Notes under the pieces: generated by a model | The model's input: the letters and a program-made list of their open reading frames with translations, nothing else | What the model was told of the DNA's origin: nothing | Database searches by the model: none | Source of the DNA: Lachnospiraceae bacterium | Lineage (GTDB): Bacteria > Bacillota > Clostridia > Lachnospirales > Lachnospiraceae | Assembly: GCA_029054245.1 (NCBI GenBank) | Contig: JAIDFQ010000004.1 | Coordinates: 62,001 to 126,000 of the forward strand | Length of the DNA stretch: 64,000 bases | Reading direction: 5' to 3' | Shown here: positions 1 to 64,000 of the stretch, in pieces | Numbering within the stretch: the stretch's first letter is position 1 | How the letters are laid out: each line of letters opens with the position of its first letter | Made by a program: the position numbers and the translations under genes

Positions 1-316
1 TTTTCATCCACTTTTCCGCCGCAGACATTACAGAACATACTTCCATAAGGTATAACGGATCCGCAATTTTCACACATCATCTGTCCTTCCAGACGAAGTT
101 TGTTCTGGTAGAAACTCTTTCTGTTCATACTCAGTTTATTGATCAAATCTATCTGCGTAAAATACTTTTCCTCAATATCTGCGTTATTTTTATTGTCCTC
201 ATAGAACATCTGCCCCAACTGGAAAATCTTCTGCTGCAGTTCTCCCTCTACCTGCGCTATATTTTCCATCACTCTGTCCATTTCAGTGGGTGTCTTTGTG
301 TTATTCAAGAATTTCA
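1..316 (-). CDS. Zinc-ribbon domain protein, C-terminal part cut by the window edge
   Basis: Reverse-strand translation MKFLNNTKTPTEMDRVMENIAQ...MMCENCGSVIPYGSMFCNVCGGKVDEK with CxxC...CxxC zinc ribbon; runs off position 1. Confidence 0.7.
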
Positions 317-507
317 TTTCTCTGCCTCCCTGCTCTTCTTATTGTACAATTTGCACTTAATATTCATTCTACCATAAAAAACGCTAAATCGACAATATTC
401 TTTAATACTTTCTTGTAAATTTTTAGGAAAATTAAAAAAAGGAAATGTGGTTGTGCCATTTTGCATGATTTTTTCAACATCTACATATAATAGGACCGGT
501 GATATTT

Positions 508-1053
508 ATGAATGAATTAAAAAAAGAAATGATAAAAGGAATCCTTTTTGTTTCAATCGTTGGCACACTTTGCCACTTTGTCTACGAATGGTCCGGCAAA
601 AACCCCATTGCAGGACTTTTCTTTCCTGTTAATGAATCCACTTGGGAGCACATGAAGCTGCTCTTTTTCCCCATGCTTCTCTATGCTCTTTATATGTATA
701 AAAAACAACGGATGCCACGCTACGCGAGCCATCCTTATGTTAAATTAAAGGATGCATATCCCTGCATCCTTTCAGCACTTTTATATGGTATATTGACGGG
801 CACATTTCTGATACCCGTATTATTTTATACTTACAAGGGCATTCTGGGGCGCGATTACATTGCGCTTGATATTGCTGTGTTCCTTGGAAGTGTGATCCTG
901 GCATTTTGGACCGTATACAAATTCACCTTATCCTGTAAATCAAACGCTCTGCTCCCACTTCTCAAGGCAGCCGTCTTTGCCCTGGCAGTATGCTTTCTGG
1001 TTTTTACTTATTATCCGCCTGCTATTGGTCTTTTTGCTGTTCCTGGCAAATAG
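508..1053 (+). CDS. DUF6512-like multi-pass membrane protein
   Basis: ORF 499..1053 with several hydrophobic segments; start MNELKKEM preferred; carries an in-frame copy of a palindromic repeat at ~704-742. Confidence 0.6.
   Translation: MNELKKEMIKGILFVSIVGTLCHFVYEWSGKNPIAGLFFPVNESTWEHMKLLFFPMLLYALYMYKKQRMPRYASHPYVKLKDAYPCILSALLYGILTGTFLIPVLFYTYKGILGRDYIALDIAVFLGSVILAFWTVYKFTLSCKSNALLPLLKAAVFALAVCFLVFTYYPPAIGLFAVPGK
704..742. repeat. REP-like palindromic repeat copy inside a CDS
   Basis: acaacggatgccacgctacgcgagccatccttatgtt nearly matches the repeat units at 42297-42410. Confidence 0.75.
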
Positions 1054-1061
1054 CAGCACGA

Positions 1062-1745
1062 CTATTCGCTTTCACCGCCTGCCGGGTTCTTCAGGCTTTC
1101 TACCGTATGCTTAAAATTCTCATCCACCATTTGCATAAGTTTAATATGGAAATCTATTTTGAGCAGCTTTTCATCTACATCTAAATAATCTGTTCCATTT
1201 TCTTCAAATGCATTCATTAACTCGGCAACATTTTTTACATTATCATATAATCCTTTAATTTCAGAAATGACAGGCAACATACTCGCTGGCAGATCAGCCA
1301 AATTACTGAGCAGCATTTTAATAATTTTTTCCCAATCTTTAAAATCGCGGCTGACAGCCTGCATAAAGCTTCCAATCGAAAGATTTAACGCGCTGTCACC
1401 CAAATCATCTAATGCACATAATGCCTCGTATGTACTCTTGACATTCTCAAATAGAACAGACGCCATCTTTTTATCTTCTATTTCATCAACTGCTTTTAAA
1501 GACTCATGGAGATAATTGCTGGTTCTTTCTCTGTCATCCTTTATCACCGCAAGATGCAGCTGTAAGTACTCTGCAAATGTCACCGATAGATTAACATAGG
1601 CGGCAAGTTCTTCATTCAACAATTTGAAAAGAGTCGCAGACTTCACCTTGTCTCTCTGCCTTAATAAATCCTCGTAAATTTTGTTTGTTGCTTCCATCTT
1701 CGATCTAAAATCTTCCATCATTTCATTTTGATCTTTCGTACCCAT
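1062..1745 (-). CDS. Hypothetical helical cytoplasmic protein
   Basis: ORF 1062..1811; likely start MGTKDQNEMMEDF. Confidence 0.6.
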   Translation of the reverse strand: MGTKDQNEMMEDFRSKMEATNKIYEDLLRQRDKVKSATLFKLLNEELAAYVNLSVTFAEYLQLHLAVIKDDRERTSNYLHESLKAVDEIEDKKMASVLFENVKSTYEALCALDDLGDSALNLSIGSFMQAVSRDFKDWEKIIKMLLSNLADLPASMLPVISEIKGLYDNVKNVAELMNAFEENGTDYLDVDEKLLKIDFHIKLMQMVDENFKHTVESLKNPAGGESE

Positions 1746-1837
1746 GTTTTCCCCTTTCACATATACTTGTCTTCTGAACACAAATAAGATACTTATAATT
1801 TGTCTTATCATTCGTACTCGTTGTTAGAAACAAAATA

Positions 1838-1862
1838 GCTGTAAACCCTTTCGGTTTACAGC
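1838..1862 (-). terminator. Intrinsic terminator downstream of tRNA-Gly
   Basis: gctgtaaacc-ctttc-ggtttacagc stem followed on the - strand by TATTTTG. Confidence 0.65.
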
Positions 1863-1875
1863 CATTTCCTCATAC

Positions 1876-1946
1876 AGCAGATGACGGGAATCGAACCCGC
1901 CTCCTCAGCTTGGGAAGCTGATATTCTACCGATGAACTACATCTGC
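1876..1946 (-). tRNA. tRNA-Gly (anticodon CCC)
   Basis: Reverse strand GCAGATGTAGTTCATCGGTAGAATATCAGCTTCCCAAGCTGAGGAGGCGGGTTCGATTCCCGTCATCTGC; acceptor, anticodon (TTCCCAA loop) and T-arm (GGTTCGATTCC) visible. Confidence 0.93.
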
Positions 1947-2018
1947 AGTAAAATTAGTATACCACAAGATAATTTTTCAATCAAGAAAAAAGTGGATTAA
2001 AATACCTTCCCTAGTAAC

Positions 2019-2368
2019 AGTTCATCCCACAGGGGCGGTGCAGCAGGGGCGGCATAACACCGACAGAAAAGAACCGCTGCCGCTGCCATCACGCACTATC
2101 GTTTCAAGGCTCTGGCGAAAAATCGGCAATTTCACTTACAGAATGGTGAGGTATCAGGGGAATCCGGCATGGATGCCGGATTAGGAGCCATGCGGCATGG
2201 ATGCCGCCGGGCTTCGACCCGTCCGCCTTGAGATACCTATATCCAATTCTGTTAGTGAAATCCGATTTGTAGACGAGACTTGAAACGATAGTGCGTGATG
2301 GCAGCGGCAGCGGTTCTTTTCTGTCGGTGTCATGCCGTCCCTGCTGCACCGCTCCTGTGGGATGAACT
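2019..2368. repeat. Giant hairpin element copy 1 (90-nt arms, ~170-nt core)
   Basis: Arms 2019-2108 and 2279-2368 are reverse complements at 87/90 positions by eye; core shared with copies at ~59.6-59.9 kb and 60.2-60.6 kb. Confidence 0.92.
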
Positions 2369-2378
2369 ATTATCTTCT

Positions 2379-3485
2379 CTATTCTTTACGCGCCAAATAT
2401 TCTGACTTGATATTTTCTATCAGAATATCAAAAAAAGATCGCGCCGTCTTCTGAATCCCCTTCTTCGTGGTATCGTCCAATTCTTTTGCCGCCGCCGCAA
2501 TATTCTGAAGGCATTTTTTCCAGTCCGCGCCAAACTCGAACACATTGGACGCCTCCGACGCAGATACCACCTCGTACAGCGTGTCTACAAACGCATGGGT
2601 CTCTTCTTCCGTAAGCGAAAGAATCCACTCATTTAAGGCTGCATCCCTCATGATCTTGCTGCTGGTCATATTTTTTGCCCGTACAAAGGCATCCTTTCCC
2701 ACCTTCCAGCTATATGCATTATGCTGGAGCAGTCCTATCCCCTTACTTTCCACTACTTCGTAATCACTGTGATCTTCCAGAATCATCCCTACCAGTGAAG
2801 AGCGGGGAATGAATTTCACCACTCTGTCAGCAATCGCCTGAAAATTGCCCTGCTTGCGGATTTCCGGTCTGAAGCCCGGTCCGTCATTGTTGAACACCTT
2901 AAGCAGCTTTTCTCGCGTCCGTTCTGCACAGTTCATCGCCGCATAAACCGCAAGATTACCTCCCTTGGAATGTCCTCCTGCATAAAAGTCACCTGCAACA
3001 TACCCAGCCACCCTATCCATATATTCCACCGCCAGCTGCTGGGCGTGAAGGGGCTTGGAAAAAGCAAGGTTCATATCCTCCTTCCAGCCCACGATAGTCG
3101 CGTCGGTCCCTCTGTAAGCAATATAAATGTTCTTATCCTCCAGAACATAAGTCATGGCGGAAAACTGAGTCTCCTCGTCTTCGTTGATGATATTAACATA
3201 ATAGTTCATCTTAAGGGATCCAAACCTGACCGACTGGGCTGCCGCTGCAAAAAGCTCCTTATTATCCTCTCTATACCAGTAATCCTCTAAAATCCTGTCT
3301 CTGTCTGGATGATCATAAATACTCTGAATACTTACCGGCGTATTTCTCTTTTCGATGCCGGGCACAAATGGCTCATAATGCAGATACACAAGCTGGCATA
3401 AAACCAGACTATCCACCTCATTTAACGGTTTCTCCGAAAATGTATACTGCCCACATTTTTTTACATAATCTATGATATTCGCCAT
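2379..3485 (-). CDS. DUF2974 (Mbeg1-like) alpha/beta-hydrolase fold protein
   Basis: GGHSKGGNLAVYAA lipase-type nucleophile elbow; start MANIIDYVKKCG. Confidence 0.8.
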   Translation of the reverse strand: MANIIDYVKKCGQYTFSEKPLNEVDSLVLCQLVYLHYEPFVPGIEKRNTPVSIQSIYDHPDRDRILEDYWYREDNKELFAAAAQSVRFGSLKMNYYVNIINEDEETQFSAMTYVLEDKNIYIAYRGTDATIVGWKEDMNLAFSKPLHAQQLAVEYMDRVAGYVAGDFYAGGHSKGGNLAVYAAMNCAERTREKLLKVFNNDGPGFRPEIRKQGNFQAIADRVVKFIPRSSLVGMILEDHSDYEVVESKGIGLLQHNAYSWKVGKDAFVRAKNMTSSKIMRDAALNEWILSLTEEETHAFVDTLYEVVSASEASNVFEFGADWKKCLQNIAAAAKELDDTTKKGIQKTARSFFDILIENIKSEYLARKE

Positions 3486-3525
3486 TATCATTGTCGCCTT
3501 TCTTAAAAATACATGGTTATCACAA

Positions 3526-4653
3526 TCAATATAATATTCCATCATAATATTGTAAAAGCAATTTCACCACCCGGCTATAGCTGACTGTGCCGTCTGCTAC
3601 ACCGTTTAAAGTAAGCGTCGTATCTAAAAAAGTATCTGCCGCCTGCTTTACCGTCTCTGTGCTTAAGACTGCCTTTTTTTCCACCTGCTCCCATGCCTCA
3701 TTTGTAAGAAACATTTTGTCAACAGCTACCTGCTGGGAAATCTGGGGGTGTTCAAGATAAATTTCTGGATCTTCGTCTATCGCCTTTATGAAATCCCTGT
3801 CAAGATAACCAATCACACTTAGGTAAGCGCTGTAGCGAAACATCGGATCTTCTGCATCCACGCAGGCAAGATAACCGATAAAATTTGCCTCATCCTCTAA
3901 AATAAAGCCTTTCAGATGGGATAGTTCATGACACATAGTCACTGGCATATTGGTTACATACATCTGCCGATTGTAGTTTGCTTCCATCGAAAAAGGAAAG
4001 TAGTAGCCCATAATATACTGCTGGCTGTAAAACTCCGACAGGAACAGCTTTTTGGGTTCAGGATAATACCCCTTTAGATTTTCAAACCGATCTCCCAGCC
4101 TCTGCATCTGCCTTACCGCCTCTTTTTCCATATCTTTCTGATAAAGCAGGTAGCCTTGCGCATCCCGCCCAAAAGTAGGTGCAAGCTCATTTGCCTGCAC
4201 TACCACATAATCCCGAAGCGCAGCAATTTCTTTGACACCGTATTCCCTATCCCGGCTGCCGCCGATTTCAAACCTTTCATTGATTGGAGATGCCTGATAC
4301 AAAAGGAAACAGTTGAGCGTCATTATGATACAGACAATACCGAACACCCAGTAAATAAAAAATGCATATCTTTTATATGCCCGCTTCCAGCCTTCTAAAA
4401 GCCTCCGCCTCATAACAATCAAAAGAATGCCTCCCACTGCCAATGCAAACACCAACAGCACAGCCAGATACAGCATCCATTCTCCTACGGAAAAGGGAAA
4501 AAATCCCGTTATCCTCCCATACGTCTCCACCCAGACGGGGAAAACATGGTTTACATAAAAATTACTAAATCCCTTCCACATTCTGCCTATGATATTTAAG
4601 AGCACAGAAAACAGGATCATAACGGCCGGTGCCCAGCGTTTCCATTTTTTCAT
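3526..4653 (-). CDS. DUF3810 family membrane protein with HExxH motif
   Basis: Three N-terminal hydrophobic segments and VTMCHELSHLKGF. Confidence 0.8.
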   Translation of the reverse strand: MKKWKRWAPAVMILFSVLLNIIGRMWKGFSNFYVNHVFPVWVETYGRITGFFPFSVGEWMLYLAVLLVFALAVGGILLIVMRRRLLEGWKRAYKRYAFFIYWVFGIVCIIMTLNCFLLYQASPINERFEIGGSRDREYGVKEIAALRDYVVVQANELAPTFGRDAQGYLLYQKDMEKEAVRQMQRLGDRFENLKGYYPEPKKLFLSEFYSQQYIMGYYFPFSMEANYNRQMYVTNMPVTMCHELSHLKGFILEDEANFIGYLACVDAEDPMFRYSAYLSVIGYLDRDFIKAIDEDPEIYLEHPQISQQVAVDKMFLTNEAWEQVEKKAVLSTETVKQAADTFLDTTLTLNGVADGTVSYSRVVKLLLQYYDGILY

Positions 4654-4751
4654 TCCGATACCTCTTTTGTCAGAAAGCATTCATATCCTTTCTTCCGAAA
4701 TACTATATTAATAGTAAGACATCCTAAGGCTGAGCGCCTGGTCAGGAACTT

Positions 4752-6068
4752 ATGCAATCTATTCTTACATTTATTCAATCCATCAATCAGTTTTTGTGGA
4801 GTGGTCCACTTTTATTCCTGCTGATGGGAACGCATCTATATTTTACCATGAAACTGCATTTCCCGCAGAAAAATATTTTAAAAGCAATCAAGCTTTCCGT
4901 AACCCCTGCCAGCAATAAGGAAGGAAATAACCTCTCCGTCTTTGCAACCCTCTCTACCACTCTGGCAGCCACCTTGGGCACCGGCAATATCATAGGCGTC
5001 TCCACGGCAGTCGCCCTAGGTGGTCCGGGCGCCATCTTCTGGTGCTGGATCACCGGCATTCTGGGGATGGCAACCGCATATTCCGAATGTTTCTTAAGCG
5101 TCCGCTTCCGAAGCCGCGCCAAAGACGGTACTTACCAAGGAGGACCTATGTATGTCTGGGAAAATGGTTTACATAACAAATCCGTAGGGAAATTCTACGG
5201 TCTCCTTACACTGATTGCCGCTTTCGGCGTGGGGTGTACTACCCAGTCCAATTCCATCACCCAGACGACCTCTCTAAGCTTTGGCCTAAACCCACATATT
5301 GCCGGATTTCTTGCCGCCTTTACCGCAGGTCTGGTCATTGTAGGCGGAATCCGCTCCATCGGCAACGTATGCGTGAAAATCGTTCCTTTTCTGGGTATCC
5401 TTTACACGATAAGCTGCATCTTGCTTCTTATCATAAACCGGGAAGCCTTCCTGCCCGCCATCCGCCTGATCTTAACCCACGCCCTTGCCCCCCGGGCTGC
5501 TATTGGCGGCGCCGCCGGCTCCTCCCTGATCATCACCGCACGCTACGGCATTGCCAGAGGACTCTTCACCAACGAGGCTGGCATAGGAACCGCCGCCATT
5601 GCCGCTGCCGCATCGGAAACTGACAATCCCGCCCATCAGGCGTACGTATCCATGACAGCCGTCTTCTGGGACACCGTAGTCATGTGCCTTTTAAGCGGTC
5701 TTGTCATCGTCACCAACATGATTCTGCACCCCGAATCCGCCGCCGGTGTCAATGAAGCCGGACTTACTGATGCCGCCTTTTCCTACCTGCCGCTATTTGG
5801 AAACGTCTTCCTGTCCATATGCCTGATTGCTTTCGCCATCACCACCCTGATTGGATGGTCCTACTTGGGAGAACAGGCTTACCGCTATCTGACCCAAAAT
5901 AAAGCCATCTCTTTTTACAAAGTTGCTTACATTGTTATGATTTACGTAGGCGCCGTCCTGCCTTTAAACCTGGTCTGGGAATGTACCGACTTGATCAACG
6001 CCTGCATGATTATTCCCAACGTAGCGGCTCTTTTTCTCCTGCAAAAATACCTGCATTCCAGAATCTAG
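4752..6068 (+). CDS. Alanine/glycine:cation symporter (AGCS) family
   Basis: ATLGTGNIIGVSTAVALGGPGAIFWCW and FTNEAGIGTAAIAAAASETDNP. Confidence 0.93.
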   Translation: MQSILTFIQSINQFLWSGPLLFLLMGTHLYFTMKLHFPQKNILKAIKLSVTPASNKEGNNLSVFATLSTTLAATLGTGNIIGVSTAVALGGPGAIFWCWITGILGMATAYSECFLSVRFRSRAKDGTYQGGPMYVWENGLHNKSVGKFYGLLTLIAAFGVGCTTQSNSITQTTSLSFGLNPHIAGFLAAFTAGLVIVGGIRSIGNVCVKIVPFLGILYTISCILLLIINREAFLPAIRLILTHALAPRAAIGGAAGSSLIITARYGIARGLFTNEAGIGTAAIAAAASETDNPAHQAYVSMTAVFWDTVVMCLLSGLVIVTNMILHPESAAGVNEAGLTDAAFSYLPLFGNVFLSICLIAFAITTLIGWSYLGEQAYRYLTQNKAISFYKVAYIVMIYVGAVLPLNLVWECTDLINACMIIPNVAALFLLQKYLHSRI

Positions 6069-6131
6069 TGACTTGCATATTTTTCTTTATATCATTATAA
6101 TACTGGATAATATGCTTCATAGGAGGATGTA

Positions 6132-7427
6132 ATGAAAAAGAAATATGTGGGATATATCTTCCCCTCCATGCTTTCCTTCCTGCTCACAGGAATTTATTCT
6201 ATCGTAGATGGTATCTTCGTCGGCAGAGCCATGGGCGACCCAGGCCTTGCCGCTATCAATATTGCATGGCCCTTAGTTGCCCTGATTATATCCCTTGGCA
6301 CAGGCATCGGCATGGGCGGCGCCGTGACCATTTCCATAAATGCAGGCGCCGGGAATACCAAGAAAGCGCAAAAAGCGGAAGGAAATACGCTCCTCCTTCT
6401 TCTTATTGGCGCACTTTTCCTAATCCTCTTCCTTTACCTGTGCGGCAGCCCGCTTTTAAAGCTGCTGGGTGCAAAAGGCGCCTTGCTTCCTCTTGCTGAA
6501 ACCTACTTAAAATATATCCTGCTTGGCGGTGTCGTTCAAGTATTTGCCTCCGGCATGGTTCCCCTTATGCGCAATCACGGCGCTTCCTTTTATGCTATGT
6601 GCTCCATGGCATTTGGATGCATTTCAAACATTCTTCTGGATTATTTCTTTGTCATCGTCTTAAGCCTTGGACTTAAGGGTGCAGCTCTTGCCACCGTGCT
6701 TGGACAAGTTTTAACATTGATCTTCTGTATTGCTTTTTATGCAAGAAAAAAGAACCGCATCTCCTTTTTAAGTCTACATCCTGAAAAAGCAACGGTTCTG
6801 TCTATCCTTCGTGTGGCGGCTTCTCCTTTTGGGCTTACCTATCTGCCTTCCGTCACCATCATCCTGATGAACCTTCAGGCGTTAAAATATGGAGGGGAAG
6901 AAGCGGTAAGCGCTTACGCTGTGCTTGCCTATATTATTTCTTTTATGGAACTTCTGGTACAGGGAATCGGCGACGGGAGCCAGCCCCTGCTCTCCTTAAG
7001 CGAGGGAAAGGGCGACAAAACTGCCCTAAAGACCTACGCCCGTTGGACCTTCCTGCTTGGCATCAGCTTTGGCACTGCCGGTGCCCTGCTTTTTGTACTG
7101 GCGCGGGATCTCATCCCCGTCTTCTACGGCACCTCTCCTGAAGCTGCCGCTTATATCATTTATGCAGCGCCTTTCTTTGCCCTGGTCATGGCATTTTACG
7201 GACTTACCAAGCCTGCGGTTTCTTACTTTTATGCTACCCACAAGGTGGCACTCTCCAGCCTTTTAGTGTATGGAGAAATCCTGCTGACTGTGGTATTCAT
7301 CTTCCTGCTGCCGCTGCTTTGCGGGCTTAACGGCGTGTGGTATACCATTCCTGCCGTTCAGATTGTGCTTGGAATATGCAGCGTGTTCTTCCTGCGCCGG
7401 AAGGAAACACGCAATATATCCGCCTGA
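6132..7427 (+). CDS. MATE family efflux transporter
   Basis: SIVDGIFVGRAMGDPGLAAINIAWPL, twelve-TM-like profile. Confidence 0.92.
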   Translation: MKKKYVGYIFPSMLSFLLTGIYSIVDGIFVGRAMGDPGLAAINIAWPLVALIISLGTGIGMGGAVTISINAGAGNTKKAQKAEGNTLLLLLIGALFLILFLYLCGSPLLKLLGAKGALLPLAETYLKYILLGGVVQVFASGMVPLMRNHGASFYAMCSMAFGCISNILLDYFFVIVLSLGLKGAALATVLGQVLTLIFCIAFYARKKNRISFLSLHPEKATVLSILRVAASPFGLTYLPSVTIILMNLQALKYGGEEAVSAYAVLAYIISFMELLVQGIGDGSQPLLSLSEGKGDKTALKTYARWTFLLGISFGTAGALLFVLARDLIPVFYGTSPEAAAYIIYAAPFFALVMAFYGLTKPAVSYFYATHKVALSSLLVYGEILLTVVFIFLLPLLCGLNGVWYTIPAVQIVLGICSVFFLRRKETRNISA

Positions 7428-7440
7428 CCTTCCATCGCAC

Positions 7441-8445
7441 TCATTCACTGGATTTGTACACGTATCCACCCGACTCGTTGTTTGCAGGAATAAAAAATGC
7501 TGCATTCCGCATAAAAGGGCACCGCGCAAACAGGTTATCAACAGCGCATTCATAATCCGCAATGGTTTTTGCCTTGCGGATTTTCTTTAAACACTTTTCA
7601 CGATTATCAAACAAAAACTGAAAATAATTCCACAACTCTTTCATTTTAAACAACGTGTTTTTATCTCCTGACATGATTTGCGCATAATCATGAAAAACTC
7701 TGTCGTGAAAAACCTTTAGTTCTTCTTTATCAATTGATTTTCCCATTATGATTTCCGAAAGCAGCCCCGGATTCGTTAAAAGTCCTCTGCCAAGCATGAT
7801 CCGCTCAAGCTTTGGGAAGCGTGCTGTAATCGTCTGAAAATCCTGCAGAGTAAAAATATCTCCGTTGTAGCATACTGGTGCCCTGCTCTTTTCCATCGCT
7901 GATGCAAATACATCAAGATCGGGATGGTTCTTATAAAAGTCTTCCCGCACCCTTGGGTGCACAATCAACTCTGAAACCGGATACTGATTGTAAATATCCA
8001 GAATTTCTGCAAACTCTTCCCCATTTTCCATACCAATTCTGGTCTTTATGGAAACTTTGACCGGCGGATTGCAGAAAGCCTCCTCCAAAAATTCTTTCAA
8101 CAAATCAGTGTCTGCTAAAAGTCCGGCGCCCTTTCTCTTATGCACCACTGTCTGGTAAGGGCAGCCCATATTCAAATTCACTTCTTCATATCCCATCTCC
8201 CTAAGTCTATGAAGATAATGGTTTACCTGCTCCCCGTTGTTTCCAAGAAGCTGGGGAACGACTGTCATTCCCCGGTTATGCTCCGGGCTTAGATCTTCTA
8301 ATTCCCGGGATTTCGTAAGACCATTTTGACTCACCGCGATAAAAGGCGTGAAGTACTTGTCTATCCCACAATCAAACAACTCATGGTATGCGTTGCGGTA
8401 AAGATATCCAGTTATCCCCTCAAATGGGGCAAAATAAAATTTCAT
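7441..8445 (-). CDS. dus: tRNA-dihydrouridine synthase family protein
   Basis: APFEGITGYLYRNAYHELF, VNLNMGCPYQTVVHKRKGAGLL, ICYNGDIFT-like motifs. Confidence 0.9.
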   Translation of the reverse strand: MKFYFAPFEGITGYLYRNAYHELFDCGIDKYFTPFIAVSQNGLTKSRELEDLSPEHNRGMTVVPQLLGNNGEQVNHYLHRLREMGYEEVNLNMGCPYQTVVHKRKGAGLLADTDLLKEFLEEAFCNPPVKVSIKTRIGMENGEEFAEILDIYNQYPVSELIVHPRVREDFYKNHPDLDVFASAMEKSRAPVCYNGDIFTLQDFQTITARFPKLERIMLGRGLLTNPGLLSEIIMGKSIDKEELKVFHDRVFHDYAQIMSGDKNTLFKMKELWNYFQFLFDNREKCLKKIRKAKTIADYECAVDNLFARCPFMRNAAFFIPANNESGGYVYKSSE

Positions 8446-8454
8446 TTTCTCGCT

Positions 8455-9471
8455 TTACTCCATTTTAATACTGATTTCCCCGCTGGAAAGAAATTCTATG
8501 GTCCCATCATCATACCGAACTTTCAGATGACAAGCATCATCAATTCCTAAAACTTCAGCATATTCCCGATCCGACACCCCTTTATCCTCCGTTTTCTGAG
8601 GTTTTCCCCCCGGTGTAATGATGCGGACTCTTTTTCCCACCACAAAAGAGCGTCTGCGATACTCTTCCAGATAATCTCTTGCAGGAAATGCCTGATAGTA
8701 CGCCATAAAATGGGACAAAAACTCTACCGAAAGCCGGTTGCGCAGATTTTCCTGTGAAATATCATGCGTAAATACCGCTCCTGCTACTTCCCTTATTTCT
8801 TCAGGGAATCCTCCTGCGGGCTCATAAAGATTGATGCCAATGCCAACCACCACATATTCCAGCTTTCCCTCTTCAAGGGAGGCGGAACCTTCCGTCAAAA
8901 TGCCTGAAATCTTTTTGCCTCTTAACCAGACATCGTTTACCCATTTAATCTGTACCGATTCTCCTATAATTCCTTCAACAGCCTTTGCCGCTGCAACTGC
9001 CGTGAGCGTCGTAAGCATGGTTCCCTCTTCTGGTCCCACATCAGGGTGAAGAAGAAGACTTAAGTAAAGTCCCGTCCCCTCTGGGGAGTAAAAAGACCGC
9101 CCTCTCCTTCCTCTGCCTGCACTCTGTTCCTCCGCCAGCAATACCATATCACGTTTTTCTCCGCCTGCAACATACTGCTTTAATACATTGTTGGTGGAGT
9201 CTACCTTTTTTTCCACCTGCACTGTTAGATGAATGCCCCGCTCCTTTAGCTGCTGTTCAATAAAAGCAGCAGAAAGCACATCCGGCGCCTTCTGCAGGAT
9301 ATAGCCTTTATTGTTCACCGCCTCTATGGCATAGCCATCCTTCACAAGCCCTTTTACTGCCTTCCAGATGCTCGCCCTAGTCACTGACAGGCGGTCTGCA
9401 ATTTCCTGCCCAGAGAAAAACTCACCGCGATGGCTCTCCAATAACAACAATACCTGATCCTTTATCGTCAT
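8455..9471 (-). CDS. birA: Bifunctional biotin--[acetyl-CoA-carboxylase] ligase / biotin operon repressor
   Basis: N-terminal HTH plus GRGRRGRSFYSPEGTGLYLSLLL and IKWVNDVWLRGKKISGILTE. Confidence 0.94.
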   Translation of the reverse strand: MTIKDQVLLLLESHRGEFFSGQEIADRLSVTRASIWKAVKGLVKDGYAIEAVNNKGYILQKAPDVLSAAFIEQQLKERGIHLTVQVEKKVDSTNNVLKQYVAGGEKRDMVLLAEEQSAGRGRRGRSFYSPEGTGLYLSLLLHPDVGPEEGTMLTTLTAVAAAKAVEGIIGESVQIKWVNDVWLRGKKISGILTEGSASLEEGKLEYVVVGIGINLYEPAGGFPEEIREVAGAVFTHDISQENLRNRLSVEFLSHFMAYYQAFPARDYLEEYRRRSFVVGKRVRIITPGGKPQKTEDKGVSDREYAEVLGIDDACHLKVRYDDGTIEFLSSGEISIKME

Positions 9472-9523
9472 ACTATATCATCTCCTCTTTTGACACATCC
9501 AGTATAACGGAATCCGCAACAAA

Positions 9524-9553
9524 TGTAAACAGATCGCTCTGACTCGGTTTACT
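9524..9553. promoter_or_regulatory. BirA-like operator upstream of birA
   Basis: TGTAAAC-N16-GTTTACt imperfect inverted repeat. Confidence 0.5.
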
Positions 9554-9771
9554 TCTTTATGACAGATTAACCAACAAGGATGGGACTCCGGCGAAAGCAT
9601 CCCTTTCTCTCACAAATAATTTCTGATACCATGCAGCCAGATTTTCATTGTCAGTTTGTGCGGCAGCAGTTTTACATTCAAATGAAGGCACTTTGCGTAC
9701 AAAGAACAGATGGACATATCTTATTTATCAATCTGACAGACAAAGGTAATATGACAAATGCTTCAAATTCT

Positions 9772-10668
9772 TCATGCTTCATTATATGCTCTTTCAAGGA
9801 AAGGTTTTGATTTTTCAAAATCCGCCACATTTTTTACAGTTATTTGTAAATCTCCTGTACCATAGTGTCCAACACTACGCATATCTCTTGTAAAACCTTT
9901 TTCTAAATTAACAGTTTCTGGATTTAGTTTTAAATATAGTATAATCTGCTTATTGTATATCTCAATACATACCATATTCTGGACTTTTTTATATGCCAAA
10001 TATAATTTAAGCTGATTAGATACTATATCATCTCCTAAAGATTCAATAAAATCGCAGATAGAATAGTAAAGACTTTTTAAGTTGTCCGGAGCTGCTGCCA
10101 ATTTTTCTAAATGCGATTTTTGCGAATTATTTTTCACATCACCCTCATTGACATTATTCTCAATAATTGGTTTTACTGTCGGGGTGTTTAAGTGTTCAAG
10201 CAAAAGCAAATCATTGTCATATTTACGATAACTTACTAATTTGATATTTCTTTGCATTTGATTTACTGCATGTATATCATATTTTGTAAAATCATGTGCA
10301 ACACAAATAACACATGGTACTGACCAATCTATATTTTTCGCAGCTTCCATCCCCAATTTCTCGATAACTAATAGTTTGAAATTTGCTTTATGATCCAAAA
10401 GCCAATCCAGATAAAATAGTCCTTGATTGATTACATTTTCATTCTGACTGCGCTTATATTCAAAGATAACTGGACTGTTATTTTCATCTATACCGATACT
10501 ATCCATTCGCCCATTTGTGATTGCATATTCGCTTTTCAAAAAACGGACGCCAAAAAATGTTTCCATATTCTGTTCGATAAGAGTTTGAAGTTCTTTCTCA
10601 AGAATCACTTCTGAAGAATTACGTTCTTTCACTCCTTCATGCAAAGAAAATATCTTTATCTCTGACAT
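9772..10668 (-). CDS. DUF5655-type protein with PD-(D/E)XK-like N-terminal region
   Basis: SIGIDENNSPVIFEYKRSQNENVINQGLFYLDWLLDHK nuclease-like region; C-terminal region resembles DUF5655. Confidence 0.75.
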   Translation of the reverse strand: MSEIKIFSLHEGVKERNSSEVILEKELQTLIEQNMETFFGVRFLKSEYAITNGRMDSIGIDENNSPVIFEYKRSQNENVINQGLFYLDWLLDHKANFKLLVIEKLGMEAAKNIDWSVPCVICVAHDFTKYDIHAVNQMQRNIKLVSYRKYDNDLLLLEHLNTPTVKPIIENNVNEGDVKNNSQKSHLEKLAAAPDNLKSLYYSICDFIESLGDDIVSNQLKLYLAYKKVQNMVCIEIYNKQIILYLKLNPETVNLEKGFTRDMRSVGHYGTGDLQITVKNVADFEKSKPFLERAYNEA

Positions 10669-10778
10669 CCTTTTCTCCTCCTGCAACTACTATGTAATTA
10701 TTTGTCGCTTTTTCTCTGCTTCTTACTGTCCCCGGCTCACAGTCTTGCGTTCAGTCTTCAGCTTCTCCCGCTGTGATT

Positions 10779-11144
10779 TCAAAGCCTGTTGTGATCTTCC
10801 GCCCTATTTGCTGCTTCAATATCCGCTTTCTTTTGCTGCTCCAGTTTCTCTTCCAGAAGCGCTTTCAGCTTATCCTGCGCAGAGTCAAAGGACTCCAACA
10901 GTTTATTCCATTCCTTCAGAGTAAACGACTGCCCTCCAATTTGAAAGCTTTCTTCCAGCTCTCCCTTTTTCACCTTCTCATAAATTTCATTCTTCTTATT
11001 TCCGATTTCCTGCATCAGTTGTTCCGTGGTCATATCCGACACTGCTGCAAGGCTTTCATAAAAGCTGCCATTTCCATTCGCCTGCGGCTTTTCCGCTGCC
11101 TGTTCCTGATAATAGTATCCTTTTCCTACTCCTTTAATTGCCAT
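10779..11144 (-). CDS. Small coiled-coil hypothetical protein
   Basis: MAIKGVGKGYYYQEQAAEK..., intact ORF. Confidence 0.6.
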   Translation of the reverse strand: MAIKGVGKGYYYQEQAAEKPQANGNGSFYESLAAVSDMTTEQLMQEIGNKKNEIYEKVKKGELEESFQIGGQSFTLKEWNKLLESFDSAQDKLKALLEEKLEQQKKADIEAANRAEDHNRL

Positions 11145-11513
11145 ATCTCTGTCTCCATTTCTTTTTTATTAGCTTCCTGTAATTCCTATAGCACCTGTCA
11201 CATTTACTTTATCTGCATTTCCTCCTGTTTTGCAATGTCCATTCTATTTTCTCTCCCTAGTTCTCTCATCCGAAAATTCACTTACAATAATACTTTAGCA
11301 AAGGGGCTGGCTTTTGGCAATCACGAGTTTTTGATATATGTTACTAAAACAGACCGCAAGGTCATAACCGTTATGAACAGTCAGACCTTGCAAGTGTAAA
11401 CAAAGGTGTCTACGCGGACACATTTACAACTCCCTGTTTTTCTGACTTCAAAATTTGCAACACAAAAAGTCTTTTATATGGTATGATATTTTCATGTGAA
11501 GGAGGGGTTCATC

Positions 11514-12368
11514 ATGAGTATTCAAATTATAACCGATTCATCGTCAGATCTTGTCAATCCGCAGCGCGCAGATATCACAGTGCTGCCCATGAAGATAAAC
11601 TTTGATGATGCGGAATATCTTGACGGGGTCAATTTGACCCACAAAGAATTTTACGAAAAACTGATCGAATGTGATACACTGCCTGTCACCAGCCAGATTT
11701 CACCTTATGAGTTTGAACAAGCGATCCGAAAGGTTACAGATGCCGGCGATATTGCCATTATCATCACCTTATCCGGCAAATTGTCCGGTACATATCAGAG
11801 TGCATGTATTGCTGCAAAGGAATTTGAGGGCAAGGCGTTTGTTGTGGACAGTGAAAACGCTACCGTAGGGGAACGGGCACTGGTGGAATACGCACTACGT
11901 TTAAAAGATGCCGGTATGGATGCCGAATCTATCGTTGATACACTGGAAACAGATAAAAAGAAGATTCGGCTGATTGCCCTTTTAGACACCCTTGAATATC
12001 TGAAAAAGGGCGGACGCATTTCTAAAGCCGTGGCTTTTGCAGGCAACGTTTTGTCCATCAAACCAGTGGTAGGTGTGGTAGATGGAGAAGTCGTAATGCT
12101 TGGCAAAGCCCGCGGCTCTAAACAGGGAAATAACCTTCTGGCAGAGCATATCAAATCTTCCGGCGGCATTGACTTTGGGAAGCCCTACTTTTTAGGCTAC
12201 ACAGGTTTAAATGATGCTTTGATGCAAAAGTACATCTCCGACAGTGAAACATTCTGGAAGGATCACACTGACAACCTTCCGGTTGCCACTGTAGGCGGCA
12301 CCATCGGCACCCATGTAGGTCCCGGCGGCATCGCTGTTGCTTATTTTGCTCTTTCTGAATCATGTTAA
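11514..12368 (+). CDS. DegV family (FakB-like) fatty-acid-binding protein
   Basis: IQIITDSSSDL, DTLEYLKKGGRI, GTIGTHVGPGG. Confidence 0.93.
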   Translation: MSIQIITDSSSDLVNPQRADITVLPMKINFDDAEYLDGVNLTHKEFYEKLIECDTLPVTSQISPYEFEQAIRKVTDAGDIAIIITLSGKLSGTYQSACIAAKEFEGKAFVVDSENATVGERALVEYALRLKDAGMDAESIVDTLETDKKKIRLIALLDTLEYLKKGGRISKAVAFAGNVLSIKPVVGVVDGEVVMLGKARGSKQGNNLLAEHIKSSGGIDFGKPYFLGYTGLNDALMQKYISDSETFWKDHTDNLPVATVGGTIGTHVGPGGIAVAYFALSESC

Positions 12369-12370
12369 AC

Positions 12371-12417
12371 AAAAAATCGGCGGACGAGAAAGCATTACGC
12401 TTTCCTCGTCCGCCGAT
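12371..12417 (-). terminator. Strong intrinsic terminator between convergent genes
   Basis: atcggcggacgagaaagc / gctttcctcgtccgccgat stem; T-rich tract (ATTTTTTG) on the - strand. Confidence 0.85.
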
Positions 12418-12424
12418 ATTCTTA

Positions 12425-13183
12425 TCAGCTGCGAAAATCAATATGCTGACCTATCATCTGCTCTTCCTTGGTCTGAACATAATTGCTTCTGTCTGCAAAT
12501 GTATAATCATTGATTTTCTGTATCAATTCTTCTATGGAATTGGCGGTGATCGTCACCGTATCCTCATCCTCTTCCCACCACGCAGCCTCATTCCTTCCTG
12601 CCGCCTGGCTTTCCTTAAGCTTTTCTTCTTTTTCTTTCTTTTCTGCCTTCTTTTCTGCTTTTCTGTTTTCTGCTCTTTTCGCAATCCGGTCCCGCTGCTT
12701 GGCATTGGCTTTGTCAAGAACGGCAAAGAAACTAGAAAGTCCCCCATCCTTTACCTGCATTCCATAGCCTTTTACCTTTGCTCCCGTTTTTTCTATGCTG
12801 GACTTAAGCTTGGAAAGTCCTGATTTCGCATTGCTGATGATTCCTTCATATTGCTTCCGGAAATTTTCATCGGTTGCCATCTTTTCAATTTTTTCTTCAT
12901 CGATTAGAACAACCGTCTTATATGGATTGGCAAAGCTCGCAGCCATTGTCTTCGCCTGTTCCTTCATGTCTTTGCTAACAAGAATGAAGTCCATATTTCC
13001 GAATTTCTTCTTTAACTGCTCGTAATACTTCTCCCCTTCTTCGCTCAAAGAGGGCGAACCAATCTGTTTTCCGTAGTTGCCTGGTTTCTTGTTGTTCGTC
13101 TTGTTTGTTTTGTTCGTTTCCGTGTAAACAGACTGTACCTGACTGCCTGTCTCCACACCTGTCGCACCTGTACTCATCTTCAT
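12425..13183 (-). CDS. DUF6033-like family protein
   Basis: MKMSTGATGVETGSQVQSVYTETNKTNKTNNKKPGNYGKQIGSPSLSEEGEKYYEQLKKKF... with charged C-terminal helix. Confidence 0.65.
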   Translation of the reverse strand: MKMSTGATGVETGSQVQSVYTETNKTNKTNNKKPGNYGKQIGSPSLSEEGEKYYEQLKKKFGNMDFILVSKDMKEQAKTMAASFANPYKTVVLIDEEKIEKMATDENFRKQYEGIISNAKSGLSKLKSSIEKTGAKVKGYGMQVKDGGLSSFFAVLDKANAKQRDRIAKRAENRKAEKKAEKKEKEEKLKESQAAGRNEAAWWEEDEDTVTITANSIEELIQKINDYTFADRSNYVQTKEEQMIGQHIDFRS

Positions 13184-13351
13184 GACCTCCTTGTAACCAT
13201 ATGCCGCAAATCCATTTGCATCTATTACCAGTTATAGAGTATATCGGAAAAATAATTGAAAACTTTAATCTTTCCTATCTTCTCTTCTATAAAAGACTAA
13301 TCTATGCTTTTGCATTTATATATAGGATGTCTACAGAAGTTTTTAATACTT

Positions 13352-13921
13352 TCAGCCTGCCTGCGCCTTCTCCTCTAGGTGCGTCTCCAGGATTCCTGCC
13401 TTCCACAACGCCTTGCGCACTGGCGCAGCCACCAGCATTGTGAGGATAATCTTTGCCAGATCCCCCGGAATAAAAGGTATGACACCGGCTGCCAAAGCGG
13501 CATTAAAATTCATACCGCCCTGTTTTGCAAGCCATGCGGTCCCCAGCAGATAGCAGACTGCTGTTCCTAATATCATACCAAGAAAAATGAATACCTGATT
13601 AGTTTTCCATTTATCAATAAAGAAACCAAATATCAATGCGATAAAAATATAACCCAACAGATAGCCTCCGGTAGGTCCTAACACCTTTCCAATTCCGCTG
13701 CCAAATGCCGTGAACACAGGAAGTCCTACAAGTCCAAGCAGCAGGTAAATACATACACTGATTGTTCCTTTCTTCATTCCCAGTATGTATACCGTCAAAT
13801 ATACCCCGAGCATCCCAAGAGATATGGGCACAGGACTGATCGGTATGGGAAGGGACATGGGTCCCAAAATACATAAAACAGCTGACATCAAACCAATAAG
13901 CGCTAAACTCTTTGTGTTCAT
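13352..13921 (-). CDS. bioY: Biotin transporter BioY
   Basis: PMSLPIPISPVPISLGMLGVYLTVYILG and GPTGGYLLGYI; start MNTKSLALIG. Confidence 0.93.
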   Translation of the reverse strand: MNTKSLALIGLMSAVLCILGPMSLPIPISPVPISLGMLGVYLTVYILGMKKGTISVCIYLLLGLVGLPVFTAFGSGIGKVLGPTGGYLLGYIFIALIFGFFIDKWKTNQVFIFLGMILGTAVCYLLGTAWLAKQGGMNFNAALAAGVIPFIPGDLAKIILTMLVAAPVRKALWKAGILETHLEEKAQAG

Positions 13922-13949
13922 AGTTGTTTTCCTTTCTTCGTGCATCTAA

Positions 13950-14024
13950 TTGTAAACTAGTACCATTTGAAAGTATACATTTATTTCACATAATTGTCAA
14001 CCACGATTTTATTAAGGTTTACAT
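13950..14024. promoter_or_regulatory. Two BirA-like operators upstream of bioY
   Basis: 13950-13980 TTGTAAACT..AGTATACAT and 13994-14024 TTGTCAACC-N13-GGTTTACAT. Confidence 0.6.
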
Positions 14025-14203
14025 CATTCCAAAGCTAACTGCATCTCAGGCTCATAGGAAAGCATCCTGCAAGAAGGAGGCTGCTGTTATTTTATATCTT
14101 TTCATTTTTACCTCCGGTTTTTATGCTCGACTTTATAAATCTACAAAGGGCATCTGCCCTAAATCAAGGAACAGACACCCTCTGTATATCATTGAACTCG
14201 AAC

Positions 14204-15970
14204 CTAATCGTTTTCCTTTGGCAATTCAATTCTTATATGAACATCTTTGAGCTGCCTTTCGTCTACTTCTGAAGGCGCTCCCATCATCACATCCTGCGCC
14301 GTCTTGTTCATTGGGAAAGGAATGATCTCCCGAATACTCTCTTCCCCTGCAATAAGCATGACCATTCTGTCCACTCCGGGCGCAATGCCGGCATGTGGAG
14401 GCGCACCGTAGCAGAATGCGTTGTACATAGCCGGGAATTTGGCTTTCACATCCGCTTCATCCAGCCCTACTATCTGGAATGCCTTAACCATAATTTCAGG
14501 GTCATGGTTTCTGACCGCTCCCGAGGAAAGTTCCACGCCGTTGCATACCAAGTCATATTGATAAGCGTTGATTTCCAGCGGATCCTTGTTAAGGAGCGCA
14601 TCCATTCCGCCCTGCGGCATGGAAAAAGGATTGTGGCAAAATTCCAACTCCCCGGATTCTTCCCCGATTTCATACATGGGGAAATCCACAATCCAGCAGA
14701 ACTCATAACAGTCTTTCTTCATATGCGCTTCGCTGGCATTGCCAAGGAACTTGCGGAGCACGCCGGCAGTCTTTTGTGCATCGGATTTCTTGCCCGCTGT
14801 CAGGCCTATGAAATCGCCGTTCTTTAATCCAAGGGCAGTAATCACCTGTTCCTTCCTCTCCTGCAGGAACTTGGAAATGCCACCCACCAACTCGCCGTTC
14901 TCATCGAGCTTGAACCAGTAAGCCTTCTGACCACTCTGAATCTCCACATCGGCACAGATTTTATCAATCACTTTTCTGGTGGCTGTGAACTGGTCAACCA
15001 CAATTGCTTTTACCGTCTGTCCTTCAAAAGGACCAAATCCGCAATCACTCATGCATTCCGTGGCATCCTGCACCAGCAGATCGATTCTTAAATCCGGTTT
15101 ATCCGAACCGTATTTCTCCATAGCATCCTTATACGAAATTCTTGTAAAGGGTGCGCTGGAAGCTGTTTTATAAGTCCCATACTCTGCAAAAATAGGCGGC
15201 AGGACATCTTCAATCACATCAAACACATCTTCCTGACTGGCAAATGCCATTTCCATATCCAACTGATAAAACTCGCCGGGAGAACGGTCTGCCCTGGCGT
15301 CTTCGTCCCTAAAACAGGGCGCAATCTGAAAGTACCTGTCAAACCCGGAAGTCATTAAAAGCTGCTTAAACTGCTGGGGTGCCTGCGGAAGTGCATAAAA
15401 CTTGCCCGGATGATTTCTGGACGGAACCAGATAGTCTCTTGCCCCCTCGGGGGAAGAACAGGTCAGAATCGGCGTCGTAATTTCCAAAAAATCATGCTCT
15501 ATCATGCTCTTTCTGATTTCAGCCACGATCTTGCTTCTCAGCACGATTTTTTCTTTTACGGCAGGATTCCTTAAATCTAAATATCTGTATTTTAATCTGA
15601 CTGCCTCGTCAGCTTCTTTGGACCGGCTCACTTCAAAGGGAAGCTCATTGTAAATACATTTTCCAAGAACGGAAATATTTTCTGGCACCACTTCTATTTC
15701 ACCGGTTGCAAGCTGAGGATTCTTGCTGGAACGCTCCCTGACTACGCCAGTAACCGTAAGGGTGGATTCATTGTTGACCCCCGACAGTTTTGCCATCATT
15801 TCTTCCGTCTCGATCACCACCTGGGTCACCCCATAAAAATCCCTGAGAATCAAAAAGCCAAGGTTCTTACTGACCTTTCTCATGTTGTCATACCAGCCCA
15901 CAATGGTGACTTTCTTTCCTGCGTCACCGATTCTTAACTGATTACATGTATGCGTTCTTGACTGTACCAT
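14204..15970 (-). CDS. aspS: Aspartate--tRNA ligase
   Basis: RFRDEDARADRSPGEFYQLDMEMAF-type class II motif; GAPPHAGIAPGVDRMVMLIAGEESIREIIPFPMN. Confidence 0.97.
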   Translation of the reverse strand: MVQSRTHTCNQLRIGDAGKKVTIVGWYDNMRKVSKNLGFLILRDFYGVTQVVIETEEMMAKLSGVNNESTLTVTGVVRERSSKNPQLATGEIEVVPENISVLGKCIYNELPFEVSRSKEADEAVRLKYRYLDLRNPAVKEKIVLRSKIVAEIRKSMIEHDFLEITTPILTCSSPEGARDYLVPSRNHPGKFYALPQAPQQFKQLLMTSGFDRYFQIAPCFRDEDARADRSPGEFYQLDMEMAFASQEDVFDVIEDVLPPIFAEYGTYKTASSAPFTRISYKDAMEKYGSDKPDLRIDLLVQDATECMSDCGFGPFEGQTVKAIVVDQFTATRKVIDKICADVEIQSGQKAYWFKLDENGELVGGISKFLQERKEQVITALGLKNGDFIGLTAGKKSDAQKTAGVLRKFLGNASEAHMKKDCYEFCWIVDFPMYEIGEESGELEFCHNPFSMPQGGMDALLNKDPLEINAYQYDLVCNGVELSSGAVRNHDPEIMVKAFQIVGLDEADVKAKFPAMYNAFCYGAPPHAGIAPGVDRMVMLIAGEESIREIIPFPMNKTAQDVMMGAPSEVDERQLKDVHIRIELPKEND

Positions 15971-15998
15971 CGTTTATCACCTTACCTCGTTTCTGTTG

Positions 15999-16349
15999 TT
16001 ATTTGTTGTTTTCTATACAGGTCATGACCTGTTCCTGGATAGGAAGACATTCTTCCAATATCTTTTTTGCCTCATCAGGTTTGTCTTCTCTTAAAAGGTT
16101 GGTGATCTCTGTATACGCTTTGTAAAGAGGTGTTACAGATAAGTTTCCCATAACTCCCTTTAATGTGTGGGCGTTCTCGATTGCTGTTTTGATATCGCCC
16201 GCTTCAATAAACTCCATTACCGGCTTGTCATTTACCGTGGCAGGGAGCTTACCCAACATCCTCTCATAAAGTGATGCGTTATTCATAAATCTCTGCATTG
16301 CGTCATTGACGTCCGCACCTAATTCCTGAAGCTCGCTTACCATACTCAT
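15999..16349 (-). CDS. Hpt (histidine phosphotransfer) domain protein
   Basis: IENAHTLKGVMGNLSVTPLYKAYTEIT. Confidence 0.85.
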   Translation of the reverse strand: MSMVSELQELGADVNDAMQRFMNNASLYERMLGKLPATVNDKPVMEFIEAGDIKTAIENAHTLKGVMGNLSVTPLYKAYTEITNLLREDKPDEAKKILEECLPIQEQVMTCIENNK

Positions 16350-16607
16350 ATTTCGTTCTCCTTTTTATTTTATATTTTTATCCATTCATCCGGTTGAACA
16401 ACTTTCAGGAAATGAAAAGGTATCTGTTTTTCCCAAAATGAATCTGTTATATTATAGCACAACTTCCTTTCAAAGAACAAGAGTGAGGAGCTCCAAAAAT
16501 GGGGGATTGGAAAAGACTTGATTTGCTTTACGCCGAGAGGGCATGCGCGCCATAAGCTGCTGAACTGTCTCTGGCAGCTTATGGCGGCACACTTCATTTC
16601 AGAATAA

Positions 16608-17915
16608 TTATTGCACTGTTTTAAATGCTTCCTCAAGGTCTTCTATGATATCATCGATGTTTTCTGTTCCGATGGACAGGCGAATCGTGTTAGGATAAAT
16701 ACCCTGCTGCGCCAGTTCTTCTTCATTTAGCTGGGAATGGGTGGTGGATGCAGGGTGGATGACAAGGGATTTTACGTCTGCCACGTTTGCAAGCAGTGAA
16801 AATAGTTCCAGATTGTCAATAAATGCCTTGGCTTTCTTTGCATCGCCCTTGATTTCAAAAGTGAAGATGGAACCACCGCCATTTGGGAAGTATTTTTTGT
16901 AAAGTTGCTGTTGTTCAGAATCATCTGCTACGGAAGGATGGTGTACTCTTTCAACTTGGGGATGATTTTTCAGGTAATTTACCACTTTAAGCGCATTTTC
17001 TACATGGCGTTCTACTCTAAGGGATAAGGTTTCAAGTCCCTGGAGGAAGAAAAATGCATGGAAGGGGGAAAGAGTGGCACCTGTGTCGCGGAGCAGGATG
17101 GCGCGGATTTTGGTCACAAAGGCTGCCGCTCCCACTGCTTTGGTAAAGCTGATGCCATGGTAGCTGGGGTTTGGCTGTGTAAGAGACGGAAACTTACCGC
17201 TTGCCTCCCAGTCGAACTTGCCACTGTCAACAATCACGCCTCCGATGGTAGTGCCGTGTCCTCCGATGAATTTGGTGGCGGAATGTACCACGATATCTGC
17301 GCCATATTCAATGGGACGGACCAGATAGGGCGTTGCAAAGGTGTTATCGATGACCAGCGGAATCTTGTGCTGATGAGCAATCTTTGCAATTTTCTCTATA
17401 TCCACCACGTCTGAATTGGGATTTCCAAGGGTTTCGATAAATACCGCTTTCGTATTTTCCTGCACCGCTGCATCCACTTCCTCATAATGGAAGGGGTCTA
17501 CAAAGGTCGTTTCAATTCCATACTCGCGCAGGGTATGTGCCAGCAGATTATAGGTTCCGCCATAGATGTTCTTTGCTGCCACAATATGGTCTCCGGCATG
17601 TGCAAGGTTCTGGATAGTGTAGGAAATGGCTGCTGCTCCTGATGCTACCGCCAAAGCTGCCACGCCGCCCTCCAAAGCAGCAATTCTCTGTTCAAATACA
17701 TCCTGTGTGGGATTGGTCAGTCTGCCATAGATGTTTCCGGCATCACTTAAGCCGAACCTTGCCGCCGCGTGTTCGCAGTTTTTGAACACGTAGGAAGACG
17801 TCTGATAAATCGGCACTGCCCTTGCATCCGTCACCGGATCTGCCTGCTCCTGCCCTACATGGAGCTGTAATGTTTCAAATTTTAAGTTTCTCTCTGCATA
17901 TGTTTTCTTACTCAT
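16608..17915 (-). CDS. metY: O-acetylhomoserine aminocarboxypropyltransferase / cysteine synthase
   Basis: Cys/Met metabolism PLP enzyme; VVHSATKFIGGHGTTIGGVIVDSG and the long OAH-sulfhydrylase insert. Confidence 0.93.
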   Translation of the reverse strand: MSKKTYAERNLKFETLQLHVGQEQADPVTDARAVPIYQTSSYVFKNCEHAAARFGLSDAGNIYGRLTNPTQDVFEQRIAALEGGVAALAVASGAAAISYTIQNLAHAGDHIVAAKNIYGGTYNLLAHTLREYGIETTFVDPFHYEEVDAAVQENTKAVFIETLGNPNSDVVDIEKIAKIAHQHKIPLVIDNTFATPYLVRPIEYGADIVVHSATKFIGGHGTTIGGVIVDSGKFDWEASGKFPSLTQPNPSYHGISFTKAVGAAAFVTKIRAILLRDTGATLSPFHAFFFLQGLETLSLRVERHVENALKVVNYLKNHPQVERVHHPSVADDSEQQQLYKKYFPNGGGSIFTFEIKGDAKKAKAFIDNLELFSLLANVADVKSLVIHPASTTHSQLNEEELAQQGIYPNTIRLSIGTENIDDIIEDLEEAFKTVQ

Positions 17916-18031
17916 TTTTTACCTCTTTCTCAGGTTACCCTGTATCCTTATTATTTATTTCCTATCGGTTTACTATGGTATCATCATAATATAATCCGCT
18001 TTTCATGTCCAATATAGAAAAACATGCACCA

Positions 18032-18052
18032 GTTATAGTTTATACCTATAAC
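18032..18052. promoter_or_regulatory. Candidate operator upstream of metY
   Basis: GTTATAG-TTTATAC-CTATAAC palindrome between the rrf2 3' end and the metY promoter region. Confidence 0.45.
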
Positions 18053-18085
18053 CAATGCATACTTTTTACCTAAGTTTCTGCCTGC

Positions 18086-18520
18086 TTAAATAATATACTG
18101 ATCTGATTTTTCCTGATGCCACTCAACCAGATCCGCCAGCGTTATGCCATCCACAACCTGATTCACGGCATCGTTCAGCTTTTCCCAGACCCTTACCGTC
18201 ACACAGCCTTCCCTGCGCTCACATTCCATTCCATCCTTCCCAACACAGTTCACCGGCGCTAAATCCCCTTCTGTCAGCCGCAGAATCATTCCTACCGTAT
18301 ATTCCGAAGGGGCTTTTGCAAGCATGTAGCCTCCCTGGGCGCCCCTGATGCTCCTTACAAATCCCGCCTTATTGAGCAAAGAGATGATCTGTTCAAGATA
18401 CTTTTCTGAAATCTGCTGTCTTCTGGCAACATCCTTTAAACTAATGGGTTCTCCCGTATTATAAACTGCCAGATCCAGCAGCAGCCTTAATGCATATCTT
18501 CCTTTCGTTGAAATCTTCAT
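18086..18520 (-). CDS. Rrf2 family transcriptional regulator
   Basis: MKISTKGRYALRLLLDLAVYNTGEPISLKDVARRQQISEKYLEQIISLL; three-cysteine cluster region. Confidence 0.93.
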   Translation of the reverse strand: MKISTKGRYALRLLLDLAVYNTGEPISLKDVARRQQISEKYLEQIISLLNKAGFVRSIRGAQGGYMLAKAPSEYTVGMILRLTEGDLAPVNCVGKDGMECERREGCVTVRVWEKLNDAVNQVVDGITLADLVEWHQEKSDQYII

Positions 18521-18724
18521 CCTATCAAGCCCTCTCCAGCTCTTTCTCCACAATTTCATAAACCAGTCTGACATCATTTTCTAATGTCATTTCTCCAAAT
18601 GCAGAAATTTGCTTACTTCATTTTTACATATAAGTATATCAAAGATTAGGCACTTTCGTAACTCCCCTTTTTACTTTTCGTATTTTTCGGGTAACAGTTT
18701 AGCCTGCAAGGTCAGGGCTATCTT

Positions 18725-21700
18725 TTATAAATTCCTCCCACATAAAAACGCATACCCATCCATAATCTCCTTCTGCGTTCCTCCTCCAATAAAATAATAG
18801 TCCATCTGGTCTTTATTTTCTGTATAGAGATAAGAACCATATGCCGGGATATTGCAAAAAAGGCAATCCGCATCTGCAATCGGCAGAATCCCATATCCTT
18901 TATCTGAGATCAGGAAAGGCAGTTCCTGCACATGTTCTCCATAGGAAATATACCTGGCTGTTGCCTGCAGCTTTACTCCTGACTGTCCTTCCCCTCCCGC
19001 AGCATACAAAGTCTCTCCCTTCTGCCAGTTAAGATAGAGCCAGTTCCGCATTTTTCCGTCCGGTCCCATTTCCATCTGCCTGCACTCCCGCGCCCGCTCT
19101 GAAAGCAACAGCTTTTTATCCCGTGTCATATAGCTGACGGCACCGCCTGCTTTATCTACCTTAAGGTATAATGCGTCCGTATAAAGCTCTACCGCACTTG
19201 TATTTTCTTTGTACATCCACATGCGGTCTGTCCCAGAAACGGCAATCCGAAAATCTGTCTTTGCCGTGATATTCCCGCCCTTTGCAAAAGTCACACGGAT
19301 GATGTCACTTCTGACAGGGCTTAAGCGCAGTGCGCCATAACGGCTATGAAGATACACGCCATCCGCCTGTTTTGCCGTCCAGCGTACTGCAAGGTCGATC
19401 TTCCCATGCCCCGCCGGACGCAGCAGTTCCGTTGCCGGCAGGTCTTTGAATGCATGTCCCGTCCGCTCTGGCGGGCGTTTGTTTATTACGGATTGGGGCT
19501 TAGCCGCTACTAAATCTGGCTCCTTGACCTGCTCTTTTGTCTGTCCTTCATAAGAGGATCCCGCGCGCCTTATGATAAACGGTTTTTTATCTTCCGGCGT
19601 CTGCCTGCTGGCAACTGTTGCAACGGGTCTTTTCCTTGCAACTGCCATCCTGCTATCATCTGGCGTAAGAACAGGCTTTTTCGTTTGCACCTGCGTACCG
19701 TTTAGGGAAGTTTTCTTCTTTTCCTCTTCTTTTCCCTCACCTAATACTGCAGTTGCCCGTTTATCCAGTATATTCTTTTTGCTTAGGGGCTTTTGCGTGA
19801 TCAAATCCGTGGGATTTCCTGTATGCAGGATGCAAAGCTCATGCAATCCGCGGGTCGCCGCCACGTAAAGCAGCCTGGCATGTCCGTCGTCTTCCGGATA
19901 CTCCTTTTTTGTGGGATCTAAAATCAGCACCGCGTCAAACTCCAGTCCTTTTGTATATTCCACCGGCAGCACCATGATTCCGTTGCCGAATACTGCCTTT
20001 TCCAAATCGCTTTCCAGGATTTCTACATACTCCTTAAGTTCCGCGGCGGTCTTTGCTGCCTGTGCCTTGTTCCGGCAGACGATGGCTATGGTATCAAGTC
20101 CTTTTGCCTGCCAGCCCATGCAGGTATCGGCTGCTTCCTTTATCATGGCTTTGTGGTTGGAAATCTGCCGCACCCTGACCGGACTTCCGTGCCTTATGAT
20201 GGGTTCAACCGGATAGATGGAAAACTGTCCGTGATGCAGAATATTGGTGGCAAAATCTGATATTTCCACGGTGTTCCGGTAACTCTTTTTTAAAATACCA
20301 AAACTGTCCATGGCATCCGGCAAAAGTAGCTTTCTTAATTCCTCCCAGTCATTTAATCCATAACCAAAGTGTATGTTCTGGGAGACATCCCCCATAACGG
20401 TATAGGTACACCCTGTCATGCAGAACTTTAATACATAATATGCCATCATCCCAAAATCCTGCGCCTCGTCGATGACAACATGATGCGCCTCGCTGATGAC
20501 ATCCTTTTCCTTCACCCGCTTGTACAGATAAGAAAGCGCCGCAAGATCATATACATCAAATGCATCCTTCGGAATATCTACCGCATACCCCTTTTTAATC
20601 TGCCCGGTCATAAACTCCTGATACATCTCATAAATAGAACGCTTCCAGATCCTTCCCCCAAATTTTCCTCTGTATGCCTTTAGGATCGCCTTCCGTTCCG
20701 CTTCTGTATATGGAAGACCTTTCCCCAAAAATTCATCTTTGATTTTACTGGTCAAACGCTTATTCAGCATATTGATCTTATTTTGAATGGACACAGCCGG
20801 ATTATCCCGCACGTAAGTTTCTATGGTTTTTCCATCCAGCAGACAGACCAGATTTTGAGGCGCCTCCCCTCCCTTCGTCTCGTCGAACACGCCTGCCTTG
20901 CCATCCTTTATGCCCTCCACAAACTGCTTTCTATTCAGATAGACACTGTCTCTGGAAATCGCTTCTGCCTCCACCATCTGACAATACTTCTCTAAATCCT
21001 CAAACCATGCTTTGCTGCCCTTGACAATCTCCCTATTGCCATTTTTATTATCAAGCCTTTTAACATTATACTTGCTTTCGTCCCAATCCTCGTACAAAAG
21101 TCTTGTGAAAAGCTGCTCCATAGTCATCTGCCGCACGCCATATACATCCAGATCCGGCAGCACTCCTGTAATATACTGAAGCAGCATCCGGTTGCTTCCA
21201 ACAATGTAAAAATCATCCGGCTTAAACCGCTCCTTGTAATTGTACAAAATATAAGAGATACGGTGCATGGCTACCGTCGTTTTGCCGCTCCCTGCCACCC
21301 CCTGCACAATGATATTGTGGTAAGGCGATTTTCTGATAATCTCATTCTGCTCCTTTTGAATAGTTGCTACAATTTCTCCCAGAACTGCCTGCTTATTTTT
21401 TGCCAGATACTTGGTCAGCAGGTCATCATTGGCAATCACTTCACTGTCAAAATAGTCTAATAGCTTTCCCTTATCAATCTCATAAGTACGCTTATTTTTC
21501 AAATCGATTTTAATCGGGCTGCCGTCCGGCGCTTTGTAACTGCATCTGCCCATCCCATTTTCATAATAGGCGTTTGCCACAGGCGCCCGCCAGTCAATCA
21601 CGATCTGGTGGGTGGTATCTTTTGAAATGCCTCCTCTCCCAATATAAAGGGTTTCTACCTTATCGAGAAGTTCATCATGAAAAATGATTCTTCCGAAATA

Positions 21701-21964
21701 CGGTCTGCTTAAGGCTTTCTCATTGCGCATAAACGCACGCTTCATATGTTCATACAATGTCACCGTCGTATTTAAGATGGAAAATACCTCTGGATCATTG
21801 TCATGGTAATGCTCCAACATCTCATCGATGTCTTTCTGCATACGCGCAATTTCCTGCTCATAGTTTTTTATATTATCCTTAATGACGGCAAGCGTCTGTT
21901 TCAGATGGTTTTTCTCTTCCTGCCTGGATGTTGAAAAACCTTCTTTTTCATTTTCTACATGCAT
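18725..21964 (-). CDS. HelD-like UvrD/Rep superfamily helicase with C-terminal GH31-N-terminal-like (mutarotase-fold) domain
   Basis: Walker A IIVQGVAGSGKTTVAMHRISYILYN, VIDEAQDFGMMAYYVLK, LLYVAATRGLHEL; C-terminal VYLHSRYGALRLSPV...LPFLISDKGYGILPIADADC...DQMDYYFIGGGTQKEIMDGYAFLCGRNL. Confidence 0.88.
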   Translation of the reverse strand: MHVENEKEGFSTSRQEEKNHLKQTLAVIKDNIKNYEQEIARMQKDIDEMLEHYHDNDPEVFSILNTTVTLYEHMKRAFMRNEKALSRPYFGRIIFHDELLDKVETLYIGRGGISKDTTHQIVIDWRAPVANAYYENGMGRCSYKAPDGSPIKIDLKNKRTYEIDKGKLLDYFDSEVIANDDLLTKYLAKNKQAVLGEIVATIQKEQNEIIRKSPYHNIIVQGVAGSGKTTVAMHRISYILYNYKERFKPDDFYIVGSNRMLLQYITGVLPDLDVYGVRQMTMEQLFTRLLYEDWDESKYNVKRLDNKNGNREIVKGSKAWFEDLEKYCQMVEAEAISRDSVYLNRKQFVEGIKDGKAGVFDETKGGEAPQNLVCLLDGKTIETYVRDNPAVSIQNKINMLNKRLTSKIKDEFLGKGLPYTEAERKAILKAYRGKFGGRIWKRSIYEMYQEFMTGQIKKGYAVDIPKDAFDVYDLAALSYLYKRVKEKDVISEAHHVVIDEAQDFGMMAYYVLKFCMTGCTYTVMGDVSQNIHFGYGLNDWEELRKLLLPDAMDSFGILKKSYRNTVEISDFATNILHHGQFSIYPVEPIIRHGSPVRVRQISNHKAMIKEAADTCMGWQAKGLDTIAIVCRNKAQAAKTAAELKEYVEILESDLEKAVFGNGIMVLPVEYTKGLEFDAVLILDPTKKEYPEDDGHARLLYVAATRGLHELCILHTGNPTDLITQKPLSKKNILDKRATAVLGEGKEEEKKKTSLNGTQVQTKKPVLTPDDSRMAVARKRPVATVASRQTPEDKKPFIIRRAGSSYEGQTKEQVKEPDLVAAKPQSVINKRPPERTGHAFKDLPATELLRPAGHGKIDLAVRWTAKQADGVYLHSRYGALRLSPVRSDIIRVTFAKGGNITAKTDFRIAVSGTDRMWMYKENTSAVELYTDALYLKVDKAGGAVSYMTRDKKLLLSERARECRQMEMGPDGKMRNWLYLNWQKGETLYAAGGEGQSGVKLQATARYISYGEHVQELPFLISDKGYGILPIADADCLFCNIPAYGSYLYTENKDQMDYYFIGGGTQKEIMDGYAFLCGRNL

Positions 21965-22080
21965 CTATGCTTTCCTCCCCTTTTGCTTTTCCGCAGGATT
22001 AATTTCTAATTATAGTGTAATAAAAAAAAGAAAAATTACTAGACTTTATTTTTCAAATGTGATAAACTGGACAATAGAGT

Positions 22081-22106
22081 AGTGGTAAAAATATTACCAC
22101 TTTTTT
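22081..22106 (+). terminator. Terminator-like hairpin
   Basis: agtggtaa-aaata-ttaccact followed by TTTTTA. Confidence 0.6.
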
Positions 22107-22207
22107 ATATGTTTATAAACGATATTTCGGCACTCAAATTACTATATGATTAGAATTGAGTACCGAATCACGGACATGATATATTACATGCAAAGGAGAT
22201 ACACATC

Positions 22208-22678
22208 ATGGAAATACGGCGCGCTAAGGAACAGGATATGGACGGAATCAATGATCTTCTGCAGCAGGTATGTCTGGTGCATCATAAAGGACGTCCTGAT
22301 TTATTTAAATATGGGGCAAAAAAATATACGGACGATCAGCTTCGTGCAATCATACATGATGACTGTCGCCCTATTTTTACTGCAGTGGATGAACAGGGAA
22401 ATGTTTTGGGATATGCGTTCTGCGTTTTTCAGCAGCATTTCGACGACAACATCCTTACGGATATCAAGACGCTGTATATTGACGATTTATGTGTTGATGA
22501 AACCATCAGAGGACAGCATATTGGCAAAAGCCTTTACGAACACGTACTTGCTTTTGCCAGAGAAAAAGGGTGCTATAACGTGACCCTGAATGTATGGAGT
22601 TTAAACGAAGCTGCCATGAAATTCTATCAAACTTGCGGCCTGAAACCACAGAAAGTCGGAATGGAAACCATCTTATAA
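22208..22678 (+). CDS. GNAT family N-acetyltransferase
   Basis: IDDLCVDETIRGQHIGKSLYEHVLAFAREKGCYNVTLNVWSLNEAAMKFYQTCGLKPQKVGME. Confidence 0.92.
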   Translation: MEIRRAKEQDMDGINDLLQQVCLVHHKGRPDLFKYGAKKYTDDQLRAIIHDDCRPIFTAVDEQGNVLGYAFCVFQQHFDDNILTDIKTLYIDDLCVDETIRGQHIGKSLYEHVLAFAREKGCYNVTLNVWSLNEAAMKFYQTCGLKPQKVGMETIL

Positions 22679-22690
22679 GTAAATCTTTCA

Positions 22691-23416
22691 TTACAGAAAG
22701 GATCTTATGATTTCATAAAAGACCGGTATCAGCAGCGCCGGCAGCATGTTTCCAACCCTGAATTTCTTTCCGAATCCAATGTTGACCCCTACACAGAAAA
22801 TCAGCGCCGATCCGATAAAGGACAGGTCATTGATTACCGCCTCGCTGACGAAAGAGCCCAAAAAAGCTGCCGCCAGGGTGATTGCTCCCTGGTAGATGAA
22901 AATCGGTACGGCTGAAAATACTGCGCCGATTCCGTAGGTGGCAGCAAACACTACCACGATAATCAAATCCAGAATCGCCTTTGCCACAAGCAGAGAATAG
23001 TCGCCACTGATGCCGTCCTGTATAGCGCCTACAATTGCCATCGCGCCTACACAAATGATCAGGGACACATTTACAAAACCGTCCACAAATAGGTGATCAT
23101 TTTCTGCCTTTACCGCTTTCTTGATCCGTTCTCCTAGCAGGTCCATCTTTTGCTCAATATTAATCCATTCTCCTAGCAGAGAACCCAAAACCAAGGAAAA
23201 GATAAGGAGCATCGTTCCTTGCGTCTCTATCTTCCCATCCTGAAATACAAGCATCTTGGACAACGCGCCGGCGCCGCCTATAAAGATGGTGGCTACTCCG
23301 CATGCCTGCATCATAATCTCCTGCATATTCTTCCTGATGCCGTTTTTAAGTCCTAAGCCAATCAATCCACCGGCGATTACCCCAGCCGTATTGATCAGCG
23401 TCCCCAGCCCTATCAT
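22691..23416 (-). CDS. DUF554 family membrane protein
   Basis: MIGLGTLINTAGVIAGGLIGLGLKNGI; hydrophobic multi-pass profile. Confidence 0.88.
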   Translation of the reverse strand: MIGLGTLINTAGVIAGGLIGLGLKNGIRKNMQEIMMQACGVATIFIGGAGALSKMLVFQDGKIETQGTMLLIFSLVLGSLLGEWINIEQKMDLLGERIKKAVKAENDHLFVDGFVNVSLIICVGAMAIVGAIQDGISGDYSLLVAKAILDLIIVVVFAATYGIGAVFSAVPIFIYQGAITLAAAFLGSFVSEAVINDLSFIGSALIFCVGVNIGFGKKFRVGNMLPALLIPVFYEIIRSFL

Positions 23417-23419
23417 GAT

Positions 23420-23998
23420 TTACGCCATCTCTTCCTGCACTCGTTTTTCACAGGAACGCATAGCGAGAATCGTCTTTTCAAACAGATCATTTAATTCCCA
23501 TCCAAGCATCTCTGCCCCCTGCTTTATGACGTCACGAGAACATCCTGCGGCAAACTTTTTATCCTTAAATTTCTTCTTTACGCTGGATGCTTCCATATCC
23601 ATGACACTCTTAGAAGGGCGCATAAGCGCCGCCGCACCAATCAGTCCGGTAAGCTCGTCCACTGCAAAAAGAATCTTTTCCATCTCGTGCTCCGGCTTAA
23701 TGTCACAGCACAGTCCATATCCATGGGAACAAACAGAGAAAATCATATCCTCAGATGCACCACCTTCACGCAATAATTCAGGGGCTTTTATGCAATGCTG
23801 CTCTGGGTAAAGTTCAAAATCAATATCATGCAGAAGGCCTGTGATCGCCCAATAATCCGCCTCCCCGGCATATCCCTGCTCGTTGGCATACCAGCGCATG
23901 ACGCCCTCCACTGTGAGCGCGTGCTGGATGTGGAAAGGTTCCTTGTTATATTTTTTAAGCAGGACAAGCGCCTCTTGTCGTGTTAGATTGTTTTCCAT
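23420..23998 (-). CDS. HD domain hydrolase
   Basis: HALTVEGVMRWYA...WAITGLLHDIDFELYPEQH; start MENNLTRQEAL. Confidence 0.87.
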   Translation of the reverse strand: MENNLTRQEALVLLKKYNKEPFHIQHALTVEGVMRWYANEQGYAGEADYWAITGLLHDIDFELYPEQHCIKAPELLREGGASEDMIFSVCSHGYGLCCDIKPEHEMEKILFAVDELTGLIGAAALMRPSKSVMDMEASSVKKKFKDKKFAAGCSRDVIKQGAEMLGWELNDLFEKTILAMRSCEKRVQEEMA

Positions 23999-24128
23999 TG
24001 TGATATAACCTCCAATTGCACGCATTTTTTTCAAAATAATTGTACATTAAAACATCTTAATTTACAATAAAATTATACAAATCTGATTCTGTAACATAAC
24101 CACATTAGCCCTCTTCCATCTACTTAAA

Positions 24129-24177
24129 CGTAAAAATAACGATAATCCATTTTCAGCCGACTATCGTTATTTTTGCG
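24129..24177 (-). terminator. Long A/T-flanked terminator hairpin
   Basis: cgtaaaaataacgata / tatcgttatttttgcg stem, U-tract in both orientations. Confidence 0.7.
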
Positions 24178-24279
24178 CCCAAAAGACTTTTCACTTCTTT
24201 TGTATATTCAATTTTCTAACATCTCCAAATAACTATCCAGCCTTGCAGCCAAGTTCCAAAGACAGATCTTTCCCACCTT

Positions 24280-24897
24280 TTAAGCGCGCATATCAAACCG
24301 CCTATATCTTTGCTCTATCTCTTTTTCCACTCCTTCTGTTTCCTGCCCCTTTCGTACTTCTTCCGTCTGCTGGGCAAGAACATCTGCATCCTGCGCTGCC
24401 TGATCCTCAAGCGCTTCTGTCGACTCTTCCAATGCTTCGCTCACTTCGACAGTTTCCTCTAAAACCTCTGACACTTTCTCCAGCGTCTCTTTTAGCATGC
24501 CTTCTTCCTCTTCGATTCCAAGTGCTTCTTTGGCAAGCTCCTCTGCCCTTTCTTCGGGTGTTTTGGGTTTGGTCTTTTCCACTGCCTTGGCAATCTTTTC
24601 CCCTTTTTCCAGAGCCTCATCCAGCGCATGAGACATCTGTTCGCGATTATACTCCGCTTTTGCTGCGGCGATCTGGTCGTCATAAGTATGCAGCATATCC
24701 AATTTCTCTGCAATCTCCTCAAGGCTGCTGCATTCCATATTTTTCAGATTGCTTTTCTTTTCCTCGTAAAAGGCAACCTGATTTTCGCATTTTGCCTGCC
24801 TTTCCATCTTCTGCTGAGTACTCTTTAATCCGCCGTTAAGAGCAGATGACCGCTGCCCAAAAAGCAGGCTGCTTCCTACCTGTAATTTTATATTCAT
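24280..24897 (-). CDS. Coiled-coil hypothetical protein
   Basis: MNIKLQVGSSLLFGQRSSALNGGLKSTQQKMERQ...; Glu/Lys-rich helices. Confidence 0.65.
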   Translation of the reverse strand: MNIKLQVGSSLLFGQRSSALNGGLKSTQQKMERQAKCENQVAFYEEKKSNLKNMECSSLEEIAEKLDMLHTYDDQIAAAKAEYNREQMSHALDEALEKGEKIAKAVEKTKPKTPEERAEELAKEALGIEEEEGMLKETLEKVSEVLEETVEVSEALEESTEALEDQAAQDADVLAQQTEEVRKGQETEGVEKEIEQRYRRFDMRA

Positions 24898-25093
24898 ATT
24901 CGCATACCTCCAATCCTGCGTAAGCATAGTTTCCCATAATTCTCCACCAGCCATATGATTCCTTGGGAAATATTACTTACTTAAATTATCGGCATTATTT
25001 TGAAAAAATGATGGTAAATGTAATCAATTCTCTTCAACATGAAGTAAATTGGCGGCCGCAAAGACATAAGGGCAAGCTAAACCATTGAGTAAA

Positions 25094-25546
25094 TTAATCT
25101 AACCTATTCTCTGTCTCCAGAATCTGCTGTTGATAACGTTTCAGCTGTTCATTAAACATTGCCGCACTTCTTTTATCATTCAGCCATAAGACAACATAGA
25201 CCGTCACAAAAACCAGTGCAATCGCCGCCACAAGCATCCAGAATACCAACGGTTCAAAAATGATACCTGCCACATAATTTACCCCTAAGATCAATCCCTC
25301 AATCAAAAGCAGATGAATCCCCCTGCGAATCAAAACCTGTTTTACGCTCAATTCCTTCTTAGAATATGTGACAATTCCTAACAAAACGGAACAAAACCCA
25401 AACAACGGCGGTGACAAAAATGCATCATACCCAAACTTCTGCTCGGGATAAAGTATCATTCCGACGACCCCCTCCAAAATCGTAATACAAGCAGTACAAA
25501 CCAGAAATGCCATAATCGGCTCTAAAAAATCTTTATTATCCTTCAT
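25094..25546 (-). CDS. DUF3021 family membrane protein
   Basis: Four hydrophobic segments; start codon region adjoins the LytTR gene stop. Confidence 0.82.
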   Translation of the reverse strand: MKDNKDFLEPIMAFLVCTACITILEGVVGMILYPEQKFGYDAFLSPPLFGFCSVLLGIVTYSKKELSVKQVLIRRGIHLLLIEGLILGVNYVAGIIFEPLVFWMLVAAIALVFVTVYVVLWLNDKRSAAMFNEQLKRYQQQILETENRLD

Positions 25547-25547
25547 C

Positions 25548-25994
25548 CTAAATCCCTCCCATAACGATTCGTTTAAGAGCCCCTGCATATTGTCTGGATA
25601 TTATCAGTTTCTCCCCGTTTTTCATATGGGCAAAAAAGCGTCCGTTCAGTGCCGGGCTGATACTCTCTAACTTCATCAGATTAAGCACCACCGATTTCGA
25701 GCACCGCACAAAATGATATTCCTTATAAGTAGTTTCCGCCTCATACAGCCGCATCTTAATTTCGTATACCTGCTTGTCTGCACAGGCAAACACCTTCTCA
25801 TCCACTGCCTCAAAATAGTGCACATCCTCCAGGCAAAAACGCTGCATATGCTGACCATCTGCCGTACCGGAAAGTTCTATCCCCTTGGCTGTAATATAAC
25901 TGTGAATATCCCTGATTTCCTTGGTAATCTCCACACACTCTATGATGACCTGCTCTTGCTCTTTCCTTGCTATTTTTCTAATGCTTACCTTCAT
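25548..25994 (-). CDS. LytTR family DNA-binding protein
   Basis: VHYFEAVDEKVFACADKQVYEIKMRLYEAE...FVRCSKSVVLNLMKLESISPALNGRFFAHMKNGEKLIISRQY. Confidence 0.9.
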   Translation of the reverse strand: MKVSIRKIARKEQEQVIIECVEITKEIRDIHSYITAKGIELSGTADGQHMQRFCLEDVHYFEAVDEKVFACADKQVYEIKMRLYEAETTYKEYHFVRCSKSVVLNLMKLESISPALNGRFFAHMKNGEKLIISRQYAGALKRIVMGGI

Positions 25995-26058
25995 TCCAAA
26001 TGTACCTTTTCATGTATTCTGATATTCTGTAACAATATAACCTTATAAGTATACTGTT

Positions 26059-27144
26059 TCAATACTCTGCTTTAATATTCAGTTCTCCTTTGTCTTTTAA
26101 ATAGTAATCAAACCACGTGAGCACCACTTCATTTACATTTTCAATGCAGGTTCGGGCATCCACCGTTCCCACTCCCAGCATCCTTGCCAGAACAGGGGAT
26201 GCCAGCGGCAGATCTGTAAAATTCAAATGCCCTGCATCTCGAAAAACCACTTCCCTATAATCCAATGCATTTCTTCCCACAAAAAAATTAACATACTCAA
26301 ATCCTTCTAATTCCTGCGCTTCCACCGCCTCATGAGCCCTCACAGAATTTACATCCAACACCGGAACAGGGTAAGGCTCCTGATTAAAAAGTTCAATACC
26401 GTTTTCAAATCCCACGTATTCTCCCAGCATAGTGCCTTCCAAGTCAATGACAGCATCGATATCATCCCGCTCCCTTCCTAGCGCCACCGATGATGCCCCA
26501 CCCATAGAGTGCCCAAACAAGCCAATTTTTTCTGAATCAATCACACGAAACGGACCATTCTCCCCTTTTTCCGCCTTACTTAAAATTGTATCCAGTACAA
26601 AATTTTCATCCGCCGTCCGGAGCGCCATCCATTCTTTGTATTTTATATAATTTTTTTCTTCTTCCTCTGGATCCCTGGTGCCGTTCCCCTCATAAACACT
26701 TTTAAAAAAGTCCATATCTACCGTAGTGACCTTTCCATTTACATCCTTCACAAACATGGCATGATAGGGATGTGCAATGCTTGCTACCACATAGCCATTC
26801 GACGCAAGCTCCATACAGGTGGAATAATTACTATCAATAACGCCAAATGCACCATGAGAAAATACCACAAGAGGATACCTGCCTTCCTCCTCCGGATACC
26901 AGAACTTCACCGTGAGCGCACGATTTTCTCCTGTGTCTGTAAAGGTCTCTACACGGCTTTCATCCTCCCACGTATATTCCTCTATCGCGACCGCATAATT
27001 TCCCGTAACGGCTGGCTGCTTATAAGGTGGGAATAAAATAATCCTTATCAAAACCGCTATGCCTAAAATAATTGCCGCAATTTTGATACATCTGACTACA
27101 ATTTTCTTTTCGTCAAAATCTCTTTCTGCTTTTTCACTTTTCAT
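26059..27144 (-). CDS. Alpha/beta hydrolase (PAF-acetylhydrolase/dienelactone-hydrolase-like)
   Basis: KIGLFGHSMGGASSVALG nucleophile elbow; N-terminal TM anchor. Confidence 0.85.
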   Translation of the reverse strand: MKSEKAERDFDEKKIVVRCIKIAAIILGIAVLIRIILFPPYKQPAVTGNYAVAIEEYTWEDESRVETFTDTGENRALTVKFWYPEEEGRYPLVVFSHGAFGVIDSNYSTCMELASNGYVVASIAHPYHAMFVKDVNGKVTTVDMDFFKSVYEGNGTRDPEEEEKNYIKYKEWMALRTADENFVLDTILSKAEKGENGPFRVIDSEKIGLFGHSMGGASSVALGRERDDIDAVIDLEGTMLGEYVGFENGIELFNQEPYPVPVLDVNSVRAHEAVEAQELEGFEYVNFFVGRNALDYREVVFRDAGHLNFTDLPLASPVLARMLGVGTVDARTCIENVNEVVLTWFDYYLKDKGELNIKAEY

Positions 27145-27317
27145 AATTTGACTCCTCCATCCTTTGATGGAGTCAACATAGCATATATCTTTCTTCCTTA
27201 AAAGCGTTTTATGGATAAGATGCTTTTAAACAGGATGAAATGCAAAACGCAGGCAAAACTTGCCTGCGCCCTTTAAACTTTCGTGGAATTGAGCCTTTTG
27301 CCGAAACATCTACAATA

Positions 27318-27569
27318 CTATCCCTTAAGACCTCTGGACTGTCTGTCCATGTCCTCCACTACAATATCATAAATTTCTCCTAAGGTAGCACAATATTCAA
27401 GCACTTTCCAAGGCTCATTGGTGTGGAAATGTATCTTGATCAGTTCCTCATCTCCTACTGCAAGAAGGCAGTCACCCTTAAAATTCTCTGTAAAATAGTC
27501 CGAAATCACATCTTCGTCCAAATCCTCGCCTTCAATCAGCAATTGTGTATCGTACTTAAATTCTAACAT
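27318..27569 (-). CDS. Stand-alone FakA/YloV C-terminal-like domain protein
   Basis: FKYDTQLLIEGEDLDEDVISDYFTENFKGDCLLAVGDEELIKIHFHTNEPWKVLEYCATLGEIYDIVVEDMDRQ resembles FakA C-terminus. Confidence 0.72.
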   Translation of the reverse strand: MLEFKYDTQLLIEGEDLDEDVISDYFTENFKGDCLLAVGDEELIKIHFHTNEPWKVLEYCATLGEIYDIVVEDMDRQSRGLKG

Positions 27570-27664
27570 ATATCCTACCTCCTTCTTATTTCTCCATACC
27601 TCATCTATTTATAATTATAACCAAATTTTTCATTTTCTGTAAAGGACTGATGCTAAACTGTACT

Positions 27665-28729
27665 TCATCTCATCCCTATCAGCCTTCTTATCACCGGTAC
27701 TGCTTTGATCAAATAATATGCCAGCATGGTCAGCACAAAGCTGCCAATGCAGACACTAAATGCCTGTGCAAACAAATCATCACACATCCCGACCACGTAA
27801 TAAGCGAGCGCCACTAAAATAGACTGATGTAGAATATAAATCGGATAAGATGCCTGATTAAAATACACAGTAAAGAACGTCTTCCTGTTCAAAAATTTTT
27901 TTCCAAAAAATAACAAAACCATAATTGCATTCCATCCAATAAAATTTATCCACAAATCTCCATAGTACGAGAAATTGTAATACAACACCGCCAATGCAAT
28001 CGTGCCAAACATGCAGAGCAATATCATCCATGTTATATTCTTTTCAATTTTTTCCATAACGCCATCATTACTTAGAACGTAATATCCAATCAGATATAAC
28101 GCCAGATTCTTTCCAATACTAAATCCGCCGAAGTTTCCCAGATAATACATCAGCCAGACCGGAATAAATAAAAAGAATACTACAAGAATCGGCATCCTCT
28201 CCACCTCTGCCGATAGCCTTTCATATGGCAGAAAGTGGAATATAACCAGGCTAAGAAGGGATATCAGAAACAAGAAGAGAATAAACCAGAGATGCCCCGG
28301 TGTAAACGCTCCGTCATAACCGCTAAAATCTGTCAGATGGGTAAAAAAATATTTCCAGTGTTCTGTCAGGCTTCCTGCATATTGATAAAAAAATTTTCTT
28401 GCATAAAAGGTCTGAAACGGCACCAGCAAAATCATTCCACCGATAAATGGAATAAGCAGTTTATGGACCCGCTGTATGATAAATTCCTTTACCGTTCTTT
28501 TTTCCAATGCATACCGGGCACTCATCCCTGCCAGGACAAACAAAACAGGCATGAACCACGGATTTACCAGCACAATAAGCGTACTAAGTATTTTGTTTTC
28601 TTCGACCCAGATATAAAACCTAGAACCAAAATCATTCCAAATCATAAAAGTATGTACCGGAAACAACAACAGAATGGTCAAATTCCGCAAATTATCAATA
28701 TCGTGCCTGCGTGCTTTCTTCTCTCCCAT
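27665..28729 (-). CDS. Acyltransferase family 3 (OafA-like) membrane protein
   Basis: RRHDIDNLRNLTILLLFPVHTFMIWND and multi-TM profile. Confidence 0.9.
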   Translation of the reverse strand: MGEKKARRHDIDNLRNLTILLLFPVHTFMIWNDFGSRFYIWVEENKILSTLIVLVNPWFMPVLFVLAGMSARYALEKRTVKEFIIQRVHKLLIPFIGGMILLVPFQTFYARKFFYQYAGSLTEHWKYFFTHLTDFSGYDGAFTPGHLWFILFLFLISLLSLVIFHFLPYERLSAEVERMPILVVFFLFIPVWLMYYLGNFGGFSIGKNLALYLIGYYVLSNDGVMEKIEKNITWMILLCMFGTIALAVLYYNFSYYGDLWINFIGWNAIMVLLFFGKKFLNRKTFFTVYFNQASYPIYILHQSILVALAYYVVGMCDDLFAQAFSVCIGSFVLTMLAYYLIKAVPVIRRLIGMR

Positions 28730-28760
28730 TTCTATCCTCCCTTCCGCAAACCTTTTTCTA

Positions 28761-29000
28761 TTAATCATGAAATATTTTTATCATCGTATATTCATCTTTG
28801 TAACTGCCGTCATCATATTTCAGCGCCCTTGGCGTTTTCCCCGTTGCTTCAAACCCGAATCTTTCATACAATGCTTTTGCCCTGTCGTTTCCTTCAACAA
28901 CTCCCAGTTCCATCTGCTCATACCCCATCTTTTCAGCTAATTCCCTCCGTAAAGCTCACCTCATCCGCATTCCTTAATAGAAAAGGTGTTTCCCTTGCTT
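28761..29000 (-). pseudogene. GNAT acetyltransferase remnant with internal deletion/frameshift
   Basis: Reverse strand has ARETPFLLRNADEVSFTEGIS* (GNAT N-terminal-like) and, in another frame, RRELAEKMGYEQMELGVVEGNDRAKALYERFGFEATGKTPRALKYDDGSYKDEYTMIKIFHD* (GNAT C-terminal). Confidence 0.75.
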
Positions 29001-29104
29001 ACGCCTAGTATAAGTACAATTTTAAAAAAAAGCAATCGGATTTAGATTTCCATATAAATAATAGCAGTTCAGCCCTAATTTCAAACTTGGCCAAACTGCT
29101 GCTA

Positions 29105-29809
29105 TTAATAGATTGCATATAAAGACTTGGATGTCTGCACAATGACCTCCACATACTGCCGGATTTCCTGCTCCAGAAGCTTTTGATCATAAATCTGCTC
29201 CTTTTTCTCAAAATCATCACCGATTGGAAGTGCAATCCCAGTATTCCACTTTGAATTGTAAGGAACCGTGCGAAAGTTCATCCTGTTAAGCGCATCCGCA
29301 ATGATATCATTTACCATTGCCTTATTACACAGTAATTTTTCCTGCAAAACTGCGGAAGTATGATCTTTTGGCACTTCACATTCCACATCCCCATAAGAAA
29401 TGATTCCAGCCAGTATATCGCTGGATTTTGACAAACCAGCAGGTTCCTTTCTTTTATGTAGAGAGGACATTTTCTCCAACTTTTCCAGGAGCATACTCAA
29501 TTTCGCCGGTATCGGTGCACCGCGGGGGGATGTAAAAAAGAGATAATCCGCCCCCGCCACTTTCTCATAAATCCTGTTAAACTCTGCATCTTGACTGCAT
29601 CTTCTGTTTTTGCAGCATCCTTCGCATCCATTACATGGCACTAATGCAAATTCCCTCAGATCAATCATTTCACAGGAAATATTCTTCTTTGAAAGCACCT
29701 CCTTGATGAGCGTACTTATGCAGTACGATGTGCTTTGTTTTTGATTTTTTACAATGTTGGAAGCTGAAATACAGATTGCTTTTTGAACCTTCACTTTTGT
29801 AAAAACCAT
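29105..29809 (-). CDS. NAD(P)H-dependent FMN reductase / flavodoxin-like protein
   Basis: CNGCEGCCKNRRCSQDAEFNRIYEKVAGADYLFFTSPRGAPIPAKLSMLLEKL. Confidence 0.85.
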   Translation of the reverse strand: MVFTKVKVQKAICISASNIVKNQKQSTSYCISTLIKEVLSKKNISCEMIDLREFALVPCNGCEGCCKNRRCSQDAEFNRIYEKVAGADYLFFTSPRGAPIPAKLSMLLEKLEKMSSLHKRKEPAGLSKSSDILAGIISYGDVECEVPKDHTSAVLQEKLLCNKAMVNDIIADALNRMNFRTVPYNSKWNTGIALPIGDDFEKKEQIYDQKLLEQEIRQYVEVIVQTSKSLYAIY

Positions 29810-29819
29810 ACCTTTCTTT

Positions 29820-31247
29820 TTAATATCCTAAATCTCTGTCAATAATCGTGCCGTCCATAGCATTGATTGTCAGCAGACACTCATAGGGTCTTTCTTCCGT
29901 CAAAGCCTCTTCCATATCTCCATAACGAAACGTCTCGCTGCCAAAGAAATCCCATACCGGAATCATGGTTCCTTCCATCACATTTCCTTTTTCCATAACG
30001 CGCATGTACCCTAAACGCACCTCATTTACTTGAAGCGTCACTTCTGCCTGCACCTCATCCCAGAAGTCCTCCGTTTTTTTGAACATCATTTCTTCAAACA
30101 CATTCTGAATATCCGCAAAAGGAAGCAGGAATACATATTCGTCTGACGTTTTTTCCAGATGATATGGATCGGTCCAACGAAATTCGGCAAACCCATCTTG
30201 ATCAAAAGCGATATCAATTCTTTCATAGGGCCATGAAGATATATCGCCATCCTCTACCGTAGTGCCTTCACTCTCCGTATGGGTTACAGGGATACCGTCC
30301 AAGCATCTCGTAAAGTGGAATCCATATCCGCCTGTGGCTGTCAATACTTCGCTTTCCTCATTCATGGACAAAGAACAAAAATACTCCTCGCCTGCCAAGT
30401 CAAAATCTGTAAATCCCATATCTGTCATCATTTGCTGCGCTTGTTGCCTTACATCTTCCACTGAGATCTTCTCCCCGCCTGCTTCTACCGTACTGCCTGC
30501 GGGATAATAGGACCCTCTGGGACTCTTTATGTCAAAATAAATCCATCGCCAGTCATCTCTCAAATTATTATCCAAAATTACCGTATAATCTTCTCCATTT
30601 ACCGTCACATTCCCATACAAAAGATTATCATCTGCATTTGCCTCTTCATCATCTTCCCTCTTCTGGTAAGAAACAACTGCCGGGACGTCAACGAGAACAG
30701 GTTCCTCCGGCGCTGATTCCCTAAGCCTTTGAAACTGGGCAATTTTTTCATCATAATCCGCGGCATTATTGCCTTTTGCTTTCTTCGCTTTCTCTAATCG
30801 CTCTATCGCTGCATCGATTTCTGATGCTATAAACCCGTTAGATGCTTCCATCGCCTCATGGTCTCTGCTCCAGAGCACGCCTCCATTTAGCAGCACACGA
30901 TTTACTTTATCATAGTCTTCCTGTGTGAACACAGCGCTGGTTACCTTATAAGACTTGAATCCTTCCGCCTCTGGAATGATCACGGGCGCATCCACCGAAA
31001 TCTGATAGTTCCCGCTTACTCCCTCCCATGTATAATGATCTGGCGCCTGTACCATCTGGGCAATGCCGTCTACACTTGCTGTTTCGCCCTCTTTCTGGGA
31101 ATCCTGATTTTCCATCCCCGCAGAACCTGCAACTTCCTTCGGAACAACGATTTCCTCCTCCGACTGTCTGCTGTTGCCACAGCCTGTAAACAGCACGGAC
31201 AGCATGCTCACTGCAGCAAGTAAAACTACTATCTTCTTTACTTTCAT
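29820..31247 (-). CDS. DUF6034-like lipoprotein
   Basis: MKVKKIVVLLAAVSMLSVLFTGCGN lipobox; adjacent to two-component system. Confidence 0.78.
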   Translation of the reverse strand: MKVKKIVVLLAAVSMLSVLFTGCGNSRQSEEEIVVPKEVAGSAGMENQDSQKEGETASVDGIAQMVQAPDHYTWEGVSGNYQISVDAPVIIPEAEGFKSYKVTSAVFTQEDYDKVNRVLLNGGVLWSRDHEAMEASNGFIASEIDAAIERLEKAKKAKGNNAADYDEKIAQFQRLRESAPEEPVLVDVPAVVSYQKREDDEEANADDNLLYGNVTVNGEDYTVILDNNLRDDWRWIYFDIKSPRGSYYPAGSTVEAGGEKISVEDVRQQAQQMMTDMGFTDFDLAGEEYFCSLSMNEESEVLTATGGYGFHFTRCLDGIPVTHTESEGTTVEDGDISSWPYERIDIAFDQDGFAEFRWTDPYHLEKTSDEYVFLLPFADIQNVFEEMMFKKTEDFWDEVQAEVTLQVNEVRLGYMRVMEKGNVMEGTMIPVWDFFGSETFRYGDMEEALTEERPYECLLTINAMDGTIIDRDLGY

Positions 31248-31352
31248 TTCTTAAAATCTCCTCTCCTGTATTCTTTTGTCTGAATACAAGAATCATACGT
31301 TACTGTCCTGTAAAAGGTATACAACAAAATGTAAACAAATTGCAAACAGACT

Positions 31353-32738
31353 TTATTTGGGTGAAAAGATAATCGATACCTTCGTGCCTTTCCCGATTTC
31401 ACTTTCTATAGACAGCCTGGCATGGTGGAGCTGGGCAATCATGCTGCACAACGACAATCCAAGCCCGCATCCTCCTGCCTTTCTGCTCCGTGCCTTATCC
31501 ACCATATAAAAGGCTTCTGTCACCCGCTCGATTTCCTCCTTCGGAATCCCGCATCCCTGGTCGCTTACGGTAATGACGTTATCTGAAGCCGTGAGCGAAA
31601 TGATCGTTCCCTCTTCACTTGCCTTTGCTCCATTATCAATTAGATTGACCAGGAGACTTTCAAATAAATCCCTGTCAATCTCTCTGTCTCCCATATGGCA
31701 GGAATATATCAACTGAATCCCCTTTTGCTTTAAAGGGTGTTCCTCCAGCCTTGCCACCTGTTCAAATAACTCCGGCATAGAAACCTTTTCCATACAGATA
31801 CTGTCATTTTCATACAATCCTATCAGGCTCATCAGCTTACTACTCAACCGCTCTAATCGACTGCATTCCTCTTTGATATGTCGAAGTGCCCTCTCCTGCT
31901 GTCCTTTTTTCAGATTCACATGTAAAAGCGTGTCTGAATAACCGATAATGGAAGTCATGGGGGTCTTCATCTCATGGGTCAGGCTTCCCAGCATCTGTCT
32001 GCGCTGCTCAGATACCTTGGATAGTTCCGTCACCTGATCCTCGATTCGATCCGCCATTTTGTTAAAATCCGCCGCCATAAGACCAACCTCATCTCTGCCA
32101 GATACATTTGCGCGCCTTTCCAGTTTTCCCTCACTGATATCTCTCGCCGCATGTTGCAACTCTCTAAGAGGACGTAAAATTTTCTTTGTCACCAGAAAAA
32201 CCAAAACCACAGAAGCTATCACTGCCCCCATGAAAATCAAAATACTCAGCAGTGCCTGTTCCTGCATATCCCGATAAAGCTCTGAAATGTCCTGTACAAA
32301 TACAAGCTTATACTCTGCCTCTCCCAGCGCAGGCACCGATTTCCCTGAAATCAAGATATATTGATCTCCTGTCCTTTGTATGACGCTGTAACTTTCCTCC
32401 TTATTCCACCGCTTATCTCCAGGATTTTTAAGCTCAAAGGGTGTCAGATTACAGATCTGCTGCTCATCTTCAATTAAAATATACTCGGAAGCGCCGTATT
32501 TTTTTACTATATAGTTGATGTAGGAACGTTTGGTGGTTTCGCTGTATCCCTCTTTCAATCCATTCTCCAGTTCCCTCCCAATGGCATAGGCAGTAGATTT
32601 CAGCTGCTGCTCACAGCTTTCAATTGTTTTTTCCTGATTATACTGGATTGACCGATATATCATCTCCACACCGAAAAACCCCATAGACGCCAGCAAAATC
32701 AGCGCTGTCATAAGAGCAAGTTTTATCCAAAGCTTCAT
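31353..32738 (-). CDS. Sensor histidine kinase with HAMP domain
   Basis: LGSLTHEMKTPMTSIIGYSDTLL H-box, VSDQGCGIPKEEIERVTEAFYMVDKARSRKAGGCGLGLSL. Confidence 0.95.
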   Translation of the reverse strand: MKLWIKLALMTALILLASMGFFGVEMIYRSIQYNQEKTIESCEQQLKSTAYAIGRELENGLKEGYSETTKRSYINYIVKKYGASEYILIEDEQQICNLTPFELKNPGDKRWNKEESYSVIQRTGDQYILISGKSVPALGEAEYKLVFVQDISELYRDMQEQALLSILIFMGAVIASVVLVFLVTKKILRPLRELQHAARDISEGKLERRANVSGRDEVGLMAADFNKMADRIEDQVTELSKVSEQRRQMLGSLTHEMKTPMTSIIGYSDTLLHVNLKKGQQERALRHIKEECSRLERLSSKLMSLIGLYENDSICMEKVSMPELFEQVARLEEHPLKQKGIQLIYSCHMGDREIDRDLFESLLVNLIDNGAKASEEGTIISLTASDNVITVSDQGCGIPKEEIERVTEAFYMVDKARSRKAGGCGLGLSLCSMIAQLHHARLSIESEIGKGTKVSIIFSPK

Positions 32739-33407
32739 CTAATCCAAATCCTCCAGACGGTAACCTGTTTTCGATATGGTACGAATCACATCATAAAAAC
32801 CCAGCTTTTTGCGCAGCTGTCCAATGTGCACATCCACTGTCCTGGTTTCTCCCATATAATCACATCCCCATATCCTATTTAACAGTTCTTCCCTTGTAAA
32901 AGCCACATTTTTACTTCCTGCAAGGGTGACCAACAGCTCATACTCCAGCGGTTTTAGCGGCACTTTCACGCCATCCTTCGATACACTATGTTCCTTTAAA
33001 TCAATCACCACATCCCGTATCTGAATTTTCTGCCTGCTCCTCCCGGTTCTTTTGAGCACCTTTTCCATCCGCACTAATAGCTCCAGCACTTCAAATGGCT
33101 TTACAATGTAATCTTCAGCCCCTGCCGTAAGACCATGAACCTTTGATATCACATCATCCTTTGCCGTTAAGTAAATGACGGGAATCTCCTCTCTCTGTAA
33201 ATCCTCCATCAGGGCAAATCCATCTTTGCCGGGCAGCATCACATCCACTAGGGCAAGGGCAATCTCCTTGTTCTTCCCATCCCGCAAAAATTCCTCCGCC
33301 GCAAGCCCGTCCATAATCGGCACTGCCTCATAACCTGCGGCGCCTAAATTCATACAAATCAGTTCTGATATGGAATTGTCGTCCTCTATCACTAAAATCT
33401 TAGCCAT
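32739..33407 (-). CDS. OmpR/PhoB-family response regulator
   Basis: ILVIEDDNSISELI...ALVDVMLPGKDGF...RTVDVHIGQLRKKLG. Confidence 0.96.
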   Translation of the reverse strand: MAKILVIEDDNSISELICMNLGAAGYEAVPIMDGLAAEEFLRDGKNKEIALALVDVMLPGKDGFALMEDLQREEIPVIYLTAKDDVISKVHGLTAGAEDYIVKPFEVLELLVRMEKVLKRTGRSRQKIQIRDVVIDLKEHSVSKDGVKVPLKPLEYELLVTLAGSKNVAFTREELLNRIWGCDYMGETRTVDVHIGQLRKKLGFYDVIRTISKTGYRLEDLD

Positions 33408-33650
33408 CACATACTCCCCCATTCAGCACTTATCTTAACACAAAAGTCTTGCAAAAAAAGCATCAAAATGTAAACAAATGCGGAGGGAGGGCATTTGGAA
33501 GAAGGAAGACACAGGCAGGAAGGCAGGCGGCAGCATTGACAGGGGTACAAGACTCGTCTGTAAATTGGACAAAAAAATTGAGTATGGGGTGTTCCTATGG
33601 TAAACTTTAGTTAGGAACGAGAATCTTGGTTTTACTGGGAGAGGAAAATT

Positions 33651-34352
33651 ATGTTGCTAGAGAGAATTGATATTTTGAGAGACTTGACACTGCCCTCTAT
33701 TTTGCTTCGGACATTTCTTGCCATGGCGCTCAGCGGAATTTTGGGATATGAAAGAGAAAAGAGGCACAGACCGGCAGGTTTTCGGACTTATCTGGTGGTG
33801 TGCCTAGGTTCCACCCTTGCCATGATGGTGGGAATTTATCTATCTACGATTTTTGAATCCATCGATGCCGGACGCATTCCGGCGCAGGTCATCAGCGGAA
33901 TCGGTTTCCTGGGAGCCGGTACGATTCTTGTGACAAGGCAGAATCAGGTAAAGGGGCTTACCACTGCTGCCGGTCTGTGGGCGGTGGCATGTATGGGGCT
34001 TGCTTTAGGCGCAGGATTCTATACCGGCGCGCTGGTAGTCTTTGCCGCCATAGGGATTTCTCTTAAAATGCTGCGGGTGGTGAACCGGCATTTGAATCCG
34101 GCATCAAAGCTGGTGATACTGCATGTGGAGTTTGAAAAGATTGCCGACATGAGCAAATTTATTTCCTTTGCCAAAAGCAAAAACTGCACCGTAGAGCATT
34201 TAGAGATGACCCGTGGGAGAAGTACTGCTGAAAGTACTTCCGTCTCCGCTACGATAACCTTATGTTTTCATGAAGAAGTCACTTATTCCCAGATTATAGA
34301 GACCTATGGCGCGCTCGAGGGCGTCACATACATAGATTATGTGAATTGGTAA
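33651..34352 (+). CDS. MgtC/SapB family protein
   Basis: ILGYEREKRHRPAGFRTYLVVCLGSTLAMMVG...GIGFLGAGTILV. Confidence 0.92.
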   Translation: MLLERIDILRDLTLPSILLRTFLAMALSGILGYEREKRHRPAGFRTYLVVCLGSTLAMMVGIYLSTIFESIDAGRIPAQVISGIGFLGAGTILVTRQNQVKGLTTAAGLWAVACMGLALGAGFYTGALVVFAAIGISLKMLRVVNRHLNPASKLVILHVEFEKIADMSKFISFAKSKNCTVEHLEMTRGRSTAESTSVSATITLCFHEEVTYSQIIETYGALEGVTYIDYVNW

Positions 34353-34800
34353 GTTTCAAAGATGCCCATACCGCAGGAACCATGCCTGTCTTTCGCCCGA
34401 AGCTGCTCTGGCAGACTGTTGAGTAGAACGTCATATACCGTGGTACCGGCACAATCCGGGTCGGCGTAAACCGTAGCAAAGCGGTCAAGGCTGACAAACG
34501 CCTCTGCCTTCAAAATACACATCCAGCCCAAAGATAATTGCCGTGGATGTCGGATTATCCATGGAATCACAAGATTCTCTGTATTTCACTCCATAAGGGT
34601 TCAAATAATCCTTCATGTATCTGGAATGGGGAATGAATTTCCGCTCTCCGTACGATTGATAAAGCACCTCATCCCACTTCTTAAAATCCGCCACTGCATC
34701 CTGTTTCACATCTTCCAGTAAAAATTCTGCAAAGGGACGCGGAAGACTCTGTGTTCCTGCGCCCTGCCGCCAGATGCCCTTTGCTTTTCCATTCTCTTTC
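34337..34800 (-). pseudogene. Frameshifted fragment, possibly adenylosuccinate-synthetase-like
   Basis: ...SRYMKDYLNPYGVKYRESCDSMDNPTSTAIIFGLDVYFEG|frameshift ~34505|EAFVSLDRFATVYADPDCAGTTVYDVLLNSLPEQLRAKDRHGSCGMGIFET; no intact start. Confidence 0.6.
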
Positions 34801-34807
34801 TATTGCG

Positions 34808-35251
34808 CTATGCACATATTCTTCCCTCTTTGTAACACTCGTAAATGTATTCCCGGGACTGATAATAAAAATCAGTATTATAGTTTGATATCACATCATC
34901 AATCCAAGAAGAATAAACCTCGACTACATGCCCCACAATATTGTCTATATCATCTTCTGCTGTGTCTTCCACCAAACGCTCATATACCTCACCAATTACC
35001 CAATAATCCGGCGCTTCATATCTGCACTTTGCCACATTATCAAAAGAACCTTCCGGAATACTGCATTGTGAAATGAACTCATCTGCAACCTTTTCAATTG
35101 GTTCACAGTGGAACACATCTGCAAACTTATAGATTCTTTTTAAAACCTCTTTCCCTATATGCCCTACCACTGCCGCTCTCTTAAGCTTTTGCTTTCTTCC
35201 GATATATTCAATCAGACTACATGTAAAAAATAACGCGCTGTCATTCTTCAT
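34808..35251 (-). CDS. DUF3791-like protein with C-terminal extension
   Basis: SALFFTCSLIEYIGRKQKLKRAAVVGHIGKEVLKRIYKFADVFHCEPIEKVADEFIS; adjacent to DUF3990 remnant. Confidence 0.5.
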   Translation of the reverse strand: MKNDSALFFTCSLIEYIGRKQKLKRAAVVGHIGKEVLKRIYKFADVFHCEPIEKVADEFISQCSIPEGSFDNVAKCRYEAPDYWVIGEVYERLVEDTAEDDIDNIVGHVVEVYSSWIDDVISNYNTDFYYQSREYIYECYKEGRICA

Positions 35252-35575
35252 CCCGCACTTCACTCCCTTTCAAAAAATGCAAAGTTGCCAATGCCCTTGC
35301 CGTATGAAAACTTATCTGATGTGTTGGTCTCTTAAATCTTGCTAGAGCCCAAAATGCTTCCCTGTCAATCTTTCCATCAACAAAATTTTGAACATAGTTG
35401 AATATTGTGTCATCTGCCATCGGACCTTCAACTACATCAAACTCATGCGCCTTTCCCAATCTGCATGCAACTATAAAATCTAGCCACTCTTCACACATTT
35501 CCGGGAAACTCTTAATCTTTAAGGTATCGTCTGGTTTATAAAGATATTCATTTAAATATCTTATAAATATTTTAC
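35241..35575 (-). pseudogene. 5'-truncated DUF3990 protein
   Basis: Same-frame reading continues upstream as GKIFIRYLNEYLYKPDDTLKIKSFPEMCEEWLDFIVACRLGKAHEFDVVEGPMADDTIFNYVQNFVDGKI..., preceded by an in-frame stop; N-terminal part missing. Confidence 0.6.
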
Positions 35576-35939
35576 CTTTTAAGTTTATTCATAGACATTT
35601 CCATCACATTTTCAATATCATACTATCACATATACAGCTTTTTATAAATATTTTTCACTCGGGCTTTCAGGCAAAATATTTTCTACGTTTCACATAATTA
35701 TTTTATCAGTTCCTGATACCGCTTATTCCCTTTCAAAAATCCAAAGCTCTCTTCCTCCCTCAAATTCTCCGCTCCATGATTTCAACCGCCGCATCTGCAT
35801 AGCGGCAATTCCACAATCAGTATGGAAGGCTCCACTTTCTCTATTTTTCCTGCTGCCAGCCACGGCAATAATATTACTATCAAGGCTTTTAAACATTATA
35901 CTCTTAAACAGGAGATTCTAAAATAAAGAACGAATCAAA

Positions 35940-35991
35940 CCTCCTTGGCAACAAGTCCTTTTTACTAAAAAATGACTTACTGCCAAGGAGG
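35940..35991. repeat. Inverted repeat CCTCCTTGGCA...TGCCAAGGAGG
   Basis: 11-bp outer arms plus GACTT/AAGTC inner pairing. Confidence 0.7.
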
Positions 35992-36119
35992 ATAAACATA
36001 ACAAATGTACAGACGAAATGCAATTACAAGGATATCATATTCCGCATCCGAAACTGAAGCTTGTCGTAACTTTATACAGCATAAACTGAGGCTGTAATTC
36101 AGAACTAATGGAAGCCTGC

Positions 36120-36290
36120 CATTCTCAGTAGCTGTTGAACGAGCAGTAGATCATTGCATCCAAAATAACATTCTAAAAAATTTTCTATCTCAAAACCGTG
36201 CCATCTATGATACTGCCTATCGGGAAACTCTGTACCTGGAAAATCATCTACAATTCTTATTCCCAGATTCCCCTGCATGTTACTCCTGAC
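36120..36290 (+). pseudogene. Rpn-family (PD-(D/E)XK nuclease/transposase) C-terminal fragment
   Basis: PFSVAVERAVDHCIQNNILKNFLSQNRAIYDTAYRETLYLENHLQFLFPDSPACYS*; no intact N-terminus. Confidence 0.5.
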
Positions 36291-37198
36291 TTCCGTGCCA
36301 GCGATTCAAGCTTTTGGATTTCCTGCGGCAGCAGCCCAACCTGAACCCCTTTTTCAAGTGCCTGCGCATGCTGTGGCTTTGTAAGACCGATAATCGGCAC
36401 CACCTGCTTCGCTAAAGCCCATGCAATTGGGATTTGAGATACATCCACCTCATATTTTTCAGCCAATTTTCTCTCCCATTCTATAAGCCTAGTGATTTTC
36501 CTAAATTTTTTCTTTCCAAATGAAATTCCTCTTAACGAAAAAGCAGGAAATGGATGCTGCGGATCATAGTGACCGGATAATGCGCCCTGTTCCAGAATCA
36601 TGTAACCGAAATAGAGGATATCATTCTCTTTACAAAAGGGTATTACTTCCCGATCATCCTCCATGCAGAGCAGGCTGTAATGATTTTGCACCGCTGCAAG
36701 TTTAAGTCCGCTCTCTTCTAGGATTGCTTTTGCCTCTTTTATCTGATTAAGACTGCAATTTGACACTCCTATGCTCTTGATCTTGCCAGATTTTGCTAAT
36801 CCGATCATTTCTCTTAAGTTATCTCGAAGTGCGAATGGCTTATGCAGCCAGTACAAATCTATTGCATCTATTCCAAGCCTTTCAAGGCTGCCATTGACCG
36901 CTTTCGTGATTGCTCCTGCTTTATACTTGATTCCCGGCATATGCTTGGTGGACAAGGTAACCCCGTCATACCTTGCCATGCATTTTCCCATAATTTTCTC
37001 CGCATTTCCCATACCATATACTTCAGCCGTATCCCACATTGTAAATCCTGCTTCATAAGCTGTGCGGAACGTAGCTGCTAATTCTTGTCCACTGTAAGAT
37101 TTACCAAATATCATCCTAGAACCATTGACTCCCCTTCCCCATGCCCAGGTTCCAATCATGCACTGAGGAATTACCTTCTGGTTTAACATTTTATACAT
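36257..37198 (-). CDS. Aldo/keto reductase
   Basis: FTMWDTAEVYGMGNAEKIMGK, IDLYWLHKP, IGVSNCSLNQIKEA. Confidence 0.92.
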   Translation of the reverse strand: MYKMLNQKVIPQCMIGTWAWGRGVNGSRMIFGKSYSGQELAATFRTAYEAGFTMWDTAEVYGMGNAEKIMGKCMARYDGVTLSTKHMPGIKYKAGAITKAVNGSLERLGIDAIDLYWLHKPFALRDNLREMIGLAKSGKIKSIGVSNCSLNQIKEAKAILEESGLKLAAVQNHYSLLCMEDDREVIPFCKENDILYFGYMILEQGALSGHYDPQHPFPAFSLRGISFGKKKFRKITRLIEWERKLAEKYEVDVSQIPIAWALAKQVVPIIGLTKPQHAQALEKGVQVGLLPQEIQKLESLARKSGVTCRGIWE

Positions 37199-37312
37199 CG
37201 GCGCCTTCTCCTTTTACCTATTTCTGCCATATTAAGTATTATAAACCATTTCTTCCTCATAATTCTGTTAACTATCGAAATTTTCTGTAACAGCCCACAG
37301 GGGCATCTTTTA

Positions 37313-39236
37313 CTATCCAATATAAGAGCTGAATGAGACCACATCCATCAAAACCAGTATATTTATAACATACAGACCAGTCACTGCACTGCCGCACTCT
37401 AGTAATTCCTCCCGTTCATCTCCTCTTGCACTCAAGAAGCCACAGCAGATCAGCGGTAGAACAGGCAAAAAATACCTTCCCTGCAGCCCTTCTATCGCAT
37501 AGGTAGATGCAGAAATATCTGTCCATTGTATGTACAAACTTGTAGCAATAAGGAAAATGATTCCTAAACTTAAACAGAGCAGTACTGTTTCCGCCAGATA
37601 ATCCGCCTGCTTCCTTTGCCTTTTTTCTTTATAATAAACTTTATAAAAAAGCATGACAATGAACATAAGAAGAATTACATTAACCGCAATATTCAGACTG
37701 CCAAGTTTAGAACCAAGCATTTCCCCAATCAGGCACTCTTCATTTTTCCAGAACATTTTATCCAGTATGTATAAATACCTTCCAGGATTCTGGAAAATGA
37801 ACTGTACTTTTTCAGCAGTTCCTCCCCCTGCGCGCGTATTTCCAAGATAGTTTCCGGCAATCAAAAGCCATCCCATTGAAAAGACCGCTACCTCCACCAT
37901 AGCGACCATCTTGTGTAACAGTCCGCTTTTCTTATCGCCAAACCTCTCCCTAGGTATCACCACAAATAACAATGCCGCCGGAAAATATACTACCTTACAG
38001 GAAGACACCAATGCAATCAATAGATACATTAGCGTTATCTCCCATCGGTTCATTTTTGCTTTCCTATGTCGCATATACAGACAAAAAGACACGATTGCAG
38101 CCACTGCCGCATACGTGATGGCATCTACCGACAGACTCGCCCTCTCCTGCAACGCCATAGGCAGCAACGAAATAAATACAAGTACTTCTTTTCCATAAGG
38201 AATATATTTTACTGCATAATAGAGCAGCAGCGTGCATCCTATAATGTTGGAAGCACTTCCTGCAAGAACAAGTATATAGGTATTATTGCTCAACAAATCG
38301 GCAATTCCAATTCCCAATACCTGAAATACATAAGAGATAGGAGAATAAAGCGCCATATTCACATTATTATGTAATACACTGCCCGCCGGATTGATTTCCA
38401 TATGAAAATGCTTCCATAAAATATAAGGCGTATAAGTATACCATTCATAAGGAATCAAATTATCAGGAATGGGAATATTTCCTCCCTCCGGCGATAGAAA
38501 ATATCCATGTACGATTCCATATGCCCTGACATAATGATTCACTTCATCCGGCACCTGAAAAATGGGAACACAAAAAAGATATAAAGGGCATAAAATAAGA
38601 GATAATAATAAAAAAAGATTCTCCGGCTTTGAAAAATATTCCTTTTTCTTTTGCTGGATAAAACAGACAACTAACATCAGAAAAATTGCAGACCATGTAA
38701 AGATACATCTTCTTCCGGCTTCGCTTACTAACAGATACGTCACACGGTTCCAGACCGTACCATCCTCGTTCAGCCGAAAGGCAAACGCACATGAAGACTC
38801 ATGAACATCACTTGAAATACGGATGGTGTATTCTTTTCCACTATCAATTTTTACCTCCCCCCCCCGGAGCAAAAAGCGCAGCTGCACTGCCGAGGGCGTC
38901 TGTAACTTCATAATACTCATTGTTTGATAACGGAATCGATGCTATTGCTATGTCCCCATCATATAAATCAATTATAGTAGATGCCTCTGAGGGAATTTCA
39001 GGATTTAAAATGCTAAAAAGAACCGAATTCAGTTTGTTTCCCAACGCGCTGAATTTCAGTTCAACAGGATTGTCCTGTGTGATAAATACATAATTGTCCG
39101 ATGGTTCAACATAGACGTCTGCCGCAATATAATCATTCTGCATAATATATGTGTAAAAAAATATCAGCAGAGCAGAAAAAATAATTAATTTATTCTTTAT
39201 CATTCCCTTTTTAAAAAGAGTTCCAATTCTGTACAT
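37313..39236 (-). CDS. DUF2142 multi-pass membrane protein, split by a frameshift at a G9 tract
   Basis: ORFs 38844..39263 and 37313..38920 join at - strand CCGGGGGGGGGAGG (+ strand ~38857-38865); FCVPIFQVPDEVNHYVRAYGI DUF2142 motif. Confidence 0.8.
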
Positions 39237-39289
39237 AATCAATATCTCCTCTATGTCTGCCAATTATTTTTACACTATTCTATTTGCAA

Positions 39290-40363
39290 TTAATTTTCAT
39301 TCATTTTCGCCAGCTTTGCCGCCTGGTCCGCCGCAATACAAGCATCTATAATCTCCTGGATATCGCCGTCCATCACCTTATCAAGTTTATACAAGGTAAG
39401 TCCGATTCTGTGATCCGTAACACGCCCCTGAGGGAAATTATAGGTGCGGATTTTCTCGGAACGATCTCCCGTACCAATCTGGCTTCTTCTAAGCTCCGCT
39501 TCTGCGTCATGCGCCTTCTGTTGTTCGATATCATAAAGCTTAGCGCGCAGCAATGCAAATGCCTTAGCTTTGTTCTGCAGCTGAGACTTCTCTGTCTGGC
39601 TGTACACCACAATTCCGGTAGGATAATGCGTTAAACGCACAGCAGAGTCCGTGGTATTGACACACTGACCGCCATTTCCTGATGCACGCATGACATCAAT
39701 GCGGATATCCTTTTCGTCAATGACGATATCCACATCCTCCACCTCCGGCATTACAGCTACCGTAATAGTCGATGTGTGAATACGTCCGCCTGACTCTGTC
39801 TCCGGCACACGCTGCACACGATGAACACCGCTTTCATATTTCAGCTTGGAATATGCCCCCTGCCCGCTGATCATGAAATTGACTTCCTTCATACCGCCGA
39901 TGCCAATCTCATCCACATTCATGGTCTCCACTTTCCAGCGCTGCCCCTCCGCATAATGCACATAAAGGCGATAGACCTCTGCTGCAAAAAGAGCCGCTTC
40001 ATCTCCGCCAGCGCCTGCCCTGATTTCAACGATAACGTTCTTATCATCATTAGGGTCCTTAGGCAGCAGGAGAATTTTCAATTCCTGCTCAAGCTCTTCT
40101 ATGCGCTTCTTTGCCCCACTCAGTTCTTCCTTCAGCATTTCACGCATTTCTTCATCAGATTCCTCGTCCAGCATGGCAAGAGAATCCTCAACATCCTGTT
40201 TGGATTTTTTATATTCTTTATAAGCATTTACAATAGGTGTGAGGTCGCTTTGCTCTTTCATGAGCTTGCGGAACCGCTCCTGATTATTTGCAACCGTAGG
40301 CTCATTCAGTTCACCCATAATCTCTTCAAATCGAATCAATAAGTCTTCCAGTTTATCAAACAC
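39290..40363 (-). CDS. prfA: Peptide chain release factor 1
   Basis: [31 protein letters not shown] motif; probable GTG start VFDKLEDLL. Confidence 0.96.
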
Positions 40364-40367
40364 CGTT

Positions 40368-41201
40368 TTAACCTCCATATACGCCTGACACAACTCGGTC
40401 AAGCCCTGCTAAATCTCTACAGACCGTCACTTCTTTATATCCTGCCTCTTTCAAGTACCGACTCACATCTTCCGCCTGCGAACAGCCAATCTCAAAAAAG
40501 AGCATACCTCCGGGATAAAGATACCGTTCTGCTCCCTTTATGATCTCCCTATAGAAATATAACCCGTCTTCTTTTCCATCCAATGCCATAAGGGGGTCAT
40601 GTTCCCTAACTTCTTCCATAAGCGTGGGAATCACTTTGCTTGGAATATACGGCGGATTTGATACAATCATCTCATATTTTCCATGCACCTTTTCAAACAA
40701 ATCACTTTGGATAAATTCCGCTTCCAGTAAAAGCGCCTGGGCGTTTTCCCGCGCCACCTGCAATGCTGCTTCGGAAAGATCGCATCCTGTACCCACACAG
40801 TCGTTAGAATAACGCAGCAGGCTTAAAAGAATACATCCTGAACCGGTGCACATATCCAGAATACGCATACCATCATGAAGATTACGCATCACTTCCTCCA
40901 CCAATGTTTCCGTATCCTGCCTGGGAATCAGTACATCCGGTGTTACTTTGAATTTCATCCCCATAAACTCCTGATATCCCAGTATATGCTGCAAAGGGAT
41001 ATGCTTCCTTCGCAGATCAACATACTTTCTATATTGTTCAGACTGATTTTCTGTCACCAGAGATTCCCCATGCACCAGAAGATCATTCCTATCTGTGCCA
41101 CAAATCTCCTCAAGGAGAAGTCTGGCATCCAGCGCTGCCTCTTCTATTCCAGCCTCTTTCAGCCTGGACACACCCAAATCATATAATTTCCTATATTCCA
41201 T
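40368..41201 (-). CDS. prmC: Release factor N5-glutamine methyltransferase
   Basis: [17 protein letters not shown] and [13 protein letters not shown]. Confidence 0.94.
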
Positions 41202-42279
41202 CTGCATCCGCTGCTTTCCGATCCGCCGATTCATCATCTGCCAGTTTGCTCGCTATCGGTTCCTCCTTTAACGACTCATCTTCTGCTGCTTCTTCGTCCG
41301 CGGGTTCATCCACCAGCCAGGAATCGTCTACTTCATAGCCAAAAGTCTCATTCAGATAGGCTTTCCAGTCAAACACCGCCTCCACAGATTTCATGGCTAC
41401 TTCCACCATGCTCTCGTCAGGTTCCTTAGTCGTAAGCCGCTGTAAAAGCATTCCCGGTGCAGAAATGATTCTGACAAAAATATTATCGCTCCTTCCTGCA
41501 AGCCGAATGATTTCATAAGAAATTCCTGCAATGACAGGTATCAATACAATACGCAGCGCGATTTTAAGAGCGGGGTTCTGTACACGGATAAAAAAGAACA
41601 AAATAATGCTGACAAACATTACAAAAAACAAAAAGCTTGTTCCGCAGCGCTTATGGATACGGGAACTACGCATGACATTATGCACCGTAAGCGGTCTGCC
41701 TTTTTCGATACAATTGATGCACTTGTGCTCTGCACCATGATACTGATAAAGCCTTCTGATATCCTTCATAAGACTGATTCCCACCACGTAAGCAAAGAAA
41801 ATCAAAATCCTGATTGCTCCTTCTAAAATGGCAAGGAGGGATGCATTCCTCACAAAACCAGCCAATAATGATGAAAGAAAATATGGCAGCAAAATAAAGA
41901 TTCCTACCGCCAACACAATGGAAATCACCGTGGTAATACCCATCAGTATACTTTCACCTTTGCCGCCTGTCACCTTATCCAGCGTTTTATCAAACTTGGT
42001 TTCTTCCGCCTCTCCATCTTCATAAAAAGAAGCTGAAAAATTCAGCGTCTTCATACCCAGATGCAGAGAATCAATAAAATTAAAAACTCCCCTTATAAAA
42101 GGAATTTTAGTCAGCCTGCTTCCATGCATGCATCCGTGAAAAACATCCATTTCCACTTCGATTTCACCGTCAGGCTTTCTGATTGCAACGGCATAATCAT
42201 CCTTATTCCTCATCATGACGCCCTCTAAAACTGCCTGACCGCCTATTCCTGATGAACGATTTGCTTTATTTTTCTTCAT
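41191..42279 (-). CDS. DUF1385 family membrane protein
   Basis: IGGQAVLEGVMMRNKDDYAVAIRKPDG, YHGAEHKCINCIE. Confidence 0.92.
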   Translation of the reverse strand: MKKNKANRSSGIGGQAVLEGVMMRNKDDYAVAIRKPDGEIEVEMDVFHGCMHGSRLTKIPFIRGVFNFIDSLHLGMKTLNFSASFYEDGEAEETKFDKTLDKVTGGKGESILMGITTVISIVLAVGIFILLPYFLSSLLAGFVRNASLLAILEGAIRILIFFAYVVGISLMKDIRRLYQYHGAEHKCINCIEKGRPLTVHNVMRSSRIHKRCGTSFLFFVMFVSIILFFFIRVQNPALKIALRIVLIPVIAGISYEIIRLAGRSDNIFVRIISAPGMLLQRLTTKEPDESMVEVAMKSVEAVFDWKAYLNETFGYEVDDSWLVDEPADEEAAEDESLKEEPIASKLADDESADRKAADADGI

Positions 42280-42296
42280 GTGACTCTCCATATATA

Positions 42297-42410
42297 AACA
42301 ACGGATGCCACGCTTCGCGAGCCATCCTTATGTCAACAACGAATGCCGCTCTTCGCGAGCCATCCTTATATCAATATCAGATGCCGCTCTTCGCGAGTCA
42401 TCCTTATGTT
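42297..42410. repeat. Three tandem 38-bp REP-like palindromic units
   Basis: 42297-42334, 42335-42372, 42373-42410: aacaacggatgccacgcttcgcgagccatccttatgtc and variants. Confidence 0.92.
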
Positions 42411-42415
42411 AAAAT

Positions 42416-42443
42416 AAGGTTGAGATGTAACACCCCAACCTTT
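42416..42443 (-). terminator. rpmE terminator
   Basis: aaggttg...caacctt stem; A/T-rich TTATTTT on the - strand. Confidence 0.6.
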
Positions 42444-42453
42444 TCTTGCAGAA

Positions 42454-42660
42454 CTATTTGCTTTCCACACCATATTTCTTATTGAACTTATCGATACGTC
42501 CATCGGCTCTCGCTGCCTTCTGCTGACCGGTGTAGAATGAATGGCATTTAGAACATACTTCAACGTGAATATCCTTTTTCGTTGAACCTGTTACAAATGT
42601 ATTGCCACAGTTGCAAGTTACAGTTGCCTGATAGAACTCAGGATGGATTCCTTCTTTCAT
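42454..42660 (-). CDS. rpmE: 50S ribosomal protein L31
   Basis: [48 protein letters not shown]. Confidence 0.97.
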
Positions 42661-42800
42661 GCTTTCACCTCTCTATAATAACATTATAATCTGAATCAAT
42701 TTGTTCTCATCTGCCGGTGCAGGCATATATGCTGATACATATGATAACCCGAAACAGCTTTTTAATTGTATCACAGCTTATTCAAGGTTGCAAGTACTTT

Positions 42801-44300
42801 TTAAAACCATTTTATTTTTTTGACAAGATTCACAAATTCCTGGTTGTTCCTTGTCTTTGCAAACATATCCAATATTTTATCTACTGCTTCCTCCGGTTTT
42901 AAACCATTCAACGCTTTGCGCATGATGTTGATTGCCTCCAACTCATCCTGTGCCAGCAGAAGGTCTTCCCTTCTTGTACTGGATTTTGGAATGTCAATCG
43001 CCGGGAACACCCGCTTTTCGGAAAGCTTACGGTCGAGAACCAATTCCATATTGCCAGTTCCCTTAAATTCCTCATAAACCACATCATCCATCTTGCTTCC
43101 AGTGTCAACCAATGCTGTTGCAAGAATCGTCAGGGAACCACCCTCACGCATATTTCTGGCAGCGCCGAAAAACCGTTTCGGCATGTGCAGGGCTGCCGGG
43201 TCAAGACCACCCGACAAGGTACGTCCGCTTGGCGGAACCGTCAGGTTATATGCCCTTGTCAGCCTGGTGATACTGTCAATTAAGATCATAACATCCTTCT
43301 TATGTTCTACCAGGCGTTTTCCTCTTTCAATTACCATTTCTGCCACACGCTTATGGTGATCCGGCAATTCATCAAAGGTGGAATAAATAACTTCCACATT
43401 CGGTCCCTCAATTGCTTCCTTGATATCCGTCACTTCTTCCGGTCGTTCGTCAATCAGAAGAATAATCAAATGAACATCTGGAGAATTGCGCTTGATAGAC
43501 TTTGCCACATCCTTAAGGAGCGTTGTCTTACCGGCTTTGGGCGGAGAAACGATCATGCCGCGCTGCCCTTTTCCCACCGGACTGATTAAATCCATGATTC
43601 TCATTGAGACACTTGCCCCCGGCATTTCCAGATGCAGTCTTTCATCCGGGAAAACAGGTGTCATATCTTCAAAATTACACCGCCTTGAAGCAACCTCAGG
43701 CGAATAACCGTTAATCGATTTTACGTAAAGAAGGGCTGCAAACTTTTCTCCCTGCGTCCTAACGCGGGTATTCCCTTCCAGAATATCTCCGGTTTTCAGA
43801 CCAAACCGCCGTATCTGGCTGGGCGCCACATATACATCATGATCTCCCGGCAGGTAATTTTCACAGCGAATGAACCCGTATCCATCAGGCATAACCTCAA
43901 GGATACCGCTTGCTGCAATACCACTGTCCAGTTCCGTAGGGAACTTGTCCTCATCCGGTCGTTGTTCCTCTACCCTGCCTTCTGTGCGTTCTGTCCGATA
44001 TTCCGATTTTTCTGTACGCTCTGCCTTGTATTCACCTTTCTCAGGTCTTCCCTCTGCCCTGCCTTCTGCAAGCTCACTTTTTTCCTCCGTCCTTCCCACA
44101 GCAGCCTGTCTCGCAGGAGCCGTTTTTGCCGGTGCGGATTTGGGCGGCACATTTTTCCCCTGAGCCTTATCCTTCTCGTCCTCCGCCAGCATCAGCTCAA
44201 TAAGCTCTGCCTTCTTCATCGTCGAAGTTCCTTTTAGCCCTCTGGCTTTTGCTATCGCCTTCAGATCAGCCAATGCCAAAGACTCATACTTTTCTCTCAT
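42801..44300 (-). CDS. rho: Transcription termination factor Rho
   Basis: GILEVMPDGYGFIRCENYLPG, GQRGMIVSPPKAGKTTLLKDVA. Confidence 0.97.
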   Translation of the reverse strand: MREKYESLALADLKAIAKARGLKGTSTMKKAELIELMLAEDEKDKAQGKNVPPKSAPAKTAPARQAAVGRTEEKSELAEGRAEGRPEKGEYKAERTEKSEYRTERTEGRVEEQRPDEDKFPTELDSGIAASGILEVMPDGYGFIRCENYLPGDHDVYVAPSQIRRFGLKTGDILEGNTRVRTQGEKFAALLYVKSINGYSPEVASRRCNFEDMTPVFPDERLHLEMPGASVSMRIMDLISPVGKGQRGMIVSPPKAGKTTLLKDVAKSIKRNSPDVHLIILLIDERPEEVTDIKEAIEGPNVEVIYSTFDELPDHHKRVAEMVIERGKRLVEHKKDVMILIDSITRLTRAYNLTVPPSGRTLSGGLDPAALHMPKRFFGAARNMREGGSLTILATALVDTGSKMDDVVYEEFKGTGNMELVLDRKLSEKRVFPAIDIPKSSTRREDLLLAQDELEAINIMRKALNGLKPEEAVDKILDMFAKTRNNQEFVNLVKKIKWF

Positions 44301-44566
44301 AAGATCCTCCATTCATCTATTATCATAAAGAAAATCAAAATAATTTCAAACTAAAATATATTCTTCGGGAATTAAATACGATTTGTTATCTGAAATGTCT
44401 TCACAAAGGATTATACAACATAACGTCCAAAATAGAAAGGGGTTTTCACAAAATGGGCATAAGCGTAGTCGTAGGTGGTATTTTAAACTGGTTTGAGCTG
44501 TGTATCGGCTGATTGGCATACCGGATTCTATCTGTGTGGTCTGTAGATTGAACGGGGAATGTGGGA

Positions 44567-44613
44567 AGTTGGTTAAGGGGCGCTGCCCTGCCGTCACCGC
44601 CCCTTAACCAACT
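44567..44613. repeat. 16-bp perfect GC-rich hairpin between rho and the purF-like gene
   Basis: AGTTGGTTAAGGGGCG-N15-CGCCCCTTAACCAACT, no U-tract. Confidence 0.85.
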
Positions 44614-44650
44614 GCCATACCTATAAGCAGCAATAATAAGTTCTACGCCC

Positions 44651-46057
44651 TTACTCTTTTCCATCCCAGCAGTAAGTGCAGAGTTTGCTTCTGTCAATCC
44701 CCACCGATTCTATCATATCATCCAGTCTATGGTATTTAAGTGAAGTGAAATTCAGCTGTACGCCGATCCGTCTGATCATCTCCTGGTATTCCGGGGTTTC
44801 CGGATTGGAGTAGGCGCTTAAGTTCACGTTCTTGCCGTCTCCTTCCATTTCCTTGATGATCCTTCTTGTAATCAAATCCATCTCCGACGTAGAACGGGAG
44901 AAATTGAGGTACTTACATCCATACAAAATAGGAGGGCAGGCAGGTCTTATATGAACCTCCTTGGCGCCGCTCTGGTATAGGAACTCCGTCGTTTCCCTAA
45001 GCTGAGTTCCCCGCACGATAGAATCATCAATGAGCAAAAGGCTTTTGTCCTGAATCAAATCATGTACTGGTATCAGCTTCATTTTCGCAATTAGATTTCT
45101 CTGGCTCTGGATGGTCGGCATAAAGGACCTGGGCCAGGTAGGTGTATATTTGATAAATGGTCTGGAAAACGGAATTCCTGACGCATTGGAATATCCAACT
45201 GCATGGGCAATGCCTGAATCCGGCACACCAGCCACATTATCAGGAGATGCATCATCCCTTTTGGCAAGGATTGCACCACAATTGTAACGCATCTTCTCTA
45301 CGCTGATGCCCTCGTAGGAAGAAGAAGGATAACCATAATACACCCACAGGAAGGTACAGATTTTCATATCTGAGCCGGGATTTACCAGCGTCCTGACCTC
45401 CTCCGGCGTCACGATGACCACCTCGCCAGGACCTAATTCCCGCTCCCCCACATATCCCAGATTTAAATAAGCAAAGTTTTCAAAGGAGATACAGTATCCG
45501 TCTTCCTTTTTTCCGATAGCCACCGGTGTTCTGCCCATTTTATCCCTTGCCGCATAGATGCCCTTGGGCGTCAACAGGGAAATCGTCATGGAACCATCGA
45601 TCAGTTCCTGGGCATAGGTAATGCCTTCAATCAGATTATCTTTCTGATTGATGATCGCCGCCACCAATTCTGTGGCATTGATGTCACCGCCGCTCATTTC
45701 AAGAAAATGCGTATGCCCCATAGTAAAAATCTTTTTAACGATTTCATCCAAATTATTGATCTTTCCCACCGTCATGATTGCATAAGTTCCATGGTGGGAA
45801 CGGACTAAAAGCGGCTGCGGCTCATAGTCTGAAATACAGCCGATTCCCAAAGTCCCATGCATCTCGTTTACATCTTTGTCGAACTTGGTGCGAAAAGGTG
45901 CATTTTCAATATTATGAATTGCACGGTCAAAGCCATTTTCCTTACTATAAACAGCCATTCCCGCTCTCCTTGTTCCCAGATGGGAATGATAGTCCGTGCC
46001 GAAAAACAAATCAAATACACAATCTTTCTTTGAAGCCACTCCAAAAAATCCGCCCAA
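44651..46057 (-). CDS. Amidophosphoribosyltransferase-like paralog lacking the N-terminal Cys
   Basis: MGGFFGVASKKDCVFDLFFGTDYHSHLGTRRAGMAVY and PRTase motif LLLIDDSIVRGTQLRET. Confidence 0.85.
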   Translation of the reverse strand: MGGFFGVASKKDCVFDLFFGTDYHSHLGTRRAGMAVYSKENGFDRAIHNIENAPFRTKFDKDVNEMHGTLGIGCISDYEPQPLLVRSHHGTYAIMTVGKINNLDEIVKKIFTMGHTHFLEMSGGDINATELVAAIINQKDNLIEGITYAQELIDGSMTISLLTPKGIYAARDKMGRTPVAIGKKEDGYCISFENFAYLNLGYVGERELGPGEVVIVTPEEVRTLVNPGSDMKICTFLWVYYGYPSSSYEGISVEKMRYNCGAILAKRDDASPDNVAGVPDSGIAHAVGYSNASGIPFSRPFIKYTPTWPRSFMPTIQSQRNLIAKMKLIPVHDLIQDKSLLLIDDSIVRGTQLRETTEFLYQSGAKEVHIRPACPPILYGCKYLNFSRSTSEMDLITRRIIKEMEGDGKNVNLSAYSNPETPEYQEMIRRIGVQLNFTSLKYHRLDDMIESVGIDRSKLCTYCWDGKE

Positions 46058-46070
46058 AATTCACGCCTCC

Positions 46071-47525
46071 TTAAACATTAATCTCTGCCTTTATGCCAAG
46101 CAGAGCTTTATTTTTATCTAAAACAGGGTATACCACCTGCGCAAGGAATTTTTCTACCTGTTCCTTAGAACGTCCTACATACCTTGACGGCTCCATCGTT
46201 TTTTGCAGATCTTCCAACGTCATATTGAAAGCAGGATCCGCTGCAATCAGTTCCAAAAGATTATTTTCTTTTCCTTCCACCTTCACATTCCGACCTGCTT
46301 CCATGGAAAGCTCCCTTATCTTCTCATGAAGTTCTTGTCTGTTGCCGCCCATCTTTACAGCATCCATCATGATATTTTCGGTTGCCATAAACGGAAGCTC
46401 GCTTAACATATGCTTCTTAATAACCTTCGGATAAACCACAAGTCCGTCCACTACATTAAGGCAAAGATCCAAGATACCGTCAATTGCCAGAAAACCTTCC
46501 GGAATAGAAAGGCGCTTATTGGCAGAATCATCCAGCGTTCTTTCAAACCACTGGGTCGCAGAAGTAATTGCCGGATTTAAGGCGTCGATCATCACATATC
46601 TGGAAAGAGACGCAATTCTTTCACTGCGCATGGGATTCCGTTTATATGCCATGGCGGAGGAACCAATCTGGCTTTTTTCAAAAGGCTCTTCTACTTCCTT
46701 TAAATGCTGTAAAAGCCTTATATCATTGGACATTTTGTGCGCACTAGCTGCAATGCCCGCAAGTACATTGGCAACTCTCGTGTCTACCTTTCGTGAGTAA
46801 GTCTGACCTGATACCGGATAGCACTCTTTAAATCCCATCTTCTCAGCAATCATAGGATCGATCTTATCTATCGTTTCCTGATCCCCATTAAACAGTTCCA
46901 AAAAAGACGCCTGTGTTCCCGTAGTGCCCTTTGATCCGAGAAGCTTCATACCGGAAAGCACATATTCTAAATCCTCCAGATCAAGCATGAACTCCTGCAT
47001 CCACAGCGCTGCCCTCTTTCCCACCGTAGTAGGCTGGGCTGGCTGAAAATGAGTAAATGCCAACGTAGGCTGGGCTTTGTATCTATCCGCAAAAGATGCC
47101 AGTTTGGAAAGCACATTTATAAGTTTCTTCTTTACCAGCCTGAGCGCTTCCGTCATTACAATGATATCTGTATTGTCTCCCACGTAACAGCTGGTAGCGC
47201 CAAGGTGAATGATGCCTGCTGCCTTCGGGCACTGCTTTCCGTACGCATACACATGGCTCATGACATCATGGCGCACTTCCTTTTCTCTTGCCTTTGCCAC
47301 ATCATAATTAATGTCATTTACATGGAGCCGTAATTCATCGATCTGTTCCTGCGAAATGACAGGTTTGCCGTCCTGGGAAAGACCAAGCTCCATCTCCGTT
47401 TCAGCCAGCGCGATCCATAACTTTCTCCAAGTCCTGAACTTCATATCAGGTGAAAAGATATACTGCATTTCCCTGCTTGCATAACGTTCCGACAAGGGAC
47501 TTACATATCTGTCTGTACTCATCAC
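46071..47525 (-). CDS. purB: Adenylosuccinate lyase
   Basis: IGSSAMAYKRNPMRSERI fumarase/aspartase superfamily signature. Confidence 0.95.
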   Translation of the reverse strand: MMSTDRYVSPLSERYASREMQYIFSPDMKFRTWRKLWIALAETEMELGLSQDGKPVISQEQIDELRLHVNDINYDVAKAREKEVRHDVMSHVYAYGKQCPKAAGIIHLGATSCYVGDNTDIIVMTEALRLVKKKLINVLSKLASFADRYKAQPTLAFTHFQPAQPTTVGKRAALWMQEFMLDLEDLEYVLSGMKLLGSKGTTGTQASFLELFNGDQETIDKIDPMIAEKMGFKECYPVSGQTYSRKVDTRVANVLAGIAASAHKMSNDIRLLQHLKEVEEPFEKSQIGSSAMAYKRNPMRSERIASLSRYVMIDALNPAITSATQWFERTLDDSANKRLSIPEGFLAIDGILDLCLNVVDGLVVYPKVIKKHMLSELPFMATENIMMDAVKMGGNRQELHEKIRELSMEAGRNVKVEGKENNLLELIAADPAFNMTLEDLQKTMEPSRYVGRSKEQVEKFLAQVVYPVLDKNKALLGIKAEINV

Positions 47526-47545
47526 AATCCTCCTACTTTTGCTTC

Positions 47546-49057
47546 CTAGTGATCGAACTCGCCCCTGATATCCTCACAAGGCGGATCCATCGGATATTTT
47601 CCTGTAAAGCACCCCTTACAGATGCCCCTGTTCTCCACAATTTCAACAAGCCGCTCCTCCCTGAGATATCCAAGGGAATCCGCTCCAATGATTCTGCAGA
47701 TTTCCTCCACAGAACGATTGTATGCGATCAGCTGCTCTCTGGCAGGCACATCTGTCCCGAAATAGCAGGGCCACAAAAAGGGCGGTGCGCTGACCCTCAT
47801 ATGTACTTCCTTCGCACCTGCTTCCCTGAGCATATGTACGATTCTGTCGGAGGTCGTGCCGCGCACAATAGAGTCATCAATCATTATGATGCGTTTTCCT
47901 TCCACTGCCTCCCTAAGGGCGTTTAATTTTACCTGTACACTGTTTTGCCTGCTTTTCTGTTTTGGCTTGATGAATGTTCTGCCCACATAGGTGTTCTTTA
48001 CAAATGCCTGACCATAAGGGATACCTGACTGTAAAGAATACCCCAGCGCCGCACAGTTGCCTGATTCCGGCACACCCACCACAAGGTCTGCCTCCACCGG
48101 CGAGTCTATTGCCAGGAACTTTCCTGCCAGGATACGGGAATTATAAACGCTCATACCATCTATATAGCTGTCCGGTCTTGCAAAATAAATGTACTCAAAC
48201 ACACATCTTGCATGCTGCTCTTGTGGGATGCACATGCTCTTGTCTGATTCAATCCCGTTTTCCGGAGAAATCGTCACAATCTCTCCCGGTTCTACATCCC
48301 GCACGAACTCTGCCCCTACAGTGTCAAGAGCACAAGTCTCAGATGCCAAAATATAAGCGTTATCCCTCTTTCCAATACAAAGCGGCTTAAATCCAAAAGG
48401 GTCCCTTGCTCCAATCAGTTTGCGGGGGGACATGACGATAAGGGAGTACGCCCCTTTGATCTTCTGCATAGCGCGCCCAACAGCTTCTTCCACCGTCTTT
48501 GCGTTCAGCCGCTCCCGCGCAATGTGATAGGCGATTACCTCTGAATCAATGGTGGTCTGAAAAATAGCGCCTGTGTATTCCAATTCCCTTCGAAGCTCTG
48601 GTGCATTGATCAGGTTTCCATTATGGGCAAGTCCAAGCGTACCCTTTACATAATTCAGCACAAGCGGCTGTGCATTTTCTCTGGTGGAGCTTCCGGCGGT
48701 GGAATATCTCACATGCCCTACGCCGATATCTCCCTTTAATTTCTCTAATATTTCAGGGGTAAATGCTTCATTCAATAAGCCCATATCTTTAGCGCTTAAA
48801 ACTTTTCCCTTAGGACCTGCGGTATCACTGACGGCAATACCGCAGCTTTCCTGACCTCTGTGCTGCAGCGCAAACAAGCCATAGTATATGGTGGATGCTA
48901 CATCTCCGCCGTCAAAATCATAGACACCGAAGACACCGCACTCCTCACCCAGCTTATCTGATGCCGGCTGACTTTCTTTATCAACACGCCTTTCTTCCAG
49001 TTCCACAATGCTGTCTTCTTTTTCCATTATACACTCCTCATCCGCCTCTGCGGACAT
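47546..49057 (-). CDS. purF: Amidophosphoribosyltransferase
   Basis: EECGVFGVYDF...ALQHRGQESCGIAV and IIMIDDSIVRGTTSDRIV. Confidence 0.96.
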   Translation of the reverse strand: MSAEADEECIMEKEDSIVELEERRVDKESQPASDKLGEECGVFGVYDFDGGDVASTIYYGLFALQHRGQESCGIAVSDTAGPKGKVLSAKDMGLLNEAFTPEILEKLKGDIGVGHVRYSTAGSSTRENAQPLVLNYVKGTLGLAHNGNLINAPELRRELEYTGAIFQTTIDSEVIAYHIARERLNAKTVEEAVGRAMQKIKGAYSLIVMSPRKLIGARDPFGFKPLCIGKRDNAYILASETCALDTVGAEFVRDVEPGEIVTISPENGIESDKSMCIPQEQHARCVFEYIYFARPDSYIDGMSVYNSRILAGKFLAIDSPVEADLVVGVPESGNCAALGYSLQSGIPYGQAFVKNTYVGRTFIKPKQKSRQNSVQVKLNALREAVEGKRIIMIDDSIVRGTTSDRIVHMLREAGAKEVHMRVSAPPFLWPCYFGTDVPAREQLIAYNRSVEEICRIIGADSLGYLREERLVEIVENRGICKGCFTGKYPMDPPCEDIRGEFDH

Positions 49058-49125
49058 TCATTCACGCATTTACATACGGCTTTCAAGCATTCCGCCCCGC
49101 ATGACTGCTTTTCCTCTTGCTAAGT

Positions 49126-49833
49126 TTATGCCAGCCCAAGACGCTTGAATACTTCGTTGTAGGCCTCTTCCACATTCCCAAGATCTCTGCGGAAACGATC
49201 CTTGTCCAGCTTTTCATTGGTATTTACATCCCAGAGACGGCAGGTATCCGGTGAAGTCTCGTCTGCAAGGAGGATTTCTCCATGGAAGCGCCCAAATTCA
49301 ATCTTAAAATCGATGAGCTTTATATCTGCCTGAAGGAAATATGCCTTCAAAACCTCATTTACTTTAAATGCGTATTTTTTGATTACTTCGATTTCTTCCC
49401 ATGTGGCAAGACCCAGCGCAACGGCAAAATAGCTGTTGATCAAAGGATCGCCCAATTCATCATTTTTATAGCTGAATTCAATAGTAGGCTCTTTAAAAGG
49501 CGTTCCCTCCGGTACTCCCAGACGTTTTGAAAAGCTTCCGGCAGCCACATTACGGATGATTACCTCAAGAGGTACGATTTCCACCTTCTTAACAGCAGTC
49601 TGTCTGTCACTTAATTCCTCGATCAAATGCGTCGGCACCCCTTCTTTCTCAAGAAGCTTGAACACATGGTTGCTCATACGGTTGTTGATTACGCCTTTTC
49701 CAACAATGGTTCCTTTCTTTTCACCATTAAAGGCTGTCGCATCGTCCTTATAATCCACGATCACTACATCGGGATCCTCTGTTGCAAATACCTTCTTTGC
49801 TTTTCCTTCATAAAGCTGTTCCTTTTTTTCCAT
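49126..49833 (-). CDS. purC: Phosphoribosylaminoimidazole-succinocarboxamide synthase
   Basis: [46 protein letters not shown]. Confidence 0.96.
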
Positions 49834-49873
49834 AGCTTCCTCCATTCCGCCGCCATGCGGCAATATGTTATTT

Positions 49874-50638
49874 TTATAAAGTAAATTTCCCTATAAACTC
49901 CCTGACTCTTTCCTTATCGGATGCAAAAATCTCTTCCGGAGTTCCCTGTGCCTGTATGAGCCCCTGTTCCATAAAGATAATCCTGTCCGACAGTTCTCTT
50001 GCGAACTGCATTTCATGGGTCACGATAATCATGGTCATGTGCTCCTTTGCCAGCTGCTTAATGACCTTTAAGACTTCTCCTGTCAGTTCCGGGTCAAGAG
50101 CAGAAGTTGGTTCATCAAAAAATAAAATCTTGGGCTGAAGCGCCAGCGCCCTTGCAATAGATACCCTCTGCTGCTGTCCACCTGATAGCTGGCAGGGATA
50201 CGCATCCGCTTTATCTAAAAGTCCCAACTGCTCTAAAAGTCCCTTTGCCTGACTGACCGCTTCCCTTTTAGGTACGCCGTTCACCCGCATAGGTGCATCT
50301 ATAATATTGCGCATAACGCTGAAATGCGGAAATAAATTGAAGTTTTGAAATACCAGCCCGAAATATTTTTGAATTCTCTTTAATTCCTGCTTTTTAGCAT
50401 ATACGCACCTGCCGTCTTCTTCCCATGCTGCCTTTTCCCCAAGATAGATCAGTTCTCCGCCATCCATCTTCTCAAGCATGGTCGCGCACCGAAGCAACGT
50501 AGATTTTCCCGACCCTGAAGGTCCTATAATGGATACTACCTCTCCCTCCTTCACAGAAAGCGAAATATCCTTGATTACATCCAGTTCGTCAAATCCCTTA
50601 CTCATATGATTGATTTCCAGTAAAACCTCTGCCCCCAT
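49874..50638 (-). CDS. Amino-acid ABC transporter ATP-binding protein
   Basis: [46 protein letters not shown]. Confidence 0.96.
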
Positions 50639-50652
50639 GACTTCTTCACCTC

Positions 50653-51300
50653 CTACTTGTAATAATCCATGGCTTTTTCAATCCGTTCCATTGCAAACGC
50701 CACCAGAAAATTGAAAATATAGTAGAAAAGACCAGCCACCATAAGAGGCATCATACTTGTGTCCTTCGCCGCAATCTGCTTTGCCATGGTAAACATTTCT
50801 GCATGTGCCAGCACGAACGCCAAGGATGTGTCTTTTACCAGGGTAATCGTTTCGTTTGTGATAGAAGGCATAATGCGCTTAAGAACCTGGGGCAGGATAA
50901 TTCTGAAAAAAGTCTGAGACTTCTTGTAGCCCAGCACCTTTGCCGCTTCATATTGTCCAACGGAGATTGATTCAATTCCGCCTCTGTATATCTCCGCAAA
51001 ATATGCTGCATAATTGATACTGAAAGCCAGAATAATGGCAGGAAAACGATAGCCCCTTAAATTTGCCCCAAACAAATAATACGGTGCAAAATAAACCACC
51101 AATAACTGCAGCATCAAGGGTGTTCCCCGCATAATAGATATGTAAAATTTAGATAGTCCTCTTATCATTCCATTCTTCGACATTCTTCCAAAGGACACAA
51201 TCAGACCAAGGGGCAGCGAAAAAAGAAGCGTCAGAAAGAAAATCTCTGCCGTTGATATCATACCTTTTCCTAACTGCATCAAGACGGTTCCCATACTCAT
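50653..51300 (-). CDS. Amino-acid ABC transporter permease
   Basis: IMRGTPLMLQLLVVYF and EIYRGGIESISVGQYEAAKVLGYKKSQTFFRIILPQ. Confidence 0.95.
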   Translation of the reverse strand: MSMGTVLMQLGKGMISTAEIFFLTLLFSLPLGLIVSFGRMSKNGMIRGLSKFYISIMRGTPLMLQLLVVYFAPYYLFGANLRGYRFPAIILAFSINYAAYFAEIYRGGIESISVGQYEAAKVLGYKKSQTFFRIILPQVLKRIMPSITNETITLVKDTSLAFVLAHAEMFTMAKQIAAKDTSMMPLMVAGLFYYIFNFLVAFAMERIEKAMDYYK

Positions 51301-51416
51301 TTGTTCTTATTCTCCTAACACATAACCCTCAACAAGAGTAAACAGGGCAGAAAAAACAACTAAAGGTGCGCGTCCTTGCGCATTCCATTGTTATAAATTC
51401 TGCCCCAAATCACTTT

Positions 51417-52274
51417 TTACTTACCAAGACATACGCTGCCTTCCAGACCATATTTTTCTGCAATCTCCATAAATTTGCCATCCTCCACCATTTCAAGCAG
51501 AGTCGCTTCAACCTGATCTTTCAGCTCATCATTTCCAAGAAGGAAGCCAATGCCATACTGTTCTGTTGCCAATCTTTCCTCCATGATGAGATAGCCGTCT
51601 CCTCTGGATTTAATCTGATAATCTGCAACTCCTATATCAATTGCCAGCGCATCGATAGCGCCTGCTTCCAAATCCATGAATCCTGTATTGTAGTCTGCAT
51701 ACTGATTCAGCTCTGCAAAGGTTGCTGCAAGGTCTTTTGCATCTCCTTCAAGTGCTGCCAATGCGGAAGAATCCTTCTGAACCCCTACCAGCTTACCTGC
51801 AAGATCATCAAAAGAAGCAATTCCGGCATCTGCTTTCACTATGAACACCTGACTATTGTCCACATAAGGTACGGACCAAGTATACGCATCCTCTCGTCCA
51901 TCCATGGTAAAACCGTTCCAGATACAGTCGATAGAACCTGATGAAAGCTCCATATCCTTAGAGTCCCAGTCGATGGGCTGCTTTACCAGTTCCCACCCTC
52001 TGCGTTCGCATACTTCTGCTGCCAGCTCAAGGTCAAAACCGGTGTACTCACCATTTTCATCCATGTACCCATAAGGCGGAAATTCCGCGTCGAATCCCAC
52101 GGTAAAAATAACTTCGTCATCTGTCTGTGTCATTCCGTCCGCCTGTGTTTCCTCTGTTGCTGTTTCCTCCAAAGCCTCTCCTGCCTGTGCTGTCTCCTGT
52201 GAAGGTGAACCGCAGGCGGAAAGCAGACCAAAGGTCATTGCCGTTGCTGTCAAAAGCGCGATACATTTTTTCAT
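51417..52274 (-). CDS. Amino-acid ABC transporter substrate-binding lipoprotein
   Basis: MKKCIALLTATAMTFGLLSACGS lipobox; GFDAEFPPYGYMDENGEYTGFDLELAAEVCERRGWE. Confidence 0.95.
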   Translation of the reverse strand: MKKCIALLTATAMTFGLLSACGSPSQETAQAGEALEETATEETQADGMTQTDDEVIFTVGFDAEFPPYGYMDENGEYTGFDLELAAEVCERRGWELVKQPIDWDSKDMELSSGSIDCIWNGFTMDGREDAYTWSVPYVDNSQVFIVKADAGIASFDDLAGKLVGVQKDSSALAALEGDAKDLAATFAELNQYADYNTGFMDLEAGAIDALAIDIGVADYQIKSRGDGYLIMEERLATEQYGIGFLLGNDELKDQVEATLLEMVEDGKFMEIAEKYGLEGSVCLGK

Positions 52275-52383
52275 AATCTCTCCTCCATTTGCCATAAAGC
52301 ATTTTACACGACACTGCACTTTGCTATCATAGTAAAGTGCAGTTTTCATACGTTTATCATGCTATCATGCCCTCAAATAGAAG

Positions 52384-53568
52384 TCAAGAAAAATCCTCTT
52401 CATACTCTCCCACAATATCCAGTATTTCTTTCGCATACTCTGGGTAACTTTCAGCAAGATCCTTGATTTCAGCCTGCGCTTTGCCGGCTATCACTTCTTT
52501 GTTATAATCCATGCGCCTTCTTAAGGACTGCCTTCTGATAATCAGATTATGACGAATCTCAACCATTTCTTTCCTGTCAAGGATTGCCGCTGTCTGGTGA
52601 AGCCAGATCATGGGATCTTTAATCTGATAACGCCGCAAGACATGTAGAAGTTCCTTCTGGCACTGGTCCAGTTCCCGCTCCGCCTGCTCATAGCTGTGCC
52701 GCTCTGCTTTCTCCACCTGATACTGCTGCCAGGTTTTTCCAAGCTCGCTTGCGCTTGCGACATTATATTTCATGTACAGATAATCCAATAGATGGGTATT
52801 GTTGACATACCGTATCTTCACCGTATTCTGAAGCCTGATGATGCGGTTGATGCCATTTTCCACCTGCGAGAGCTCTTTCACCGAATCACTGTGCTTGACA
52901 AAAATTGCTGTAATGGCAATCGCCCCCACTGCTGCCACCGCCAAATATCCCAATTTTGCATTCATATCAAATCCGAACTGCAAAATAAAAAGAATCAGTA
53001 TACATGCAATCACCGCAACCGTACACACGATTGCCATGGATCTCGTATCCGCAATGACACGACGCAGTTCATTTCTCCGAAACAGATAAGCATGCTTTTC
53101 TCCGTCCAGCTTGCGCAGATCCCTCTTGATGAAATCCTGGTATTCCTCTGCCTGTGTCAGCTTCTCAAGCCCGTCCTGGATTTCTTCTTCCAGACGTTCC
53201 ATCTGATGATATGCTTCCTCGCTCATCCGGTTTGCTCTTTCTTTATACCCGGATTGCTTCTGCTCCAAGGCATCGATCTTTTTAGCGCACTCCGCCAGCT
53301 CTGCCATTTCTTCCTCCGGCAGTGCTTCAATCTCCTCCATATCCTTTAAATAGGCAGTAACCATGTTATATTCAAACTGGAGATTATCAAGCTCCCTTGA
53401 TGCCTCGGCTATCTGTTCAAGGCACCCCCGCACATACTCCTCGCGCTGGTCTTTGTCTTTGATCTGATAATCTTCCCTGTCATAGACGACCTCATTCCAA
53501 TCCTCAATTTCATATTCAGGTACTTCCTGTTTCTTTTTCCTTTGCAGCAATTTCTTTATAAAACCCAT
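52384..53568 (-). CDS. Coiled-coil protein with two central TM helices
   Basis: MAIVCTVAVIACILILFILQFGF and LGYLAVAAVGAIAITAIFV flanked by long charged helices. Confidence 0.8.
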   Translation of the reverse strand: MGFIKKLLQRKKKQEVPEYEIEDWNEVVYDREDYQIKDKDQREEYVRGCLEQIAEASRELDNLQFEYNMVTAYLKDMEEIEALPEEEMAELAECAKKIDALEQKQSGYKERANRMSEEAYHQMERLEEEIQDGLEKLTQAEEYQDFIKRDLRKLDGEKHAYLFRRNELRRVIADTRSMAIVCTVAVIACILILFILQFGFDMNAKLGYLAVAAVGAIAITAIFVKHSDSVKELSQVENGINRIIRLQNTVKIRYVNNTHLLDYLYMKYNVASASELGKTWQQYQVEKAERHSYEQAERELDQCQKELLHVLRRYQIKDPMIWLHQTAAILDRKEMVEIRHNLIIRRQSLRRRMDYNKEVIAGKAQAEIKDLAESYPEYAKEILDIVGEYEEDFS

Positions 53569-53601
53569 ATTTTTCTAATCTTCCTATTCATTTTCGTTTC
53601 T

Positions 53602-54435
53602 TTACAGTCCCACCAGTTCTCTGTACGCATCCTTTTTGCTGGAAATGATCTTATCGATTTCTTCATAATAAGACGCCACATTCCCTTCCTCTTTATAAAT
53701 CTTAAGAGCCGACAGCATTCTGCTGTCCTGAGACGCTTCAAATTCTCCCTTTGCCTCTTCCAGCTTTTTTTCCACCTGTAAAGACAGATCATGAAATTCA
53801 CCATGTTCTGCTATAAAAGTAATGTAAGCGCTCTCCTTAAGCAGCATCCGCTGCGCCGTAAGATATTGCATCCCCGATTCTCTTCTGCCAGTCATATCAT
53901 ATGCTTTTTTGAAATACCGCGCCGCCATTTCAAACTGGAACAGGCTCGCATATGCCACCCCCATGTTATGACAGATGGGCGGTTTAAGTGCACTTTCCGT
54001 TTCCGGCAACTGTCTAAGCAGACGGTCATACTCCTCTATCGCCAGCCTGGGCTTTGCATTTTTCAGAAGAAAATCTGCTTGTCTTTTCTGCCTTTCAAAA
54101 TCGTTCAGCCCTGCATTGCTTTGAAGCACATCCTCTATCTTTTTTATTTCCTCCGGCGTACAGTAATTCACATAATCCAAAATAACACTGGCAAAAATCC
54201 CCGGCTGACTGCCTTTATGAAATAAATTGAGCAGCTGATGGCTTAATTCTGTAAGACCACACTCCCTGTCCAGCCACTGCGCAAGTTCTTCATCCATAAT
54301 ATCCCGGTTAATCATAAAAGGTTTGCTGGCAAAGAGATAGCAAAGCTCCTCAACGCAGTATATGTTCACACATATGCTTTCAATATAATATGGATTTTCG
54401 GCATATTTCCCTGTACATAATAAAATTCTGCCCAT
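53602..54435 (-). CDS. Helical-repeat (TPR-like) protein
   Basis: NMGVAYASLFQFEMAARYFKKAYDMTG TPR-like; operon context. Confidence 0.75.
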   Translation of the reverse strand: MGRILLCTGKYAENPYYIESICVNIYCVEELCYLFASKPFMINRDIMDEELAQWLDRECGLTELSHQLLNLFHKGSQPGIFASVILDYVNYCTPEEIKKIEDVLQSNAGLNDFERQKRQADFLLKNAKPRLAIEEYDRLLRQLPETESALKPPICHNMGVAYASLFQFEMAARYFKKAYDMTGRRESGMQYLTAQRMLLKESAYITFIAEHGEFHDLSLQVEKKLEEAKGEFEASQDSRMLSALKIYKEEGNVASYYEEIDKIISSKKDAYRELVGL

Positions 54436-54486
54436 AAACTGCCAACTCCTAAACCTTTCCTAAAATTCTCCCAACTCCCGGCGGTC

Positions 54487-55800
54487 TTATTGAACCATGA
54501 CCGTCTGCGTCCATGCCTTTCCGCTGGATTTAAACAATTCTCCGAATCCCATATCCTCTATCGTTATGGCTGCCTGATTGACGGCAGTCATCTCAATATG
54601 CACGTTCAGTCTGGTGGTCCGTTTTGGACGCTCCGGCAGCCCCTCCAACGTAAGAATCCTGTTCGTCACGTTTCCGCCCGTAAGCGGCGTAATGACAAAG
54701 TCCACTGTATTGCCACTTTCCAGAATCAAGTCAAAATCCGCTGCTGCCTCATACCAATTGGTGCCAGCATCCAAGACAGCATAGTAAGAATCCTCTCCTC
54801 GTCTGAGTGCCCTGATTCCTATGTTGGACTTTAATTTGTCGGCTCCCAGATATACATAATCTTTCCACTCTTTACTGGGATTTAAACGTTCCATCATCCC
54901 ATAGCAGGCTCCTTTGCTATAAAGATTATTTCCCTGAAATGCCCTGCGGTTCCTGCACAGGAATTTTAAAGACTCCTTCGCCCAGTTTTCCTTAAATCCG
55001 TCTCCCAGCAAAAATACAGTGGAAACGATTCTATCCCTAAGACTCTCCTGTGCAATCCCTAAAAACAGCTGATCCAATTCCTCCATCTGCTGTTTCTTTT
55101 CCTCCTCGTCCTCTTTCCAGACTCTCCTTCCCATCTCAGGGTAATCTGCCTGCTCAATAAACACCACTTGAGGCATGGTTCTGGTATTGCACTCCAAGCA
55201 TAAACTCTTAAGCATATCATGATATTCAAATATCACAACATCATTTCTCCATAATTCCTTGTCCTGATGAAGTGTGTAAGCATAAAAGCTTTCCATATGG
55301 CTTTGAAAGCAGATACGCGCATCGCCAAGCTTTAAGCCTGCCGCCACCTTCTCAAGCACATCCACCATACGGGGGGTAAGTTCCTCCACCGTAAACATAA
55401 ATGCTTCAATCTGATTGAAAGGGGCACGCATGCTAAGAAGCGACAGACTTCTTTTCACAAACAGCGTAAGCAGCGCCGCCGGATCAAATGCCTCTCCCTC
55501 TACCATAACATCCTCTCCCCGCTGCGCCAGCGTGATCAGATCTTCTATCAAGATACCGTCTTCTTCCTTTGCAAATTTGATGGCTTCTTTTCCATAGTAC
55601 CACTGCCCTACGCCCCGTCTTTTGCACAAAAGCGCCGGAATATTATATTGTTCCGTTCCTGCAACAGCAGAAACGGTTTCAGGCTCCGTCTCCTCCAGAG
55701 CGCAGTAACTGATCTGGGCAAATCTCCTCCCCAGATCATATCCAACAGCCATTTTTTTATGATTCTTTTTTCCTGTCTGATCTCTCTGACTCTGAAACAT
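54487..55800 (-). CDS. DUF5716-like protein, Hsp70/actin-like ATPase fold
   Basis: MAVGYDLGRRFAQISYCALEETEP phosphate-1-like start; VDFVITPLTGGNVTNRILTLEGLPERPKRTTRLNVHIEM C-terminal beta domain. Confidence 0.75.
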   Translation of the reverse strand: MFQSQRDQTGKKNHKKMAVGYDLGRRFAQISYCALEETEPETVSAVAGTEQYNIPALLCKRRGVGQWYYGKEAIKFAKEEDGILIEDLITLAQRGEDVMVEGEAFDPAALLTLFVKRSLSLLSMRAPFNQIEAFMFTVEELTPRMVDVLEKVAAGLKLGDARICFQSHMESFYAYTLHQDKELWRNDVVIFEYHDMLKSLCLECNTRTMPQVVFIEQADYPEMGRRVWKEDEEEKKQQMEELDQLFLGIAQESLRDRIVSTVFLLGDGFKENWAKESLKFLCRNRRAFQGNNLYSKGACYGMMERLNPSKEWKDYVYLGADKLKSNIGIRALRRGEDSYYAVLDAGTNWYEAAADFDLILESGNTVDFVITPLTGGNVTNRILTLEGLPERPKRTTRLNVHIEMTAVNQAAITIEDMGFGELFKSSGKAWTQTVMVQ

Positions 55801-55862
55801 TCTTATCTCCTCTGCATACCGCCTACTGCCTCTTGGGCACTTAAAACATCCCTTTCCTGGCA

Positions 55863-58800
55863 TCAGAGCATATGGAACAACTCCTTCACCATATGATCTT
55901 GTTCAAAATACTCATACAGCAGATTTTCCATCGTATCGTAATCATGCAGATTTCTCCCGATTGCAATATCGTTCAGCATAGTATACTTGCTTTCCCGCTG
56001 CTCTCTTACGGTATCGTTGCGGCTTAGGGTCCCGCTTTCTGTCAGGTACTCCTTCCCGTCTTCTATTTCTGTAATATAATACTGCAAATGTTCACCAAAG
56101 AAAAGGATAAACTCTTTGACACATACTCCGCCGAACATATTCTTCATCTCTTCCTTAACATATTCTCCCTCCGCCTCTTCCTCCTTTTCCATAAGGTAAT
56201 GAATGACTGCCTTATTTCCGTCTTTCACACGATATTCCACCATCGTCTTGTCCATGAATTGGCGCATGAAAGTGATGTTGTCCGCATATTCCTTAAAATA
56301 AGGGAAATAAAGCTTCTGCATCAATATTTCCCGCAAAAAGACGAGCAGGCAGCGCGATATATGCTCATCCACCAGTTTCTTGTTCTCCGCATAATATTTC
56401 GTATAGGCGAGCTTACACACAAGCGGGATTTCCTCCTGCCTGTTGATGACCCTCTGCATATCCTCCAGAACAAATTCACTTGTCACTTTATCCTTAACAA
56501 AATAATCATATGCGCTCTGGCAAAGAAATGCCATCTCTACATTGGTTTTGGCTCCGCCGGAGATATATTTTTTGAAGATCTCTGCTCCTTCCCCCACAAA
56601 TGCTCCTGTATAAAGCATCTGGATCAAGATCCGCTCACAGAGTTCATAGGTATCCACGCCGAACGCTTCCGCTGCTTTCCAAATATCCCGCATTTCCTTG
56701 CAGGTTCCTTTAAAATACATACACAGGTAGCGCAGCAGGTTTTCATCATATTTGCCCGCTTTAAATGCCATGAATATCAGCATCGTCATGGTATCATCCT
56801 CTGCCATGCCTTCCATTGCAAGCAGCCGGCTGCACAGCCTTACAATCAGCTTTGCTTCTATCCCCTCTCCGCCCCGGAGTTTTATCCAATCGTATGCCTT
56901 TTCATACATTCCTCTAAGGACCATGAATCGCACCACTTGGGCAAAGCATTGATTTTCAATTTCTGCAGGCGCCAGCTCTTTCAGATAATCATCCAGCTCT
57001 TTCATCCTGTCGTGGTCATAGTAGAAATGAATCAACTTCATCCTGATCTCCCGCTGGATGCCTTCCTCCACCAGTGCCGACTCCGTGATCCGCTTCATAT
57101 ATGCCACATTGTTTTCATTGATCTGAACCATCTCCCTGCCTTTTTCGCAAAGCCATAAATCAAAATGGATGCAATCCGCAACATACGGCGCAATCATAGA
57201 CGCAATTTTATCGGGCAATAGAAGACGCTCAAGAATATATTCTTCTCCCCTGCAGTAACGATTTCCCCATACATCCTCTAAAAGCAGCTGACAGTCACTG
57301 CCGTAAACAGGAATATAAACCTCCCTGCTGGCAACAGGGTAGACTGCCTCCTGCTTTTCTTTATCATACACCAGGATGACTTTTCTGATATCCCTGCGCA
57401 TAATGGTCAAATGATGCATAAAAAGTGCTGTGGAAAGCCCTTTTGCCGTTTCCTCCGTAATCATCATCGGCGTAATCAGGTTTTTGTAAAGATAGGCAAG
57501 GTACTGATTATTTTTCCCTTTCAGAATTTGGAATACGATAAAGCGTTCTATCTGCTCCCGATAACTCTCATACAATTCAGGATACTGTGCCTTATTCCGA
57601 TGGATATACGAATAAAGAAAGGAGTTATGTAAACTATCCAAATTACTGTCAAATGCAAAATACATCAAAACAATTTTAGGTATTTCTTTATCCGGCGTAA
57701 GCCTTAAGGACATCATATAATATTCATAAAGCCTTGTGATTCTAAGTTCCTTTTCGATTCCCTTTTCGTACCAGGAAAACGCATATTCTTCCGTCACATT
57801 TCCCTTAATCAGCAAGGTACAGATTGCCTGCAGCACTTCGTCCGTGGGGACGATTTTATAACAGCATTTTAAGATATAGAACAACCTTCGTGAGTAATTT
57901 TTCTGTTTTCCTGAAAGATAGACGATCTGCTCGATTACACTTGGCGTAAGAAGTTCCTTTCTGGCTGCATAGGTCAGAACCTGCATCTCAAAAGGGGCAA
58001 GCTTCATCAACAGTGTAGGATTAGACAGAATCAAATTCCATGCCTCTATATAGATAACCGGACTTTTGCATCCCTGCATGCATTGGTCCTCCAATATAAT
58101 CCACTTTCTGGAAGGGCTTCGCGTATAATCCTCCGCCAGATACAAAAGAAGCCATGCAATTTTCCAGTTATCTGAATTCTGCGTAAAAATCCTCTCTACC
58201 TGACCTGCCACTTCATCTATATATTCCTCCTGCCTGTTAAGCAGTGTCGTCAGATATAAATGATAGCAGTACAGCGTAGGTTCGAAATTCCCCTCTAATA
58301 CTCCTGATACCTGTTCTAAAAGCCACTGCGCCTCATTGTAGCGCTCCTCCGTAATAAGAAGCTGTACTTGAAACAGCTTCGCCGCCAAATCTTGATCGTC
58401 CATCTGAATCAGTCTGTCAACCAGTTCCCCTGTCTCCTTCATCCATAAAGCGGCGCTGATTTTTCTGGTGCGAAACGCCTCATAATACTGCATCAGTTCC
58501 ATAATCATATGCTTCCGCTGCCTGCGCATTCCCAGCACTTTTGTAGTCACTGATTTGTTTATGACTGTAACATATGCGGTTAAAGAAACGTAAGGATTGT
58601 ATAGATGAATCGTCCCATAGTTTCTGCCTCCATGAAGCTGTTCCCCAGAAATATAAAAAGACAGCCTGTAACAATTTCCCAAGAAATCCTCGTCCCGAAT
58701 CACCTGCTTTTCCAGAACAAGAAAATCTCCTTCCTTTTCTACAAAGAGTTCCGAATATCCCCAGCCGTTCCGATTGATGATCAGACGCCCCTCTTCCATA

Positions 58801-59429
58801 TTTCCCGGATTATCCATCCGAATCTCCGATTCTTCAAGCAGGAACTGAACTTTTTGCTTTTTTTTGATTTCCAGTAGAAATTCTTCCACATTCTGCTCTC
58901 TTCTACTGCCCTTCACAAGCCCTTTATAACTTCCATAATACTGCCTGTCCACGCCGGTAAATACACGCTCAAATTCCTTTGAGTGGAACAGTCCTACCGC
59001 TTCATCCCAATTTGTCCTGGCTAGATTTGCAAAGTGAAACAGATTTTTAATGCTTCCTAAGTCTGACTCCAATGTCCCTGAAACGATACTCACATCATAG
59101 GGTACATAGTATTCTCCCTGATTAGACACAATGCGGAATTCTCCTTTTATGGTATCCCCTTCCATCATCCCCGAGGCATCAAAAAAATACTGGATCTCTT
59201 CTTTGGGTCCCAAGAAACGATCCGTCAGACATCTCATACGTAATCTGGTAGAAGATACAATTCCAGCCGTCACCTCATTTTCAGGTCCGAATATGGTAAA
59301 GCTGCCCTCAAAATTCTCCCCTTCATGCAAAGATAGTTCGATCACAGGATCTGAAAAATCCAGAGAACGAATCCCTTTATTAAAATTTCCTTCTAAGATT
59401 TTTTCTATTGTATCCTGCACGGCTGCCAT
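55863..59429 (-). CDS. DUF5717-like giant helical-repeat protein
   Basis: 1188-aa ORF; N-terminal beta domain then helical repeats; adjoins DUF5716 gene. Confidence 0.8.
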   Translation of the reverse strand: MAAVQDTIEKILEGNFNKGIRSLDFSDPVIELSLHEGENFEGSFTIFGPENEVTAGIVSSTRLRMRCLTDRFLGPKEEIQYFFDASGMMEGDTIKGEFRIVSNQGEYYVPYDVSIVSGTLESDLGSIKNLFHFANLARTNWDEAVGLFHSKEFERVFTGVDRQYYGSYKGLVKGSRREQNVEEFLLEIKKKQKVQFLLEESEIRMDNPGNMEEGRLIINRNGWGYSELFVEKEGDFLVLEKQVIRDEDFLGNCYRLSFYISGEQLHGGRNYGTIHLYNPYVSLTAYVTVINKSVTTKVLGMRRQRKHMIMELMQYYEAFRTRKISAALWMKETGELVDRLIQMDDQDLAAKLFQVQLLITEERYNEAQWLLEQVSGVLEGNFEPTLYCYHLYLTTLLNRQEEYIDEVAGQVERIFTQNSDNWKIAWLLLYLAEDYTRSPSRKWIILEDQCMQGCKSPVIYIEAWNLILSNPTLLMKLAPFEMQVLTYAARKELLTPSVIEQIVYLSGKQKNYSRRLFYILKCCYKIVPTDEVLQAICTLLIKGNVTEEYAFSWYEKGIEKELRITRLYEYYMMSLRLTPDKEIPKIVLMYFAFDSNLDSLHNSFLYSYIHRNKAQYPELYESYREQIERFIVFQILKGKNNQYLAYLYKNLITPMMITEETAKGLSTALFMHHLTIMRRDIRKVILVYDKEKQEAVYPVASREVYIPVYGSDCQLLLEDVWGNRYCRGEEYILERLLLPDKIASMIAPYVADCIHFDLWLCEKGREMVQINENNVAYMKRITESALVEEGIQREIRMKLIHFYYDHDRMKELDDYLKELAPAEIENQCFAQVVRFMVLRGMYEKAYDWIKLRGGEGIEAKLIVRLCSRLLAMEGMAEDDTMTMLIFMAFKAGKYDENLLRYLCMYFKGTCKEMRDIWKAAEAFGVDTYELCERILIQMLYTGAFVGEGAEIFKKYISGGAKTNVEMAFLCQSAYDYFVKDKVTSEFVLEDMQRVINRQEEIPLVCKLAYTKYYAENKKLVDEHISRCLLVFLREILMQKLYFPYFKEYADNITFMRQFMDKTMVEYRVKDGNKAVIHYLMEKEEEAEGEYVKEEMKNMFGGVCVKEFILFFGEHLQYYITEIEDGKEYLTESGTLSRNDTVREQRESKYTMLNDIAIGRNLHDYDTMENLLYEYFEQDHMVKELFHML

Positions 59430-59569
59430 TCCTCCAGTTGCCTGTTTCTCATACGTAATCTTTTTATTAGTATACCATCATTCCCCCGTTCTTCGCAACA
59501 GGGGAAGTTGCCCTTTGGTGAACTGGGTGTATGGTAATATAAGGGCAGGTTGGACAGGAGGCGCTTGGT

Positions 59570-59917
59570 CAGCGGGAGGATAGGGAGGCAGCTTTCGGGA
59601 GCGGTAAATACGGCGGGGATGGCTTTCAGGGCGGACGGTGCAAGATATTGTTTCAAGGCTCGTCTTCAAAACCGTATTTCACTAACAAAATGGCTTTACA
59701 TGCTTCAAGGCGAACGAGTCGGAGCCAAGCGGCATCCTGCCTAATGGCTCCTAATTCCGCCATCCATGGCGGAATTCCTCTGATTATTCAACCATTTTGT
59801 AAGTGAAATTACCGCTTTTCCGCCAGAGCTTTGAAACAATATCTTGCACCGTCCGCCCTGAAAGCCATCCCCGCCGTATTTACCGCTCCCGAAAGCTGCC
59901 TCCCTATCCTCCCGCTG
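59570..59917. repeat. Giant hairpin element copy 2 (87-nt perfect arms; core inverted relative to copies 1 and 3)
   Basis: 59570-59656 is the exact reverse complement of 59831-59917; weaker pairing continues outward. Confidence 0.92.
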
Positions 59918-60202
59918 CCCAAGCCGTCTCTCCTTTCTGCCACACCTATCCTCCTGCCCAGTCTGCCCTCACCACTTTTCTGTTTCTCAAACTACCACTA
60001 TAGATTAGAGGAAACATAATCTCCTTGGTACTATATTTGAGCAAATAAAAAACTATTTTTGATAATACCTTATAGCCAAAGCAACCTCAAGGCAGGGTTA
60101 CAGAATATTAAAAATTTCGCATCACTGCCTTGCCCCTTACATAAACGGCAGCTCCCTGCTCCCCTATCTAGACCTCAGCAAGACTCTTGACGTCTGGAAG
60201 GA

Positions 60203-60627
60203 GGCATGGGAGGGAGTGGTGCACCGGGGCAGGCGGCGATGAAGCAGCATGGATAGAAGCCAGGCTCTGGCAGGATGCAGTGGGGGAAGACAACGGTATC
60301 CGGGTACGGCGCCTGTTTCATCTTTGCAAGGCTCTGGCGAAAAATCGGCAATTTCACTTATAGAATGGTGAGATATCAGGGGAATCCGGCATGGATGCCG
60401 GATTAAGAGCCGTGCGGCACGGATGCCGCTTGGCTCTGCCCCGTCCGCCCTGAACGATCTACCTCCATTCTATTAGTGAAATCCGATTCGGAGACGAGAC
60501 TTGCAAAGATGAAACAGGCGCCGTACCCAGATGCCGTTGTCTTCCCCCACTGCATCCTGCCAGAGTCCTGCTTCTATCCATGCTGCTTCATCGCCGCCTG
60601 CCCCGGTGCACCGCTCCCTCCCATGCC
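60203..60627. repeat. Giant hairpin element copy 3 (128-nt arms)
   Basis: 60203-60330 pairs with 60500-60627 with about 6-7 mismatches; core closely matches copy 1. Confidence 0.92.
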
Positions 60628-60664
60628 GGTACATCAGGGATCCCCGTCCCCCCTATCTCTAACC

Positions 60665-61945
60665 TCAGCCAGGCTCAGAAATCCGACTGACCCCTACATA
60701 AATATTAGAGATACTATACCAAGTTGGATAATCTACAATTCCAGACTGTGGAAGATCGAAGATCCTCTGAAATGTTCTTACTGCTTCGGCAGTTGCCGGT
60801 CCGTAGATTCCGTCGGCAGAGATGGTGGGAATCGCGGGATAATTTCTGGCAATTCGGTTCAACTGTTGCTGGATCTGCCTGACCTTTTCACCTGAAGCTC
60901 CTATATTCAGGTTATAGCCGGGAAATGATGACGGAACACCTGCAACACTCTGGGCTGTGTTAATGTACATGTCGCTTCCGTAGTAGTAGTGGATGATATC
61001 TATTGCAGAATAGCCCTCTTCTCCCAGATATTTAGAGCCCCACTGGCTCAATCCGTTGCATGTGACTCTTCTGCCGTCACAGTAGGATGTGAAAATCGGC
61101 TGGCGCACCCCCGGACGGGATAAATAATTGGCAAACACGCTGTCTACAATTCTGTCGATATTCTGGTAAAAGTTTCTGCCGTGCATCCATTTCTGGTCGT
61201 ATGCCGTGGAAGAAGTAATGGTAAAATTATACCCCTTATTCCGATACCACTCTGTATATACTCTGTTTAAAGTAAAAGACATGATGACTAGCGTGTTGGC
61301 ATATATGGCGCTTTCCGGCCAAGTGGCGTAAATTTCAGAGGAAACAACATTTTTGATATAATCCCTGTATCTTACATAGTAATTGGGCGCCGTTGGATCG
61401 TCTGGCACACCATCATGCACCACCACGTATTCTGGAATCACAACGCGGCTTAAAACGATTTCACCGCTCTCATCCATAGGCTTGATTTCATCTTCGGGAA
61501 TTTTGGGCGGATACTCGCCGTACAGTGTATGATCTGGAATCACGATTAATTCTTCCTGTTCCTGGGTCTCCTCTAGCGGAGTCAGGCTGACTGGCTGCAC
61601 AGCTGTGACATCTGGAAGAATCTCTGTTCCAGATATCATAAGCGGCTCATACCCCGGCGCTTCAATCTGAATGTTGTATTCCGAGTAGGGCTGTTGTTCC
61701 ACCGGAGTCAGACTGTATTCTAAGGGCGGCGCCGGCAGGTCTATTTCCTGCGTCTGACCTGATGAATCCGTGGTAAGCTTTTCTATGGTTACATCTGGAA
61801 CGCCTGTATAAGAAATGGTTACAGTGGCATCCTGTATCGGTATCAATCCCAGCGTAGAAGTCACATTAATCTGGAGCTTGCCGGAATAGGTGTTATCCAC
61901 CTGTGCACTTCGTAAAATATTTTCGGGCATAAAATACCTCTGCAT
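60665..61945 (-). CDS. SpoIID-like and peptidoglycan-binding domain protein
   Basis: QPIFTSYCDGRRVTCNGLSQWGSKYLGEEGYSAIDIIHYYYG and GASGEKVRQIQQQLNRI...ADGIYGPATAEAVRTFQ. Confidence 0.87.
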   Translation of the reverse strand: MQRYFMPENILRSAQVDNTYSGKLQINVTSTLGLIPIQDATVTISYTGVPDVTIEKLTTDSSGQTQEIDLPAPPLEYSLTPVEQQPYSEYNIQIEAPGYEPLMISGTEILPDVTAVQPVSLTPLEETQEQEELIVIPDHTLYGEYPPKIPEDEIKPMDESGEIVLSRVVIPEYVVVHDGVPDDPTAPNYYVRYRDYIKNVVSSEIYATWPESAIYANTLVIMSFTLNRVYTEWYRNKGYNFTITSSTAYDQKWMHGRNFYQNIDRIVDSVFANYLSRPGVRQPIFTSYCDGRRVTCNGLSQWGSKYLGEEGYSAIDIIHYYYGSDMYINTAQSVAGVPSSFPGYNLNIGASGEKVRQIQQQLNRIARNYPAIPTISADGIYGPATAEAVRTFQRIFDLPQSGIVDYPTWYSISNIYVGVSRISEPG

Positions 61946-62011
61946 ATAAACTTATCATATCATATGCAGAGGTATTCAAATCGTTCATAGCTGTTTACCG
62001 ATATCTGTTCT

Positions 62012-64000
62012 TTATTTTGTTAGAAGCATCATAATGTCATTGCTTCTTGCCACAAATTTACTCATTGCCTCCGGTTCTAAGGGCGCATGCTGCAAAAGGG
62101 CAAGGTCATATAGCTGCTCGCAGATCATGTTCACATTATCGCCTTCTGTATGCTCCATAATGTACTGCACCAGCGGATGGTTCGCATTCAGGATCAGCGT
62201 TTCCCCTTCCTTTCCAAATCCTCCCATATCCATACCTGGCATAGAGTACATCTTCATCATATCCTGCATTCTCCTGCTCTCCTCTGAAAGCGTAATCATA
62301 GAGGATATTTTCTTATTTTTCAGTTTTTCAACCTTAATGGTTATCTTGTCCTTTTTAAGAACTTTCTTCATCACTTTGCCAATAGCGTCTGCTGCCTCTT
62401 CCAATTCCTTTTCGGCTTTTTTGCTTGTCTTTGCCTTAAAGGTATCTGTAAGATCTGCATCGATTCTCTGGAATTTAATCCCCTCATTTTTAGCCTCCAG
62501 CTGGGAAATGAAGGGCTGATCGATATTGTGAGTCAAAATAACGGCATCCATCTTTGCAGCCTTGAACATACTGATATACTGCCCCTGCTGCTTTTCATCG
62601 GTCACATAGTAAATAACCTTTTCTTTCTTTTCTTCCTCTTCGGCTTCTGTTTCCTCGTCTGCTTTGGCGCTTACCACATTTCCGTCAGCATCAATGACTT
62701 CTGCTGCCTGAGACTCATTCGCATTCTCGTCCTTGCTCTCTGTCTCTGCTCCTTCTTCCTTCTCCTCTTCCTCAACGTCCGTTTTATTGACCTCTAAACA
62801 TTCAGGGAGCGTCAGATATTCTCCGTCCAGATTCTTAAACAGAATATAATCTGTCATCTTTTCGCAGAACTTATCATCCTTCAGGCATCCAAATTTGATG
62901 AATGGGCTGATGTCATCCCAGTATTTATTGTATTCTTCTTTTTCTGTCTTGCACATGCCGGAAAGCTTATCTGCCACCTTTTTGGAAATGTAATCAGAAA
63001 TCTTCTTTACAAATCCATCATTCTGCAGCGCGCTTCTTGATACGTTAAGAGGCAGATCCGGACAGTCAATGACACCCTTTAACAGCATCAGGAATTCCGG
63101 AATGACTTCCTTAATATTGTCTGCAATGAACACTTGATTGTTATACAGTTTGATAACGCCTTCGATAGACTCATATTCCATATTGATCTTCGGGAAATAC
63201 AGAATGCCCTTTAAGTTGAACGGGTAATCCATATTTAAGTGAATCCAGAACAAAGGCTCCTTGTAGTCCTGAAAAACCTTACGATAAAATTCCAAATACT
63301 CTTCTTTGGTGCATTCATTGGGATGTTTTGCCCAAAGCGGCATTGTCTCGTTTAGAAGTTCGGGACGTTTTACAATCTTGTATCTTAATTTGTCTTCTTC
63401 CTTCTCCGGTTTGATCTCCTCTACCACGGTGTCTGTATCCAGCTTCTCGTCTGCATCGATGGTCTGCGTCTCTTTGGTATTTACCTTGGACAGGTAAATT
63501 TCAATGGGCATGAAAGAACAATATTTTTTGATGACTTCCCTTGCCTTGTACTCGTTGCAGAACTCCAGCACATCTTCATTTATAAATAAAGTAATGGTAG
63601 TACCGACTTCCTCTCTTTCGCCCTGCTTCATATCAAATTCTGTTCCGCCGTCACATTCCCAGTGAACAGGCTGCGCGCCTTCCTGCCAGGAAAGGGTATC
63701 AATATGCACCTCGTCAGCTACCATGAATGCGGAATAAAATCCTAGTCCAAAATGACCTATGATCTGATCCTCGTTGGTCTTGTCCTTATACTTTGCAATA
63801 AAATCCGTTGCACCGGAAAAGGCAATCTGGTTGATATATTCTTCCACTTCATCCGCCGTCATACCGATACCATTATCGATGAACTTTAGCGTTTTCTCCT
63901 CAGGGTTCACCAGAACCTGTATTTTCCCTTTATACTCCGCAGAAAGGGAATATTCTCCCATCATATCCAGCTTTTTCAACTTGGTTATGGCATCACAGCC
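62012..64000 (-). CDS. htpG: Chaperone HtpG (Hsp90), N-terminus beyond window
   Basis: DAITKLKKLDMMG..., DNGIGMTADEVEEYINQIAFSGATDFIAKYKDK, GHFGLGFYSAFMVAD. Confidence 0.96.
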   Translation of the reverse strand, partial: GCDAITKLKKLDMMGEYSLSAEYKGKIQVLVNPEEKTLKFIDNGIGMTADEVEEYINQIAFSGATDFIAKYKDKTNEDQIIGHFGLGFYSAFMVADEVHIDTLSWQEGAQPVHWECDGGTEFDMKQGEREEVGTTITLFINEDVLEFCNEYKAREVIKKYCSFMPIEIYLSKVNTKETQTIDADEKLDTDTVVEEIKPEKEEDKLRYKIVKRPELLNETMPLWAKHPNECTKEEYLEFYRKVFQDYKEPLFWIHLNMDYPFNLKGILYFPKINMEYESIEGVIKLYNNQVFIADNIKEVIPEFLMLLKGVIDCPDLPLNVSRSALQNDGFVKKISDYISKKVADKLSGMCKTEKEEYNKYWDDISPFIKFGCLKDDKFCEKMTDYILFKNLDGEYLTLPECLEVNKTDVEEEEKEEGAETESKDENANESQAAEVIDADGNVVSAKADEETEAEEEEKKEKVIYYVTDEKQQGQYISMFKAAKMDAVILTHNIDQPFISQLEAKNEGIKFQRIDADLTDTFKAKTSKKAEKELEEAADAIGKVMKKVLKKDKITIKVEKLKNKKISSMITLSEESRRMQDMMKMYSMPGMDMGGFGKEGETLILNANHPLVQYIMEHTEGDNVNMICEQLYDLALLQHAPLEPEAMSKFVARSNDIMMLLTK

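Follow-up and report, generated by a model that had tools for sequence, protein, structure and literature searches.

Three giant hairpins around a catalogued core

The window (the whole stretch of DNA analysed here, 64,000 nucleotides) contains three giant hairpin elements (Table 1). Copy 1 is complete, and its right target-site duplication overlaps the stop codon of the adjoining minus-strand gene (2379-3545). No transposase gene lies inside its ~360 bp, where the longest spurious ORF has 81 aa. Copies 2 and 3 form a divergent pair; in the terminal-repeat scan, no clear terminal repeat was found for copy 2 and none was detected for copy 3. The preliminary description of this DNA had recorded copy 1 at 2019-2368, with 90-nt arms complementary at 87 of 90 positions. 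These arms were confirmed (2019-2108 against 2279-2368) and the hairpin stands, but the element is slightly longer than was described and has an 8-bp duplication around it. Across the first 6 kb of the window, the best-matching arms of 60 nt form 58 pairs, against 30-33 in three Markov-shuffled versions, and the RNA fold of 2015-2372 reaches -272 kcal/mol versus -121 for shuffles (z = -29). It was also correctly described that the core recurs at about 59.6-59.9 and 60.3-60.5 kb, that an internal loop and the strings AATTTCACTTA/TTAGTGAAAT are present in all three copies, and that the arms differ between copies while each pairs with its own partner. Alignment of the arms of the three copies confirmed that they differ, as beyond the inner ~20-25 nt they align no better than shuffled sequence. 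The flanks of copy 3 (60161-60186 and 60650-60676) contain imperfect direct repeats of ~25 nt (CCCCTATCT..ACCTCAGC.AG.CTC), far longer than an 8-bp duplication, of which the right one overlaps the adjacent gene at its 3' end.

Table 1. Positions of the giant hairpin elements and their parts in the window.
Feature	Position	Strand	Remarks
Copy 1, complete giant-hairpin element with type B tip	2014..2373	+	360 bp; terminal repeats, flanking duplication and arms
Copy 1, left 8-bp target-site duplication CTTCCCTA	2006..2013	+	7/8 identical to right one
Copy 1, right 8-bp target-site duplication CTTCTCTA	2374..2381	+	7/8 identical to left one
Copy 1, left terminal inverted repeat GTAACAGTTCATCC	2014..2027	+	Begins GTAA
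Copy 1, right terminal inverted repeat	2360..2373	-	Minus strand reads ATAATAGTTCATCC
Copy 1, 5' giant arm	2015..2112	+	93/98 complementary to 2275-2372, ungapped
Copy 1, 3' giant arm	2275..2372	+	Partner of 2015-2112
Copy 1, tip, RF01731 TwoAYGGAY	2113..2275	+	77.3 bits (cut-off 43)
Copy 1, first AYGGAY loop (ATGGAT)	2169..2174	+	Folds as hairpin loop
Copy 1, second AYGGAY loop (ATGGAT)	2197..2202	+	Folds as hairpin loop
Copy 2	59563..59924	-	Arms 59563-59661 and 59826-59924, 97/99 paired
Copy 2, tip, RF01731	59661..59825	-	77.7 bits
Copy 3, divergent partner of copy 2	60203..60627	+	Arms 60203-60334 and 60496-60627, 125/132 paired
Copy 3, tip, RF01731	60335..60496	+	81.9 bits

All three cores match Rfam family RF01731 (TwoAYGGAY) end to end, over model positions 1-168, with scores of 77.3, 77.7 and 81.9 bits where the gathering cut-off is 43 bits. 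The core of the giant hairpins is an already catalogued family, and the earlier statement that it does not belong to a named family was wrong: for the core, an Rfam entry exists. Weinberg et al. (2010, PMC2864571) listed TwoAYGGAY as 'probably' an RNA, with its function unknown, and in 2014 CsrA binding was proposed for it since its loops fit the CsrA motif (PMC4333381). The giant arms fall outside the RF01731 model, which ends at the tip. The only remark on an external stem in PMC4333381 is that it is poorly conserved in the older TwoAYGGAY model, and no description of the giant arms was found in the open-licence literature. The elements resemble RF01731 in their end-to-end core matches, their two GGA-containing loops and their distribution in Clostridia and the gut, whereas copy-specific giant arms, mobility, terminal repeats and a link to IS66 are absent from the Rfam model. 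There are two tip subtypes, A and B, and all three window copies have type B; some loops are AGGA variants that lack the Y of AYGGAY. At two intergenic sites (G000_L032/G020_L142 and G000_L005/G036_L088) a type B tip in one species stands opposite a type A tip in the other, and this difference at the same site suggests tip replacement or repeated insertion.

Distribution and mobility of the elements

The genome of the window (G000) has 45 RF01731 matches, 43 of which carry near-perfect arms of 33-170 nt (~92% paired). In the wider set, arms were present on 178 of 194 detected matches, some of them duplicated between loci, and half-armed copies exist. Genomes of the same genus have from 0 to about 38 matches each, and in a sample of the order RF01731 occurred in 34 of 395 genomes, 30 of which belong to the same family. 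The arms of elements from other genera are likewise long and copy-specific. The elements lie between genes (a crude ORF call placed 1 of 142 within an ORF), their median distance to facing stop codons is 26 nt, and divergent pairs such as copies 2 and 3 are frequent. The arms are G+C-rich and the flanks A+T-rich. Purines make up on average 60% of the 5' arm and exceed 50% in 136 of 148 elements, but this is uninformative on the transcribed strand because palindromy makes it true of both strands. A phage or plasmid as carrier was rejected, as there were no matches in phage or plasmid collections, nor in viral contigs. Linkage of the elements to a particular protein gene was rejected as well, since the genes beside them include no recurrent family except spurious repeat ORFs and a generic ABC ATPase.

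The best-preserved copies end in terminal repeats GTAACAGTTCAGCC and are bordered by 8-bp target duplications, and the common end GTAACAGTTCAG emerged from comparison of the most similar copies. Of the roughly 155 armed elements, no more than 16 retain clear terminal repeats at both ends (at least 9/12), where 1.9 would be expected with shuffled motifs; copy 1 is among these 16. The 8-mers that flank the terminal repeats match at 4.75 of 8 positions versus 2.25 +/- 0.37 with permuted partners (0/5000), and this excess occurs at length 8 only. The combination of terminal repeats and 8-bp duplications points to a DDE transposase. The ends of IS66 elements begin with GTAA and their target duplication is 8 bp long (PMC11946415), and two IS66-family elements in sister species turned out to have the ends of the hairpins. 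L357 (in G024) is complete and consists of 1824 bp with one 485-aa transposase, ends GTAACTATTCAGCC (12/14 match) and an exact 8-bp duplication AGGAATTA. Its transposase matches Pfam DDE_Tnp_IS66 above cut-off, and the NCBIfam IS66 model with E = 6e-42, below the curated cut-off. L358 (in G009) starts with exactly GTAACAGTTCAGCC (14/14), at its left end only. The terminal repeat GTAAC..TTCAGCC and the 8-bp duplication are thus common to the hairpins and L357/L358, but compared with IS66 insertion sequences (PF03050) the hairpin element is small (~360 bp), lacks a transposase gene and is palindromic throughout.

In G000 itself, the hairpins' terminal repeat was not found with the intact IS66 subgroups (C28, C12). 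A broken DUF6444/IS66-type transposase relic with four in-frame stops (G000:C59:3758-4207) is possibly the dead autonomous partner, and since nothing but this damaged relative of the matching transposase is left in G000, present activity is unlikely. A Y1 (RAYT-type) transposase was rejected as mobiliser, as PF01797 gave 0 matches in G000. REP/BIME elements with RAYT are likewise numerous intergenic palindromes close to the 3' ends of genes, but the hairpins differ from these by the lack of a Y1 enzyme in G000 and by the terminal repeats and 8-bp duplications that point to a DDE enzyme. With bacterial MITEs and foldback elements they have in common that they are small, non-coding and intergenic, with terminal inverted repeats and, probably, movement in trans; the differences are the hairpin arms of up to 170 nt, which evolve in concert within each copy, and the conserved structured tip.

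Element-free orthologous sites exist in sister species, and clean empty sites without either arm were found in the comparisons of G020 with G000 and of G036 with G020. At the site of copy 1, G004 and G009 have 75 nt in place of 377, of which ~40 nt resemble the outer 3' arm, so that a remnant left by a deletion is more probable here than a virgin site. Two copies in G000 (L017 and L022) are 96% alike over 361 nt, arms included. The expectation in the preliminary description that a MITE would carry its arms along therefore holds for these two copies, while the arms of older copies have since diverged. Some arms extend beyond the terminal repeats, which needs an extra step, either arm growth or nesting. 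That description had also considered a palindromic mobile element, and this idea proved right in view of the terminal repeats, the 8-bp duplications and the IS66-family partner with the same ends. We infer that the hairpins are probably a non-autonomous palindromic MITE of about 45 copies, moved in trans by an IS66-family transposase, the interior of which is a giant hairpin with an RF01731 tip.

Concerted evolution of the arms

To follow the evolution of the arms, both arms of both species were aligned at 17 orthologous sites. The pairs, a few of which may go back to separate insertions in one gap, contain 210 compensated versus 66 one-sided columns and 120 symmetric versus 16 asymmetric indel columns. 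In the eight closest pairs (flank identity mostly 90-97%) there were 39 compensated versus 16 one-sided columns, and 17 of these 39 were transversions. Divergence of the arms is similar to or higher than that of the flanks and usually higher than that of the core. Eight clean sites could be compared between G020 and G036, and at two of them the tip is inverted with respect to the flanks, with a core identity of 0.97-0.98 only as reverse complement. Several genomes are short-read MAGs, in which a tip enclosed by long arms may be assembled in the wrong orientation. An initial gradient of mismatches with distance from the tip disappeared when only long arms were included and was rejected.

Mismatches in the arms comprise 126 G-U versus 172 A-C, and in the core helices the ratios of G-U to A-C are 66:62 and 19:18. 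A tRNA control had 15 G-U versus 0 A-C, but the set was small and its selection came from a program biased against mismatches. Since G-U is not in excess over A-C, RNA-level selection on pairing is not supported. Covariation in the core is strong (at least two Watson-Crick types in 31/44 and 14/40 pairs), but as G-U equals A-C it is not decisive for action as an RNA. Pairing is better explained by arm-to-arm copying at the DNA level than by RNA selection. Template switching homogenises the arms of inverted repeats and inverts spacers (PMC8604942, PMC8794818), and templated correction, which makes no distinction between types of mismatch, fits best; its published signature is the combination of arm homogenisation and spacer inversion. 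In comparison with the quasipalindromes described there, the arms here are 100 nt long, dozens of sites would be involved and the process would extend over species-level time. Of the two explanations for pairing in the preliminary description, arm-to-arm correction by template switching is therefore the better supported, by compensated columns and mismatch types, while the mismatch types lend no support to selection for pairing at the RNA level. Its 'structured RNA class' stands in so far as the core is RF01731.

We infer from this the following scenario. The element would insert together with its arms, and the palindrome would extrude at replication forks, where arm mutations could be copied onto the opposite arm by template switching or intra-palindrome conversion. 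Each arm would thus drift while matching its own partner. The same copying process could invert the tip and extend the arms beyond the original ends. The tip itself is conserved separately, and both of its loops carry GGA on the same strand.

Alternatives, implications and a second repeat family

Some observations would fit with arms that are not inserted with the element but form later, when the host flank is duplicated in inverted orientation, which would reduce the element proper to the tip alone. The outer sequence of arms that exceed the terminal repeats is non-homologous but self-complementary, homology between copies often stops at symmetric points, and the empty site of copy 1 in G004/G009 has ~40 nt like one outer arm. 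However, recent copies have common arms up to the common terminal repeat and clean empty sites contain neither arm, which weakens this reading, and a deletion is the simpler explanation of the sequence in G004/G009. We therefore consider it very unlikely. It is also improbable that pairing is kept by selection at the DNA level instead of copying, with a host or element protein that recognises the long cruciform or single-stranded hairpin. Equal G-U and A-C counts suit pairing that is judged on both DNA strands, and conserved core mismatches persist though correction should erase them. Still, arm length ranges from 33 to >170 nt and half-armed copies occur, and multi-base symmetric indels together with two-sided transversions (17/39, close pairs) point to templated copying. 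Moreover, such a protein has no counterpart in a linked family beside the elements or in a Y1 transposase in G000.

A role as functional RNA, in which the element is transcribed as a CsrA-titrating, CsrB-like RNA and RNA selection keeps the arms paired, draws on the fit of the TwoAYGGAY loops to the CsrA-binding motif (PMC4333381). At least two GGA-loop hairpins lie on one strand in 129 of 156 scored elements, and at 29 loci of other genera GGA loops are almost never on both strands. In the order sample, csrA was present in 34/34 RF01731-positive versus 194/361 RF01731-negative genomes, and in the conservative comparison within the family in 30/30 versus 52/72. Two features expected of a CsrA-binding sRNA, several GGA-loop hairpins and the presence of csrA in the host, were thus found. 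On the other hand, csrA is also common where the element is lacking and the co-occurrence is confounded by phylogeny. G-U is no commoner than A-C in arms or core helices, and symmetric indels are hardly explicable by point compensation. Elements just downstream of genes are in sense orientation in 38 cases versus 58 in antisense, and this lack of a sense-strand bias argues against simple read-through expression. Taken as an explanation of the paired arms, the functional RNA seems doubtful to us, and we prefer the IS66-type MITE with arm-to-arm copying. Within the latter, the tip, if it has a role at all, would most likely serve as an RNA site to which CsrA binds, a role that others have suggested; such binding is a live but unproven hypothesis.

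What was known is the TwoAYGGAY core; new is the giant-hairpin IS66-type MITE around it, with arms that evolve in concert. An unexplained Rfam family hereby gains a genomic vehicle, and dozens of replicate palindromes provide a natural system to measure concerted arm evolution and tip inversion. More tentatively, the curated 'structured RNA' may be the apex of an IS66-type MITE whose covariation comes mainly from arm-to-arm DNA copying and not from RNA selection. If this is true, some RNA candidates supported by covariation would be palindromic mobile DNA, exposed by equal G-U and A-C counts. The finding is also a warning that covariation alone can arise at the DNA level, for which the comparison of G-U with A-C mismatches is a simple check. 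If the tip binds CsrA, a transposon family would be seeding gut bacteria with decoys for a global regulator.

Besides the RF01731 elements there is a second palindromic family with a different tip (..CGTCACCGCGCTCTCGCTCCATAAAAACGCAGCAG..), represented by L176:1257-1461 (G036), L183, L188 and L307-L324, to which no Rfam family corresponds above cut-off. It is present in at least 23 copies in G036 and G028, 18 in G020 and 2 in G000. Their arms are copy-specific, ~20-58 nt long and in many cases end with GC.CAG/CTG.GC, and the copies are sometimes paired with RF01731 elements. The copy L176:1257-1461 occupies the intergenic site at which the window has its copies 2 and 3. At this site G020 has a tip-less remnant (L177), from which the tip was apparently deleted, and its ~20-bp arms resemble the outer arms of the different-tip hairpin of G036.

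Follow-up and report, generated by a model that had tools for sequence, protein, structure and literature searches.

A HelD-like motor fused to a GH31 N-terminal-type domain in Lachnospiraceae

What is a domain from a family of glycosidases doing at the end of a transcription motor? HelD, a motor driven by ATP, inserts an arm into the secondary channel of RNA polymerase and releases stalled polymerase from DNA. In the window - the whole stretch of DNA analysed here, 64,000 nt from positions 62,001 to 126,000 of contig JAIDFQ010000004.1 of Lachnospiraceae bacterium GCA_029054245.1 - a single open reading frame of 1079 residues on the reverse strand (18725-21964; the features of this gene given below lie on the same strand) joins a HelD motor, a linker and a domain resembling the N-terminal domain of GH31 glycosidases. 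The frame opens with an ATG at 21964, upstream of which a ribosome-binding site, GGGGAGG (21974-21980), can be read from the sequence; a promoter scan at the gene gave matches no better than those in shuffled sequence. We confirm that this HelD-GH31N fusion architecture is real in the window, and ask below how the fusion arose and what the additional domain may do.

The first 722 residues (19799-21964) constitute an SF1-like HelD motor. Among all NCBIfam models the best match is HelD_BACSU (NF041464, E 1.3e-97), with a score of 327.6 bits that lies below the equivalog cut-off of 419 bits, so that the protein reads as a HelD relative to which this model does not grant the status of a B. subtilis equivalog. 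The best PDB match by sequence is 6wvk_H, B. subtilis HelD on RNA polymerase (phmmer, 1.6e-68), and the same chain is the top Foldseek match of the motor. An N-terminal helical hairpin, corresponding to the HelD secondary-channel arm, occupies residues 14-84 (21713-21925), with helices at residues 14-52 and 58-84 in the AF2 model and an acidic tip (D55/D57/E59) at the turn, of which D57 and E59 are nearly invariant among 48 orthologues. In the same 48 sequences every position but one of the Walker A motif GVAGSGKT (residues 222-229; 21278-21301) is invariant, as is Walker B, DEAQD (residues 499-503; 20456-20470), and the Walker-adjacent residues are largely so. The hallmark of class III HelD is an extra residue in DWR[A/S]P (PMC10719064); the window motor has DWRAP without it. 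The motor thus presents the features of class I, namely the secondary-channel arm with its acidic tip, DWRAP and the ATPase motifs, and helicase motifs are all present through VAATRGLHEL, which agrees with the proposal in the earlier note of a complete helicase followed by a charged linker. B. subtilis HelD (class I; PDB 6wvk, 6zca) shares the arm with acidic tip, DWRAP and the SF1 motifs, but is 774 aa long and ends after the motor, with neither linker nor tail. The gene is therefore predicted to encode a functional class I-like HelD active in polymerase recycling, a prediction that forms part of the overall explanation put forward below. No second HelD was found in the window genome, so HelD function there would rest on the fusion protein.

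The C-terminal tail has a quite different affiliation. A scan of the tail alone yields PF13802 (GH31 N-terminal, galactose-mutarotase-like) with E 5e-5 and 24.1 bits, which falls under the Pfam cut-off of 27 bits; of 50 orthologous tails, 32 match the same model (E up to 0.01; best E 6e-12). Residues 868-1078 also match an NCBIfam model for alpha-xylosidase, PRK10658, and a profile of the tail family retrieves GH31 enzymes (alpha-xylosidases) from the PDB at 5.4e-16. An AF2 model of the tail, with 50 orthologues as input, reaches pLDDT 91.2 and pTM 0.91, and the best 50 matches listed when it is compared with the PDB by Foldseek are all GH31-type glycosidases. By these comparisons residues 862-1062 (18779-19381) form a GH31 N-terminal-type beta-sandwich. 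The alignment with GH31 extends as far as the last helix ahead of the barrel, equivalent to residues 1063-1079 at the protein end (18728-18778; helix at 1064-1075 in the AF2 model), and the window frame then ends at GYAFLCGRNL, past which point GH31 relatives read GKAxxLPxWAxGxxQSQERYE, the start of the barrel. The frame ends before the (beta/alpha)8 barrel that carries the nucleophile and acid/base of catalysis; nor is a barrel encoded just downstream, where the next gene is that of an Rrf2 regulator, and the sole PF01055 barrel in the window genome sits elsewhere, away from the fusion gene. Sequence and model comparisons together confirm that the tail is a complete GH31 N-terminal-type beta-sandwich. 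The earlier note had proposed just this, a mutarotase-fold GH31 N-terminal domain in a frame that stops where the TIM barrel would start: sequence, profiles, structure prediction and a survey of orthologues all agree on the domain, the prediction having returned a mutarotase-like beta-sandwich, and the stopping point is seen in the GH31 alignment. It had also covered most of the feature, the conserved region beginning slightly earlier, near 19438, with a tail-specific lead motif, LRPxGHxKID (residues 843-857; 19394-19438), found by aligning tails with GH31.

Between motor and tail lies a disordered basic linker of low conservation (residues 723-838; 19451-19798), delimited by pLDDT, omega and orthologue lengths. 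It is about 110 residues long in the window and 69-196 among orthologues, and in a full-length AF2 model pLDDT is <50 across residues 729-834. Because of this low pLDDT, and because the model does not fix the placement of motor and tail relative to one another (pTM 0.54), the natural reading of the linker is a flexible tether. No defined docking of the tail onto the motor emerges from the full-length model; a tether would explain this, but is not thereby proven.

How might such a domain serve a polymerase motor? The N-terminal domain of GH31 enzymes is not itself catalytic. We suggest that a single fusion in one Lachnospiraceae HelD lineage put this non-catalytic beta-sandwich behind a long disordered linker, that it would no longer serve a glycosidase, and that it may have been exapted as a tethered docking domain holding the motor to a putative protein partner, either RNA polymerase or an associated factor. 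Docking of this kind would raise local concentration or steer loading and release. The architecture, the single origin, the selective maintenance, the predicted fold and tether and the loss of many GH31-fixed positions come from the analysis reported here, and from there we infer that the tail docks to a partner protein and that this affects recycling, loading or release. Against the account it counts that many relatives have a HelD with no tail. Taken whole, this account of a standard HelD motor with an exapted, tethered docking domain has, in our judgement, about an even chance of being right.

The charge of the protein raises a different possibility, namely that tail and basic linker together bind nucleic acid during recycling, either DNA behind or ahead of the polymerase or the transcript. 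The linker carries a net charge of +12 in the window and a median of +6 among orthologues, and the tail is slightly basic (median +5), whereas the motor is acidic (median -18). However, orthologous tails span charges from -2 to +13, that of the window standing at +3, and we know of no GH31 N-terminal domain that binds nucleic acid. We therefore consider a nucleic-acid anchor unlikely.

Could the tail instead have kept an interest in sugars? Gut Lachnospiraceae live off carbohydrates, and the tail is clearly homologous to the N-domains of alpha-glucosidases and xylosidases of GH31, so it might detect a carbohydrate (e.g. glycogen or an oligosaccharide) and couple polymerase recycling to carbon supply. 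Yet the barrel, missing here, provides most of the substrate pocket of GH31 enzymes, the N-domain adding an N-loop that forms part of the active-site pocket (PMC4742823). We compared the tails with 25 GH31 relatives. The GH31 N-domain (PF13802, Gal_mutarotas_2), e.g. that of BoGH31A, Xac1773, YicI or FjDex31A, is a homologous sandwich up to the pre-barrel helix; the window tail differs in lacking the barrel and C-terminal domains that follow there, and in being attached to a motor. By alignment, residues 987-1015 (18920-19006) would be the counterpart of the N-loop. In this segment GLGQ and HQAN, fixed in GH31 enzymes, are mostly lost from the tails, and the GH31-fixed Q180, Q197 and N199 occur in 0-6% of them. 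The tails keep 3 of 12 GH31-fixed positions in residues 987-1015 against 15 of 25 elsewhere, a contrast that is suggestive only (Fisher p 0.08). A GH31 insertion of ~35 residues containing an invariant DG is also missing. Residues of the fold type, by comparison, are kept (G877, R890, W916, E956, E984, S1020, G1023, Y1024, G1025, G1043, D1055, Y1057 and F1058), and these would be expected to hold the sandwich. The tails have in addition conserved positions of their own: R962, K982, A1003, C1037 and the extra LRPxGHxKID lead, in which P843, L848, G852, H853 and D857 are conserved and G852/H853 have no GH31 counterpart. Because most of the putative N-loop positions and the insertion are lost, fold residues are kept and new positions gained, the pattern suggests a reused fold rather than a preserved sugar site. 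The sugar-binding function implied by the earlier note thus finds no support here, given the loss of most GH31-fixed positions from the putative N-loop segment and the non-catalytic nature of the domain. No carbohydrate gene neighbourhood is conserved, and we regard a sugar sensor as improbable. Much the same low probability attaches to a broader version, in which the tail senses a ligand or partner and ties RNA polymerase recycling to a metabolic signal; if true, this HelD would have a regulatory input for which no precedent is known among these motors.

It may also be asked whether the tail does anything specific at all, or is a passenger that simply folds. Tail-less HelD is common in Lachnospiraceae, and in one orthologue a frameshift within the linker divides the gene, both of which speak for this reading. 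The pattern of substitution argues otherwise: over 16 close pairs (Nei-Gojobori) the median dN/dS is lowest in the motor (0.09), intermediate in the tail (0.16) and highest in the linker (0.27), very-low-divergence pairs being noisy (one tail omega of 1.27 rests on a dS of 0.006). With an omega of 0.16, lower than that of the linker, the tail is under purifying selection and is therefore maintained as protein. Moreover, strongly conserved tail residues are not shared with GH31, and the fused form is retained in frame in 58 of the 59 collected clade members. A passenger without a role consequently has only a slim chance of being the answer.

In the split orthologue (genome G224, locus L111; G224:C1, about 4919-5028 of the locus) motor and tail occupy two overlapping frames, separated in the linker near an A-run. 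A programmed frameshift was rejected, this being one case only and the A-run, GAGAAAAAAGC, lying outside the canonical slippery register; the split is likely an assembly or sequencing error or a recent mutation, and less probably a real separation of the two parts.

The distribution of the fusion bears on its origin. The 58 fused proteins collected (window included) and the frameshift-split one all come from Lachnospiraceae. Within the window's genus the fusion occurs in 29 of 38 genomes examined; the other nine have no HelD of this type at all, rather than lacking just the tail, which is present in 29 of the 29 that do. An even sample of 397 Lachnospiraceae genomes yields 33 carriers from about 25 genera, a count that takes frames of about 1000 aa or more, matches cut by contig ends and one split gene. 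Every fused match in a sample of the order is from Lachnospiraceae, and samples of the class (291 genomes) and phylum (339 genomes) revealed no further fusion, the other matches being ordinary GH31 enzymes of ~800 aa; the distribution rests on genome samples, and rare members may occur elsewhere. In a tree of 81 HelD motors without their tails, rooted at midpoint, the fused proteins form one clade (SH-aLRT 98) whose sister group consists of tail-less Lachnospiraceae HelDs (SH-aLRT 99 for both together), and the tails likewise form one clade against GH31 (100/100). The motor and tail trees fit a single fusion followed by vertical keeping, and we conclude that there was apparently one fusion event with vertical retention since. 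A local fusion or assembly error, or a chance frame, has next to no chance of explaining the gene, since the in-frame architecture recurs in dozens of separately assembled genomes from about 25 genera, and nothing was found in favour of such an error. The fusion is also present in public assembly BLLW01000066 and on a contig that another study obtained from faeces, and the orthologue survey proposed in the earlier note found the tail carried in the same frame, not as a separate gene.

Several individual cases deserve mention. In one genome (G432; L117 and L164) a fused HelD occurs alongside a tail-less one from the sister group, which shows that both forms can coexist. Another case is a subclade of the fused proteins (L104, L110-L114), mostly from large genomes (5.7-6.9 Mb): its Walker A reads GGAGSGKT rather than GVAGSGKT, and its intact proteins stop shortly after the DYF motif, without the terminal helix. 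The N-domains closest to the tails belong to ~800-aa GH31 enzymes of a different family in the class (L161 and L162, from G993 and G894), which points to the kind of enzyme that donated the domain.

The surroundings of the gene are less informative. Directly downstream is the gene for the Rrf2-family regulator, which together with that for a Cys/Met-metabolism PLP enzyme (window 16608-18577) is common to close species only. No gene neighbourhood is conserved across the fused clade, so no partner is hinted at, and a carbohydrate operon context was rejected on the grounds that neighbours are conserved only among the closest species. An anti-phage system was likewise set aside: the PADLOC matches are confined to generic, UvrD-like portions of helicases (GajB and others), and none covers the tail. 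A full HelD-GH31N fusion beside ABC transporter genes occurs in MT836747.1 (982-4215; L200), an UNVERIFIED faecal scaffold filed as 'Bacteriophage sp.'. This is the sole 'phage' record, and since it carries ABC transporters and no phage gene was seen among its large ORFs, it is probably a piece of bacterial chromosome; a phage origin was rejected on this basis. The matches on plasmids turned out to be ordinary enzymes with a TIM-barrel annotation, and a plasmid origin was also rejected.

Has the architecture been seen before? The tail domain also goes by DUF4968, which we take to be the former name of PF13802. The Methods of Newing et al. 2020 include 74 + 37 CDART matches labelled DUF4968 domain-containing, chosen to characterise HelD-like sequence (PMC7749167). 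In that paper the domain is counted in the Methods and not discussed in the main text, and it is absent from the text of the 2021 HelD class survey (PMC8655204); in the literature searched we found no other paper pairing DUF4968 with HelD or a helicase. To judge from the Methods, the DUF4968 HelD-like group of Newing et al. very probably has the architecture of the window fusion. The earlier note was right about the fusion, but the architecture, which it called unexpected, was not wholly unseen, such proteins having been retrieved in 2020 (PMC7749167). As far as we have searched, the architecture is visible in databases yet undescribed, and as far as we could find the role of the extra domain has not been studied.

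HelD clears stalled polymerase and in B. subtilis also shields it from rifampicin (PMC12802891). B. subtilis HelD works jointly with the delta subunit, a protein missing from Clostridia (PMC7749167), and the window genome differs from B. subtilis accordingly: we found no HARE-HTH/delta-type protein there with a search that detected one in B. subtilis. That the tail compensates for the missing delta is speculation, because tail-less clostridial HelDs are also without delta. An exapted docking domain would offer a handle on HelD recruitment or release in bacteria without a delta subunit, and its function is directly testable. A major gut-bacterial family has kept a sugar-enzyme domain on a transcription motor since an apparently single, old fusion, in what may be a case of a domain from a carbohydrate enzyme recruited to work in transcription.

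Follow-up and report, generated by a model that had tools for sequence, protein, structure and literature searches.

Dispersed Lachnospiraceae hairpins built on the TwoAYGGAY motif are probably a mobile element whose arms appear to be copied from one another

The TwoAYGGAY motif (Rfam family RF01731, type label cis-reg) was rated by Weinberg 2010 as 'probably' a biological RNA, and probably not a cis-regulatory one (PMC2864571); R-scape has added covarying pairs to the motif (PMC11701678), and binding by CsrA has been proposed for it (PMC4333381). Mobile elements provide a second point of reference. IS66 elements are listed with 8-bp duplications (PMC3281130), and IS66-family bacterial MITEs lack a transposase gene, have GTWAC-type inverted ends, and show 8-bp duplications in young copies. 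REP/REPIN sequences, with TnpA-REP, are dispersed intergenic palindromes that often lie directly after stop codons. Lastly, polymerase template switching perfects quasipalindromes (PMC7202029), and palindrome arms evolving in concert have been described elsewhere (PMC6649704), so that paired arm changes are known to come about through template switching or conversion.

The element described here has features in common with each of these systems, and departs from each. Nearly all of its copies match the RF01731 model in full, from end to end, and have two hairpins with AYGGAY/GGA loops, but the copies sit within long copy-specific arms, number tens per genome, are unoriented with respect to genes, and have stems without an RNA wobble signature. 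Like IS66-family MITEs it has no transposase gene and, in young copies, 8-bp duplications, and a minority of copies have GTAA/GTWAC-type inverted ends at both sides, but its arms are 70-170 bp long, pair near-perfectly, and evolve in concert, it has a conserved structured core, and most copies are without recognizable ends. It resembles REP/REPIN sequences in dispersal and placement, but is far larger, has other ends, and is flanked by flush 8-bp duplications. It also shows the paired arm changes of quasipalindrome correction, although here they are spread over many scattered copies of a natural repeat in bacteria, and are able to mimic RNA covariation.

The window, a 64,000-nucleotide stretch of a gut-type Lachnospiraceae genome (G000), contains three copies of the element, each with a core scoring above the RF01731 gathering cut-off of 43 bits. 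Copies 1 and 3 lie on the plus strand and copy 2 on the minus strand, and direct reading of the copy 2 sequence bears out the original prediction of 87-bp perfect arms (59570-59656 and 59831-59917). In a repeat search allowing a few mismatches these grow to 99 nt with 98% complementarity, giving, in the orientation of the core, a 5' arm at 59826-59924 and a 3' arm at 59563-59661, on either side of a type 2 core at 59661-59825 (cmscan, 77.7 bits, E 5.8e-13). Hairpin 1 of this core (AATTCCGCCATGGATGGCGGAATT, 59753-59776) has GGA in its loop, and a second GGA is in the loop of hairpin 2 (GCAGGATGC, 59722-59751), as placed by the sequence together with the cmscan alignment. The fold of copy 2 lies 24 s.d. 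below dinucleotide shuffles, and chance is therefore excluded. Copy 3, its divergent partner, has a 5' arm at 60203-60334 (132 nt, 95%), a core at 60335-60496 (81.9 bits, E 6.3e-14), and a 3' arm at 60496-60627. In copy 1 the repeat search places the arms at 2015-2112 and 2275-2372, flanking a core at 2113-2275 (77.3 bits; G000:C34:64113-64275); the 5' arm has the end (G)TAACAGTTCATCCC, outside of which is a flush 8-bp direct repeat matching at 7/8 positions. The substitutions first noticed between copies are also real: the apical hairpin 1 reads AATTCCGCCA-TGGA-TGGCGGAATT in copy 2 and AATCCGGCA-TGGA-TGCCGGATT in copies 1 and 3, with the same TGGA, and the inner stem is AAAATGG/CCATTTT in copy 2 versus AGAATGG/CCATTCT in copy 3.

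Genome G000 holds about 45 scattered copies, and 44 of the 45 listed score above the gathering cut-off. The element is present in 18 of 37 genomes of the same genus, with 1 to >38 copies per carrier, and in none of 24 genomes from other genera of the order. The core is without a match in plasmid and phage collections, and scanning contigs with an 18-base core pattern gave mostly chance matches, the true ones being from Lachnospiraceae. For analysis we used 168 copies from 12 genomes, which divide into two core types (type 1 and type 2). In 164 of these the inverted arms reach 20 nt or more, with 95-97% Watson-Crick pairing, and their median length is 74 nt for type 1 and 93 nt for type 2, with a maximum of 193. 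The arms are mostly unalignable from copy to copy except for the ∼16 nt adjoining the core; ∼100 nt of arm are shared within a few young subfamilies. A few copies are nearly armless on one side (G000:C22:10215, G000:C70:12261, and G004:C1:27296), and are possibly broken.

Comparison with relatives shows that the hairpin site of the window is empty in G020, G016, G017, and G011. In two other genomes, G004 (L426, C24) and G009 (L427, C19), the site that has the hairpin pair in G000 and is empty in G020 is occupied by 2.4-4.3 kb of sequence that includes an FMN riboswitch. Some orthologous loci also differ between species in core type, type 2 facing type 1, one being G000:C36:80366 versus G020:C20:71683 and G052:C7:11506, and a second type 1/type 2 locus is G000:C69:46712 versus G020:C51:23923; these switches suggest either repeated insertion in one place, or replacement of the core.

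With neighboring genes called as plain ORFs, the median distance from single copies to a neighboring stop codon is 18-23 bp, and that to a start codon 105-131 bp, alike on both strands. There is no orientation bias of single copies relative to either the 5' neighbor (65/47, p 0.11) or the 3' neighbor (58/57). Because placement is the same on either strand, the cis-regulatory type label in Rfam does not fit, and a cis-regulatory or 3'-UTR RNA was rejected for the absence of bias. Orientation is strongly skewed among copies within 700 bp of one another: 19 of 20 such pairs are divergent and none convergent, one pair being that of the window (59661-60496) and the other 19 lying in related genomes, with spacers from 10 to 470 bp (p ∼6e-11 under random orientation, uncorrected for shared ancestry).

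The loops of the core are conserved, GGA being present in loop 1 of 161 and loop 2 of 163 of 165 cores (∼98%). Conserved unpaired letters are beyond the reach of template switching, and indicate that the core has some function of its own. It is conceivable, if on balance improbable, that this is binding of CsrA, such that the core would be a putative sponge RNA riding on the mobile hairpin and multiplied along with it, with copy number setting the amount of sponge. Apart from having been proposed in print, this is consistent with the two GGA hairpin loops in each core, the presence of a csrA gene in G000 (C45:136735), and the similarity of ACAGGANGU, the loop in type 1 cores, to the SELEX-derived CsrA consensus RUACARGGAUGU (PMC7652899). 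However, the presence of csrA does not follow that of the element from genome to genome: it is equally common where the element is absent, and is undetected in the high-copy genomes G004 and G051, although these assemblies are 86-89% complete. The hairpin stems are also without a wobble signature (see below).

Why the arms stay paired can be addressed at orthologous sites. Arms could be aligned in 17 pairs of orthologous copies (partly non-independent, as a single locus sampled in three species supplies three of them). Their 991 arm pairs include 177 double changes that preserve Watson-Crick pairing, 19 further doubles, and 65 changes on one side only. The 196 positions at which both partners changed when the arms are in register fall to 80-88 if one arm is slid by 1-3 pairs. 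The paired substitutions of the original prediction are plainly present, and on a far larger scale than three copies could reveal, but the cause given for them, selection for base pairing in RNA, is not supported. This reading, in which the hairpin is transcribed and compensatory changes maintain an RNA fold, draws on RF01731 scores far over the gathering cut-off, on the 'probably' rating of Weinberg 2010, on the covarying pairs added by R-scape, and on the conserved GGA loops, yet we consider it unlikely for reasons of wobble pairing and rate, in addition to the random orientation toward neighboring genes.

A helix of RNA can accommodate G.U, though not A.C, on its own strand. The arm mismatches show no such bias (134 G.U and 167 A.C), and RNA-like wobble tolerance is likewise absent from the core stems (53 G.U to 50 A.C), whereas TPP riboswitches of related genomes passed through the same alignment and folding pipeline gave 28 G.U to 3 A.C, albeit for a single RNA family, represented by 24 sequences and a structure that is predicted. 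Nine tRNAs gave 23 G.U and no A.C, a weak control, because the tRNA finder itself prefers G.U over A.C. Identity between orthologous copies is 0.77 in the arms, 0.76 in the flanks, and 0.89 in the core; with arm identity equal to that of the flanks, the arms are not slowed as they would be by stepwise compensation under selection, for which they are both too long and too fast-changing. Symmetric mismatches, paired changes, and arms that diverge like their flanks together argue that pairing is kept at the DNA level. As far as can be read from the sequences, one arm appears to template the other, and the paired changes here are no evidence for selection on an RNA.

About as improbable as a transcribed fold, and doubted by us likewise, is that the DNA hairpin itself, as a cruciform or a single strand, is selected through recognition by a protein, as for REP or attC hairpins, with DNA folding keeping the stems strictly Watson-Crick. 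The core and arm stems do lack a wobble preference, the unpaired loops are conserved, and coreless versions are rare; against this, the length and sequence of the arms vary freely, and the partner protein would be a putative one. We discount almost entirely the idea that the arms arise anew at every insertion, through inverted duplication of target DNA, and look perfect only through youth, since, although arms are near-perfect within a copy and different between most copies, subfamilies have ∼100 nt of arm in common, and it is contradicted by orthologous copies in different species that are still paired after many paired changes, showing that the arms are old and renewed.

The relationship to IS66 comes from the element ends. 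Both ends match GTWACNNTTCAG, with no more than four mismatches in total, in 18 of 168 copies (11%), and six of these 18 two-ended copies have flush 8-bp direct repeats agreeing at 7/8 positions or better, compared to 0.06 expected from shuffled partners. G000 also contains two coreless palindromes with the same ends (GTAACAGTTCAG), L213 (G000:C38) of 54 bp and L214 (G000:C69) of 136 bp, flanked by perfect 8-bp duplications (8/8; AGATAGCG and GTATACCT, respectively), and the outer arms of the 136-bp version are common to copies C40:64277 and C61:76237. IS66-family elements of the genus have comparable termini: G024 has an 1824-bp IS66 element with ends GTAACTATTCAGCC and an 8-bp duplication AGGAATTA, an IS66 fragment in G052 has the end GTAACTGTTCAG, and the IS66-family element of G019 likewise carries GTAACTATTCAG ends. 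IS66-like ends, flush 8-bp duplications, and coreless versions together make it most likely that the element moves as an IS66-type MITE, and that its legible ends have been lost in older copies.

Another IS66-type end, GTTACTTTTCACACCCACGCC, is found in G006, in G042, and in a broken relic in G000; this relic, with its differing end, is all that G000 has near the relevant IS66 lineage. The arm ends of G010:C12:48315 and G010:C15:49340 read CATTTCACACCCACGCC, resembling the GTTACTTTTCACACCCACGCC end of this other IS66 lineage. IS66 elements with GTAAGCG ends were rejected as the direct source of the element ends, which they do not match. A CAATGTCATT..TTAAG motif sits just inside the GTWAC..TTCAG ends in some copies; it was considered as the end of an IS of its own and rejected, since, of the two places in G000 where it stands apart from the element, one is a terminator-like hairpin and the other an isolated motif lacking a transposase.

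The explanation that we favor, and think probable, is that these sequences are a mobile element of ∼360 bp that is non-coding, dispersed, and non-autonomous, an IS66-type MITE with arms templated from one another and a separately constrained core. It consists of short ends (GTWACNNTTCAG, readable in young copies), long copy-specific inverted arms, and the conserved ∼165-nt RF01731 core, whose basal stem carries the two GGA-loop hairpins. Movement would be by an IS66-family transposase acting in trans on the ends, yielding the 8-bp target duplication. Renewal of the arms, evident as a pattern, would take place as the hairpin folds out of DNA that is replicating or supercoiled, with one arm serving as the template for the other, either by quasipalindrome template switching or by arm-to-arm (recombinational) conversion; with such recopying, arm sequence drifts at approximately the rate of the flanks, but in pairs. 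The core would be under separate constraint, which may be binding of a GGA-recognizing protein such as CsrA, although support for this is weak.

Several observations sit uneasily with the MITE interpretation. Both ends are recognizable in only 18 of the 168 copies, and the IS66 link of the rest assumes that their ends have decayed. The divergent bias of close pairs goes beyond simple transposition, and the conserved loops and oriented core point to a function that a pure MITE does not need. The type 1/type 2 swaps at some loci could be either re-insertion or core replacement. A broader proposition, which is plausible but which we hold only tentatively, is that RF01731 here is a DNA-level foldback element and no RNA gene, that the covariation by which it entered an RNA catalogue comes largely from recopying of arms, and that an unknown mechanism sets the pairs divergent.

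An orphan Rfam family is thus now linked to a mobile hairpin that multiplies. Its orthologous sites show paired substitutions coming about with no need for selection on an RNA, a point that matters for RNA structure calls based on covariation, and the G.U to A.C symmetry test offers a cheap control for other candidate RNAs with long basal stems. If RF01731 is indeed a DNA foldback element, then mobile DNA palindromes can be taken for structured RNAs where covariation is the sole guide; and if the core binds CsrA, the element would act as a sponge for a regulator, with transposition setting the dose of the sponge.
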